DNA of 64,000 nucleotides, from the NCBI GenBank assembly GCA_030052745.1, contig JANBVO010000001.1:1736001-1800000 (forward strand). Reading direction: 5' to 3'. Both the position numbers and the translations under genes were made by a program. Source of the DNA: Pleurostoma richardsiae. Lineage: Eukaryota; Ascomycota; Sordariomycetes; Calosphaeriales; Pleurostomataceae. Below, in pieces: positions 1-64,000 of this stretch. The notes under the pieces are model-generated. The model was not told where the DNA came from, ran no database searches, and worked only from the letters and a program-made list of their open reading frames with translations. How positions within the stretch are numbered: the stretch's first letter is position 1; the number at the start of each line of letters is the position of its first letter.

Positions 1-263
1 GCACTGAGACCCCAGAGCCCGATATCTACAGCCAGAATGGCGGACCCCTGCTTCCGTTAACGCCAAAGCGAAGATGCTCGTCAAGAGAAAGCTCTAGGGC
101 ATTCAGCGATCTCCCAGTAGACCCCCACAAACTGCAGCTGGCTCCAGTCCACCACCATCTATGCTCCATCCGGAGTGCCGCACGTCTCTTGTGCAACCGC
201 CACCACTCCATATCACCCGCTGGCCGGGAGGTTCTTGGCCATGGGTGGTTTCGTTTCCTGATC

Positions 264-787
264 TCAGTAGACGACGAAGCTCTTTCCTCCTCTAAGGGCA
301 AGTACTAGATGCAGCGTCGCGCCTCCCTCGAGCGCGTAATCCGCGGCTGTCTTGTCGTCGACCCTGTTGGCGTTCGCCATCTGATGTCAGTCCAGTTCAT
401 GCAACGGGCGCTTGCTCGGAGTATCCCGCGGGGAGGGGGGGTGTAACGAGCTGCTCATACATCTGCTTTCCTCCATAGATCAGGCGTTGCTGGACGGGTG
501 GGATTCCCTCCTTCTCCTCGACCTTCTCTTTGATCTGAGATACCTGGCACGCGACACTCAAGTCAGCTGGTGATCGCGCCTTCTCTCCTCCCGGTAAGGC
601 ATGGTGCAGCTGGTGCAGCGATCCGGTCTCCTGTGGAGTTGTCGCACCTTGTAGTCGCTCTCGATGTCGAGCTCAATCTCCTTGCCCGTCAATGTTCGGA
701 CCCTGTTACTCTAGGGTTAGTCTTGCTGTTCTCATGGCGATGTATCTACTTTGTGACTGAGGCAAAGCGGACTGACTTGATCAACAT
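264..787 (-). CDS. rub1: NEDD8/Rub1 ubiquitin-like modifier
   Basis: Small ubiquitin-like protein that is conjugated to cullins to activate SCF-type ubiquitin ligases. I assembled it from four exons: 787-777 (11 nt), 702-648, 543-461 and 363-264, joined by GT-AG introns of 74, 104 and 97 nt with consistent phase, giving 82 aa. The product begins [15 protein letters not shown] and contains [11 protein letters not shown] and DDKTAADY. It ends with LVLALRGG followed by a six-residue tail (KSFVVY) that a processing protease would remove to expose Gly76. Residue 72 is Ala, as in NEDD8; ubiquitin has Arg72. Length matches the family (about 77-81 aa). The first exon carries only three codons plus two bases, so no single open frame covers the gene. 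The identity is firm; the start exon rests on the in-frame join giving MLIK, the usual N-terminus of this family. Confidence 0.93.
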
Positions 788-1290
788 CTTGAAGACGGCG
801 CTGGCGCGACTTTGAAAAGATGAGAAAGGCGAGATGGACCGATGTCTTGAGGGTTAAGGTGTTCCCTGGAGGAAGCCTGTTGCGCAAGAGGGCCCTGTGG
901 AGAGTGTCGGGCTTCTGCCTTCTGCAAGGACGAAGACGGGTTTGTAAGAGCAGGAATGGCGTCTCGAGAGCGAGCTTGCAGGTATTCAGGTGTTTAGCTG
1001 ACTGCGGGGTCCCTCCTAAGGATGGATGGTGGGGCAATGTCGGTGACGGCAGCAGCTGCCAGCTGGAGAGTTGCGGGACGGAAGGGCCGTTCCAGTGCAA
1101 AAGCGCTGTCCGTTAATAAGGAAGGACCAGAAGTCAAGAGCGCCCAGCACTTTGCCAAGATGCCACAATCACCAACAGCACATTGATATGCCTTGGAGAC
1201 AAATTCCAAGCCATGATGGAGGATCGGGAAGGAAAGCCTGATTCCTATTACACAAACAAGCAAAAAAGAAAAAAGTCCAAAAAACTATTT
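788..1290. other. Intergenic, rub1 upstream region
   Basis: This is upstream of rub1 and downstream of tRNA-Gly (both minus strand). Open frames here show no family resemblance. The only recognisable elements are the A-runs next to the tRNA, listed separately as its terminator. Confidence 0.6.
1262..1284 (-). terminator. Pol III terminator of tRNA-Gly
   Basis: Three A6 runs on the + strand (1279-1284, 1269-1274 and 1262-1267) read as T6 runs on the minus strand. They begin 7 bases after the tRNA 3' end. T4 or longer is the standard RNA polymerase III termination signal. Confidence 0.85.
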
Positions 1291-1361
1291 GCGATCATCG
1301 GGAGTCGAACCCGACCCTGCTGCTTGGAAGGCAGCAATACTAACCGCTATACTATGACCGC
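1291..1361 (-). tRNA. tRNA-Gly (anticodon TCC)
   Basis: The 71-nt minus-strand gene folds as a standard cloverleaf. The 7-bp acceptor stem pairs GCGGTCA with TGATCGC (one G-T wobble). The D-arm is TAGCGGTTA-like (A box), the anticodon stem is CTGC/GCAG with loop CTTCCAA (anticodon TCC), and the T-arm contains GGTTCGACTCC (B box). There is no intron, and T-runs follow directly. It decodes GGA, and GGG by wobble. Confidence 0.95.
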
Positions 1362-1812
1362 TGAACCAATCATCTTGGATGTTTTCTCGGCTTGGGTATT
1401 CTTTTTATAAAGCGCGAACAATCACCGAGAAAACTTGGTGAACTGACCAGTTTCTCACCAAATTTCTCCGCTAGGAAAGCGATCAAATACAGCCACGGCT
1501 CTCAGGGCGATTGCATACTGATTGAATAACAGCGAGAGACATTACTCCCAATTTCGTTTGTACCTTGCCTGAGAGCTATTCCAATCGCTGGACGTTTGTC
1601 ATGACGTGACGTACGAAGCTCATACTCCCTCATGTTAGCAGGCCCAGGTATTTCGGTCTTAGGTAGTACATCGAAGCGGTCTGGATATAATGTTTGTCCA
1701 TTCCATGCCGGCCTAACTGGCTGGTCCGAAGAGTGATGTTTGTTTTACACTGGAGATCCCGCTTCCGTTCCTAAACATACAGTGGAGATTTGAACCATTC
1801 CCCGGCTCCCAA
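1362..1812. other. Intergenic between tRNA-Gly and phb2
   Basis: This holds the 3' flank of phb2 and the 5' flank of the tRNA. I see no supported gene or repeat. Confidence 0.6.
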
Positions 1813-2890
1813 TCATTTCTTGCTCTCATCGTTGTTCTTCTCAAAGACATTCAAGCCGAGGCCCTCTGCGTCGAGAAGGAGGCGGTTCTTGCCCCCGGCC
1901 TCCTGCAGCACCTGCGCAATCGCCCGCGCGTTCTCCAGCTTCTTCAGCTCGACGTACGCCTTGCTCTTCTTGATGGCCTCGCCGATCAGCTCCGCCGATC
2001 GCGCCTCACCCTGCGCCTTGACAACCATAGCCTGCTTCTCCTGGCGGGCCTTGTCGACGATGAAGGCCGCCCGCTGGGCGTCCTGCTGGGCCACCTGCTT
2101 CGCTTCGACTGCCGCAGTGAACTCAGGGGAGAAGGCAAGGTGCTGCGCAGAAATTAGCAAGGCGCCACAGCGGCATATAGTGCAGAAGCGGTACTCACAG
2201 TGAGGGAAACATCATCCAGTAGGATGTTGAACCGTGCCGCTCTTCGTGACAGATTCTCCCGAACCAACCGCGCAACCATTTCTCTCTGTGTGATCAGCTG
2301 GCTGGCGTTGAACTGGGCCACCACGCTCTTCAGGACCTCGTTAACAATCGAAGGCAGTACCCGCTCATCGTAATCTTGTCCCAACGTCCGGTAGATCTGC
2401 GGAAGGGCCTGGATGTCCGGTCTAGAGAGGACACGGCAGGTGATGTTCACCATCTGCAGGTCCTTCGTGCCGGTAAGAGAGGAGACGTTCCGCGGCTTCG
2501 CCCGGACATCGTAGTCGATCGGAGTCTCGAACCAAGGGACAATGAGATGCGTGCCTAGAGAATGAGAACCAGTCAGCCTTCCATTTTGATGCGACAGGGA
2601 CTTGCAACCCGGTTCAGCCGGGACCGACCTTCAGCGTAGATCTCCTTGCTGACACCAGTTAACCTCCGGTACTTGATCGCTCTGTGACCACCGTCGACGT
2701 TGAAGAGGGCGTTCTGGAAAACGTAGGCCGCGCCGCCGAGCAGGATCAGGCCGCCGACAGCTCCACCCATACCCTTGGGCATACGAGGCATGCCGCCGCC
2801 GGGGCCGCCGAAACCGCCGCGGCCTTGCGACTGCCTGGCCACCTGCTGCAGGCGGTTAAGATAATCCTGCATGGGATTTCTGTTCGACAT
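1813..2890 (-). CDS. phb2: Prohibitin-2 (PHB2)
   Basis: Subunit of the ring-shaped prohibitin complex of the mitochondrial inner membrane, which acts with PHB1 as scaffold and chaperone and in control of m-AAA proteolysis. Exons are 2890-2629, 2554-2199 and 2142-1813 (introns 74 and 56 nt, GT-AG), giving 315 aa, close to the usual ~310. The start is the ATG of [11 protein letters not shown] Gly/Pro-rich stretch precedes one hydrophobic segment at about residues 41-58, the N-terminal membrane anchor. The SPFH/band-7 domain follows ([13 protein letters not shown] onward), and the C-terminal coiled coil includes [16 protein letters not shown]. Exon 1 to 2 restores [13 protein letters not shown], a conserved part of the SPFH domain. 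The gene is divergent from the CstF-64 gene across about 400 bp. Identity is firm. Confidence 0.95.
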
Positions 2891-3292
2891 CTTGTCCGGA
2901 CAATTGTGGCGGCGTACCACGGTTGGCTGTTTTGCTCCGGAGTGTCGAGTGAAGCTTACAGGAAGAGCTCTGAACGAAGATCATGTCTTTGCAGTAGTGA
3001 AATCGTGTGCACGGGCCACATCAGTAGTCAGCAAAAATCCGGGGAAGACCGCTTAGATACATATGGACTGAGCATTCAATTATCGGAAACAGGTTTTCGC
3101 GTCGAACTTCCATTGAGCTTCGGAACAAAGCTGTTGCTTTATCTACCTAGGTACCAAATTGAAAGCTATAAGTTGTATACCTACTCTACATCTACCTTGC
3201 GCTGGTAACTGCATAAACTCCCACGACATTCCCCGGCGTCGGATTCATTTCGCGAACATCTCTAGGACGTTTGCCTCTCCTGCACATTCATA
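2891..3292. promoter_or_regulatory. Divergent promoter region phb2 / CstF-64
   Basis: These 402 bases separate two genes transcribed away from each other, so both promoters must lie here or overlap the first exons. I see no clear TATA box. Short pyrimidine-rich stretches precede the CstF-64 ATG. Confidence 0.6.
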
Positions 3293-4398
3293 ATGTCTAC
3301 AAAGCCGCCCTCACGGGTGATCTTCGTGGGGAACATCCCCTACGGTATGTCTGGCCTAGGGGTTCTGGACCTTCCTTGCTGAACGAAGCTAACAACTCCC
3401 CTACAGGACTCTCCGAAGAGCAGATTAGCGATATCTTCAGCAGCGCCGGAAAGGTGCTCAACTTCCGACTTGTCTACGACCGTGAGACCGGGCGGCCTAA
3501 GGGGTTCGGCTTCGCCGAGTATCCTGATGCGGGTAGGTGCAACTGAGCTCTACACCTGAGCTCCTGCCTTGCCAGCACGGTTTCTCCCAACCTGCACAAA
3601 ACAAAAACGTCAAAAGGCTGACCACTTCCACCAGACTCGGCCTCCTCAGCAGTGCGAAACCTGAACGACTACGAGATCATGGGCCGCAAGCTCCGCGTCG
3701 ACTTCTCCAACGAGGGGACCAGTGACGACACCAATACCAACACCAACGCCAACAATGACGGTGGCCGCGACGCCTACTCCTCCCAGGCGGCCCCCAACGG
3801 CTCGGCCTCCTCAGCTGGCGCCTCGCTGCCTCCCCTCCCCGCCGGCAAAGAGCTCCCCCCCGGCGTGACCTGCACGGATGCCATCTCCCGCACCCTCAAC
3901 ACCCTGCCGCCCGCACAGCTTCTCGACATCCTCTCGCAGATGAAGGCGCTCGCGACCAACGAGCCCGCTCGCGCCACCGAGCTGCTCACCCAGGCGCCCC
4001 AGCTCTCCTACGCCATCTTCCAGGCCCTGCTGCTCATGGGCCTGGTGTCCCCCGAGGCCATCAACTCGGTCGTCGACGCCGGCGCCGCTGCGGGTCCACC
4101 CCCGTCCGCCGCCCCTCCTCCCGCCGTACCTCTCGGCTACCCCTCTATCCCGGGCTACCCCGGCGCCGTCGCGACCGGCACCCCGCCAGTCGCCGCTCCC
4201 TACCAGCCGCCCCCGGTTGTCCCTCCACCCGCGCCCGCGCCCGCGGCTCCGGCTGGTGGTATGCTAGCAGCGCAGGACCCCGACGCGCTGATGGCTATGG
4301 TCATGCAGCTGCCGCAGGAGACGATCGACCAGCTCCCCGAGGCGGAGAGACAGCAGGTCATGATGCTGAAAGCGAGCTATCAGGCGCAGAGACGGTAA
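3293..4398 (+). CDS. rna15: CstF-64 / Rna15-like 3'-end processing factor
   Basis: RNA-binding subunit of cleavage stimulation factor, which binds the U/GU-rich element downstream of poly(A) sites. Exons are 3293-3344, 3407-3532 and 3635-4398 (introns 62 and 102 nt; branch-like GCTAAC in intron 1), giving 313 aa. The RRM spans about residues 8-85: VIFVGNIPY is RNP2, and GRPKGFGFAEY is RNP1. The hinge region at about 130-195 (SRTLNTLPPAQLLDIL...) is the part that binds CstF-77/Rna14 and symplekin. A Pro/Ala-rich linker follows, and the last ~40 residues (QLPQETIDQLPEAERQQVMML) form the helical CstF-64 C-terminal domain that contacts Pcf11. No MEARA/G repeats are present, as usual in fungi. Upstream it shares a promoter region with phb2. 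Confidence 0.93.
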
Positions 4399-5138
4399 AA
4401 ACGGCCCGATCAGGAATGTCATGTGCAGGATTCGGGCTATCTTGTGTCAGTGGCCTTCTGGTGCCGATTTGAAGGGTGGGAGTGCAGTCACGGTTGCTTT
4501 TGGAAGCCGCATACCATATTATGGAGGCGTTTCGGCGTACTGGAAAGGCTGGCTGGCTAGGGGCCACAGGGTTTGAGAGAAAAGGAAATACCAGCTCACG
4601 GGAGGGTAGCGGTCATCTTGCACATTAGCATTTCGATGGATTTGAAGTCGAGCATTTCTTCATCCCCGCAGCTTCAGTGAGGAGCCAACCGAGGCCTCGC
4701 TGCAGCAGCTGGGGATACGATTGCGATAGCTGGCTAATTGGGAAGGCTGAGGCTCTAAGTCTGGACTTCAGCAGGCCAAACGGTCCGTCTTGAATAGGAA
4801 CACATCCCATTCATCTCTCGAGGATATGCATGCGTGTATTCATGTTCAGTATGCTTTGGTATCCTATCTCTCCGTAACGCCAGTAAACGACATGCAGATT
4901 TTTGGCTGCCCACCCAAACACCCACCTTCGCCAGTCTGTGTTCTACTGACGATAATGCTTCCAGTTTCGTCTCTATCCTGCCCCGGGCAAACATAGGAAA
5001 GTATTTCTAGGTCCAGGTAGCGGCTAGTGATAAAGAACTGAAAGCGCCGGCCCGCGGAGAGCATTGTGTACAGGAGGAAGAGGACAAGGGCCGGCTACTC
5101 TCATGGATTCAGACTTGTCCTGCCAGCAGCAGAACTCA
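4399..5138. other. Convergent intergenic, CstF-64 / Mnr2-type gene
   Basis: These 740 bases lie between two convergent genes and should hold both 3' UTRs. Short open frames on both strands show no recognisable domain. I see no repeat or RNA gene. Confidence 0.6.
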
Positions 5139-7790
5139 CTACACAATATTATACACCCGCTTTGCGATGAGAAAGCAGGCCAGGCCGAAGAAAAGCAGTC
5201 CAGCGGAGATCCAAAAGAACCAGGTCAGATCGCCTTCATAGTCCTGGCCGGGGACCCACACATTCATCCCCCACAGGCCGGTGATGATGTTCATGGGTAA
5301 GACGATGGTGCCCAGTACGGTGAGCTTGCCGAGGACGTCGTTGGTCTGTTCCGCGCGCTCATTCATGCGGATGTTAATCTGGGCGAGGTAGTTGGCGTGT
5401 GACCGGGAGAGCATCCTGCAGATTAGGGTTAGACTGAATGGACAAAGGTGAGAGCGGTTAGAAGCATAAGGGGTTCCGTACTTCTCGTAATGACTCAAGT
5501 TGGAGGTCATGGTCACAATGTGATCCTGGATATCGCCCAGATACAGTCCGATCTCCGAACGAGGGGCCACCTCCCACTGCTCGTTGCAGCGCTTTGCGAA
5601 CCCCTTGATGACGTCGGCCTTGTTACCCAGTAGCCTGTACAAGCTCATGACTTTCTTGCGGCAGTCGCCAACCCACCGAAGCATGTCGCCTCCAGAACCG
5701 GCGACGGTGCCGTCTTCAGACCTCTTCTCGTTGTCTCGCCTATCCTTCTCGACTTCACCAGGTGAGTGAAGCCTGAGGATTGCGTCGTCTATTTCGTCGA
5801 CTTCTTCTTCGATGCTCTGAATCAAAGGCACGAAAACGTCGGTGATATCGTCGATAATGGCGTAAGATATCCAGTCGGAAGAGAGAATAAGATAGTCACT
5901 TAGCTGCCTGATACGGCGGCGGACATTGGCGGCATGGGGCGTCATAGAGAAGTGGAAGCTCAAAACGCCCTCCCGGAAGACAACGACATACATGTTGACA
6001 GGTTCGAGAAAGTTCTCGCTGTTCTGATCCTGGTCGAACGTCCGGTAGTTGACGAAGTAGTAGTGGCGGAAGAGCTCCACTTTCTCTCGCGCCTCCTGAA
6101 GCATGATATCTTCCGCGGTCAAGGGGTGGATACCAAATGTCTTCGATAGCACCCTCATTTCCGCTTCGGTCGGACTCAGGACATCCAGCCACCACACAGG
6201 CCGGTCTCCGTATCTCGGCGGTTTCGGCGGTTTCGGTGGATCTCCCTCTCCGGGTGAGACAGCCCCTTGCGATGACTTTAGATCTCCTGGAGTCGCACGG
6301 CCCGACTGCTGCTGGGAGTTTCCTGAGCCTTCCTTTGTCAGAGGAGACGTCACTCCTTCCATGTTTGGCCCACCATGTGCCCTTGTAGACATCAACGAGG
6401 GCTTCCTGGTAGGCGCTCTGGAGTCGCCACTATGATGGCTCACAGTATGATACACGGGGGGATCGGACGGCCGCCGTTCGTCTTCGTCGTCGTCGTCTTC
6501 ATCAGACGAGTCTTCGAGAAGGGGCGGATCCGGTACGAAGAGCTCCCGGAAACTACCCCCCGGTTGAACCAGCTCCGAGATAGTTTGCGAATGGATGGTG
6601 CTCTGGAACTCCTCGTTGAAGTATGTAAATCGATATGGGGCATCTTCTTCCGTTCGAAACCAGCCCTTGTGTATAGGTCTCAAACGCCCATTGATCAACT
6701 GAGGTTCGGTGATTTTCTTGGCGCGCCGCTCATCGCTCCGGCCCTCCTTCTCGATCCTACTCCATTCCTCGAGCATGCTGAGGTCCGGCCACTTGTTGCG
6801 CCGTCGTCGTGACCGCGCACTATAGACCTCATCTCTCACCGGCACTAACTCGTCGTCGGCTAGTTCCGACATGCCTTCTTGGGGAAAGCAAACGTCCTCC
6901 TCCGCCTGCAATGCTATAGTGTGTCGACGTTCAAGCGGTGCTGTCTGTGATCTTGAGCCAGTGCCAGGGCGACTACTGTCCTCGACAGCTATGTCCGAGT
7001 GTGTTGGCGACGGTTCCCTGATACTCAGCCCGTCGCGCAACATCATGTCCTCGAATCTCATATTCCTGTCGTTGGGCCTCATCTGAGGACTACCGGGAAC
7101 TGAGGGAGGGTAGTTGACATTATAGCTGTCACTGACGGTCGGGAAGGTAGTAAACAACTTCCTCTTGCTGCTTGCTCTACTAGAGCCTCGCCGGCTTTGA
7201 GGGTTGCTGGGCCTCCTGTCGTTCGAGCCATAGCCCCCGGAAGTGGCCAGGACAGTATCAGACCGTCGAGCCGAATTCGATAACAGCGGCATATCTTCAT
7301 CCCCCAATCCCGCCTCATCATCCTCGCCAATACTACTTCCGCTCTGGACCGTTCTCAGTCTGCTGGCGCTTAGTGGTTGCTGAAACTGGGACTGGGATCC
7401 CATGACAGAGGGACGCCGGGGTCTGAAGAAGGCGGGTTGCTCCCTGGAGATGACTTTTAGCTATCTGCTGCCATACCTACACGCAAAATCGGGGTTACCG
7501 TACCTATGGTCGAGCAGTGCCTCGCTGTCCAAACTCGTACCGCTGATGTTCCCTCCCCTATTCAGGTTATAGAAGCTTTCCCGTGCAGCGTTCAGGGCAG
7601 ACTCCGGGCCTTCGTCCTGCGTCAAATCATCGGTGTGGGCGGCGAACGACTGCTTTCTCGTCTTCTTCTTCTTCTTGCCTCCGCGATGATTCTTTCTCCT
7701 CCTCGGGGCCTGCGTTCGTGATTCGACCGCCGCAGTCGACGCAGATGGTGCGTCAACATTGAGTCCTCCTGGTGTCGTCGATCGATCCAT
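5139..7790 (-). CDS. mnr2: CorA-family Mg2+ transporter, Mnr2/Alr type
   Basis: Magnesium transporter of the fungal CorA branch; the Mnr2 subgroup acts at the vacuole to release stored Mg2+. Exons are 7790-7504, 7422-5482 and 5415-5139 (introns 81 and 66 nt), giving 834 aa. A basic patch at residues about 30-49 (RRRKNHRGG followed by five Lys) is typical of Mnr2-like N-termini. A long Ser-rich region follows, then the CorA soluble domain (WWLDVLSPTEAEM onward). The CorA core has two membrane helices near the C-terminus (about 770-794 and 806-827) with the signature GMN at 792-794. The second intron is 66 nt, a multiple of three with no stop, so unspliced mRNA would stay in frame and add 22 residues between YEK and MLSRSHANYLAQ. 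Family is firm; Mnr2 rather than plasma-membrane Alr1 is inferred from the basic N-terminus. Confidence 0.93.
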
Positions 7791-8492
7791 GTTTGCAAAG
7801 TTCGAATAGTGAAGGGGTTGCGTCTCTCCAAAGTATGCCGACTGTCACAGTGGCCTGGGTCGAGGCTTCGATCTGGAAGACGATGTCGTCACGAGCCGTG
7901 GGCGGGGTTGGTGACGAAAGCGCGTCCTTCGGAGACGAACAAGCCTAGTAGCGACGGCCGAAGACGTTAGGGAGACGGCGGAGGAGAGCAGCAAGGACTT
8001 CTTGTCCACGCTGCATCATCCAGGACCTCTCTCAGCTCGTGGTGCCACGGAGCTTCTTTGCTGCAGTTCCGTCACGTTAGGGAGAGTTAACTGAGTCTTT
8101 GCTGTTGGTCAAGAAGAAAGGGACTGGATCCCGCCTGTTAAGGGCGACCGACTAGCTGGGATGGTCGACTAATAAGAGAGCGGCGTGGAATTGAGGCCGT
8201 GAGGCAAATCGAGAGTAGATGAGAGGATTGCGATGTTGCCTGTGGTCAGAGGCGAGGGATTGAAAGGATGAATTACTCCCAGATAGCTTGACAGCTTATC
8301 TGCAGGCCCAGCGATGATGTAAGTGGTGCCAAGCGGCCTGCAGGTGGTTAGTCTGGGTGGACATTACACTCTGATTGGCGTGTAATAACTTAAGGGTTAG
8401 GGTTACAGGTATCATGTTAGCATGTCGATTCTCCGAGAGCCCATCGTCGTTTCATTCAACATTCTTTAGGTACGGAGTAATTACAGCGTGGT
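7791..8492. other. Intergenic, Mnr2-type gene upstream region
   Basis: Upstream of the Mnr2-type gene and downstream of the MDR oxidoreductase gene. It contains a short telomere-like string around 8393-8405 (two TTAGGG-type units, too few to mean much) and one TACGGAGTA motif at 8471-8479. No gene is supported. Confidence 0.55.
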
Positions 8493-9625
8493 CTACAAGT
8501 CGCTGACCCGGTACACCAACTTCCGACCACTAACTCTCCCCGCCTCTAGATCCTTTAAGCCCTCGCCAATTTGCTCAAGCCCTCCTCTGACTTCAATCGG
8601 ATGCGGGACGACCTTCTTCTCCTCGAAGAGTCTTGCTGCGACGACACCCCATTTCTTCGCAAACTCGAGGTCCTCCGGTACCGCATCTACCTTCCTGGTG
8701 CCGAACAAGTCAAACGCCTCGTTGAAGACGGTGTATGCGAGCGTGACGCCGGTTTTCACGTCAGCACGCGGGAGCTTTGTCTGAACGAGACTGTTGTAGC
8801 GTAGACCAGAGTCGGAGTCAGAGGAGAGGGCATCAGCACAGATCTGAGGGGCCTCTCCCACTCCAATGGTATCCCAGACGTAGCGCAGTTTATTGTTGGT
8901 GTACTGGCGAATATCGGAGCCGACAGTTGGAGACTTATAGTCAAAGACCTTGTCTGCGCCGAGTGACGTTACAAACTCGGAGTTCCTAGGCGAACACGTC
9001 GTTATGACTTCGAGGCCGGATCTAGGCCCATGTCAACGGTCTGTCCGCAGAAGATGCTTTCCTGGACAACTTAGGTCGAGGTGCACTGGGCTACTCACAG
9101 CTTTGCCATCTGGATCCCTAGCGTCCCCATCGCCGAACTGCCTCCATAGATCAGGATCGGGAATTTCTCCTCTGGCCTCACGGGCTCTGTTGGCCATGGT
9201 AGCTGCAGGCTCTGATACAAGCCCTGGCCTACCGTGTACACCTGCACGCCCAACGACGCCGCTTCTTCAAATCTCATGTGATCCGGGATCTTCTGGGTAA
9301 TATCTGCGTTCGCTGCCACAAACTCGGCGAAGGCGCCAGCGTCCGGCCGCCCGAAGTGGCAGGTGTGCGCAAATCCCCAAACTCGATCACCCGGCTTGAA
9401 AGGCCGGGTCACCGCACTGCCGACTTCCTCGACAATACCGGAGAAGTCGCAGCCTACCGTCAGCGGCTCCTGTCCGTTCAATTCCGTGTGTTGGATGTGT
9501 TTCCAATCTGTGGGATTCAGAGCGACACAGGCAACTTTGACAAGCAGGTCCTCGGGTCGCAGGGCAGGCCGAGGCGCATCGACGACAGCGGCGTGACCTT
9601 TAGAAAGGAGCTTGTATGCCTTCAT
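8493..9625 (-). CDS. MDR-superfamily NADPH oxidoreductase (zinc-less, enoyl-reductase-like)
   Basis: Medium-chain dehydrogenase/reductase of the zinc-independent group that includes fungal ToxD-like and stand-alone trans-enoyl reductases. Substrate is unknown. Exons are 9625-9099 and 9021-8493 (intron 77 nt, GT-AG), giving 351 aa. The GroES-like N-domain (residues 1 to about 125) has VALNPTDWKH and GCDFSGIVEEVGS. The Rossmann domain has IYGGSSAMGTLGIQMAKLSG at about 159-178, and the splice restores AKLSGLEVITTCSPRN. The Cys cluster of structural-zinc ADHs is absent. The ATG beginning MKAYKLL is chosen because homologues start there; the open frame reaches further upstream without family similarity. 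No biosynthetic backbone gene lies nearby, so a secondary-metabolite role is not indicated. Confidence 0.88.
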
Positions 9626-9900
9626 CTTGCAAGGTAGGACTGGAACGCTGACAAATGATGAGCAGACAACTCGAAACTGGGATTGCACTCAAGGTGAAGA
9701 GGTGTTCCTAGTAACTGAAGGTAAAACGATGGCGTGTGCAATTCATTTAAGTAACTGCCGTGCAAAGAGAGAAGAGTTATCATACGTGTGGTTTGTCAGC
9801 TTGATGCTTAGAAACTCATGCGTTATGTTGCGTTATGCTCGTAGCTGCCAGCGAGGTGCCAGTCCATCTGCATCGTACCAATACGGGAGGTGTATTCCTC

Positions 9901-9960
9901 CGGCGGGCTGTCCATCCTTTCGGCGGGCAGTCTATTCGTTCGGCGGGCGGTCTGTTCCTC
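9901..9960 (+). repeat. 20-bp tandem repeat, three units
   Basis: Three consecutive 20-bp units each begin CGGCGGGC and continue with a degenerate TCTATTCNTT-like half. The units start at 9901, 9921 and 9941. The next bases (CGCCCGCC) continue the GC-rich theme. Confidence 0.8.
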
Positions 9961-11400
9961 CGCCCGCCGCTTTCTTTGATGCCGGCCTTCCTCGCCGGCC
10001 CATCCATCTCATTGTCCTCCCCACGGACGCGACGGACGTCGTCGGCTGCATCCCTCTCTTGGTGCGCACGAGCTGTTCTAGGTCTGCAGGCCGTAACTTG
10101 TCTGGGGGAGGCCCCTCGGCCTCTGTCGCAGCGCGGCGACGGCGGCGTCCACAGCCTGTGGCGCGGCGAATCCCACGTCACCTACCTTAGCTCAAAGGTG
10201 TTGTACGTACACCTGCCGCCGCCGGCTGGCCGAGAGATCGGGCAGGTTAGTGGAGTCCTCGGCCGTGTTCAAGGTGTTGGCGTGGGCGGCGCTCTCCGGG
10301 AGGAGCGATACCTCATCGGGGATCCTGGCGTGAGAGTGTGTGATGTCCGGTGTCAAGCACAGAGCACCGTCCCTAGTCGTATGCGTTCCTAGATGGCATG
10401 GTGCATTGGAACAGCATCGCGAGGCCAGTGTGAACCAGACTAGAGAGATGAGGTAGTATGACTACGCTCCGGCGGCGATCAAGGGCTTTGGACCGGTGCG
10501 GCACATCAGTGTGATGCTCAGGGGCCTGTGCTCGTGCGTTAGGCCTCGGGTATCGAAGCAGTCTCCTGGCTCTATCAAATATACTTCACACCCCCCGAGC
10601 TTTCTCCAGTCTTCTCATTTCTTTGACCTCCGCCTCGAGGCTGTCGAGATCACGCTGCCAGGCAGGAACATGGAAAAGGGTGCCATTCGAAAGTAAGCAG
10701 CCAGAAGCCAGAAGCAGAGGCATGGGATCGATAGAATTTATCGTCTTAGATCCCTAGCTACTGACAACTGATTCGATCAACCTGTATGAGGGTGACCTAT
10801 CAATAGACTGCCTGTCGCAGGACGGCTCTCGTAGAGCGCGGATCGGGGCATTAGGAGAGCAACGTTAGGGTTGGTAATGGAAGAGGTTAAAGATGTCGTC
10901 AGCACGTAGGTAGAGTAGTAGATAGACGAAGTCTTACCCCCTTCTCAAGTACACGGACCACGGGTTCACGCGGTAGCAGATGGACCCTTGTCGTACATCA
11001 CCACCAGGCTTACACTGTAAGCGAAGTTCAGGGAATGCTTCCCGCGCTCTTACCGCTTAACGACTTACACCAGACATCTAGAGCGTCTTTAGAGCTCTAT
11101 CTACTGTTCAGTAATAGTATTACAGCGTCAGCTGTAATCATCGTATAATCCTTTGGATATCTGTTCGACTCCAATACGGTGTCTTGGCAACCATCAGCGT
11201 GATTGGCCCGTGTGTACGCATTTGGTACGGTTATCCAATACCTATTTCAGCCATCATGCTCTTTCATACGAGATGTCGGGGAAAGCTGCCCGCATGGACT
11301 AACGGATGCACGCAAGATGTGAACCCCACCAGCGCCGTGGAACTGGTCCCCTCTTCCCGAGGCAGCCAGTGAAGACCGGCGCGGGGACAGCTCCCCGAGC

Positions 11401-11407
11401 TATAAAA
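11401..11407 (+). promoter_or_regulatory. TATA box of the DUF3237 gene
   Basis: TATAAAA lies 290 bases before the chosen start codon, followed by a pyrimidine-rich patch (TTCTCTCTCACAG) that would suit a transcription start. This predicts a leader of roughly 260 nt containing a 7-codon uORF (11574-11597). Confidence 0.6.
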
Positions 11408-11690
11408 GAGACCGGCAGTTAGCTTCTCTCTCACAGCCTGAGATTGTTGGACAAAGTTGCTGCTATTTACCTAGGAAACGTAGGTCTCTCTCATCTAACC
11501 CGTGGCCCATCTCTCCTACGGCTCTCATAGGGACTCGGACGACGCTAAACAGCTTGTACTTCCTCTTCGCCTCATGCTCATGATGTCCTCAAGCTAACGA
11601 GGTACGCAGCTCTACAGATAGTCCAGCTTCACTGCTTGCGTTTGAGGGACCAGGAACAGCGAAATAATCCCACGGCTCGATCCACACACC

Positions 11691-12477
11691 ATGTCTGGCT
11701 TCCCTAAGCTCATCCCGGCCTTCACGGCCCAGGTATGGACTCACCTTCTCTTCTCGGTCCCCAGCTCAAGTCAACCGAGGCAAACACCCTCCCAGGTCGC
11801 TCATCAGCAACCAAACCCATATCGCCCTAAATCCGCGTAGACAGAACCTCTTCTAACCCCAATCCCCCCGTCTCTCCCGGGGGGATATCTCCAGCTCTTC
11901 ATCTCCCCTCCCAACCAGGTCGGCACCCTCGCCACGGGCACCAGCCTGACCCACGTCACCATCCTCCCGGACCAGGGCTTCCTGCGCTCCGAGCCGGGCT
12001 ACCCGATCCAGCTGGACGCCACGGTGCTGCACGGCTCCGACTACATCAAGGGCGACGCCGACGGCGCCCACGTGCGCCTCGAGGTCGCCAGCCTGCTCAA
12101 GGACAAGAAGACCGGCGGCCTGCTGCGCTTCTGCTACACGGGCACCATCGAGATGGGCGGCGAGGCCGGTAAGGTGCTGACGGGCCACGCGGACGCCAAG
12201 ACGACCCCGTTCGGCGAGTGCTGTGAGTTCTTGCTGTCTCCTTCACTGCCCGCTTCATCTCTTGAGTCTCGTCTCTTTGCTTCCCCCCTTCTTGTTCCTT
12301 GATTTTCATTGGCCCTGGGGCTGACGAGACGTCGCAGTCACGCAAGTGTCGTTCGAGACTGGCACGCCGGAGCTGAAGGCTCTGGGCTGCAAGGTGTTTG
12401 TCGGCGCGGGCAGGTTCGTCCTCGAGGAGGGAAAGCCTGTCGCCGTCGAGTACAAGATCAGCCAGGTGGCGCACTAG
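11691..12477 (+). CDS. DUF3237 (UPF0311) family protein
   Basis: Small single-domain protein of unknown function. Exons are 11691-11732, 11919-12222 and 12338-12477 (introns 186 and 115 nt), giving 161 aa. The start is MSGFPKLIPAFTA; the body includes LTHVTILPDQGFLRSEPGYP and HVRLEVASLLKDK; the splice restores TPFGECFTQVSFETG, a conserved DUF3237 stretch; and it ends GKPVAVEYKISQVAH. No signal peptide or membrane segment. The proposed first exon is only 14 codons but continues into the domain in the expected register. A TATA box and a uORF precede it. Fungal members are often stress- or carbon-regulated, but nothing in the sequence shows that here. Confidence 0.85.
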
Positions 12478-13105
12478 CTACCTTGCCGATGGGAATAGGA
12501 AAGACAGTGGATAGCTTTGGCATCTAGTGATTGCTGTGGTTGCGGTAGCCAACCACTCGAGCAGATCCTTATGACGTATCACAATCTCTACGGACAATTC
12601 CAAGTAAGACGGTGTGATCAACTTTCTCTATTTATGTGCAGGACCATCATGACCTCTATCAAACGTCTCTCAGCCCATGAGTCACCCCAGGAGACTTCCC
12701 CGGAGGAGTCGTCAAGGCTCTGACCTCTTCAATGTCTGATCGGGGTTCTGGAAAACCAGAGCCCCCAGAATAGAAGCTATGGCATGTGATCGTATATGTA
12801 CAGTGAGAGGCTCTCTCAATACGATCCTTTCCTTCATGGCGGTCATCCATATCAAGCCATGTTCTTGCACAGCAGGCCCAACTCTGCGGGCATCATCGGT
12901 GCTAAGGGCCGGACTTGGGCCTCACTTTCCAGTCCCAATCGTCTAATGCAAGGTAGACTCATACAACATCTCGACATGACATCACGAAAATCCATTCCCT
13001 GAACCGGCCGACGAACCAGTGGCCACACACACAACTCCGTGACTGTAAATGCTTCATGAGGTCTTCGGGAGCCGAGATCCTCGAGCAAGCTAGACATCGC
13101 CTAGC
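12478..13105. other. Convergent intergenic, DUF3237 / Mob genes
   Basis: 3' flanks of two convergent genes. No further gene, repeat or RNA gene recognised. Confidence 0.6.
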
Positions 13106-14820
13106 TTACTTGTTGGCAGTGCGCTGCAGAAGAAGCTCGCCGGCGCGAAGGTTGGCGTAGGAATACGCCTTGGAATCGGGTGGGAAGGTACCGTTGGCAG
13201 CCCACAGGTCAATCAGAGGCTGCATAGGCTCGAGTTCATGGCGCTTGAGCATGTCAAGAGCGGTGGCAGTGAGGATGAAATGACTGAAGCAGCTGTTGAG
13301 CTGCTTCTCGAGGTTCAGGTGGTAGAAAGGCTCGATGAAGTGGGCCCAGTACAGGTGGGCGTAGACGCGGAACATCTGGCGGAAGATTGTCTGGCAGACA
13401 TCGAAAAAGTTCTGCGGAAAGCCGCTCCGCTTGCCGACCCAATCGGGCTCACCGGGACTGCTCAACTGAGACAACGGGGCCGTAGTGATGTTAGGGTTGT
13501 GTGCGTAAGAGACGCCGGAAGGGTCCGTTGGGAAGATGTTTGTGTCGTCGATCTTGCCGCTGATCCATCGCTGCATAAGCGTCATGTACTCGTAGGCAGG
13601 AAGTTCGACAGGCTCCCGACGACTGTTAAGCCAGGTGAAGGAATGATTCCTACGAGAGTCAGTTCCAAACTCGAGCGGGAGAGCTCATGAAGGCGATGCT
13701 TACTGTCCGGCAGACATCCGCGGGCAGGTGTTGACATTGCAGATCGACACACCATCATCCTCCTTCTCATGAATAACGCGGACGAAGTTCCACAAATTCC
13801 GATAGTGCTCGACGACTGGGTAAATATGTCAGTATCGGGCTTGGAAAGCGAAGCGACGTTAGATCTCATACCCTGGTGAGCGATCCATTCGCCTTGCTCG
13901 ACCGCCTTGGGCTTGGTGCTCAGAGTCATAAAGTTTCCCTTGACAATGTGTTTGGCATAACTGGCGTCAAGCCAAAGTGGCATGGGGTTCGGAAGGTGGT
14001 AAGAGTCAAGAAGGTCTTGACCTGAAGCCATCACACCGCTCTGCTCATCCATACCAATAGTCTGGGCGAGAGAAGGAGAATTGGGCAACGGAGGGAGCTT
14101 CGATGCAAGACTCGTCGAAGACTGGCTAGCCTGGGAGGAAGTGGTGGCTGAGACGGGCTGCTGGGAAGACTGCTGGGCGAACTGCTGGGAAGAGCTCGAG
14201 GCGGTAGGGCTCTTGCTAGGCGCAGCCGCAGCCTTGTTCGCATTGCCCCGCAGCCGGGCATTGCTGTCAGGCAGGTCAGCGTCAGGTAGCCCACCGTCAG
14301 GTAGATCAGCGAGATCAAGTCTCTTCCACTGCCGTTTCCCCTGTTTAGGCATGGTTGCGGACTGCGAGAGCGTAGAAGCGATGTGTGGGGAAACGGAGTT
14401 TAGTGTTCAGGTGTTTTGGATACAGGTTGGGTGGGGAGGTGGAAGTGAAAGTGTTTTTGGATTTTGGCTCAAGGTTCTGCCCCCAGGATTTTATTCCTGG
14501 GGGCGAGCTCATCCAAGACTTCGGAGATTCCAGGCCATGAGAAACCATGGTTGAGGCTTGAGGCCGCCGGTTGTCGTTGGCCCTCCTTGGGTTGGTTGCT
14601 CCTGCAGCCCAACCGTGCAACGAAAGGTTAACGCCTCGTACCAGAGAAAGAGCACTTGCTCACACGACACCGCTCTAGCTGGCTCCCGATGAGTACAACA
14701 ACTCCATGGCTTGAACGCTTGTCCAAAACGGTGTCAAGGAAGACCAACAGTGTTACAGAAACAGGTGGCGCGAGAATATTATGACTTGTAAACTCACATT
14801 CCCGAAAACAGATTCGACAT
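13106..14820 (-). CDS. Mob1/phocein-family kinase activator (Mob2-like)
   Basis: Adaptor that binds and activates an NDR/LATS-type kinase (Cbk1/Orb6 or Dbf2 class) in polarity or mitotic-exit signalling. Exons are 14820-14798 (23 nt), 14263-13872, 13815-13704 and 13649-13106, giving 356 aa. Introns are 534, 56 and 54 nt. The N-terminus reads MSNLFSGINARLRGNANK, then a Ser/Gln-rich stretch. The Mob domain carries the zinc ligands C164-x4-C169 and H274-x4-H279. An insert after FPTDP (roughly 20 residues) is unusual. Resemblance is closer to Mob2 than to Mob1 or phocein/Mob3, but I cannot settle the subgroup. The first exon is inferred from splice signals and a sensible N-terminus; an in-frame ATG at 14352 inside intron 1 would give another N-terminus through the same acceptor. 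Confidence 0.88.
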
Positions 14821-15386
14821 TTTGGCGGTAGAGTGAGAGACGCAGGTGAGTCGGTGGGTGACACAACGAAAGGAAAGGTAACCACGCCTTCTCGGAAAAG
14901 CCGTCGAAATCCGAAAAAGGTGATTTCGCCTTGTAGCGGCGCTTTCTTGCCGCAATACGAAGTATCTGGCGCAGCTTTGTTTGGTTTTCGGCGGATATGT
15001 GACTGCGGTCTCCTCGTGGGAAAATAGGGGAAAGGAATAATGGAATCGAAGCTGTTGGATGTACGAAGGTACGAAGGTACCCAGGTTCAAGCGCTCAGGA
15101 AGGGAGGATCTACGCTAAGCCATTTGGGGCACCCTAAGCGACGGGCGCTTGGGCCAACGCAGGAACGCATCCGCGCTCAAGCCTCACCCAGCTATACCAT
15201 CCTTGTCTTAGCTCAGCAAAGAGCCTGCAGCCAGCCACACCAGCCTGCCTCATCAGCCTTCCTCGAGCTCGCCAAAGGCACTCGGGAAGCTGCAGACAAC
15301 GGAATATCAAACGCGCCGCATCTCACTCAAAACATCAACCTCGCGGTCAGAAACTCTTTCCTCTCCGGCGAAAATCGCAGATCAAG
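14821..15386. promoter_or_regulatory. Divergent promoter region Mob / leo1
   Basis: These 566 bases separate two genes transcribed away from each other. It contains a short tandem of TACGAAGG units near 15060-15080. No TATA box is obvious on either side. Confidence 0.55.
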
Positions 15387-16725
15387 ATGTCTGACTCGGA
15401 TGACCCCATTGAGCTGCCCGATGAGGTTGAGGATGACCTTTTCGGAGACGAGGAGGAGGCAGTCGCCTCGGATGCAGAACGCGCCGTGAGCGACAATGAG
15501 CTCGCCTCAGACAGGGAAGAAGTGCGATACGGAGGACAAGATAACGAGGATGAGGATGGCGAGCAGCAAGTCAAGACGAAGGTGGTTATGGGTGTCCAGA
15601 TGTTCCGGCATCAAGTGCCTAAACCTCAGGATGGATTGGTTGGTTCATTTCCAGTGGTGGCAGACTGACAGCGAGGCAGGCATGTTCAGACGCTAATGCC
15701 ATTGCTAGCTGCGATCACTTCGAGTACCAAAGTTTCTGAAGTTTATCCCCGAGGAGTACAAGGCAGACGAGTTTGAGCCGACAGAATGGGATATCGAGAA
15801 TGCCAAGTCGAGCAACCCGAAGCCGGTCATACGCTTTCGCAAGAACCCCAAGACTGGGGAGCTCCAGAGCAACGCGATAATGTACAAATGGGGTGATGGA
15901 TCCGTCACACTCGAAGTTGGTGATGAGCACTACGAGATACAGTCCAAGTCTCTGGCTCCGCCGCCCGACAAGCCCTATTCAGAGCTTCAAGACACGCATT
16001 ACTACGCGGCAGCTGCGCACCTGTCGAGCAACTCCCTTCTCACTGTTGGGCACATCACAGAGCAGTACACGGTCAGACCCAACAAGGACGTGGAGGATGA
16101 CGCTCTTGCGCGACTGCAAGCCAACCTGGCTGCGGCAGCGCGGGGCTCGCGGCCTGCTGACGCGGACATGCTGATCACTATCACACAAGACCCGGAACTC
16201 CAGAAGAAACAAGCCGAGATAGCGGAGAAAGAGCGCATGCGCGCTCAGCGCCGGCGGGAGAACGCCGCGGCGCGTCTGGACGGAGGAGTGGCCGGCAGGT
16301 ACAGCCGGGGTGCTGGTGGGCTGTCAATCGGCGACCTGGAAACGGGCCGCAAGGCTGCCGGTGGCCGCAAGAGAGGCCAGCCTGGGTCTGCGAGGCAGAA
16401 GAGGCGGCGTCCTGAATATGATTCGGACGACGATCTGGCGCCGGGATCGCACCGCCAGGAGGACTACGATCTCGCGGACGACTTCATCGCCCCGAGTGAC
16501 GAGGAGGAAGAAGGTGAAGAAGGTGATGAAGACGAAGAGGAGGAGGAGCTCCTGGATGATGAAGATGAAGATGAGGCGCCACGTCATAAGCGGCAGAAGG
16601 CCGCCGAGCCAGATGAAGAGGATGATGCCGAGGCGGACTTGGACGACGTTGATGCTCCGGCTCTATCACACGACCACGGAAGGCGAGCAAGGAGGCACAT
16701 CATCGAGGACGATGATGAGGAGTGA
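15387..16725 (+). CDS. leo1: Paf1-complex subunit Leo1
   Basis: Subunit of the RNA polymerase II-associated Paf1 complex, which promotes elongation, H2B ubiquitination and H3K4/K36 methylation. Exons are 15387-15638 and 15709-16725 (intron 70 nt), giving 422 aa. An acidic N-terminus (DEVEDDLFGDEEEA) is followed by the Leo1 domain from about residue 70. The splice restores VPKPQDGLLRSLRVPKFLKF, and the domain includes SNAIMYKWGDGSVTLEVGDE and the LSSNSLLTVGHITEQY segment. The C-terminal ~100 residues are very rich in Asp and Glu (nearly uninterrupted GAG/GAT codons at 16500-16730), typical of Leo1. Nuclear. Identity is firm. Confidence 0.95.
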
Positions 16726-17303
16726 GCTGACAAGGTTTTCGTATATTTAAAATCTCCAAAAAGGGTTCATGTGGGATTTGAGTGTTTGTATGGATAGTAT
16801 TGCTTGGATGGTCTCACAAGAGGAGCCGTTATGAAGTAGAAGACATGACCGTCTCCGTACAGGATGGTTCATTAACGGATAGGGGCGAGATAGGCTGGCA
16901 GGTCTATCTGAATAGCGAGGATTCAGAGTGCTTACACCAAGGGATCGTGCCATCCTCCCGTGATCACATGCATGCCCAGGCCACCAAGGAACGCATCTGT
17001 TTTCGACGCTGTATTATTGGCCAAGCGGAGATCTTATACCGCTATTTATCGGATTACCGTGCGGAGAAAACCTGGGGTCCCCCCCAATTTTCACATGCTG
17101 TCCGCTGATCCCGCTAGAGCTGTCCGCGGTGCACTGTAGCTCCGCGGGCCGCTGTTGTGTATGACGATGCACGAACCCCAGCCGGACCCTCAGCTGACAT
17201 TCCATCTCGTCCCGGCCATGTAGCACTTGGGGGTGCTTCAATTCTTCCCGCTCTGTTGTTCTGCAGATGCTTTCCCCGCTGTAGCCGAAGAAGCGACGAA
17301 AGC
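16726..17303. other. Intergenic between leo1 and the Tgl3-like gene
   Basis: Tandem (head-to-tail) spacing of 578 bases: the leo1 3' flank and the promoter of the lipase-like gene. No supported gene. Confidence 0.55.
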
Positions 17304-19532
17304 ATGGGGTCGATGCTCTTCGCAGTCTGGCGCATCATAGTGGAGGTCTTCGTGTTCTGGCGCAAGGTACGCAGCACAATCCATCCCTCTCCGTCCCCTT
17401 GAAGACCCGGCCTGAGAAAGCCAAAGCGTGAGCCATCATCACTACCGGGAAGAGAGCTGACTCCCTTGCCTCTGCCGCGCAGAAGTTCCTCCAGTGGTAC
17501 CACCGCAGGACGCCCGTCGAAGAATGGCTCGCCCTCCTCCGCCGCGCCTCCGCCTACGAGGACTGGGAGGACGCCGCGCTGCAGCTCGACTCGCTCCTGG
17601 GCCTCGACGCCTGGCGCCACAGCCCGGCCTCGCGGTACTACGACTGGCGGCTGATCGCGTCGCGCCTGGACGCGCTCGCCGCGGCGCGGTCGCCGGCCGA
17701 GGGCGGCGGCGGCGGCGGCATCACCGACGTGTCCGGGCTCGTCAACCTGCTGCGGTCCGGGCTCGTCCGCAACCTCGGCAACATCACCGCGCCGCGCCTG
17801 TACAACCGCTCGTTCGCGGGCACCAAGCTGCTCATCGAGGAGTACATCACGGCCGTCGCTGAGGCCATCGAGGACATCGCGGCCCTGCCCGCGCCTGGCA
17901 GCGGCGGCGTGGTGCCGGCGTACTACAACACCGGCAGGACTAGCGGCGCCGAGCCCGCGCCGGCAGGGCAGCAGCATGTGCACTTCGGCGTCAACACCAA
18001 CGGTGGCGGCGACAACAGCAGTGCCACCAGCACCAGCAGCGAGAGCAAGAGGCCGCCGCCGCCGCATCCGGCGACCATGTCGAACCAGGCCAAGCTCGAC
18101 TTCGTGCACGACACGCGGCAGGCCTTCGGGCGGAGCACGCTGGTACTGCAGGGGGGCGCCATCTTCGGGCTGGTGCACCTCGGCGTGGTCAAGGCACTGT
18201 TCCTGCGCGGGCTGCTGCCGCGCATCATCACGGGCACGGCGACGGGGGCCCTGATCGCCGCGCTGGTGGCCATACACACCGAGGAGGAGCTCCCGCGCGT
18301 GCTCAAGGGTGACGGCATCGACCTGTCCGCTTTCGCGGGCCGGGCTGGGGTAGAGGGCGGCGGGGTTGGAGCGCGTGGTGAGAAGGCTGGGGGGGAGTCG
18401 CTGGGCACGAGGCTGCGGACGCTGGCTCGTCGGGTGAGGCGGTTCACGAGGGAGGGATACTTCCTGGATGTGAAGGTGCTCGAGGAGTGCGTGCGCGCTA
18501 ACGTTGGGGATCTGACATTTGAAGAGGCGTATACGAGGAGCAAGAGGGTGCTTAACATCACGGTGGCTACGGCAGGGCAAGGCGGCGTGCCTACGCTTCT
18601 GAACTATCTGACTGCCCCGAACGTGGTAAGTGCTCAACAGACATCTCCACTTGTGTTATGGTAACCACGAGGCGAGGCATACAGTTACTAATACGGCCCA
18701 AGCTCATATGGACGGCCGCGGTGGCATCGAACGCCTCGACGCCGTCCCTCTACGGCCACCGCGAGACGACCCTCCTCTGCAAGGACGCGAACGGCAGCAT
18801 TGTGCCCTGGGCGCCGGCCAACACGATCGACTTCCGGCACTGGACGCACGTGTCGTACTCAGACAAAGACTCTCCGCTGCTGCGCATTGCCGAGCTCTTC
18901 AATGTGAATCACTTCATCGTCAGCCAGGCGCGCCCTTACCTGATCCCCTTCCTGCAGTCGGACATGCATGGCCCCTCGTTGCTCGAGACACGCAACAAGA
19001 CGACGGCCGCCACAGCGTTCTTAGTGCGCATGGTCGGGCTGGAGATCCGTCACAGGCTGCGGCAGCTGGACACGCTGCAGCTGCTGCCGGTTGGGATCCG
19101 GAGGTTTCTCGTGGACGAGGTGGTGCCGGGGCCTAGGTACGTAATGAGACACTCTTCCGCCGCCCCATTTTGCTTTTTCTGCTCTCTTTTATTCCGATCA
19201 CATGCATGACTGGGGGCTGGGCTAGGGCTGACGGACGGGCGGGCAGCGTCACTCTCGTGCCGGAGGTCACAGCCGGTGACTTCATCAGGCTACTGGAGAC
19301 GCCGACGCGCGAGACCCTCGACTACTGGATCCTGAGGGGCGAGAGGAGCGTGTGGCCCGCGGTGGCTGCACTGAGAATACGCTGCGCGGTGGAGACGGAG
19401 CTCGATCGCGCGTATCAGGGGGCTCGGCGCCTCAAAGCAGGTGGGCTCCGGAGGAGGAGATCTAGCACGGCAATGGCGCTGGGGGTGCCTGACAGGGAGG
19501 GGAGGGAGAGGGCAAATAGTGTGGGAGCGTGA
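17304..19532 (+). CDS. tgl3: Tgl3-like patatin-domain protein (nucleophile Ser replaced)
   Basis: Resembles yeast Tgl3, the lipid-droplet triacylglycerol lipase and lysophospholipid acyltransferase. Exons are 17304-17366, 17483-18625, 18703-19136 and 19247-19532 (introns 116, 77 and 110 nt; TACTAAT branch site in intron 2), giving 641 aa. The N-terminus MGSMLFAVWRIIVEVFVFW is hydrophobic. The patatin domain has the oxyanion loop LQGGAIFGLVHLG. At the nucleophile elbow (GxSxG in active enzymes) it reads G272-T-A274-T-G276, so the Ser is Ala. I do not see a clear DG[GA] Asp motif either. Tgl3-type landmarks follow: TAPNVLIWTA, LFNVNHFIVSQARPYL, and a C-terminal YWILRGERSVWPAVAALRIRCAVE. A poly-Gly run lies at about residues 95-100. 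Family is firm; whether it is catalytically active is open. Confidence 0.9.
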
Positions 19533-22500
19533 TGCCACGAGACCTTGGCGTCCCCGGCGTCGACAAGGGGGTTGACGACGGGGATGGCGAGCCTGTAGCA
19601 GCCTCCGATAGGCTGCCTCGACCGTTTGTCTCTGGACCTGGTCCATAGTCCTGCAGATGCATGGAAGGTTGGGGTGGCAGGCTTCTCGAAGCCTTCCTTT
19701 CCTGGATGTAGCATGATCCGCACAATTCCTGTGGCATCCAATCTGAGGCGGAGAGCTATCAGAAGAGCTGTGGAGGAAAGCTGCAGAGGTGGTCACGGAG
19801 AGGTCAATGTCTCGAGAAGGATGACGCAGGGGCCGGTGGGAATGGAGCTATTGCGACACACGAGACATGCAGGACTACGGGCGTGGAGATAATGCCCCAG
19901 GCTGTGACTCGACAATTCTCGAGGACGCGTGGCTGGGCAATCGGCCTTCTGGAAGCTTTCCAATTCGGGGGCCGTCGGCATTGTGACTAAATTGTCCAGC
20001 TGAGCGCTCCTGCATCTGCAAGCCTCCGCGCTGGCTCGCAGAGAGATGGATGCTGTCCGTTATGGAGGCCGCCAGCAAGTAGAAAAAACGCCGGCCACCT
20101 ACATGAACGATGGATCCGAGGAGGCAAGTCGGCTGGAACCTGGCACCGCGCAATTAAAAACATGTCGGAGTTTGTCATGTCATGAAACCTGCCGACGCCT
20201 CAGGCGGTCGAAACAGTCACGAATGGGAAGCACATCCGATGCAGGTTTTGACAGTGTGAATGATGGGATTCAGATTTGCAGTCGCAGCGGTGGATCGTCC
20301 CTGAGCGCTCCTCGGAGCCTTATAGGGCGTGTTTATTGCGCCACTCGTAAGCATGAAGGCGACGGTACCACCGTTCACCTTCCCCCCCAGCCGTCCCATC
20401 TTGTCGCTTTCGAAGCGTGTGACACCGACAGGGAAGCCAGTTGTCAAGCCGGGTGGTTTCAGGTCGGAGCCCAGCAGGCTGCTCGGGCGGCCACAGACAC
20501 GACACTCGCGAAAGCATTGTCACCCTGCGGCCATCAAGGTGGGTGCTGCTGTGTTGGGAAGACAAGGACGCTACTGTGCCGGTATAGCTCCCTCTAGGAT
20601 GCGCAGGGATCTAGGTAGATAGTCATCTGTGTAAAAATTGCGGGGAGCAGGCCCCAAGAAGAAGCTTACCTGCTAGCCAGCCCTGTCACTGACACAAGGA
20701 CGCATGCAGTTACGGAGTACGGGTACAGTCTCTGCTTTGCTGGATCGGACGACCACAGTTTCGCGAGCTGACCGTCTTCACGCCGCGCTCATCCGTTCGA
20801 TGTTGCTTCCGCTGCCCCGAAACCTGGTTGATGGCTGATGATTTCCTGGATGACCAATCTCCTGGGCAAAGCGCTCATTTCCATGTTGTGTCCAGCTTCT
20901 ACTGGCTGGAACACAGACACGCGATGAGCTCTCGGTGAAGAGACGGCACGGATGGCATTGACGATCGCTGTCCCAGGCTGCTTCGGGCAGCGTTTCTGGA
21001 GGGGGTCGGGGCTGCTCTCCGGCCACTTCCACCTTAGATTTCGGGGAGTTCCTATAACGTTACTAGGTACTCGAAGCTGACACCTGTAGCCAAACCACAT
21101 AACGGCCTAGGCCGCTAAACGGCTTTGTTTCCGCTCGCCGGCGCCGATCTCAGCCGGCCCAAGCCATGTGCGGAACTGTCAGTGCTGTCAAGCAACTACC
21201 TTCTGTCCCCCTCCGGCCTTGATGTGATCCTCTGTCGACCTGAGAAGCCAGCTATCTAGGCTGTACTTCATACGGTAGTCAGCATTCCCAGCCTCACTTA
21301 GCGGCGCGTTTGCGAAAATCGGACTGCACAACTCCTGCCCCTACTGCTTCTCGGCCGCGGCACCGCGGAGACTTGCTGGCGTGGTCAGGCGACATGTGGG
21401 AGTTGGAGTCGACCTGAGGGAGGGTGGATGGGTGGAGAAAGTCAAGGAGGTGCAGCTTGAAAGTCTTCCCATCAATTGATTGATGACATTTCTTCTTCAC
21501 CGTCAGTAGCACGCCGTATACGCCCCCAAGAAATCAACGTCCAAGGTGCAGGGGGAAGCGGGTGAATGCCACAGGGCGTCAGGGCAGGGCCACCTCTCCA
21601 ACTGCTCCCATCTGTGTGGTGTCGATTATTCCCTCACCTCCCCGCCTCCTCTTCTCCCCGTCCTTTCTTGTTGCCCCGCCTCTAGCCATGAGGTTTAGGG
21701 TACCTCTGGAAACTGATCAGCTCCCTGCGCAGCCCAAGTCCATTTGGGGGTGCATCCAGTCGTACTGTACATCACTCGGTCCCGTAATGAGTTTGCAGGA
21801 GGATGCAAGAATCCCACGCTCGATGTCACGGCCGTTCCATGATCACTTGTCGGCTGCTAGGGCCTCTCCGATCGGGCGCCTTCGCCGTCCACCGTCTAGA
21901 GGTGGGAAAAAGCGAGGCGGACCAACGGTGACTGGATCCTAATCCCCTCCGTGTCTTGCGGTGCCTCTTCAGAGCGAGCAGATGGTAATGGCGCCGATTC
22001 TGCTATCCACGACACGTGTGTGCCTAACCTTAAAACAAGTTGTGACGACCGACGGCTGCCAGCGGTGCCGGCGCCTACCCTCCATCCTTCCCCGTCATCC
22101 AGCTGCTCTGTTTCGCCGTCGAGGACAGCCGATACCCTCAGCCCCCCCGGGCTTTGTCCACACAATTGCAATTCGAGATCCCATGTGACCGCAAAAGTCC
22201 TCCGGTCTCGCTTGTTTGGTTGAGTGGCAGAACGGAAACGCGGGAGTACGCACGCTTACGGGACAGGGGGGATCCGGCACACACGTCAGTCGCGGCGCTC
22301 TTGCACAGAGAGAGCTTGGCTAAGGTAGGTAGGTACACAAGAAGAGCTCGCAGCTCCTTTTTTTTGTCGCCTCTTTTGCTCTGTACTTTCCACTCTATCC
22401 CTCCTACTCCCTCCCGCTTCCCTGCCTTGACCACTCCGTGGCCTCTGCTTTCTGCCGTCCACCCCAAAGACGAGGAGGTAGTCACCCTAGCTCGTCATCC

Positions 22501-22779
22501 CTCCCAGCCAGACCACCATAAGACACAGCTTTCCGCAGACCCCTCCGTCCCCCGTCACCTCTGGCCCTCCCCTTTCCCTCAACAACTTTTATCATCAGTG
22601 CTCTCGAGCTTTCACCAGCAAGTCACTCCGCCAGTCTCCCCTTCGACTTCTTCCATACCATCCCAGGACAAGCGACAACATAGTATGCTGCTGACCCACC
22701 TTTTCACCCTGTTTCTGCTGGTGGACCATGCTAATGACAATATGGTGTAGGCCAACGCCTCCAACTGTCACCAGCAACG
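19533..22779. other. 3.2-kb gene-poor region
   Basis: No family-level coding match on either strand; the open frames (up to 183 codons) look like chance. A TACGGAGTA motif lies at 20711-20719. The last 450 bases are pyrimidine-rich (many CCTCC/CTTCC blocks plus a T8 run near 22358), as in fungal core promoters and leaders, and lead into the ORF at 22780. Such long upstream regions are common for developmentally regulated fungal genes. Confidence 0.55.
22685..22750 (+). promoter_or_regulatory. Upstream ORF (21 codons plus stop)
   Basis: ATG at 22685 opens a 21-residue frame (hydrophobic, beginning MLLTHLFTLFLL) ending in TAG at 22748-22750, 29 bases before the main ATG at 22780. If the transcript starts in the pyrimidine-rich zone near 22350-22600, this uORF would be met first by scanning ribosomes. 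Confidence 0.5.
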
Positions 22780-23493
22780 ATGATGACGCCAAACAACAAC
22801 GACAACTACCGACGTCCCGTTGGCGATCGGCCCTCGACCTTCGCTAAAATGGACGGTTTCTCCGAGGACAGAAAACCGCAGCTCAACGAGGTCAACATGC
22901 CATCTTCTCAGCTTGCCGACACTAGCAATGGCCCAACTGCCGACGCCGACACCGACTGGGTGTTTGTTCCTGAGCGTGTCAACAGCGAACAACATGGGCT
23001 TGACTATCAGCGTCACACCCTCTCCACTGATGACACCACTCGGAGCGTCAGCGACGACACCGGCGGTCGCTGCCCCGCCGCCCCGCTTGGCGAGGGGATC
23101 TGGCGCCCAGGCCTCGGCCCCGCCCTCGCACTCGGCGACCCAGGGCGTCTGAGCGCGTATACTCGGGACCTGGCCCTGGCTGACCTTGTCAGCGGTTCCC
23201 AGGAGGTGTGCCCCTGGGATGTTCGTAGCTGGGTCGACGCGGCCGCTCCAGCTTTCGGGGGCGGTCACCGCCACAAACGCCGGCGTCACGTCTCCAGCAG
23301 CATGGGCGTCCCGGGAAAGCGGGGACCCCGGACCCACATCAGCGACGCCAGCTCGGCCTTCGCGCCGGTCAACTCGCCGGCGACCAACGGCGTCGACATC
23401 GGCACCATCAACGCGGTGGGCGCATGGTCTGACGACCTGTCTTTCCCTCCAATGATGTACTATAACAACTCGGACCTGGAGCTCGACCAGTAG
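22780..23493 (+). CDS. Unrecognised 237-aa protein
   Basis: Single open frame beginning MMTPNNNDNYRRPVGD and ending YYNNSDLELDQ, 237 aa. I do not recognise any domain. The N-terminal third is hydrophilic (Asn/Asp/Ser-rich) and includes WVFVPERV. The middle has a Gly/Pro/Ala-rich part and VRSWVDAAAPAF. A basic patch HRHKRRRH at about residue 165 could serve as a nuclear signal. The C-terminus is acidic. No signal peptide or membrane span. It is the only substantial frame in a 5-kb gene-poor stretch, with a pyrimidine-rich leader in front. It could be a lineage-specific regulator or, less likely, a chance frame. A second ATG follows immediately at 22783. Confidence 0.55.
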   Translation: MMTPNNNDNYRRPVGDRPSTFAKMDGFSEDRKPQLNEVNMPSSQLADTSNGPTADADTDWVFVPERVNSEQHGLDYQRHTLSTDDTTRSVSDDTGGRCPAAPLGEGIWRPGLGPALALGDPGRLSAYTRDLALADLVSGSQEVCPWDVRSWVDAAAPAFGGGHRHKRRRHVSSSMGVPGKRGPRTHISDASSAFAPVNSPATNGVDIGTINAVGAWSDDLSFPPMMYYNNSDLELDQ

Positions 23494-24442
23494 ACGGCCG
23501 AGCGGCGTTCATTCGGCGTTGGTGCCGGTGCTGCACCGGCCCAGGAACTGACGGAGATGGGTGGCTTGGTAATGTTCTCCAGGGTCTCTTTGTCGGAGGG
23601 CAGGGTCAAAAGTACTTGCTTTATGTCTTTCACGTCTCAACATCTCAGTCGGTCCATTGTTTTCCCGTATTTTGGCGGTCGTTTGTCCTCGTGTAACACA
23701 AGAGGAAAGAGGAAATACCAAAAAAAAGGAGGGAGAGGCTGCTTTGAAACATATTTGTACCCAAAAAGCAAAGTTGGAGACTCTGGTCTGCGGCTCACCC
23801 ACAAATCATATACAGCAACAAGGTCTTAATAGTGTGTTCTTATCTTAAACAAATACACCTTCGATCCAATGACGATGACGTGGATTAACCGATTGCCGTC
23901 CCTCCATCCATCCGGCATGCGCCCCGGCATTCGTCCCGGCATTCGTCCCGGCATTCCTGAATCCCATTTCCCGGAATAGACCGGAGCTGCCTGATATCTG
24001 AAGCGTCCTATTCGCGGGAGGCATATCATACGGTGTTACGAGTATCATCACAGACAGCATGTGTCTCCAGATACTTTACTGAGTAGACATCTAGGCACAG
24101 TACCTAGGTTGGCGGGCAAATCTTGTTAGAGAGATGACCCTTCGTCAGCGATACAAAGTGTGTTCTAATAGGGCAGCCGCGGGGGGAGGGGAGCCTTTTG
24201 GGAATGGCTTTGCTTGGCCTTACTACATAGTACTGGTGGAGCTAAGGTTGTTGCCCAGCAACGGGATTTGTTGCCGGCAGATCGACGCTAAACATCAACA
24301 CCAACAAGCCTGGGCTCCTAATAAATCTGGGGAACAGTTTAATTTACACAAACATCCCACAGGTAAGGCAAGCCACCACCACCGGTAGTCCAGAAAATCT
24401 CGGACTCGTCTTCCCCTCCAGACCTGGGGACACGACGGCAAG
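23494..24442. other. Intergenic upstream of bub1
   Basis: Holds the 3' flank of the 237-aa ORF, the 12-bp tandem repeat at 23914-23957 and the bub1 promoter. No TATA box is clear. No other gene is supported. Confidence 0.55.
23914..23957 (+). repeat. 12-bp tandem repeat, about 3.7 units
   Basis: Units of GGCATTCGTCCC start at 23914 (variant GGCATGCGCCCC), 23926, 23938 and 23950 (partial). Two central units are identical. A minisatellite-like element in noncoding sequence. Confidence 0.85.
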
Positions 24443-27400
24443 ATGGCAGCCTCCGAAGACCTGATCAACTTCGACATCATCGAAGGCCACAAGGAAAACA
24501 TCCAGGCCCTCCCCAGCGGGCGGTCAGCCAAGAAGCTCGCGGACCTCTTCGCGCCGTCGCCCCTCCACAAGCAGCCCACCTCGACGCCCTCGGACACCAA
24601 GAGCATCAACGACCTCCAGCGCGCCGAGTTCGAGGCCGAGATCGCCAACATCAGCGAGAGCGACGACCCTCTCGACGTCTACGACCGCTACGTGCGCTGG
24701 ACCTTCGACGCCTACCCCTCCGCGCAGGCCACGCCCGCCTCGCAGCTGCACACCCTGCTCGAGCGCGCGACGCGCGCCTTCGTCAGCGCCGCGCAGTACA
24801 AGAACGACCCGCGCTACCTGAAGCTGTGGCTGCACTACATCCACTTCTTCTCCGACGCCCCGCGCGAGACGTACGTGTACCTGTCGCGCCACGGCGTCGG
24901 CGAGGGCCTCGCCCTGTTCTACGAGGAGTACGCCGCCTGGCTCGAGGGCGCCGGCCGCTGGGCCCAGGCCGAGGAGGTCTACAAGCTCGGCATCGAGCGC
25001 GAGGCCCTGCCGCAGCAGCGGCTGATCCGCAAGTTCGGCGAGTTCGAGCAGCGCCGTGCGCAGCAGCCGGAGGCCGAGCGCGACGCGCCGTCCTCGCCCG
25101 CGCTGCCGAGTGTCCGTCCGGCCCTGGCCGCCAAGATCGACCCTTTTGCCGCTGCCGCGGGGGCGGCGCGCGACCCTCAGGCGCCCAGGCAGCATAGCGG
25201 CGTCGGCGGGCAGTCGAGCAAGCCGGGCAGGTCGAAGCTGCAGATATTCTCCGACGCGGACACAGCGGCCGCAGCACCAGCCATGGCGTCGGGAGCGGGA
25301 TCGAAGGGCTGGGAGAGCATCGGATCGTTGGCCGACCGGAAGAAGGAGAACGTGATGGAGCCCAAGCCGTGGGCGGGGGAGACGCTGAAGGCGGGAGGGG
25401 CGAAGAGCAGCGCCCCCAAGATGGCGGTGTTCAGGGACCCGGTAAGCTCCTCTCTCTCTGCCCCTTAGCCTTATCCCGCCCATGTGTTGATCAATATAGG
25501 ACTAATTTGGTTTGGCCGCTTGGTCGCGTTTCTGTATTCTCAGTCCTTGTCCCAGATACCAAATTCACACATTACTATTGCACCGTCGAAGAACCAGGTC
25601 ACAGTGAATCCTCACACGGGTAAGAAGGAGCGTGTCTTTGTCGACCTTGAGGCTGTGTATCCCAACCCCGAGGTACCGGGTACGGAGCTGAGCTTCGAGG
25701 AGATCTGGGCAGCCAATCGCGGCTGGCTCGACCAGGTTTGGGAGGATGATGTGCTCCAAGATGACCTGGTAGAGGAGCAAGAGAACAGGCCATCCGACAT
25801 GGACATCCTCAGCGAGGCAGTCTCTGAGAAGCTGGTCGTGCATCATGACGTTGTGATGCTTGACGAGAACGGCCAGATACAGGAAAATCCTCGAGCGGGG
25901 AAGAGCAAGAAGAAGAAGGTCATTGAATACAATGAGACTCAGATCAGTAAGTACCTTGATGTGCTGACGCAACCGAGGATATCTGACGAAAAGCAGTCAA
26001 GGCGAAGTTGGACTCGCCAACGGGCCCGAAGATCAAGAAGAGGAACGCATCGGAGCCTACCATGACCATGCATACCAAAGCGGCAACCGACGACATCTAT
26101 GAAATATTTAATGCACCTCTCAAGCAGGCTCCTCAGGAAGAAGAAGAGACTGCTGATGAAGAGGACTACGAGACTGACGGTGACTACACGAGCGGCGCCG
26201 AGAGCACCGGGACAACGAGGCAGATCGGCACCAGCAGCGACGCAGGAGATGAGGAAGTTGAGGAACCTGTTGATGGTGATGAAGAGACCTCGGATGTCAA
26301 GAGCGTCAGCGAGTGGTCCGACTTCTCGACAAGGAAGCACGTTCCGGATCTTGCAGAGGAAGATGACGGAGACGACACTCGAGCATCAGACCTCATTGAC
26401 GCAAGGGACTCCGAGCCATCAGAGCACCTCTCAGAAAGAGAGACTGAAGGTGGGGATGAGGAGCAAGAAGAGGATGCTGAGGAGGCGAGCACTCCAGAGC
26501 TGCCTCCGCTGACAAGGACATCTTTCATTCCCATCCCCCCTGAAGACTATGTTCCTCCGAGGAGACCGTATAGGGACCCGGTCGAGATGGCTAACAACCG
26601 CCTCCCCTTTATGACGCCCATCACAGAGAGAACAGAGTCCTCACTCACAATGGGTTCGGATGAGAATGACGCAGGCGCCAAGACTCCAAGCAAGAAGGAC
26701 GTCAGCAGTTCCGCGGCTCGAGAGAGTCTGAATCTGGAACCTCTCAGCAGCCCCCTGCGGGAAGTCGTCAACGATGCCTCTCCCCAGCGAAAAATTGCCC
26801 AGCCCTTGCTACAGAAGACCAAGGCCGCTGTCGCGAAGGCTGCGGCGACCATCGCCAAACCGGCACCGCGAAAGGGGCCGATCATCAAGGACTTGCAGTG
26901 CAACCCGGTCGACGAGAGCATTCGGACGGAGATCCTGGCCAACATCCAACCGCCTTTAAGCTCATACGAGGGCTTCTATGACCACCGGGACGAGAAATAC
27001 GAGAAGGGCGGCGAGATCCGCAAATATGTCAAGGCGTACTCCAAAGCCGGCAGGAACAGCACCGATAAGACCAGCAGTGTTCCGTCGCCGGTCGTGATCG
27101 ACTTCGCCGACACCACTCGACAGTACATCCTGAAAAAGGAACTCGGCGCTGGGGCCTTCGCCCCGGTCTACCTAGTCGAGAATTGCTCTCCGGACGACAA
27201 CGGTGACGCCGATGACGAGGCGCCGGTAGCGGTGATGGGCAAGGGTGCCTTCGCAGTTGCGCAAAACCGGCGCAGCAGCCTGGAGGCGGTCAAGATGGAG
27301 GATCCGCCGACGCCGTGGGAGTTCCACATGATGCGGCTCGCGCACGCGCGGCTGGGGCCGCAGCACCGGGCGACGGCGTCGCTGTCGGCGGCGCTGGAGA

Positions 27401-28209
27401 TGCACCTGTACCGGGACGAAGGGTTCCTCTTCCTGCCGTACCACCCGCACGGCACGCTCCTCGATGTGGTCAACCTGTTCCGCGCCGAGCCCTCGGGCGT
27501 CATGGACGAGACGCTGGCCATGTTCTTCACGGTCGAGCTGCTGCGCACCGTCGAGGCCCTGCACGCCCGGCAGGTCCTGCACGGCGACCTCAAGGCCGAC
27601 AACTGCATCCTGCGGCTGGACCCGTTCCCCGCCGCGGCGGGCGGCATCCAGGGCGGCGAGCTGAGCAGCCAGTGGCGCGCCGACGGCGGCGGCAACTGGG
27701 CGTCGCGCGGCGTCACGCTCATCGACTTCGGGCGGGCCATCGACATGCGGGCGTTCGCGCCCGAGGCGCAGTTCATCGCCGACTGGCGCACGTCGGCGCA
27801 GGACTGCGCCGAGATGCGCGAGGGCCGGCCCTGGACGTGGCAGGTCGACTACCACGGCCTGGCGGGCGTGGTGCACTGCCTGCTGTTCGGCAAGTACATC
27901 GAGACGGCGCGGTGCGACGCCGGCGGGCTGCTGCCGGGGAGCGCGGCGGCGGGGTCGCGGCGGTACAGGCTGCGGGAGAGCCTGAAGCGGTACTGGCAAA
28001 CGGAGATCTGGGCGGAGTGCTTCGAGGTGCTGCTGAACCCGGGGGCGGCGGCCGCGGAGGCAGAGGAGGGCGGGCGGATGCCGGTGCTGCGGAGCATGCG
28101 GAGGGTCAGGGAGCGGATGGAGGGGTGGCTGGAGGCGAACTGCGAGAGGGGGGTCGGGCTCAAGTCGCTGATGGCCAAGGTGGAGGCTGCGGCGAGGAGC
28201 CGGAGGTGA
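24443..28209 (+). CDS. bub1: Spindle checkpoint kinase Bub1 (undivided MadBub type)
   Basis: Kinetochore kinase of the spindle assembly checkpoint. Exons are 24443-25441, 25544-25946 and 25997-28209 (introns 102 and 50 nt), giving 1204 aa. A KEN box lies at residues 17-19. The Mad3/Bub1 TPR domain spans about 60-185 (DPLDVYDRYVRW, YLKLWLHYIHFF). A second KEN sits at 301-303 (RKKENVMEPKPW), and a GLEBS-type Bub3-binding motif at about 380-395 (ELSFEEIWAANRGW). An acidic linker follows. The C-terminal kinase domain has GAGAFAPVYL, Lys900 (EAVKM), HGD998LKADN and LID1044FG, so the catalytic residues are intact. KEN boxes (Mad3/BubR1 trait) plus a kinase (Bub1 trait) in one protein mark the unduplicated form. 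The intron-1 acceptor at 25543 is chosen because it gives the long in-frame continuation; another at 25554 is possible. Confidence 0.94.
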
Positions 28210-28521
28210 GGGGAGGTGAAGCCTGGCGAGTTTGAGGTGAAGGCGGGCGTGGGAAGATGGGCGGTGACCCTCATGGCACCTCATGACACGGCGTTGGTGG
28301 CGTCTCTGCTCTGTCGGGACTGCATGTTATAGTCGCCTAAGGCGTCTGGCTGGACTCTTTTGTTTCCGGTTTTCTTTATGACCTTCGTCCCGGTATGGTA
28401 CATAATACGATCTCAATCAACTGTAATACCCCTGACAACCCTCTTCCTGAACGCCCTGACTCCCAGTGATCGGACTTTTACATTGAAACGGACACTGCCC
28501 TTCACAGCCGTATCTCAACAC
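28210..28521. other. Convergent spacer bub1 / apn1
   Basis: 312 bases holding the 3' flanks of two convergent genes; nothing else seen. Confidence 0.6.
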
Positions 28522-30125
28522 TCATCCGCTGCCGCTCTCATCGTCACTTTCGACAGTCTTCTTCTTCATCTTCCGCTTCGCGCCGCCCTTCCCCGCCTTC
28601 TTCGCGTTCTTCTCCCCCTTGCGATCTACCTGATCCTGGATCTTCCGCCTTTCGGCCTCGCCCCGGGCCTGGAGCTCCGCCTCCCTGGCGCGGAACGCCT
28701 CGCTCTCCGTGTCCGCGCCGACGAGGCCCTCGAGCAGCTTGATCTCGTCCGCCCAGACTTGCTTGTCTTCCACCATCTTGCCGTCAGGTCCCGGCCGCTC
28801 GATGGGCGTCTCCAGGACCATGGGCAGGTTCTGCAGCGGCGCGTAGTTGACCACGTTGTGGAACGCCCGGAGGCCGAGGAAGCCCGTGCCGATGTTGGCA
28901 TGCAGGTCGCGGTGCGAGTCTAGAGGGGCCTTGCTGTCATTCACTGGGGCAAGGGGAGCGGTGGTTAGCAATGCTGGCGGTGTTGTCGCGTGGACGAGCT
29001 TCCCTGTTCGAGGAAGGGGACTCACAGTGCAGCGCCTTCAGATACTTCAGTCCGATAACCCTCTCAAACTCCTCCATCGTCTTCTCGAACGCCTCGGGTG
29101 TCCGCAAGTCGTACCCCGCCCCAAATGCATGGCAAGTGTCCAGGCACACGCCGACGCGGCTCTTGTCCTGCACCATCGCGATGATGTCCCTGAGCTCCTC
29201 GAACCGCGACCCGATGACGTTGCCGCTGCCGCACATGTTCTCTAGCAGCGTGACCACGGTGCTCGTCTCGCCGTGGGCGCGGTTCAGCTGCGCCGCGATG
29301 CGGGCCAGGGCCTCGGCGCGGGGCTCGCCGCCCGTGGAGCCAGGGTGGAAGTTGTAGAGGCCGATGCCGAGCTCCTCGCAGCGCCGCAGGTCGTCGACGA
29401 AGCTGTCGTAGGCCTGCGCGGCCTTGGCGGCGTCTGGCTGCGCGAGGTTCACGAGGTAGGAGCCGTGCGGGACGACGTGCAGGTTCGGGCTGTAAGAGGC
29501 CTGGGCGGCGCGCTGGATGAACTGGTCGCGGGTGGAGGAGTCGAGGGGCTGGAAGGCCCACTTGCGCTGGGACTTGAGGAAGACGGCGAAGGCGTTGGCT
29601 CCGATGTAAAGGGCGTTGGGGATTGAATTCTGGACGCCTAGGAGTCAAGAGGTGTCAGAAAGAGCAATTAGGGGAAGCATAAGATTCTGCAGTTCGAGCT
29701 GGGGGCGATGGGCAGATGGGAGGCAGGGAAAACCGACCTCCTGCGCCGCTGACATGTGCACCGATGTACACGGCCTTCTTGAGCGCCGAGATGGCCGTCC
29801 TGGCTGCGAGGGGCGACATGTCTTCGTCCTTGATCTTCTTGGTCCTGCGCTTCTTGGCCGGCTTCTCGTCGGCCTCGGCCTCCTCCTTCACGTCCTTCTC
29901 GTCACAGCTGTCGCAGGCGTACTGCTCGTCTGCGTCCGCCGCCTTGCGCTTCTTGGGCGCGCTCTTCTTCTTCTTTATGACGGATACCTTGGACTCGACG
30001 GCCTCCTCGACCTTGACTACGGTACCGTTGGTCTTGATCTCTTCTTTCTTGGCGGACACGACGGTGGCCCTCACGATAGGCTGCGCTGCTGCTGTCTTTG
30101 CCTTCCGGGGTGACTGGCGAGGCAT
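28522..30125 (-). CDS. apn1: AP endonuclease 1 (endonuclease IV family)
   Basis: Zinc-dependent base-excision-repair enzyme that cuts 5' to abasic sites and trims 3' blocking groups. Exons are 30125-29738, 29637-29026 and 28943-28522 (introns 100 and 82 nt), giving 473 aa. A Lys-rich N-terminal extension (KKKKSAPKKRK and KKRRTKK, probable nuclear signals) precedes the TIM-barrel. The endo IV metal-binding stretches are visible in order: YIGAHVSGAGG (His124), HVVPHGSYLVNLA, NFHPGS, LLENMCGSG, CLDTCHAFGAGYD, LNDSKAPLDSHRDLHANIG and LETP. The splices restore SGAGGVQNSI and ALHLNDSKAPL exactly. A Lys-rich tail (KRKMKKK) follows the barrel. All expected metal ligands appear present. Identity is firm. 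Confidence 0.95.
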
Positions 30126-31925
30126 TGTCGCCGGTATTTCTTCTCGTGAGGGTGCAGGATGATGTCCTGAGTGTCGCCCTGACTGGGAAATGGTTCTGTT
30201 GCGTCGCTGGAAGATGATTGAGCTTGCAGTCGCCGTCTTCCTGTCAAGGACCAGTGCGGGAAGCTTAGCCCGAGTGCTCCGCGCGGGACGGACCTAGACG
30301 CGTCGATAGGGCGCTGCGATCCACGTGCGCGTTGTGTGGGGGCTATTTAAAGTGATCGACAGGGTTCGAGATACCTAAGCTGCTAGTGTAGGTACTCCGT
30401 ACGAGGGAATTGAGATCGAAATCTCACTTTACGATAGTGCATCGAGGTACCGTATACTCCGTAGTCCCTAGATCGACCATCTCACAGCACACATTCAGAT
30501 GTCAAGAGCCGCCTCTCACCAGCATTGCCCGGCGATACCGACAGTCTTGTAATGCTCACATGCCCATTGGCACTGGCAGTTACGAGTTAGGAGCGCCGTC
30601 GTGCGCCTGGTACTCCAGGCGTTACTCGACGCAGGGCAGGAGATATGTGTTCACGATGCAGGGCTACGACCCGTGCGAGGGCTAGAGGAACGGTGGGACA
30701 CCACTGTCAATGCAACTGCCCACCGGGCAATTCATCCGAGTTTTCTTACGGAGTGGCGTCTCCGAAATGTCGGTTCGTAGGATGCTCGTATAAAAATAGC
30801 AGCACATCGTGTAGCCTCGCCTCTGAAGGGGAGCTATCATCTGGTATTGGGCAGGCGGCGTGGCTGAAGGGCGTCTCTAGGTCGGTGGGGATATAAGATG
30901 CTTACCCGTGCGTCAGCAACTCAGCCTGCGTCTTCCATAGACTCGTCTCTCACCGTCTGGGGACCTGTCGCGGTGCTGACCGGCGCTCATGTGGTGAGTA
31001 GGTAGGGTAAGGAAGGTGACACAGAGCCTCCCAACAACTGCTGCCGAGTATAGGGGGCTTCCCAGCGGCTATTGACTAGGTAGGGGTGCCTCCTGCGTTG
31101 AGTAGTCGTGCAGAGGGGGACCAAAGTATGTACAATGCAGATCCTCGACATTGTTGGCTTCTCTAGCATTTCATCTGTTGCATTGCGCACGCTCCATCCG
31201 CGTGCTTTGGGTGATATATGTGAGTACTACGCATTGTAACGTCGCCGAGATTTTCGAGGGGTCTCGATGCTCTCAGGTGAACCTGGGCCATCCCGTCTTG
31301 TTACTGGACTCTGATCACCAGTGACGGCGGTGCCGAAGAGCCAACACGGATGGCACCTGGGGGCCGGTCTGCCCTTTGTGCTGACAGAGTCATGAAATGT
31401 GTATGTGGAGCTTTATAGATGGGATGAAAGAAATAACATGAACATAAACACCTAATAAGAGACCGCCGCATCCTACGACTTGATTGTTGACAAGACTCAT
31501 CAACCATGATCCAGAATGGACGCCGCACCAACTGGCAGCTTGTTAAGACACCACACCATCTGCGGGCTGCAGGCACTATCGCTGCAGCTGTTAGTGGCTG
31601 ACCAACCCTGGCCGTGGGCCAATGCCACGACGCCTGCTCCGCCTCAGACACGCACCCAGCACCGCAGCGAGACGCTCTGATACGTTCAGTGCTTCTCCGA
31701 CACACACGGTTACCCGCTGAAACCTGCAACAAACGGCCGCCCTGATTGAACGGACAGATGGACCAACAGCTGGTGAGGCAAAAGGGAGCCATGCAGTGAC
31801 AAACATTCGCGCAGCTTTTCCTCCGTCTGTCAGTCAGTCGGTTCGTCAGTCGACATACAACTATTGAGACTCGCCTGTCCGCGCGCTGTCCGAACGATTG
31901 AGAGTGACTCCATCGCTGTCGCGCC
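30126..31925. other. Divergent intergenic apn1 / F-box gene, 1.8 kb
   Basis: Both promoters lie here. Two copies of TACGGAGTA in minus orientation (30393-30401 and 30455-30463) are the only repeated words I noticed. Open frames up to 208 codons on the minus strand (31301-31927) show no family features and overlap the F-box leader. Confidence 0.55.
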
Positions 31926-34900
31926 ATGGCCGAGGCTGATCAGCATGATGGACGGCGCCCGTCGATCGAGAAGCGGCCACTCACGCCGGACGTTGTTGAA
32001 CCGCAGCTCTCTGCCTTCGAGAGGCTGCCCGATGAGATCATCCAGCAGTAAGAACACCACCTCCCCAATCCCAAGCCCAACTCGCGCCGTGTCGCGGTGA
32101 CGAGATCGCCGTCGCTCTGTGATCGCTGCTGTTTCTAACCTCAGCCGCCCCCAGGATCCTCCAACTGACCGATCCCAACACCTTCGCGTCCCTCGTACTT
32201 CTGAACCCGAAATGGAGGAACGCTTCGCAGAGGGCCCACCTCTACGCTCTACAGCTCTCGAGCTGCCCATCGTATGCTGCGAGCCATAGGAGTGACACGG
32301 TTAAGAAGGAAAGGGATCTGCCCGAGCTACGGAGGCTGTTTGCGAGGGAGGTCAAGAGGAATCTCTTCGAGGCCTACCGTCGCCCAAGCCAGACCGTCAT
32401 CAAGATCATATCCAACAGCATCAGCTCCTCGTCCTGTCCCGGCGGCGAAGGCATTCAGTTCAGTCCCTCCCCCAAGGGCCACCACCTCCTGGCTTATAAC
32501 TCGTCTCGTATCTATGTCATTGACATGCGCTGCCCCGAGATCGCTGTCAAGAGGGAACTCAAGATATTGCGCCGTCCCGCCGCCACCTGCATCAAGGACG
32601 ATGGCTCGCTCCTTGCCGTGCTTCTGACTGAGATGCAGGTCGACCTGTACGATCTAACGCCGTCACCCCCCAAAAGGACTCAGTCCTTGATACTCGATCA
32701 TAGTCCGCGGGACATTGCACTGTCTCCCTGCGGCTCGGTCCTGGCAGCCGCGTACGAAGGCGGCATAGAAGTGTCCTCGTTGAACCCTGGCGCTCTCGCT
32801 AGCGACAGGAGGTCTGTCAAGTGCGACGCTGTAGATGCTCTGGCTTTCTCCTTCGATGGGACGCAAATATTGGGCACTACTGTCCACTCCACGCAGCCGA
32901 GCACTGTCATCTTAACGGCTCCTTACTACGACCCGGGAAGCCACATGGAAAACGACAATATAAGCGCCATGTGGACGACGTCGATCCTCTTCCCTAATAC
33001 GAGCAGGGACTGTAGCCATGCTGTGCTGCTGCAGGACTCGAGCCATGAGGAGGCCAGCTGGACGTTTACCTACGATCGTAGCTTCGAGACGTTCCGTGCA
33101 GTCCGCATCGACGACCTTCGAAATGGCACAACCTACTTCACGGGTCCCATTCCGAGCGCGGCATCGCAGGGGATATTACTGCCGTGCACTCTACCCTCTA
33201 CGTCTTACCGCGGCGAATTAGTCTCGGCTGGATTCCAGGGCAAGGAAGTGTGGCTCTACGGTGTGCCGGAAGATCTGGATGCTGTCCCTGACAGCGCCAG
33301 TACGTCTTTGGACAGCAATACGACCGCTGGAAATTTGGGCCGGCGAAACAGCGCTCTCTCTACCCGATCCCCTCCGAGAACCCAGGAAACCGGCGAGACA
33401 AGGGTCCCGCAGTGGCAGGTCTTATGCGACAAGTTCCGCAACACTTTCATTGCCGGCTTCAAGGTAGCCGAACTTGACGGTGTGAATACTGTCAAGTGGG
33501 TAGCTGGATTCGGCAACTCATCACTGAAGGAACGCCTCGTCGTCGCTGCTCGTGGTGTCCTCCCACCTAAGCCGATCACGGAAGAGGATGGTATTGACTT
33601 TGTGGACGGAGGGAGGATCACTCTCCTCGACTTTGACTATGGAGTTCAGAATGGCCGAACTACCGAGATCACCATCGAGGTTGGGACGAAAGAGCCAGAG
33701 GTATTGGAGGAAGAGCACAGGGATCTGGACACCGAGGTCGCCATTGTTAGGCGACGCACAGTCGCTCAGAAACGGGGCACCCGTAGCGCTGTCATGCGTG
33801 CTGCGACAACTGCCGCGCGGCCGCCTCCACTTCCTCCAGCGCCACAGCCGAGGGAAGACGATGCGGACGATCCTCTAGTCCCACGCAGGATAGGCACGCT
33901 ACCACCTCGCAGGACTGAGCAACCCGCTGTCGTCACTGAGGATCCCGAAACTCAGTCCATAATTGAAGAGCAGGAGGCGCTGGACGCGCCATACTCTCAC
34001 GCAAGCCCTCGTTCCGGCACGACCTTGCGCCGTGCTGCCACTGCTGCCGCCATCAATCGTCGCCTGCATCCTCCTACTGCAGCTGCAGCTGGCCATATGC
34101 AATATCGCCGCGCTGATGGCCGCGCGGAACATCCCCACGAGAGCGACGCCGACAACTGGGTGCCGCCGCCGCCGCCATACCAGAAGGAGGACCCGGGAGA
34201 CCTGCCGGCATTTTTGCGTCACGCGGCTACAACCGTTACGGGAAGCACGGTCCCACCACCGCTGAGCGAAAGCGGGCCATCGTCAGGAGAAGAGCAGCAG
34301 ACCCTGCAAAGCTCATCACAGCCGGCTCAGTCAGCACAATCTCATCCGGCTGAGCCTGAGATACCGCTTGTTGGACAGCAGCCTCCTGCCCAGGTCCCAC
34401 AGCCCGCATCACAGCCCCCTTTGCCGCAGAATGGTTCTTCCCACGAGCGGGAAACGAGCGCTCTGTCAGCTGGTGCGTCTCGTCATGACGATTCAGTCCG
34501 CCCTGTCTCTCAGTCTACTGCGCCCTTCCAAGAAGACAACATTTACGATGTCTCGCCTCCGGATTCACCCCGGCGGCAAATGAACAGACCGGGCCCAAGT
34601 TCGCGTAATACGAGCGGCGGCAGCGATATCACCAACCCGGGCAGTGGCCACGGTGTTGTCGGATCGTCCCCAGTCACATCTTCCACGGCACCGTCAGTTC
34701 CGCGCATACTGACGAGCGTCGGCCCATCTCCGAGTCAGGAACATGTGCATGCTCCTGTTCTCGACTTACACATACCGTCCCCTAGCATGAGTAATATGAC
34801 GTGGAGCTCGCAGCAGAGCAATGAAAGCCCTGCTGTAAGGCGGCTGTCAAATTCGCAGACGTGGCCCAGGCAGCCCGGGCATACGGGGCCGCCGCCCGCC

Positions 34901-35962
34901 GTTCTCCCAGCTGGATATCCGTACTCGGCCCCTCCCACCGATATCAACGCCAGCGAGATGATTGCCCAGTCGTATCCTCCCGCTCCACGTCCCGATCAGC
35001 TGCAAAGCCTCAACAGTCGGGAGGGACACCGTCCGGACTCACGCCGTCTATCCGGCGGCTTTCAAGTACAGCGTGTTCCCGTCGGCAGCCGTGACCCCGA
35101 CCGACTTCGCCGGCTCTCTGGCCAGCAACAGCAGCGGTATTCTTATCAAGCCACGCAGCAGCAGCAGCAGCTCCAACACCCGCAGCCGCAACGGCCATAC
35201 CAGCAGCATCAGCCTTCACGCTCTTACACTGCCAACCATGACCGAATCGGCCCCGTGCCGCTGGAGGAAGATCAACCCCTCATCATCAGCACGCCCAAGG
35301 GAGTCTCCGGCGCCTACGACCCGCCAAACCGGCAGACGTCGGGCCGCCGGGCCGAGCCCCAAATCCTGGCGCCCGTCCCACGCCACCCGCGACCTGCCGC
35401 CCTCGCAGGCGTCGCCGTGCGGCCGACTGTGGAGCGGCTGGAGACCATCTACAGCGTCCACTCCAACCCCACCGCCGACCAGCCGAGCTACGACGCCCAG
35501 GCGCCGCCAGCACCACAACCCTACCACCACCAACCCCCACAACCTCACCCCGTCGGTCCCGCCCTCCTCTCACCCGGCCCGGCCTCCTCGTCGTCGGCGC
35601 ACCTGTCCGCACCCTCCACCTCCACCGTGCGGCACTCCTCCCTGAGCCGCAGGCAGAGCCGCGCGGAGCGCAGCGCGGCCAAGAACATGGCCGACGCCAA
35701 GAGGCGCGGGTGGGGCGGGCGGAGCAAGAGCAACAAGGCGAAGAAGGGCAAGAAGAAGAAGGAGCGCGACGCCGACGCGGCGAGCAGCGCTGCGTGGACG
35801 GACGTCACGTGGTCGTCTGCCGGCGCCGGCGCTGGGGCTGGGGGGTATGACCAGGGGCTTGCTGCTGGTTATGGCGGCGGCGGGTATGGTGAGCAAGGGG
35901 TGTTTGCTGGATTTACCCGGGGTAGGGGCGTGGGGAAGGACAAGAAGTGTGTTGTGATGTAG
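31926..35962 (+). CDS. Large F-box / WD-like protein with C-terminal CaaX box
   Basis: Probable SCF ubiquitin-ligase substrate adaptor, 1309 aa. Exons are 31926-32047 and 32155-35962 (intron 107 nt). The F-box is at about residues 28-75: FERLPDEIIQQILQLTDP crosses the splice. A region of WD-like beta-strands (IQFSPSPKGHHLLAY, DIALSPCGSVLAAAYE, DALAFSFDGTQILG) extends to about 450. The rest is long, disordered and Pro/Gln/Ser-rich, with CAG-type Gln runs around 35155-35215. A Lys/Arg-rich patch (KKGKKKKERD) lies near the end. The last residues are KDKKCVVM: a CaaX motif with Met at X, which favours farnesylation, preceded by lysines. If modified, the protein would be membrane-anchored. I do not recognise a named orthologue. 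Confidence 0.88.
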
Positions 35963-36711
35963 AGACGGGGGATCTTGTCTTTTCTTATCCTATTTCCCCC
36001 TCGAGTCAGGGGCCTACGGCTCTTCTTTTCCCTTTTGTTTATCTTCCTGAGGCATGGCGACGGTGTTAGCGGCTTATTTTGTGTCTTGGGGACAAAACAA
36101 CGGGAGCCCAAACTGGAGTCGACGGAGGTGACAATCGATGTCATCTTTCCTCTTTCCTATGTTTACCCCCTGTCCCTTCACAGTTTGGACCAAAAGATGT
36201 TGATGTGGTCTTGGGCGACGAGAGAGCCTGGAAAGAAGTGACACCTAATAATCACCCCTGATTTAATTGGAATGAACAGCACAGCAAGCAGAGCGATTGA
36301 CGAGACGGGGAAGCAGTATATGCATACAGAGGGTGAGAGACAGGGGTGAAGAATGTTGGGGAAGATGTCATAGTGAAGCAAGCTTATGATACCACCATCT
36401 GAATACAATTCCCTTACATGTTCTGTATGGCATCGCATGCAGGTCGAGGGGAACGACTACGTCAGATCAAGTGTTCACTTTCCGAGGTGAGACTGCTATA
36501 ACCGTGCCAGCACATTCAGTCAATCATCGCGAGCCTCTTTCTAGTACGTAGAGCTCTATCATTGCTATTTATCTCGTCTGTCCCCCTGTAACCGGAGCGT
36601 AGAATGCAAAATACACGGCAATGAACTTGAACAACGAGAGAGAAGAGATCCTCCCCGTCGTCCCTATCGGCCCATCCACTTATTGCCTCACCCTTCCCCT
36701 TGTCTCACACT
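35963..36711. other. Convergent intergenic F-box / vas1
   Basis: 749 bases between two convergent stops; expected 3' UTRs. No gene, repeat or RNA gene recognised. Confidence 0.6.
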
Positions 36712-39700
36712 CTACTCCAACTTGAGCTGCTTGAACTGCTCGATCGTGCCCTCGAAGCCCTTGAGCTCGGTCTCCAGGTCCGCCAGCTTCTTCTTGTCGG
36801 CCTCCTGCGTGGCCACGGCCACTTTCTGGACGTAACTGGGGTCGCTGACGAGCTTGCGCTGCTTGTCGACGGCGCCGCGCGCGCGCTCGAGCTTCTTGGC
36901 CGCCTTGGCGATCTCCTCGTCGAGGTCGACGCGGTCCTTGACGTGCAGGAACACGGCGGCGCTGCTGGACACGGTGAACGCGACGCAGCCAGCCGGGCGG
37001 GCGGCCTCGGGCTCCAGGATGTCGATGCGGAAGGCGCCCTTGCCGCTCAGGGAGCGGATCGACGACTTCTGCTCGGCCACGGTCTTGTGCGAGGCGGCGT
37101 CGTAGGCCTGGATGAAGATCTGCGCCTCGTCCTTGAGGGCGTACTCGGCCAGGAGCGAGCGGATGCCCCGGGAGCTGCCCAGGACGAGGTCGTAGGCGGC
37201 CTCGGCCGCGGGATTGTTCAGCTCGTCCTGCCACTCGGGGTAGCGCGCCACCATGATGGACGGGGTCTTGTCACCCTGCCGCCGGGGCAGGCGCTGCCAG
37301 AGCTCCTCGGAGATGAACGGCATGAAGGGTGAAATGAGGAGAAGGGAACCCTCGAGGGCCGAGTAGAGGGTCTGGAGAGCAGACTGCTGCTGAGCCTCTG
37401 AGCCTTCGGAGATGAGCGCCTTCGAGTTCTCAATGAAGACGTCGCAGAGCTGGTTGTAAAACAAAGCATAGACCAGATTCGCAGACTTCATGAACTCGCG
37501 CTGCTCAAGGGCCTCATTGATCTCCTTCGCGGCGATGTTTAGCTTGTGCAGCATCCAGAGCTCGGCCAAGGACTCATTCCCGTTCAGAGTCCTCTTCTCC
37601 GCCGGAACGAAGTTCTTGACCGTGTCGATCTTGCCAAGCACATACTTGCTCGCGTTCCAAATCTTGTTGCAGAAACGCCTGTAACCGTGGAGAACCTTCA
37701 CGTCGAAGTTGATATCGCCGCCTCCAGTAGTGTAGCTAATCAACGAGAAGTGAAGAGCGTCGGCTCCACACTCAGGTATTCCCTGGGGGAATGCCGCCTT
37801 CTGCCAGGCCGTTGCCCGCTTGAGCTCGGTCGGTGCTAGGTTGCCGGTAAGGAGCTTTTCATGGAGCGCCTGAAGCTCGATTCCGTTGATGATATCAATC
37901 GGGTCAATGACTAAGAAGTGTTAGAGCACGTCGATTTGTTAATAGAAGCTGCAGGTGGCCATACCGTTGCCGAGAGATTTGCTCATCTTGCGGCCTTCGG
38001 CATCTCGGATAAGAGAATGACAGAAGACCTCACTGAATGGAACCTTGCCAGTCAGCTTCAAGCCGAGGAAGATCATGCGAGCGACCCAGAAGAAGATAAT
38101 GTCCCATCCGGTCTCCAGCAAGCTGGTCGGGTACAGCTTATCTAGGTCCAAGGTCTGATTGGGCCATCCTAATGTCGCAAAGGGCCAGAGGCCGCTGCTG
38201 AACCACGTATCTAGAACATCGGGGTCTCGCTCGAGCGTGAACTTTCTGCCAGGATGAGCTTTCTTGGCCTTCTCCAGAGCCTCCTCTTCTGTCCTGCCGG
38301 CGAACCACAGATCATTGTTGGCAGAGTCATCGTCGTTCGAGTCTTGGAACTTGACGTAGTAGCACGGTATCTGGTGTCCCCACCAGAGCTGCCGCGATAT
38401 GCACCAGTCCAGAGGGTTGCGCATCCAGCTGAGGAAGCTCTTCTCGGCGGATTCAGGCCTGATCTTGATGTCGCCGTTTGTGACGGCTTTCACCTATTTT
38501 CATATTAGTAAGACTGACCTCGCTATGCGCATCCTCTTCAGCGTTGCTCACCGCATCGGCTGCCAGTTCGGGCATGCTCATCCACCACTGAGGCTTCATG
38601 ATGGGCTCAACAACATCCTTGCTCCGCTCAGACAAGGGAATAATCATCGGGTTATCCTTCTTGTCCACATACAATCCTGCCTTCTTGAGGTCCTCCTGGA
38701 TGCTATAACGGACGTCAAACCTCTTCTTCCCCGCATATGGTCCTGCATTTTCGTTCATAAGGCCGTCATCTGTCAGAATGTTGACGAAATCCAGCTTGTG
38801 TTTGGTACCGAGATTGAAATCATTGGGGTCGTGGGCCGGGGTAAGTTTGACAGCACCTGGAGACGCAATCAGAGACAAGCCGCGATGAAAGGTAAAAGTT
38901 GTTCACTAACCAGTTCCGAACTCCATGTCGACATATTCGTCCGCCACAATAGGAAGTTTGCGACCTTCTATGAAGGGATGAATGGCATTCTTGCCCACGA
39001 GATGGGCATAACGCTGGTCCTTAGGATGAACAGCAATCCCTTAAAAAGGGAATCAGTACTTTTGCATCGTCAAGTCTTTCTATTGACACTCACCGGTATC
39101 GCCCAACATGGTCTCAGGTCGCGTTGTCGCGACTTCAATCGTCTCCTCAGAGCCTTCAAGAGGATACCTACAGACAGTCAGAAATAGCTTGGCGAGAGGG
39201 CTATAGTTCTCACTTGAAGTGGACAATTATGCCGAACTCGACTTTTCGGTCGTAGCCTGGGACGTCAATGAGTGTCCTTCCGTTAAGCTCCTTGTTGTCG
39301 ACCTCAAGATTGCTGAGTGCCGTCATCAGAGTAGAGTCCCAGTTAACGAGCCTGTTTGCGCGGTAGATGATCTTCTCCTCGTGAAATCTCACGAACAGCT
39401 CTGTCACAGCTGCGGAGAAGTTCTCGTCCTGGTGGGATATCAGCATCCACCCACGGTACTATACCATTACTCTGTCATAGCCTACCATTGTGAAAGCTTC
39501 TCGGCTCCAGTCCAGAGAACACCCCATCCTTCTAAAGGCGTTGTTGATCTTCTGGTGATATTCGTTCTTCCAGTCGTAGACGAGCTCGACAAACTTCTCC
39601 CGGCCAAGATCATGCCGCGTCTGTTGCTTACGACGCCAGAGCATCTTTTCTACAACACTTTGGGTAGCAATACCTGAAGCACGTCAGCTACCAATCTCTA

Positions 39701-40530
39701 GAACAGACGCCAGCACAGAGTGACATACCGGCATGGTCACATCCAGGCAACCATAGCGTGGTCTTTCCCTTCTGTCGGTTCCACCTAATGAGCAGATCCT
39801 GCAAGGAATTGCCGAGGGCATGGCCCATGTGCAAGGCGCCCGTGACGTCTGCATATTTGGTCAGCAAACGAACACCGCAGACAAAAGATGCTAGGTTGTC
39901 AAGGGTGACTTGCTTGGTGGAGGCACCACAACCACGAAGCTTCCCTCCGGCTTGACTTCGCCCTCTGGTGTGAACTCGGGCTTGAAGTAGCCCTGCTTCT
40001 CCCACCAGGAGTACCATGCTGACTCCACAGCAGCCGGGTGGTAGGAGGAGTAGTAAGGGTTGTCGAAGGGCTTGAGAATCTTCTTCTCCCCGACGGGAGT
40101 GTCCTCGACATAAGGGGGAAGGGCCTCCTCCTCAGTCTTGCCGGGCTTCTCCTTCTTTTCCTTGGGCTTTCCAGCCGCGGGCGCAGCTGCAGCCTGAGCG
40201 GCTTTCTTCTGCTCGAACTTTGCCTTCTTCTCTAGCTTCTTGCGCTCCTTCTCCAGCTCCTTCTCGGTCTTAACCTTGGTGGGGGCGGGGGCGGCGCCGG
40301 CATCCTGGCCGGAAGCATGCGTGCCTGTCGAAGCGGAGGTAGTAGCCTTCTGGACGGCTGCTTTGGTTTCGCCAGAGATTGGAGGCGCAGGATTTTCTTG
40401 CAATTGAGGGCCGTCGGCGGCCGCAACTGGAGAGAGGGGGGAGAAGCGTCAGACACAGTGTCCCTTGCATGCTCACGAGTTCGACGAGGGGGGACTTACT
40501 TGGGTTTCCTCGTCCACTGTTGGTAGCCAT
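36712..40530 (-). CDS. vas1: Valyl-tRNA synthetase
   Basis: Class Ia synthetase charging tRNA-Val. Ten exons, ends in transcript order: 40530-40500, 40426-39914, 39848-39729, 39673-39486, 39428-39214, 39167-39094, 39039-38911, 38856-38552, 38493-37965, 37910-36712; all phases agree, giving 1100 aa from the first in-frame ATG. A Lys-rich N-terminal extension precedes the catalytic domain. The HIGH motif is H188MGH ([11 protein letters not shown]) and KMSKS is at 694-698. The editing domain includes [13 protein letters not shown]-terminal coiled coil ([13 protein letters not shown]...) ends the protein, as in ValRS. Intron 2 (39849-39913) has a GC donor (GCAAGT). The frame stays open upstream of the ATG and encodes a mitochondrial-type presequence; see the separate entry. 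One gene usually supplies both cytosol and mitochondria in fungi. Confidence 0.95.
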
Positions 40531-40599
40531 TGTGTAGGAAAAGTGTCGTCGAATAGGCGACGGGCGCACAAAGAGTGCACGGAGGAGAAGGCGAGACAA
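40531..40599 (-). other. vas1: Candidate non-AUG mitochondrial N-terminal extension of vas1
   Basis: Directly in frame upstream of the vas1 ATG, the codons from TTG at 40597-40599 encode SRLLLRALFVRPSPIRRHFSYT. This stretch has six Arg, no acidic residue and alternating hydrophobic positions, a classical matrix presequence. No in-frame ATG exists before the upstream stop (TGA near 40688). The TTG has A at -3. Yeast GRS1 uses a UUG start for its mitochondrial form, and yeast VAS1 makes both forms from two AUGs. A spliced leader supplying an AUG is an alternative. Confidence 0.6.
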
Positions 40600-42020
40600 C
40601 TTGACGGTGTTGGAGGAACAAACGTCTAGATTCCCTCTGACTAACTTGACTTCGGCTTGAACATTTGCTAGACTTGATGGAAAATGTTTGACTCACAGCG
40701 TCGAGAGGATTGGCTCCAGCCACAGGGGTCGCAAGAGCTTTCAGCCACAATGCGGGGTGGCAGTGATGGATGGCCAGGAAGAGTGGCAGGGTGGGGGAAA
40801 CGTTACTCAGCCAATCAACTTGAATGATTGGTTTGCAGTGTTAATTCCCCTTTCGGGCAACCCATTTGGACCAAAACACTCGACGACGAGATCAGCTAGG
40901 ACTCGATTCCCTTTCCATGAGACCCAGAGGCTCACCGTTCCTTTGATCCTTGGCACTTACTTTCGGTCTTGCACGCTGTGTAGCGTTGCGGAATAGTAAT
41001 TATCGTGAGCTTGTCGGCTCGATACCACTTCACTCAATGGAACCTCGAGCGCATCATAATTCGAACTAGGAGACCTGACGCGTTTGCTAAGCATATTAGG
41101 CTCCCGAGGTCTTGCGTACAAACCTCGTACCATTCTGCACAGCCGACTGTAATAAGCTGCATTGCCACTTCAGTTCTCCCAAGCGGGCCTTCAAGTCCTC
41201 GCAACTCGAACTCCATGCTTCACGGCTTCCTTTGCTAGACACATTCACCGGCTGTCCTAGGTATGCCGCACACCTTGAGGGATGAAGACCCCTCTGCAAT
41301 TCCTGTAGCATCTTCGTCCATTCCGCCAGCATCCCACAAAGGGGCTCCTCTAGTCCTTCCGGGGGACGAGGGGACGACTGTGGTGTGGTCACCATTGTCC
41401 GCTGGAGGAGCTACTCGATGTCCCACCTGAAATCAGAGAGCGATTCTAGTGCATCTTGAAACAAGGTGGTGCTCTGCTGGCGATAGCCAAAATGGACTAT
41501 CTCTTCGCAGAAGGATGCAAGATCGCGGCTGAGCAGCAGGGCATTCAGTACTGAAGAAGTGAGGCGCATCTCTCTTGGGGCGATATCTACGTCTTAAGAT
41601 GAATTCCATGGGACGAAGCCGGGGGCACTGGAAGGAGTATGGAAAGAGATGCACTCAATTCTCGTTGTCCTAGGCTACCTATGTTTAGCTCTGGCTACTA
41701 GACGGTTAGGCGTCCGAGCTATAGGGGCGGGTCGCCGCGCTGCAAAGCATAGGGGCTGGGAGGCTGAAGGATCGATTAGAATGGAAAGCTGAACCGCCTT
41801 GTTTTGTCTTCAGGGCTAATGTTCAGAATTCGGATTCAGGGACAGCATGTCCACGGACATGTACCAGCTGGCTGCCAGCTGGCAGATCATCCTCCCCATT
41901 TCCTGCACCTTAGAACTCGATGCTGATGAAGAGACTTCCATCATCTCAACCACTTTGCTCGCCATACTTGTGCTCCTAAGAACTATTTTCGCGGAACCCC
42001 TGGTTCTCGCGCGGCATGAC
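40600..42020. promoter_or_regulatory. Divergent intergenic vas1 / mitochondrial protein gene
   Basis: 1.4 kb between two genes transcribed away from each other. A CCAAT box lies at 40811-40815 on the + strand. Open frames around 41000-41650 look like chance. The frame of the downstream gene is open back to 41847 (another ATG), but I place its start at 42021. Confidence 0.5.
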
Positions 42021-43635
42021 ATGCTGCCCAAGAACTTGAGTGCCTGGCTGAGGAACGAGTGTGTGAGGCGGTTCATCTCCAGTCAAGCGTCTGCTCAGCG
42101 GAACGACCGGTTCTCCGTCGTGATAGATGGCTCGGTCTCCAAGGTAATGATTAGCTCAACAAGTCATCCAGCCTGAACCAAGAACTGATGATTGTTCCCA
42201 CAGCGTGCAGTTATCGACCATGTCTCCACTAAATTGCAGGCTGGGAACTTCATGGGCGGCAGCTCGCTCGTCTCGCGAGCGCCCTTAGATGCGACAGTCA
42301 TCCTCGCATCTCAGGATTTTGCCTCCTGGCTGGAGGATGAATCTTTCGTGTCAGCTCTTCTTCCGTCTCTGTTTCCTAGATCTCGTCAAGACGAGGCTAC
42401 CCGTCGAGACTTTAGCATCCTCAGTGCTGTTGTTGATGGTCTATGTCCGGTTGCGCCCGGCGGAGTGCCGGGCAGGGGGTTTTCTATCCTAAATGGGCAT
42501 CTGGATAGTATCCTTCCGGGGATGTGGCCTTCTTCTCTTTCTCACAAGTTCGCGCCCGATGGGTCGGATATCCGTGCATCACTGGATTTTACTCTTGGAC
42601 CGCTACTGGATTCAGCAAATCCAATCGCGGTGACCGTCCCCTTAGCGAATACTGTCTTTCAGAATGGTCGACAATCAACACTGTTGGCAGGATTGTGGGC
42701 TCGGAGTGAGAAAGGCTCATTCAAGCTCTCTTCTCTGGAAGAGCGGCATACTCAGCTTGTAGTGCCCAGCCGTTCCAACTCCGCACTGACCTCAAGCGTT
42801 TCGATACCTCTCATCCCGATCACAGCGCCACGAAAGGTCCTAGCAGGTTTGGGGAACATCATCCGCCAAGTCGAGGCTGATGGCCTTCCTTCGCCCGCTT
42901 CTAAGGAACTGGAGCGAGACATTCCAAGGCTGCTCAAGGCGCGGGAGAAGGCCTCGGCAGCAGAAATAACTGGCCCCCTCGGGGTATGGACTTTGGTGGT
43001 CCCTGAGTCACTTGCGACTCCTGGGCTGCTCGCCGAGATATCAGCCACGCCGGTCCTTGAGATCGAGGCAGAAAGAGCGGCCAGTGCAAAATTCTCAAGA
43101 CTGCTCCCTGAGCTGGTGGCGTCTGGGTGCCATATTCATAGAATCCGTGAGTCTACCCGTTTGCTTTTAGGAAGTGCGATTACTGACGTCTCTAGTGAGC
43201 GGCGGCGGCGGATGGGGGTTGAAGCAGGGTCTCCTGTCGTTGGATCCTCAGACGAGTTACTCCCCGCCGGGAGGTGCAGAGGACGTCGAGAGCTTCATTC
43301 GCTCCTTTAGAGGAGACGATACAGCGGACAGCATTGTAGCACCGGGATGCTACGTACAATTCTTGGTTGCGCCGGTTTCAGTCGAAATACCCAACGCAGA
43401 GTCAACACGGCAGTCTTCAGCCGCCATGTTTGGCGTGCATGAAGGAGCAGGCTTGCTGGAGCCATCACAACAGGGAGACGGCTCAGTGAAATTCCTACCA
43501 GGCGTCTTTGGAGCCGTCTCAAGTCATGGCATCTTCCTCTCATCTAGTCCCGGCTCAACACAATACCAGGTTGCGAGCCCCGAAATCAAGACGAAAATCG
43601 ACGTCCCGAACTCTGCTGTCTGGGAATCAACTTGA
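42021..43635 (+). CDS. Conserved-looking protein, probably mitochondrial, function unknown
   Basis: Exons are 42021-42143, 42204-43146 and 43196-43635 (introns 60 and 49 nt, consistent phases), giving 501 aa. The start at 42021 is preferred because it begins MLPKNLSAWLRNECVRRFISSQA, Arg-containing, no Asp and one Glu in 23 residues, like a matrix-targeting presequence. An upstream in-frame ATG (41847) would bury this. The body has no domain I can name. Motifs that look conserved are DGSVSKRAVIDHVSTKLQAG, the Gly-rich SGGGGWGLKQGLLSLDPQ restored by splicing, and SIVAPGCYVQFLVAP. No membrane segment is clear. The intron signals and phase agreement make it a real gene. I do not assign a function. 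Confidence 0.78.
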
Positions 43636-44094
43636 GTTAGCTCGACACTACGCCTAAGTATCGAGCATAGATTGCATGTCTCGCGCCGGCATAGACAGCG
43701 CCATTTATGTATCAATCATTGTACACTACGGAGTCGGACAACGACTCCTGGTATGGATGGCGTGGCCGCCTTGTATAGATGTCTTATGTAATCCATAATC
43801 CGACCTGATAGGATTCACACTTCCTATATCCGAGTCTCTTGATCTTATGCCCGAAGCCATGCTATCCGCTCTCGCTTCTTGGCCGGTGTAGTGATGAAGG
43901 CGTCAGTTAAGCCGCGAATGACGCCAAGGGCTTCTAATCTTTTTAAGTTGCCTCTGTAACTCTGTATCAAGGTACCGGGTCGCATAGTTAGTTGCGATCA
44001 GCCAATATCTGCAGTTGCTACATCTCGTGGTGTTGAGGCGTTTGACCCTCTCAGCGAAGCATTTACTGAGACGATAAGAGACGGTCTAGTCACA
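43636..44094. other. Intergenic, upstream of DUF1932 gene
   Basis: Head-to-tail spacer; contains a TACGGAGT near-copy of the motif noted elsewhere (about 43727). No gene seen. Confidence 0.55.
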
Positions 44095-45090
44095 ATGGCA
44101 GCGACTCCGCTAGCAACCATCGGGATTCTCTCCGTGGGAGACATGGGCGTCGGCATCGCGAGGCTCCTCATCGCGAAAGGCTTCTCCGTCGCGACCAATT
44201 GCGAAGGGCGCAGCCAGGACACGGTCGCGCGAGCGAAGGCGGCCAAGGTCAGCATCCTCCCCACGGATACTGCCCTTGTGCAGGCCAGCGATGTGATACT
44301 CTCGGTGGTGCCTCCCCGCGACGCCGCTGCGACCGCTCAGCGTGTCATAGACGCCATCGGCGCCGGGCCGGCCACCAGCGCCCGCAGCGCCCCGTTGTAC
44401 TTCGCCGACATGAATGCCGTGGCACCCTCAACTGCCAAGCTGCTGGCGGGCATGTTCGCCGCCGCGGACGCTCCTGTGCGCTTCTTGGACGGCTGCATCA
44501 TGGGCGGGCCGCCGGCGCCCAAGCAGCAGCCGGCGGGCGAGGGCAGCACCAGCCCTAGCGCCTCCGAGTGGAGCGTCCCGCTGATGCCAACGTCCGGCCC
44601 GCACCGGCTCGCCGACCTGCCCTTCGGGGCGGAGCTCTCCGCGGTCCTGCGCAGCCGGCACATTTCGGACGACGTCGGCGCCGCGAGCGGGCTGAAGATG
44701 TGCTTCGCCTCGCTGTCCAAGGGGTACGCGGCGATCGCGATCCAGGCGTTCACGACGGCGCAGCGGCTCGGGGTGCTGCACGAGCTGCAGGGCGCGCTGG
44801 CCGACCTGGCACCGGGCAGGGTCAAGGCGACGGAGGGCGCGCTGACGGGGATGGCGCCCAAGGCGTACCGGTGGGTGCGGGAGATGGAGGAGATCAGTCG
44901 CACGCACGTGGAGGAGGGCGGGTTCGAGCCGGAGATCTTCGCGGGCGCGGCGGAGGTGTTCCGCGCGGTGGCGGAGGATACGGTCCTGGGGCTGGAGAAG
45001 GTCGGGGACAGGAAGAGGGGGAGGACAGCTGAGGATGTGGCCGTCGCGATGGCGGAGGGGCTGGAGAAGAAGAGGAGGAAGCAGGAGTGA
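44095..45090 (+). CDS. 6PGDH/HIBADH-like dehydrogenase with DUF1932 domain
   Basis: Single-exon gene, 331 aa. The N-terminal Rossmann fold starts IGILSVGDMGVGIARLL (G10, G15, G18), matching the NAD(P)-binding part of beta-hydroxyacid dehydrogenases such as 3-hydroxyisobutyrate dehydrogenase. VILSVVPPRDA and YFADMNAVAPST are further family landmarks, and FLDGCIMGGPP lies at the interdomain substrate region. The helical C-domain (GLKMCFASLSKGYAAIAIQA) matches DUF1932. The tail is basic (EKKRRKQE). The catalytic Lys expected in the helix after the substrate loop may be in LKMCFASLSKG, but I cannot be sure which one. Substrate unknown. No operon-like context; the next gene is convergent. Confidence 0.85.
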   Translation: MAATPLATIGILSVGDMGVGIARLLIAKGFSVATNCEGRSQDTVARAKAAKVSILPTDTALVQASDVILSVVPPRDAAATAQRVIDAIGAGPATSARSAPLYFADMNAVAPSTAKLLAGMFAAADAPVRFLDGCIMGGPPAPKQQPAGEGSTSPSASEWSVPLMPTSGPHRLADLPFGAELSAVLRSRHISDDVGAASGLKMCFASLSKGYAAIAIQAFTTAQRLGVLHELQGALADLAPGRVKATEGALTGMAPKAYRWVREMEEISRTHVEEGGFEPEIFAGAAEVFRAVAEDTVLGLEKVGDRKRGRTAEDVAVAMAEGLEKKRRKQE

Positions 45091-45411
45091 ACAAGAGCAG
45101 GTAGAGGAGTGCAGACCTCGACGGGACTGTCGTCCTACCGATATAGCAAGTATGCTTCAAATAGAACCCAAGTTTTGTAGGATTTCAATGATTCAGAACA
45201 TGATTAGATGGCGGAGGCATTGCCCCGTGTCCTGCTCTCTATTTTCCGGGCGTGACGCCGTCGATATGGTATTCCATGCAACCCATTCCCCTGCTAACAT
45301 GACCGTCGCTCGTAATGCCTCAACTTGCAGTACCACCGACGTCTTGCCTGCATAGTCCCCTGAGACTCCTAATATTCAAGGGAGAAGGCTCTCCCTGACC
45401 ATCCAGCAACA
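45091..45411. other. Convergent spacer DUF1932 / WDR5-like
   Basis: 321 bases with the 3' flanks of two convergent genes; nothing else recognised. Confidence 0.6.
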
Positions 45412-47126
45412 TCAGACGAAGCTTATCTCGTCATCCGAGTCATCTTCCCCATTGTAAGCCGCCACCACCGGCTCCGGCCCAGCTTCAACCTCTGGCGACC
45501 TCCTCTCGCCGTCCACAGATGGTGAGGGGCTAAGGTGCCCATTGACCTCATTTATCTTTCCTTTATGCCTAAACACGACGACCTTGCCGTCCTGGCCCGC
45601 AGTCACTAAGGTCTCGCCATGGACGTGGACACCGAAGCACACGCCATCGTGGGCCCGTTCGATGCGCTGAATGATAGCCTTGCTCCTGACATCCCACAGG
45701 ACGACGTCGCCATCCTCACTGGCAGACGCGACGAACGGGCGGTCACCGAGCTGGCCGAAGCAGCCCCCGATAGAGAAGCCCTTGTTGGTATGGCCCTGGT
45801 ACGTCTTCTTGACCGTCGAGGGCATGGAGATGAAGTCCCACATGCGCAGGCACGAGTCTAGGTATGATGCTAGCACGTATCGCCCGTTCGGGCTGAAGCA
45901 GACACAGGCGGCTGCTGGGCTGTCCTCATACACTAGCGTGCGCAGGCACTGTCCCGTTGACGTGTCCCAGATGCGGCTGTAGAAGTTGCCTCATTAGCGC
46001 TCAGGAAACATGGATGGTAGGCAGGTAAGAGGAACCAGACGAAGACTCACATCAAACCGTCTGTTGAGCAGCTCGCAACCAGCGACCCATCACGGCAGAA
46101 GTCGATCCCGCTCACAGGGTCACTGTGCGCCGGTAGCGTCCTCATCATCCGTCCCGCCCTCACATCCCATAGGAAGACTGCCTCATCATAGCTCCCGCTA
46201 GCTAGTATGTTCCCCTTCGGCGAGAACGCAAGGCAGTAAACGTAGTTGTGGTGGCCAAGCAGCGGTTTCCTCCCACCGCCGAGCCTCGGTCCAGTCCCTG
46301 CCCTCCTCACCCGGCCGCGGCTCCCGTCGTCGGCGCCGCAGGCATAAGCCGGGCTCCCCGTAACCCGGTCCCACAGGCGGATGGCCTTGTCGTCGCTGCC
46401 GGTGGCCAAAGTCTTGGAGTCTGGGCTCCAGGCCAGGCAGCTCACTCCGGCCATATGGCCCACCAGGGTGTCCATGTGCTCGCCGGTCGATGCGTTCCAT
46501 ATCTTGGCCGTGCCATCCGCCGAGGCGGAGGCAATCCACTGCCCGTCTGGCGATATGCGGACCTGAGATATGGCTTTGGTGTGGCCCTTCAGTTCCAGCC
46601 GGCGGCGATAGTTGGGCTGCGTGGGTTGGCGGGAGCGTCGTGGAGAGCGAGAGGAGGAAGCGGCGCGCCTGGGTGAAGCCGAGGACGAGCCTAGAGGTGT
46701 GTGGCGACGGCGGGAGGATGTGGTGCTGGAGGAGCGAGATCGGCTTCGAGAGCGCGAGCGGGAATTGGTGCGTAATCTCGAACGAGAGCGTGACCTGCTC
46801 GAAGTGGATTGCGACCGGGCGCGCGATCGCGATCGCGAGGCTGACCGTGACCGAGACCGCGACCGCGGCGAGTAATAGTGTTTATCTTTGACGTGGTCGT
46901 CCATGCTTGCACTTCTGCTGCGTGACCGACTTGAGGGACGGCCCCTGCGTAGAGAGAGACTTCGAGGAGGGATGTGCTTCGTCGAGGGGGACGCCGAGCC
47001 GCTGCGATATTCTCCCTCTGGTGAGCTGTACCGCGGTGTCGAGGTTGCGCTGTCGCCGTCGTGCACCCTGCGACGCTTCAAGGGCGGTGCAGGGCCGTCA
47101 CCATTTTGTGGGGCTAAGTCAGGCAT
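45412..47126 (-). CDS. WDR5/Swd3-like WD40 protein with RS-rich N-terminus
   Basis: Probable WD40 scaffold of the Set1/COMPASS H3K4 methyltransferase. Exons are 47126-46051 and 45976-45412 (intron 74 nt), giving 546 aa. The beta-propeller starts near residue 175 (LELKGHTKAISQVRISPDGQWIASASADGTAKIW), with regular WD repeats through [35 protein letters not shown]. The segment KKTYQGHTNKGFSIGGCFG is the WDR5/Swd3 counterpart of its KTYTGHKNEKYC blade. The first ~170 residues are almost entirely Arg-Ser dipeptides and Pro/Ser, like SR proteins, and are longer than in yeast or animal members. An Arg/Gly insert separates two blades (GADDGSRGRVRRAG). The C-terminus is acidic. The COMPASS assignment is inferred from blade similarity; a splicing-linked WD protein is the alternative. 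Confidence 0.87.
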
Positions 47127-47321
47127 TCTGTACGCCTTTACACCCTAGAGTTGATGTTTGTTCAACCTGATTGACATGTCTTTTCCAACCGACTATCGAG
47201 GTGCGCGTCGTGGATGAGACGCTTGCAAGGCTGAATTGAAGCCAAGAAAGGTGGGCACCAATTGGCTGAGCAACATTTGTTGAAGTAGCCAAAATCAGAC
47301 GACAAACTTTCATCAACCAAT

Positions 47322-47402
47322 GGCAACATGGCCGAGTGGTTAAGGCGAGAGACTAGAAATCTCTTGGGTTCGCCCGCGTCAGTTCGAATCTGGCTGTTGT
47401 CG
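47322..47402 (+). tRNA. tRNA-Ser (anticodon AGA)
   Basis: Class II tRNA. The 7-bp acceptor pairs GGCAACA with TGTTGTC (one G-T pair), with discriminator G. The D-arm TGGCCGAGTGGTTAAGGC is the A box. The anticodon stem is GAGA/TCTC with loop CTAGAAA (anticodon AGA). A long variable arm (TTGGGTTCGCCCGC) is typical of Ser. The T-arm contains AGTTCGAATCT (B box). No intron. Decodes TCT, and by inosine TCC and TCA. Confidence 0.96.
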
Positions 47403-47408
47403 GAATAC

Positions 47409-47413
47409 TTTTT
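47409..47413 (+). terminator. Pol III terminator of tRNA-Ser
   Basis: A T5 run seven bases after the tRNA discriminator base, the normal RNA polymerase III stop. Confidence 0.85.
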
Positions 47414-47949
47414 GTTCATTTTGTGAATGCAAATAGTTACATACTCTTATACTTTTACTCCTTATTCATTCTTTCAACATATGAACAGATAAATGCTGAG
47501 TTCAAGCCGTACTATCTATATCGTCCACGGTAAGACTTACATTAGACAAAAGATATGCATATTTGTATATATCGATACCAGTTCTGTAAACCACCACGTT
47601 GTCTTTGAGATTTGGAGCGTCACCAATGCCTGTTCCTATTCTCTCGCCATCATCGGGCTCGGCACGCAACAGGACCTCAGTAACTAGTCCCAGCCGGTGA
47701 CTTTCAGATGAGCAAAGGCCGACGTTCTCTCTTACCGTCTGGCGAACGTACTCCCAGCTCGGCGTAGTAGCGTCAGAATCGATCCTCTTCAACTTCGAAG
47801 CTGCTGGGACACCTGTCCTATCAGGTTTCCTCTTGACTACACGTTCCAGGCGAGATACCAGGATCTCTCCATTGCAGACAATTCGGCGGAAGCTGTGCAG
47901 TTCTGATAGTCAGAGCGATAGAGCAGAGATGGCCTGATAATCACGGATC

Positions 47950-48183
47950 GCCAAGGATTCGTGGGTTCGCTAAACCAACAATGTCGGCGCCGAGCCTCCA
48001 TCCGGAGATCGACGTTGTTGGAGGTCCGGGAGGCGACGCTTGGCGGCCTTGCCGGAGATCCATGCCAAGCAACAAAAGCGTCGTTCCGGTTCCGCTCAGG
48101 ACGAATGGCCATTGAGTCTGGCTCAATGGTGAGTCTGGAGGCCCATCGTCAAGGATCGCCAAGATTCGAATTCTGTTGCCAAG
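47950..48183 (+). promoter_or_regulatory. Cluster of five PacC/Rim101-type sites (GCCAAG)
   Basis: Exact GCCAAG hexamers lie at 47950-47955, 48064-48069, 48158-48163 and 48178-48183 on the + strand, and at 48039-48044 (as CTTGGC) on the minus strand. All fall 197-430 bp before the ENA start codon. GCCARG is the established core site of the alkaline-pH regulator PacC, and fungal ENA Na+-ATPases are induced by alkaline pH and sodium. Two of the sites sit in a longer shared word, GGATCGCCAAG. Confidence 0.65.
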
Positions 48184-48379
48184 GCTGGTCATGGTATTCG
48201 ATGATAGGAACACTATTTAACCTCTTGAATCGTGCGACCTGGTTCGTACGCTCGTCTTCTTCTGCACTCCTTGCGAACAATTCCTGCTGCAGTCACTGTC
48301 GCTGCCGGATCATTCTCCCAAGTCCGTTGCCGAAGCAGATACTCATCTAAAACCATCTCGGCGGCCTTGAATCGCTGGC

Positions 48380-51300
48380 ATGATGACGAAGATGAGAGAG
48401 AAAGGAAAACAGGTTGACCGCCGCATTTTGGATCCGTCAAGCAATGAGAGGACGGTGCTGGCCCATGCTCTGACCCCTGAGCAGATCATTGTTGAACTCG
48501 GCGCTGATCCGATCTATGGCCTGTCCCCAGAAGAGGCGAAGGCACGTCTCGACGTCTTTGGGAATAACGACCTTGGTGAGGCCGAGGGTGTCCGACCTGT
48601 CAGAATCATCATGGCACAAATCGCGAATGCTATGACCCTTGTTAAGTAGTCACCACCCGATCGACATGATCCGCGACTGACCCTCCTCTGCAGGTGCTTA
48701 TCATGGCCATGGCCGTAAGCTACGGCATCGGCTCGTATATTGAAGGCGGCGTTGTTACCGCCGTCATCATCTTGAACGTCGTCGTCGGCTTCTTCCAAGA
48801 GTATTCTGCCGAGAAGACTATGGACTCGCTGCGGTCGCTGAGCTCGCCCACCGCTAGCGTGGTGCGTGGCGGAGAAGGTAGAGTGATCCCGTCTGGCGAG
48901 ATTGTCCCCGGAGATCTTGTTGAGGTAAAGATGGGCGACACTATACCCGCCGATGTCAGGTGAGCGACAAGACGGATCTGGCGATATGCTCTAGAAGGGC
49001 CTGACTAAACGAGCTCACAGGCTCATTGAGGCAAGGAACTTTGAGACTGATGAAGCCTTGCTCACTGGAGAGTCACTTCCGGTTCGGAAAGTGACCAATG
49101 CCACCTTTCCTAACAACACTGGCCCTGGCGATCGTCTCAATGTCGCATACAGCAGTTCTACCGTCACTAAAGGCCGTGCCAAGGGCATCGTATTTGCGAC
49201 CGGCAGCGTCACCGAAGTTGGCGCTATCGCGGCGGCTCTGCAGAAGAAGGACTCCAGGGTTCGTCCGGTCAAGCGCAAGCCGGATGGCCATGCTTATCCC
49301 TATCGCTACCTCGAGGCTTACACACTCACGCTGTCGGATGCGATTGGCCGCTTCCTTGGCGTCAATGTTGGCACTCCGTTGCAGCGTAAGCTGAGCAAGC
49401 TTGCCATCCTCCTCTTCGGCGTTGCTGTCGTGTGCGCCATCATCTGTCTAGGGGCAAATGAGTTTGACAGTAAACGGGAGGTCATCATTTACGCTGTAGC
49501 AACCGGCCTGTCCATGATCCCGGCGTCGTTGGTGGTCGTGCTGACCATAACAATGGCTGCCGGCACTAAGCGCATGGTTCAACGCAACGTCATTGTGCGG
49601 AACCTGAAGTCTCTTGAGGCCCTCGGTGCTGTTACGGACATCTGCAGTGACAAGACAGGGACCCTGACCCAGGGCAAGATGATCGCTCGTGCAGCATGGA
49701 TTCCTTCGATAGGAACATATATCGTCGAGAACTATGGTGAGGCCTTCGATCCGACCCAGGGAGACGTCCGTCTCGATCGCAGGCAGCCCAGGAACATTGA
49801 CTTCAAGAACGTCGAAAAGGAAGCCCAAGGGGAAGGCACAGTCAGTCCGCCGTCTCAGCTGCTCAAAGAGAGCGACACTCAACTCGAAGAATTCCTCTGT
49901 GTTTCGACGCTCGCCAACCTGGCAACCATCAACGAGAAGGATGGGAAGTGGGTCACTCGAGGTGATCCGACCGAGCTTGCTATCCAGGTGTTCTCCAGAC
50001 GGTTCGACTGGACCAGAGCCCAGCTCACCCAGGGTGAGCACGCACAGTGGACAGACATTGCGGAGCTGCCATTCGACAGCGATGTTAAGCGTATGAGTGT
50101 CATCATGAAGAACACTAGCACCAGTGCACAGTACGTCTTCACCAAGGGTGCCGTCGAGCGCGTCATAGAGGACTGCACGCGATATTGTCCACGCGACGCA
50201 GACGGGGAAGAGGTCTCCATGACGGATGATTGCCGCGAGGACATCCTGCGCAACATGGCCGCCTTCGCGACCCTCGGCCTCCGCGTCCTCTGCCTGGCCA
50301 GCCGCAAGTACGACGCCGAGATCCGGGATGGCCAGGACATTGACCGCCGATCGATTGAGGTGGATCTTACGTTCCGCGGCCTGGTCGGGTTGTACGACCC
50401 GCCCCGGGCGGAGTCGGCTCCTGCTGTCCGCGAGTGTCACAAAGCCGGTATCGCGGTGCACATGCTCACGGGTGATCATCCGGATACCGCCAGGGCCATC
50501 GCCATCGAAGTTGGCATCCTGCCGTCACGGATGGATCGCATTAGCCGCACCGTGGCAGACGCCATGGTCATGACTGGTACAGACTTCGATGCTCTGGACG
50601 ATGATGAGATCGACGCCATGCCTGTGCTGCCTCTTGTGATCGCTCGCTGTGCGCCCAGCACTAAAGTGCGGATGATTGAGGCTCTGCATCGGCGAAAGAA
50701 ATTCTGCGCCATGGTAGGTTGATCGAGCGCCCTACCGCCTTTCGCATTGCTGACTGCGTCAGACTGGTGATGGCGTCAACGACTCTCCTTCGCTTCGCCG
50801 GGCAGATGTTGGTATTGCCATGGGCCAAGCAGGCTCCGATGTAGCCAAGGACGCCTCCGACATAGTCCTTGCCGATGATAACTTCGCCTCCATTGTCGCT
50901 GCTATCGAGGAAGGCCGCCGCATCTTCGACAATATCCAGAAATTTGTCCTCCACGTGCTGGCCGAGAACATTGCTCAGGCCGGGACCCTCCTCGTCGGCC
51001 TTTCCTTCAAGGACAGCCGCGGCCTGTCCGTCTTCCCGCTCGCTCCTGTTGAGGTCGTCTGGATCATCATGATTACCTCGGGTATGCCAGACATGGGCCT
51101 CGGCTTCGAGCGCGCCGTCCCCGACATCATGGAGCGTCCGCCGCAGAATCTCAGGACTGGCATCTTTACGACCGAGTTCCTCGTTGACATGGTCGTTTAC
51201 GGCATCTGGATCGCGGCGCTGTGCCTCGCCAGCTTCTCACTCGTCGTCTTCGGTTTCGGAGACGGTGACCTCGGCGACAACTGCAACGAAACCTACTCGG

Positions 51301-51782
51301 AGTCCTGCGACGTTGTGTTCCGCGCCCGCGCGACCACTTTCGCCTGCCTAACCTGGTTCGCGCTGTTCCTCGCTTGGGAGATGATTGACATGCGCCGTTC
51401 CTTCTTTCGCATGCAGCCTGGCTCGAAGAAGTACCTCACGCAGTGGATGTACGATGTATGGAGGAACAAGTTCCTCTTCTGGGCCGTCATGGTCGGGTTC
51501 ATCACGTTGTTTCCCACGCTGTACATCCCCGTTATCAATGACAGTGTCTTCAAGCATATGGGCATCAGCTGGGAATGGAGCATCGTCTTCATTGCCGCCG
51601 GCTTGTTCTTCGCTGGCGTGGAGGCGTGGAAGTTCGGGAAACGTGTCTTCTTTAGACGCAGAGCAAGAAAGCAGTTAGGGGTCGCCTGGAAAGACTCTGA
51701 TATCGAGCGGCGTGTGTTTGATGAGTATCTGTCGGGCAGCAGTGATCAAGACTTCGGTGATGACGCCACCAAGGAGCAATGA
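48380..51782 (+). CDS. ena: ENA-type Na+/K+-exporting P-type ATPase (class IID)
   Basis: Plasma-membrane ATPase that exports Na+ (and K+, Li+) and gives salt and alkaline tolerance. Exons are 48380-48640, 48694-48959, 49021-50713 and 50763-51782 (introns 53, 61 and 49 nt; phases agree), giving 1079 aa, normal for the family. The cation-ATPase N-domain is at about 25-90. The actuator motif TGES is at 191-194. The phosphorylation loop CSD386KTGTLTQGK and the hinge TGDGVND at 741-747 are intact. About ten membrane segments are visible, including LIMAMAVSYGIGSYI, ILLFGVAVVCAIICLG and the M4 Pro kink SMIPASLVVVLTI. The lumenal stretch NCNETYSESCD and the C-terminal helices match fungal ENAs. Upstream are five PacC-type sites. 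Alternative in-frame ATGs at 48383 and 48392 would change only the first few residues. Confidence 0.95.
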
Positions 51783-53162
51783 CTAAAAAGGGGCGGGAAA
51801 CCCCCGACGAGAGCAGAAGTGGAAGATGCGGATTGGCGTCGAAGTCCCTTGCTGGAGAGCGAGCCGTCGTCACTCAAGGTTCTAGGCATGGCTCAGTCCT
51901 GGATACCTTCAACGGCAACTCCCAAGTGTTGTGACAGGCTTTTCAACAAAGCCGATATGCATTTTGGAAAGAATTGCGAGCTCTTTCTCCCGGACAGCAG
52001 GCTGGTAGCAGCTTGCAAATGCGACTCGAGCCTTGTTTTCACGTCTTGCCCTCAGCAACAGTGCAACCAGATGGCGAAGGGCTTGAAGGGCGGGACATGC
52101 TCATTGTTACCTTGTTTCAACTGTTTAGTCCTCATCAGTGGCCGTATAGTAATCAAGTATCATTCTCACTCATTCACACTGGTTCCCTTCTCCAGCCGAA
52201 TTGGTATCAATTCTTGAGTCCATGAGAGAATGCGCCGGCGGGCATTGCGCTCCATCGTGCTGGCAGCGACGTATTATCGCCGCTTTTTCCCTAGCCCGGC
52301 ACAGGTGGGGATACTCTTGTAGTCTCTGGTAGGTTTATTATGTCGAGTTTCCTTCGCGAGGGTACCCGATAGGCTACGAAGATCTGACTAGAACTGCCCT
52401 TCACAGCGCCGGCGTCCAGTATGAGGATAGAGAGCGTCAGTAAGATCATTAGGGAAGCACATTACGGCTTCGGTCCCTCGCAGTCTTCATTCGAGTCGAG
52501 CGGCAAGGTTCATGCTTCGATGGTCAAAGGGCGTGTCAAGAAGCCAAAAATGGTTCCTTTAAGATGGCGTTGAGGATTGACAACATCCTCCCCGCAGTCA
52601 GGCGTGCCCTGGTCCTCTTGGAGGCGACACGACATTTGGGACATGGAGGGCAGCGAAATCGCCCGGGAGCACACCCCCGTCAGAAAATCACCGGCCAGAA
52701 AGGGTCCGTGCTTCGCGGAGCCTCCGCCGGTCCTCGTCTCCCGCGTTTCCCCATCCGTCGAATTTCGGACAACGTCAGGCATTAGACATTCCTGGACTCA
52801 GATCTCTCACAGCTCTGCATGTGATGCGGGGAGGCTCTGGATGCTAAAGCTGGACGTCTGTCATCCTACCGTTCCCTGGTCAGAGAATAAGGTAGCGAGC
52901 CGGCTGAAGGGCCGCCTCGACTTGGTGTTAAGAGCAGACTGGTGATGTCTGTTCAGTATTATTAGGCGACGCAGAAGTCTTACCCCATCATCTGTTGGGG
53001 CCCTTAGTCACGATTGACTGCTATCAGACTTCCTGGTCTTTCTTCCAGGCCCCCCGGGAAATCCGAGGGCCATATCTGAGACACAGCCCCCTTCCTGCAC
53101 GACACAGCAGCCTTTCTCCCACATCCCAGAGTTGCATCGGAGTGCAGCAAGCCGGAGGAAAA
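51783..53162. other. Intergenic ENA / isc1, 1.4 kb
   Basis: 3' flank of the ENA gene and promoter of isc1. Open frames up to 132 codons are unsupported. The isc1 frame is open back to 52995 but without an earlier family-like start. Confidence 0.55.
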
Positions 53163-54779
53163 ATGGACTCACTCCCCACCGAGATCAACATCATCACCCT
53201 CAACTGCTGGGGCCTCAAGTACCTCTCCAAGCAGCGGAACGAGCGCCTCACTCAGATTGGCCGCGAGCTGGCCGCCGCGACGCCCGCGCCGCACATCGTC
53301 GCGCTGCAGGAGTGCTGGACGCAGGAGGACTACAGGGCGATCCGGCGCGAGGCGCGGCTCGTGCTGCCGTATGGCAAGTTCTACTTCAGCGGCGCCTTCG
53401 GCGGCGGGCTGGCGATCCTCTCGCGCTGGCCCATCGAGGAGAGCACCATGTTCCGGTACCCGCTCAACGGCCGGCCCACGGCCTTCTTCCGCGGGGACTG
53501 GTTCGTCGGGAAGGGCGTCGCGTGTGCTGCGATCAGGTACGGGCCCGGGGAGAAGCACGTCATAGAGGTGTTCAACACGCATGTGAGTTTGCCTCTCGCG
53601 GACGACTGTCACCCAGTCCTGGCGACTAACAAACGTCCTGAACAGACACACGCCCCTTACGAGAAAGAGCCCCACGATAGCTACACCGCGCACCGCACCG
53701 CCCAGGCCTGGGAGGTCGCCAGGCTCCTCCGCGGCGCCGCCGCCCGCGGGCACCTGGTCATCGGCCTCGGCGACTTCAACATGCTCCCCGACTCCCTCCC
53801 GCACCGCCTCATCACCGCGCACGCCCCCGTCCGCGACGCCTGGCGCGTCCTGCACCCGGACAGCGCCCTCGGCCCCGCCGACCACCCCGCCGAGCGCGCC
53901 CGCGGCCGGCCCGTCCCCACCGCCGAGCTCAACCTCCTGGAGAACGGCGCCACCAGCGACAACGTGTACAACACCTGGCGCTGGCCCGCCACCATGCGCA
54001 AGCTGCTCGGCCCCGGCCGGCCCGCCGTCGAGGTCCCGCCCGAGAGGGCCGACCCCCGCGGCAAGCGGCTCGACTACGTCTTCGCCGGGACCGGGGACGT
54101 GCGCGCCCTCGGCGGTGGGTGGGTGGTCCGCGACGCGCGCGTCGGCATGACCAAGCGGCACCCGGAGCTGGGGTGCAGCCTCAGCGACCACTTCAGCGTC
54201 GAGGTCACGCTGGCCTTCCACCGGGCGGACGAAGGGGCCGGCGGCGACGGCAGCGGCGCGGGCGAGAAAGCGAGCGGCGGGAGCAGGAGGCGCAGGAGCG
54301 ACCGCGGCTCCCTCGACCCGGACGGCGCCGTGCGCGAGGGCGCCTTCCTCGAGAGCCCCGCGAGCTCCATCCGCCGCCGCCGCTCGCTGAGCCTCGACGC
54401 GCAGCTGCTCGCCGCCCCCGGAGGCGAGGGCCTGCCGGCGTCGACGTACGACGAGATCCTGGGCATGGTCCGCAGGTACGTGGCGCGGGAGCAGCGGCAG
54501 CGGCGCTGGCGGGGGTGGCACTTCTTCGGCGAGGTGGCCGTGGCGGTCGGGTGCCTGGTGGCGGTGTGGTTCAGCCCGCACAACTACGTCGCCTTCATCC
54601 TGATGCTGGTCAGCAGCCTGGGGCTGACGGCGGGCACGATCGACGGGCTCATCTCGCTGCTGTTCATCGGCTCGGAGCTGCGGGCCCTGAAGGAGTTTGA
54701 GTGGGAGATCAGCAACGCCAAAGCGGCTGCGTCTGGAGGCCCGCTACCGGCTCAGCAGGACGGCGAGAAAGGGTGGTGA
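53163..54779 (+). CDS. isc1: Inositol phosphosphingolipid phospholipase C (Isc1 / neutral SMase type)
   Basis: Mg2+-dependent hydrolase releasing ceramides from inositol sphingolipids, at ER and mitochondrial membranes. Exons are 53163-53582 and 53646-54779 (intron 63 nt), giving 517 aa. The exonuclease/endonuclease/phosphatase fold is marked by TLN14CWG, LQE50CW (metal Glu), FNTH140THAPY (restored by splicing), GLGDFNMLPDS, KRLDYVF and the catalytic-His motif LSDHFSVEV. A low-complexity linker with Arg/Ser clusters separates it from two C-terminal membrane helices (about 435-450 and 454-475), as in Isc1 and neutral sphingomyelinase 2-type enzymes. The 63-nt intron is in frame and stop-free, so retention would insert 21 residues between the catalytic-site His140 and THAPY. 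Identity is firm. Confidence 0.94.
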   Translation: MDSLPTEINIITLNCWGLKYLSKQRNERLTQIGRELAAATPAPHIVALQECWTQEDYRAIRREARLVLPYGKFYFSGAFGGGLAILSRWPIEESTMFRYPLNGRPTAFFRGDWFVGKGVACAAIRYGPGEKHVIEVFNTHVSLPLADDCHPVLATNKRPEQTHAPYEKEPHDSYTAHRTAQAWEVARLLRGAAARGHLVIGLGDFNMLPDSLPHRLITAHAPVRDAWRVLHPDSALGPADHPAERARGRPVPTAELNLLENGATSDNVYNTWRWPATMRKLLGPGRPAVEVPPERADPRGKRLDYVFAGTGDVRALGGGWVVRDARVGMTKRHPELGCSLSDHFSVEVTLAFHRADEGAGGDGSGAGEKASGGSRRRRSDRGSLDPDGAVREGAFLESPASSIRRRRSLSLDAQLLAAPGGEGLPASTYDEILGMVRRYVAREQRQRRWRGWHFFGEVAVAVGCLVAVWFSPHNYVAFILMLVSSLGLTAGTIDGLISLLFIGSELRALKEFEWEISNAKAAASGGPLPAQQDGEKGW

Positions 54780-55059
54780 GCTGGTGCCGGGGGGCTGTGA
54801 AGCGGTGGTTGATATTGGCGACATTGAGGGCAAGTTCCCTCCATCACATAAATCTTGTAATGGCATAATGGAAAGGTAATTGATATGTTCTATTTCTATT
54901 GACTAGGCGTCCTTTGCCTAATGTTCCATGTCTTCCTTGGAACGGTCTCTGTCCCATTCCCGCCGCCTGTCCTCATCCTGCATTCCTTCATGGCAATCTG
55001 CCCTAGCTTTCATCTCTGCCTCCCCGTTCAGACGCCGGGCCGTTCCGACATCCGTCCCC

Positions 55060-58000
55060 TTATCCCAGACTCATCTTCCCCTTATGCAGGGCTCTGATGG
55101 CGGCGAGATCAGTTGCACCTGGGTACCAGAACTGATTCTCGATCCCGAGCCCAACTCTGCCTGCTCGGTAATACTCTGGCGCTCTAGTCCTGCGCCACGT
55201 GTAGCCGAGGAAGGCATTCTTCTTGCGCAGGTCCATCACGGTGCCTCTGGTGTTCTTGTCTCTCAACAGTCTGTCTCTGGGGCGCTTGCGTTCCTTCTTG
55301 CCGTAGCAGCGCACGACCTGCTTCAGGAGCTCACGCTCCGTGGGCTGCAGTGACGGTTCCGCGTTGATCTGGCCTTCCATGTTGCGGAGCCGAACGGAGT
55401 CGTACGGGGTTGCAATCCAGGCCTTTATCGTACCCTGGACAGCGGGTGGGAATTCCCGAAGAGATTCGGCAAGCTCAGCCTCACGGGCAAGCTTCTTCTC
55501 GAGAGACGGTGAGGTCAGCTGTCCGAGCGTCAGCGGCTCACCTCCAGCGACTATGGCCCCGGTTGCATTGACTACGACGGAAGTCCCCGGCATGGTCGAC
55601 TGGCCGTTTTCGTCCTCTTCTTCCTCTGAATCGGACCAGTCACTGATGGGCTCTTCTTCGTCGAAGTAATGAGAGTCGTCAACGGAGTGAATATGGGGCA
55701 CGAACGGGGGTTCAAGCTGTATCAAGCGGTCCCATGGAACTCCCTTGAACCATTTATGAGCTTTGATATCCTCCGCGTCATATGGGTAAACGTATCGTCC
55801 GCTGAAGTCGACCACCGCTTTGCTGTTACTCGGGGTCGAAGACGGAGAATGGCGCTGCTGCATGTCTTTGAAACGATACCGTCTCGAACAGAGCCGATCT
55901 TCCTTCTCCTGAAGAAGCGAGGCGATGAGATGCTGGCATCGATGGGATATCATCGGTCGGGAAGGGATGGTGAAAGTCACCCTGTGGTTCTGATGGACAG
56001 ACAACATGTCAGCGGTCATCCAAACCGCCATGCCTGGAGTAATTGTCTACTAACCAGGATATTCTGCTTTGTCTGATGGCGGCCCTCTTCGGCGAGAAAC
56101 GGGGTGTGCCCGTACAGACACTCATACAGGATAACGCCGATGCTCCACTAGTCGCACCGGCCGTCGTATGGTTTCCCCTGGATGACCTCAGGGGCCATGT
56201 ACTGACTAGTTCCGACGACAGAAGTCGCAGACGTGCGTACTCCGCACCTGTTCCGCCACTGCAGCAGTGGCTCATCATCAGAGGGATCTTTCTTGTCGTG
56301 CCTTTCAAGTCCGGAGTTGATACCCGATATCCATTTCAGGCAAGCTGATGGACGCTCTTTTTTGTCGGTCTCATCCCCTTCGACGTTCAGCTTGAGCTTC
56401 TGGATCAGCGAATAGCGTTGGCTGTTGTAGTACGCAGTGTCGTGAGACCAGTGTCCATTAAAGGCAAGGCCAAAGTCTGAGATCTTGAGATGGCCAGAAG
56501 CGGAGATGAGGAAGTTGTCGGGCTTTATGTCGCGGTGGATAATTTTGAGGGCATGCGCCTCCTCCACACATACAACCATCTCTGCGATGTAGAATCTGGC
56601 GACAGTCTCGTGGAGGATGTTCTCTCTGATCAGGAGACCCAGGAAGTCGCCGCCTGGCATGTATTCCATGACGAGATAGAGGTTGCAGGCGTCCTGGAAA
56701 CTGGCAACCAGGGGAACAATCCTGTGAAGCTCCGAATCAGCACATCCAATTCTCAACAGATGCCTTGTGACAGAACCTACCAGCGGGAGCCCTCTGAGTT
56801 GACTAGAAAATCACGCTCTGCACGTAGGTGGCCTTCCTGACTCGTCCGAAGCATTGCCGATTTGCGAATGACCTTCATGGCATACACCTGCTTTGTCGGG
56901 ACGCTGTCATCTACTGTCCGCTTGTCTCGAACGAGGCGGACCACGCCAAAACTCCCTTTCCCAAGTATTCTGACCACGTTATAGTCGTCACAGGAGTGCT
57001 CAGTCTTCTGAGATGTAACAGCCTGGTTTGTCTGACGCGTCATGATGCTGCGAACCTTCATCACTCGTACCTGTCGGAGATGATCTGACTCTTGCCGATA
57101 GAAAGTCTTTCTGACGTTCTCCTTCTGGGTAACTGTGAGACTCTCTCCAAGATGGTAGAGCTCGCCCTCCATCAGACGGCGTCGCAGGGACCTAGGAGGA
57201 GGGTATGAAAGGGCTTCGTGGTAGTACGTCTCAAGATATATCTTGGCTGCGGCCGCCCTCTCAACGGTGACCACGGTTGGGGTGACCTGGGATTCATCGA
57301 CGGTCTCTTCGATGGTGGTCAGAGTGCCGTCAGGGCTTGAACGATTCGCAAGGTTGCGACGCTTGGTTGGTCCTCGCTTCTCCCCTGAGCTGGTGCCTTT
57401 GCTCGAGGATAACTTTGAGCTCAGGGATGTCTTTGCAGTAGACTCTGGCTGCTTTGGCGGCTTGCCGCTATGACTATTTGAAGTACTAGAGTGGCCATTC
57501 AAGCTGGAGGAGCTCTCTGTGGAGACGGTGAACTGTGCAGGAGAACTCTCCATCGACCGCAGCGATGGTCGTGACTTGGGAGTACTGCGATGAACCACTG
57601 TAGGCTCCACTGACAGTCCGAAGACAGAGGAAGACATTTGTCTGAGGCCGCTCCCCAGGGAGGGCTTGCCTCTGTGACTGGACGATGACCCTTGCGGCGG
57701 ACGAGTCGATGTCCCATTAAGTGAATCGCTCAGCCCTACACCACATGTCAGGATTAGACAGCTGGCCACGGCCTCGGCGAGGGTTTCATCATGGAAGTTA
57801 CTGTTCTGATGGCCTGTCAGCCCCCTGAGCGCCGATAGGAGCTTAGATCCCTTGCGTTGAACCTTCGACGGAGGAGAGGACGATGGTCTGGGTCTCGGTC
57901 TGTGTGACAGGGAGTCTGGAGTTGCCGATCGGTTGTCCGTGTCCAAGAACAAGCCGATATCGACCCGGAGATTGTCTTGCGCAGAGGCTCTCCTCTTCAT
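55060..58000 (-). CDS. puk1: PUK1-like AGC/NDR kinase with in-frame TAG in the kinase domain
   Basis: Ser/Thr kinase of the AGC/NDR group, best explained as the orthologue of Fusarium PUK1 (Neurospora stk-21), needed for ascospore formation. Exons are 58000-56781, 56721-56055 and 55989-55060 (introns 59 and 65 nt), 938 codons if read through. A Ser-rich N-terminal ~300 residues precede the kinase domain: P-loop GKGSFGVV (347-354), Lys376 (YAMKV), HRD471IKPDN, SD489FGLAF, an activation-segment insert, and MAPEVIQGKPYDGRCD ending at 597. Codon 598 is TAG (56150-56148) where kinases of this family have the first Trp of DWWSIG; codon 599 is TGG. Everything downstream (WSIGVILYECLYGHTPF, then 310 further codons including stop) is intact and spliced in phase. 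In Fusarium PUK1 the same Trp pair is encoded as tandem UAG codons that A-to-I editing converts to UGG in perithecia. A pseudogene or sequencing error are the alternatives. Confidence 0.9.
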
Positions 58001-59554
58001 TGTGGGTAGTTGTCCCCAAGTCAACCGAAATTTGATCTGCCTCCTCAGATACTAGGACATGTGCGTGGTAAGAGATACTGCTTGCCAATGCAATGAAAGA
58101 GAGGCTGGAGTGGCATTGATCCAATGGGTGATGTTTCTCCTACAGACAATGACAAGAGCGACGAGTGAGGGAGTGAGACGGAGATCGAGGGATGTATGCC
58201 TCTTTGCTAACATCTGGAGCTGTTCAGAGCTTGGGTCATCTTCGTGTCGCAACTGCCCCCGAGATAACCATGATCCCAGCCATTTCAGCATTGGTGTCTT
58301 GCGGCAAGTGGGACCGAGACCCGTCTTCCGTACATTATCAGTAGATGTACCTCCTCGGTTCTGACGTCTTTAACCAAAAGTCGTCAAGGAGGAGAGGAGC
58401 GAAGCTGTAAATACCATATCGGCCGGTAGCTACCTTACATTGCTACTCCAGGTGGGAAGCCGTCTTCAATTGTTTAAAACCGATACCTGCATTATCTTCC
58501 TGTGACGTGTCTATCGAGACACCTCCTTAGAGAAGACTGGAGATGATAGCTTTCACGAAATCCGATGTCTTACGAGGGCATCCAAAGCCACATAGACTGC
58601 GACAGACCGGCGACATTCCCAACCTTGCCTAGGTCTCGTATCTCCAGAAGAATAGGAGGAGGCAGATAACAACTCTGCCCAAGAAAAGGCAAAAGAAGAA
58701 CGAAAGGAACAAAAAGTTCGCACGCCTCACCTGTCCGGGGGGAGGTCGGCGCCGAAAAACTTGCCTGCGTCAGGTAGTTTTTCTCCGGTGCGGGAGTTGA
58801 ACTCGCGTCTTGTTGATTGTTGTCCTCCGATCGGCCACGTTCACAACCTCATACCAGCTCCTCCACGTGTCCGGGTTTGACCTGAAGTGTGTTCGGCACC
58901 CGCCACCACAGACACTTACCAAAGCCCTTAATTTGGTCGATAAGGGACCATCGGTAAGCGTCGGATGGACGCCGCTGGCCGGTGACTGAACCAAGGCAAA
59001 ATCACCATATAGTCCCCTTCCCCAGATCGATGTCATGACGCTGTATATACCGGTCAGCCCAGGGTTAGTCACATAAGACCGAGACAGTATCATGAAGACG
59101 TTTTTTCATAGTATCTTACTACCTACACGGCGTCTTGACCCCGGAGGAGCGGGGATATACGAGAAAAACAGAAGCAACCAGAACCCTCACTTTTCAGACG
59201 CCACCAACCGAAATACAATGCAAGGCCTCATCATCCCTTTCTCAGCGACGTCTGCTTCCCGCGTACAAGTCGGGCGGATCCTCGCAGACAGCGTGCAGGT
59301 CAGAAGTCTCCCATCGCAGCGTCGACGGACGAGACGAGAGACCAGACCAAGGCGATCATAAAACTTCCCCCCACACCGCCTCGCCAGGTATTATGAATCG
59401 CCCTCCAGGAATAGGGCCAGACCGAGGAAAGGCAGACCGAAGAGTGAATAAAGTACAGAGACGGCTCGCCGAGACGGGAACAACCGCTCGCAGATGCGAT
59501 CTATACAGCGATGCAAGTCGTGGAATCATCACATCCCCAGAAACAGACCACAGC
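58001..59554. other. Intergenic upstream of the PUK1-like gene
   Basis: 1.55 kb: promoter of the PUK1-like gene and 3' flank of the FKBP gene. A degenerate tRNA-like stretch lies at about 58783-58853 (minus strand A-box and B-box words but no matching acceptor stem); it is not called as a tRNA. No protein gene is supported. Confidence 0.55.
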
Positions 59555-61226
59555 TTATTTGATCTCGAGCAGCTTGACGTCGAAGATCAACGTGCTGTTA
59601 CCGGGGATGCCCGGAACACCCTTGCTGCCATAGGCCAGGTGAGCGGGGATCGTCAGGCGACGCTCACCGCCGACGGCCATGCCGGCAACGCCGATGTCCC
59701 AGCCCTTGATAACCTCACCCTTGCCGAGCTTGAAGGAGAAAGGAGTACCCTTCTTGTTAGCTATTTCACGTTTGTTAGCTCCGAAGCATCGACGCGGCAG
59801 AATGAATATACTCACAGTCGAAGACCTTGCCGTTGGTAAGCTTGCCGATGTAGCGCATGCCGACGCGGTCGCCAGCCTTGGCGGTGCGGCCAGTGCCAAT
59901 CTTGCGGTCATCGATGCTGACGCCCTGAACAACCTTGACCTTCTTCTCGTCCTTCTTCTCGCCCTGCTTCAACTTCTCAGCAGCTGGTCCGGTGGGGCCT
60001 TGCTCGAGGTTCTTGGCAAACTGGACCTTCTTGTCGCCCTTGGTAGGAGTGTCCTTCTTTGCCTCCTCGGCGGCAATGGCCTTGCCCTCGTTGTTCTTGA
60101 GCTTCTTGGCCTGCTTCTTGCTGAGCTTCTCCTCGGCCTTGCTCTCCTTGGCAATCAGCTCATCGAGACCATCGGCCTCGTCCTGGGCCGGGCGCTTGTT
60201 CTTGCCCTTCTTCGTCTCGACCAGCTTGGGGGCCTCCTCGTCAGTGTCGACCTCCTGGACACGGCCGACATGCTCGATAGCATCGAGCTCATCTTCGGAG
60301 GAATACTCCTCGCCATACAGATCCTCGTCGGGCGGGTAGTCATAGTCCTCATCGTCCTCATCGCTGTCGGAGGCATCATCCTCATCGATGACGTAGTTGC
60401 CAGTGAGATGGATCGTGTGGGTGCCGGAGACGATGAAGAAGACCTTCTCGTCCTCGTTCACAGTGATCTCCAGAGGCTGCTGGTAGTTCTAGAGAGTTGC
60501 GTCAGCATATTGGTCCGTGAAGGGAAACGTGTTATGGGTGACGAACTCTCTCGGTGTCAAGAGTGCAGACAACGAACTGCTCGAGATCAAGACCATCCGA
60601 CTCGTCGTCGCTATCCTCCTCGCTGTCTTCTTCGTCCTCGTCCTCAGTGGCCTTCTCCTTACCCTTCTTGGCCTTGGTGCCGTTGGACTTGGGCTCCTCG
60701 TCATCATCCTCCATATCCTCATCGGAGTCATCCTGAACGGACTCCATAAGCTTCTTGATGGCGGCATCCTGGCGGGCCTTCTTGGACTTCGCGGGGTCGC
60801 TGGGGCCACCGTTGGCCTCCTCATCATCATCCTCGGAGTCCTCCTCGGAGTCCTCGCCATTGAGGAGAGCCTGGAGGTACTCATCGTTCTCCTCATCGTC
60901 GTCGTCGATGCTGCCGACGCGCTGCTTGATGAGCTTCAGGGTAGAGCGGGGGACGCCAGCGGGAATGTGACCATCCTCATCGGGCTCGGGCTCCTCGGTG
61001 GGATCAATGGCAGCCATCGTGATGCGGACCTACGGTTCGGTCAGCACCTGCTGGGGAGGAAAATGCCATTAACGGCAAAACGAAGATATCGTGAAAGTGG
61101 CTTGAATCTGGCGTGCGTAAAGGATAAAAAACTTACGGTGGCAGGGAACTCAGCGGCGACAGGAACCATGACCTCGCCGGGAGGGACTTCAAGCCCGAAG
61201 AGGGCGACAGGCTGGAGAGGAGCCAT
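59555..61226 (-). CDS. fpr4: Nucleolar FKBP-type peptidyl-prolyl isomerase (Fpr3/Fpr4 type)
   Basis: Proline isomerase and histone chaperone of the nucleus. Exons are 61226-61137, 61029-60547, 60488-59816 and 59760-59555 (introns 107, 58 and 55 nt), giving 483 aa. The N-terminal nucleoplasmin-like domain starts [18 protein letters not shown] and continues through [10 protein letters not shown], after which long Asp/Glu tracts alternate with Lys-rich tracts, as in Fpr3/Fpr4 and FKBP39. The splice restores [15 protein letters not shown]. The C-terminal FKBP domain (about 375-483) has [39 protein letters not shown] and [18 protein letters not shown], including the conserved FK506-pocket residues. 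Four exons and consistent phases. Identity is firm; orthology to Fpr3 or Fpr4 cannot be separated, since most filamentous fungi have one gene. Confidence 0.94.
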
Positions 61227-62140
61227 TGCGACGAAGTTCTCGAGGGGCGATGTGACAAGAGCGGGGGTTCTGGTAGAGACAGGGGATTGAAGAAAGAGTA
61301 CGATCTAGATGTGCTCGTGAGAGCGGTTGATTCCTCAGTGCAATTGACGAGGTGCTGGACGCTCGACTTTATTTGTGAAGGAGGAAAGCCGTGGCTGCGA
61401 AAGTCGAGAGCCAGAAAGCTGCCTCGAAATTTTTGGAGAGAAAAAAGTTCTGCCGGAATTTCTGCAGAAACCCCACACAATTGGGCGATAAGAGCTTATC
61501 TGCCTCCCAGCCAACCAGCGGGTCGAGGCCTTGATCCCCAGGTAGGTGACAATTTAAATGGCCGGTTCCCTACCATAACCGCCTTACAACTACAAAACGG
61601 TCAACGCCGATAACACCACCACACGAGCTCTAAATCAGTTCAAAATAAGGATTAAGCTGAATAATTGACTCGAGAAGATTTATCTGACGTTGGAATTATC
61701 ATTAAGATCGTTATAGTTAAGATATTTGGCTGTAAGTACTTAAGCGAACTGTTACCGGACCGGCCATTCTTTTTATCACCCACCTGATCCCCAAAGCGGC
61801 AAGGCGCGTGCATGCGGCGAGTTTCTGCCGTGCGCTAACCGCGACTTCACCTTCACCGCAAATCCTAGTGCAACGCTGGTGCTGCCTGCTGCTTCACATG
61901 CATTACTGTGTGTGTTATGCATATCGCATTCAGATTCACACCAGCGCCTTGTTCACGATGATCTGGGCGTCATTTGTGCCTCGTACAATAGAGGTAATTT
62001 ATTCACATACGAACGTCAACAGCCTCTCAGCAGCAGACTATGTCCTGAACATCTCTACCCAAGGCTCCCCCTCTTCACTTCTCTCTCCAACCAACTCCTC
62101 TCATCCTCAGCTGAGCCTTCACAACGCCCAAGTCAGTTGC
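61227..62140. other. Intergenic with an AT-rich patch
   Basis: Upstream of the FKBP gene and downstream of the DJ-1 gene. Bases about 61618-61745 are AT-rich and rich in TpA steps compared with the GC-rich surroundings. No gene is supported. Confidence 0.55.
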
Positions 62141-63332
62141 CTAGTTCTTCTTAGCCTTTGCTTTCGGGGTGCCCATAAACCAGGCTTTCAGGATGACCCA
62201 GATGAGCCCGAGTGTGAAGGCAGCCTGACCTTTGCTGTACTTCTGCGGCCGGTCCCCGACATCGCATATCGCAGTCCCCATCTCGGCAATAGGAGAGGGG
62301 AAGTGCCTGCTCTCGCGCGCATAGGCAGCGACGAGGTCGTTCCCGTTGGTGACGCCACCTAAGAGTCATTCCACGTGTCTCGTCAGCCTCGTTTTCTCAA
62401 TCCGTACCTTTCTTCTTTTTCTGCCGGTTAGAGTCATGTCGCTGTCCTCATATCCGTTGTTGATCATAGGCCCAAGTCTCGTTTGGCCAGGGAGTGCTCA
62501 GACAAGCGTCTCGCGGGTCGAGTTCAACAACAGGCTGGAGGAGCGAGGCAGTTTACAAGAGAGAGACAAGAGCGGGGGATGATTCGCTGGAGTGGATGGA
62601 TGGATATAACCTACCGCTGCTCCAGAAGTTCCCGTCCTGCACCCAACGCAGCTCGTGCCCCAGCAGCGTGCAGTCGCCATATTTCTTTTTGATATCGTCC
62701 TGCAGGCCGCGAGGTCCACACGCCTTCCTGCCCTTCAGAAGGCCGGCCTCTCCGAAGAGGTAGATTCCCGTGCATACCGAGAGCATGTCCGTATCCTTGT
62801 TGTTGAAGTGACCTCGCAACCCTGTTATACTCGCCAGCTTAGCACAATGTCTAAAGTTGGTCATGATCCAGGTAGCTCTCGGATAAGATTGGGACAGAGA
62901 AAGGATCGGAGATGCTGGGCAAGAAGACCGACACCTACCCCCCCGTATCCCATCCTCGATAACCCCAAGGAACGCACCGAATGATGACTTACACTTCGCA
63001 ACCTTCTCATCCGACAGATCCCTCGCCGGGTCCGGCCCCGGCACCAGCACGATGTCCAGCTTACCCGGCTGCACCTCCGGGTCGTCGAGGTGGTGCGTCA
63101 CCGGGATGCTCACGCCCGCCGTCAGCTCGACCAGCGACCCTGCCGGCTTCGTCCCGACGTAGGCGATGCTCACGTGCGGTGCCAGCGCCTTCAGGGCGGA
63201 CGGCACGGACCGCATGGGCGAAAGGTACTGGTCGCTCATGCACGAGAAGACGTCGACGCAGGCCGTGTCGAGCAGCTGCGCGCCGAAGGGGATGAAGACG
63301 CCGATGCGCACGGTGGGCTTCTCCGCCGCCAT
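62141..63332 (-). CDS. DJ-1/PfpI-family protein
   Basis: Glutamine-amidotransferase-like fold of the DJ-1/PfpI group; fungal members of this type are uncharacterised (proposed glyoxalase, chaperone or isonitrile-hydratase-like activities). Exons are 63332-62993, 62821-62615 and 62358-62141 (introns 171 and 256 nt), giving 254 aa. The start is MAAEKPTVRIGVFIPFGAQ. VLVPGPDPARDLSDEKVA is followed, across the splice, by KWLRGHFNNKDTDMLSVC130TG, the nucleophile-elbow Cys. FGEAGLLKGRKACGPRG follows, then SGGVTNGNDLVAAYARE restored by the second splice. The C-terminus is KAKAKKN after a hydrophobic stretch (FTLGLIWVILKAWF). The introns are longer than most in this window, but joins and phases fit. 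Substrate unknown. Confidence 0.88.
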
Positions 63333-64000
63333 TATGAGCCGGATAGTGGGTGGTTTGCTTTCGGTTACGGGCGTGAAGAGGTCTGAAGAACTGTAGACAG
63401 TAGTAGAACTGAGAATCGTTGCTGGGTGTGAACGGCAATTTTGTACTCGAGAGCCCTCCGACCCTTCGCCGTCCTGCGCCGGCCCTTCTCTCCGCTCCGA
63501 TGCATCTCGGCCGGGACCCACCCGGTCGTGCCTCGCCGTGATTGGTCGCCAGCCACTTAACCTCCGAGAGCCCTCGGAGCCAGGCGAAAGCTGACGCAAC
63601 CTGCTTCCTTTCCGGGCGCCGGAGGAATGCAAAGCGCAGCAGCAAATTGACTCAAATATACTCTGGGTCTTTTGCACGGACATTTTATGTCCATTGGGCA
63701 CCGTCAACGCCTCCACAGCTAGCTGACCAAGTCATGAATGGTCGTCCGTCTATGGAGAGAGCGGACGGGAAGAGGAAGATGCATCAATTCGGCGCGATCT
63801 CCGTGAAATCTTTTCCGGAGGCGCCCGGCATCACCGCTCTCGTCGATCCCTAACGCCGAGCTATGATCTCCGCAAATGTATCATCTCGGTCACAAACCGA
63901 ACAGACCAAAATAAAGAAAATGCGAGGTTACGGCTGAGTTTGTGTCACCAATTCTTCATAGGCCATGTTGAGTCCTACTACCTGTGCCACTGGCAGACAG
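63333..64000. other. Right end of window, DJ-1 gene upstream region
   Basis: Promoter side of the DJ-1-family gene. A 103-codon frame at 63542-63853 shows no recognisable features. The window ends without another supported gene. Confidence 0.5.

Follow-up and report, generated by a model that had tools for sequence, protein, structure and literature searches.

Why would a protein kinase gene that is otherwise intact carry an in-frame stop codon at a conserved Trp? The question is raised by a gene on the reverse strand of the window analysed here, a 64,000-nucleotide stretch of Pleurostoma richardsiae (assembly GCA_030052745.1, contig JANBVO010000001.1, positions 1,736,001 to 1,800,000), which also holds tRNA genes at 1290-1361 (-) and 47322-47402 (+). 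Stops at the corresponding Trp pair of Fusarium graminearum PUK1 and Neurospora crassa stk-21 are reported to be corrected to Trp in perithecia (PMC4817773), as an earlier note on this DNA had set out in proposing an editing site here.

The interrupted kinase gene

Splicing of the three exons in Table 1 gives a coding sequence (CDS) of 2817 nt, 938 codons followed by TAA, and both introns have GT-AG ends. The earlier note had described this reading (938 codons in three exons, TAG at codon 598 and then TGG, with neither a second internal stop nor a frameshift), and re-splicing confirms its coordinates as well as its account: the only stops are codon 598 (TAG) and codon 939, and there are no frameshifts. 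The codons around the stop are GGC CGG TGC GAC TAG TGG AGC ATC GGC, and the candidate edited A is CDS nucleotide 1793 (A1793; window 56149, T on the forward strand). The product has a Pkinase domain, its best match among solved structures is CBK1 (E 1.1e-54), and its best named matches are Sordariomycete kinase-like proteins, with Leotiomycete ones also among the best 120 of 3478 proteins found. It is an NDR/AGC-type kinase with a C-terminal extension, conserved in Sordariomycetes, and it presents the pattern expected of a premature-stop-correction site, a TAG at a conserved Trp with the remaining frame intact.

Table 1. Parts of the kinase gene and of its surroundings at the stop, in window positions
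Feature	Position	Strand	Basis
Exon 1, PUK1/STK-21-like NDR-type kinase, ATG at 58000	56781..58000	-	reading and homologues
Intron 1, 59 nt, GTAGGT..CACAG, CTRAY branch-point-like motif present	56722..56780	-	
Exon 2, contains the in-frame TAG	56055..56721	-	
Intron 2, 65 nt, GTTAGT..ATCAG, CTRAY motif present	55990..56054	-	
Exon 3 up to TAA, including the AGC-kinase C-terminal part	55060..55989	-	
In-frame TAG, codon 598, first Trp of the homologues' DWWSIG motif	56148..56150	-	
TGG, codon 599, the pair's intact second Trp	56145..56147	-	
Predicted RNA hairpin, 8-bp stem, UAG within the loop	56136..56161	-	fold prediction
93-nt false intron of the deposited gene model, GTACGC..GACTAG	56148..56240	-	model alignment

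Fungal A-to-I sites are reported to prefer U at position -1, A or G at +1, and A or G at +3 and +4 (PMC4817773); in CUAGUGGA, A1793 has U at -1 and G at +1, +3 and +4, in agreement with each preference. Folding of the flanking mRNA, which the earlier note had suggested, places the A in a predicted hairpin loop, the most stable local one of the CDS. With 15, 20, 30, 40 or 100 nt on either side, all 500 sampled structures place A1793 in a hairpin loop, as do 492 of 500 with 60 nt; the 33-nt window at A1793 ranks first in stability among the 927 of the CDS (tied with that of the following codon), and A1793 has the lowest local energy among its 76 UA sites. Hairpin membership by itself says little, since 36 of the 76 UA sites are predicted to lie in such loops, but the predicted folds put A1793, as expected of an edited A, in a loop that is also stable. 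Random synonymous codings were as stable with P of 0.0014, 0.0044, 0.010, 0.028 and 0.028 for flanks of 4, 5, 6, 8 and 10 codons, respectively; in a control of 103 windows with fewer draws, 3 reached P 0.02 or less.

The sequence beyond the stop is well kept. Near-invariant residues are retained at 67 of 69 positions after it and 124 of 125 before it, and eight homologues used as a yardstick keep 61-67 of 66-68 and 121-125 of 125 or 126, respectively. In a branch test on a fixed tree of 41 chosen rows, with residues 561-640 excluded, the terminal branch of P. richardsiae measures 0.694 before the stop and 0.464 after it, and in descending order this after/before ratio of 0.67 ranks 36th among the 41 rows, for which the median is 1.28. 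The downstream half is no more drifted than the upstream half. A long-decayed pseudogene is rejected, because the residues after the stop are kept and the terminal branch is not lengthened; a very recent null mutation would show the same picture of constraint.

The position of the stop can also be set against chance. With Trp assumed at codon 598 as in the homologues, and codons 2-938 covered, the kinase has 344 single-base routes to a stop (in 285 codons), among which 71 are transitions and 42 of these lead to TAG; exactly one of the 71 possible transition stops is the TAG observed. Since a single one of the 71 falls on the published editing codon, a chance coincidence is unlikely.

The Trp pair in homologues and other kinases

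The homologue set is the best 120 of the 3478 proteins found and includes the species' own deposited protein (P0001); orders were assigned from organism names. At alignment column 598 a residue is present in 51 of these 120, and it is Trp in all 51, which bears out the earlier note in placing the TAG at the first Trp of the DWWSIG-type motif; the other 69 have a gap. Gaps peak at codons 596-598; in conserved columns lying over 40 residues from the site the median is 1 gap and the maximum 71, the latter at the start Met. Within the same best 120 of 3478, Trp 598 is kept by the Leotiomycetes (24/24), Diaporthales (7/7), Magnaporthales (6/6) and Ophiostomatales (1/1) and in the rows without an organism name (5/5); it is kept in 3 of 11 models from Sordariales and one Chaetosphaeriales, 1 of 2 from Coniochaetales, 1 of 6 from Hypocreales, 3 of 56 from Xylariales in the wide sense, and 0 of 1 from both Glomerellales and Calosphaeriales. 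Xylariales contribute 53 of the 69 models that lack the codon.

How these models are interrupted is informative. Twenty of the 69 restart precisely with Trp 599, as would happen if an AG at the end of codon 598 had been taken for a splice acceptor, 7 restart at residue 600 (P0106 ambiguously so) and 42 elsewhere; one further model (P0025) keeps both Trp and loses the stretch that follows. This suggests a TAG at the first or second Trp in many of the gapped models, and the share without codon 598 (69 of 120) suggests that a stop at the PUK1 Trp pair is widespread. The alignment of orthologues that the earlier note had called for is clear as to Trp wherever a residue is present, and the TAG or TGG state across Sordariomycetes is suggested from gaps in models. 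A-to-I editing is reported to be common in Sordariomycetes and not to have been found in the Leotiomycete Botrytis cinerea (PMC11156358, PMC11087585), and the order-by-order pattern of codon loss fits this range. If such stops are edited, automatic annotation can hide the sites, and many deposited proteins may lack a regulatory switch.

A FastTree tree was built from 118 rows, in which P0001, P0089 and P0111 were left out and the window sequence stands in place of P0001. The Trp and lost states need 11 changes on this tree, which does not separate ancestral retention of the stop from its new gain. The nearest rows all have Trp, namely the Diaporthales (7/7 in the alignment, 6 of them in the tree), P0060 and P0090, and the stop may therefore be young in P. 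richardsiae. As to placement, P0060 and P0090 fall with Diaporthales, P0057 and P0072 inside the Leotiomycete side, and P0006 with Sordariales.

Other kinases of the genome served as a control. A single internal stop occurs in 28 of the 141 Pkinase matches, the window kinase among them. Twenty of the other 27 were read by eye (6 TAG, 6 TAA and 8 TGA), and in 19 the stop looks intronic or lies at the edge of the match. The remaining one, a kinase-like gene at C60:327449-328003, has TAG where 119 of its 120 best homologues (159 found) have Trp and one has a gap. Sampled folds put its A in a hairpin loop at a frequency of 0.098 with 30 nt on either side and 0.692 with 20 nt, and the gene may be either a pseudogene or a second case of editing.

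Candidate editing machinery and mating type

Among the genes of this genome are those for Tad2-like (HAE) and Tad3-like (HAV) deaminases, so called here after their motifs, and three DUF726 genes, one of which, on contig C2, is the Ame1 candidate; over the part searched it is 100% identical to a deposited P. richardsiae protein (P0121). Feng et al. report that MV500-501 is required for editing in F. graminearum and that KN is the ancestral state (PMC11087585). The candidate has MV, as do all 31 named Sordariomycete rows, among which its own deposited copy is counted, and the other 89 Ame1 rows have KN (61), KS (18), MV (6, in rows without an organism name) or other residues (4). From the MV/KN pattern, we infer that this column corresponds to MV500-501; the contact residues E546 and R548 line up only on the assumption of a one-residue deletion in between. 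Going by motifs and alignment, all three components of the editing system are encoded: Tad2, Tad3 and an Ame1 that carries MV where it would contact Tad3. Of the other DUF726 genes, one (C82:536900-542500) has RN where the candidate has MV, and a further one lies at C78:268000-274000. The OTT_1508-like deaminase family, to which the virus-induced OLD editors belong, has 12 matches in the genome. A DNA-methylase search for RID gave a strong match that by eye resembles DIM-2 and a second, weak one.

P. richardsiae is described as one of three asexual species moved to Pleurostoma in 2015 (PMC4689446). Its genome holds SLA2-type, MAT1-2-1-type HMG, APN2-, COX13- and APC5-type genes in the usual order (C60:239000-258400), with an intron within the HMG box of the MAT1-2-1-type gene (C60:248449-249360). 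Judged by its gene content, the MAT1-2 locus is intact-looking and the strain appears to be MAT1-2. A SPO11-type domain has one match in the genome, and a search of the genome with PF04769 (MAT1-1-1) gave no match, but neither did its controls, so that this absence carries little weight. A strain of one mating type requiring a partner would fit, and if the stop is edited as in relatives, a sexual cycle probably persists in P. richardsiae.

Rival readings and known systems

The deposited P. richardsiae kinase (765 residues), identical to the window translation at 765 of 765 aligned residues, begins later than the 938-codon reading and differs from it at more than one place. Around the stop it treats codons 568-598 (31 codons) as a 93-nt intron, the last three bases of which are the TAG, and the APE motif is lost with them. 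Were this a genuine intron, the TAG would simply be its end and the protein would lack the stretch, and both its GT..AG ends and its length, a multiple of 3, suit such a reading. However, the stretch codes for the activation segment and the APE region, present in homologues, and its donor (GTACGC) and missing CTRAY motif are unlike the two accepted introns, both of which have CTRAY. Moreover, a comparable false intron in F. graminearum PUK1, the annotation of which had the same kind of error according to Liu et al. (PMC4817773), was disproved via cDNA (PMC4817773, PMC7306014). As homologues encode the region and the intron signals are poor, the intron reading is rejected and keeps hardly any credence. 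A sequencing or assembly error, with TGG as the true genomic codon, is very improbable too: the base rests on the one assembly, but the TAG coincides with the published editing codon (PMC4817773), and the 68 further models without codon 598 suggest a stop that recurs in independent assemblies.

There is also little to recommend the idea that the stop is passed otherwise, by plain readthrough or by a virus-induced OLD (OTT_1508-like) deaminase. TAG TGG does not match the CTA or CARYYA readthrough contexts. The genome's 12 OTT_1508_deam matches would be a source of OLD proteins, which share the preference for U at -1 and a hairpin loop, but their reported targets are mainly cognate ZAO zinc-finger genes (PMC12754623), and none of the 12 lies on the contig of the kinase. 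Recent loss of function is unlikely, though less easily dismissed, and would mean that in an asexual lineage the kinase became dispensable and a G-to-A null allele arose by chance at the editing codon. The listing of P. richardsiae as asexual (PMC4689446), the Trp of its nearest relatives in the tree, and the kinase-like gene with TAG at an invariant Trp and a weaker loop prediction all speak for it. Against it, there is no further stop or frameshift and no excess divergence after the stop; the mutation must have struck the exact published editing codon, one of 71 transition stops; the hairpin at A1793 is the strongest in the CDS; and the genome has a MAT1-2 locus, a SPO11-type domain and machinery of the editing type.

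Position, neighbouring bases, hairpin loop, an editing-type Ame1, Tad2- and Tad3-like genes and the absence of excess divergence make a PUK1-like correction site the best reading. We put at roughly 0.8 the probability that the kinase is the PUK1/STK-21 counterpart and the TAG at codon 598 a premature-stop-correction site (UAG to UIG), and we infer that A1793 is edited in P. richardsiae. In sexual tissue, Tad2-Tad3-Ame1 would deaminate A1793 within the hairpin loop, and UIG would be decoded as UGG (Trp), giving the full 938-aa kinase; elsewhere, the product would stop at 597 aa, lack most of the kinase C-lobe and be inactive. The stop would thus act as a lock opened in fruiting bodies. Counting against this reading, individual editing sites are often not conserved between species. 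In the protoperithecia of Sordaria macrospora, only nine of the orthologues of 240 stop-loss or puk1-like edited F. graminearum genes were reported to be edited too (PMC5381528), and M. oryzae and C. paspali are reported to have TGG TGG at the PUK1 Trp pair (PMC4817773). As to the confinement of editing to fruiting bodies, rare A-to-I events in hyphae are reported for F. graminearum (PMC11169179).

For a species described as asexual, such an editing lock predicts a sexual cycle that has escaped observation, and if the stop is edited, the PUK1 site extends to Calosphaeriales and an in-frame TAG at a conserved Trp could be used as a genome-only sign of a hidden sexual cycle. We are evenly divided on the joint claim that in much of Sordariomycetes the PUK1 Trp pair serves as a recurrent "sex lock" dependent on editing and that P. 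richardsiae reproduces sexually. Within that claim, the PUK1 stop, an intact-looking MAT1-2 and an editing-type Ame1 together are what would make this supposedly asexual opportunistic mould a sexual one. The case is new in its order, Calosphaeriales, in coming from a species described as asexual that has an intact-looking MAT1-2, and in pointing, through annotation gaps, to a widespread stop; searches of open-licence literature gave no report of such a site for this order, and none of the titles and abstract openings among their results mentions an edited gene of Pleurostoma.

Among known systems, the OLD-ZAO pairs of N. crassa and CHE1 of F. graminearum are alike in a UAG-to-Trp change in a hairpin loop with U at -1, but their targets are zinc-finger genes, edited by virus-induced OLD deaminases or in hyphae (CHE1) (PMC11169179, PMC12754623). 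OLD-ZAO targets adjoin an OLD gene, whereas here the predicted target is a kinase, on a contig that holds none of the 12 OTT_1508_deam matches. F. graminearum PUK1 has stops at the Trp pair of a kinase, a falsely split gene model and Trp restored in perithecia, as reported, but it belongs to Hypocreales and its stops are a tandem UAGUAG with two edited sites (PMC4817773); its record (FGRRES_01058) is not among the best 120 of 3478 homologues. In Fusarium verticillioides FVEG_01191, one stop of the Trp pair is edited in perithecia, but it is the second codon (UGGUAG) (PMC4817773). The closest likeness in codon state is to N. crassa stk-21 (NCU03242), where the pair reads UAGUGG, with the first codon alone a stop, and is edited in perithecia (PMC4817773); it differs in belonging to Sordariales and in that editing is shown there by RNA and predicted in P. 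richardsiae. The N. crassa match (P0036) aligns and groups with Sordariales, and its predicted first-Trp codon is 524 versus the 543 implied by A1628, perhaps because N. crassa models differ upstream; the kinase is accordingly a candidate one-to-one orthologue of NCU03242. What the earlier note had proposed is supported as to a PUK1-like editing site, which position, context, predicted loop and machinery fit, and fails where it suggested that the single stop may mark an "intermediate or partly resolved state": UAGUGG in N. crassa and UGGUAG in F. verticillioides are published single-stop states (PMC4817773), and with a first-codon-only stop being the state of N. crassa, the intermediate idea is rejected as not needed.
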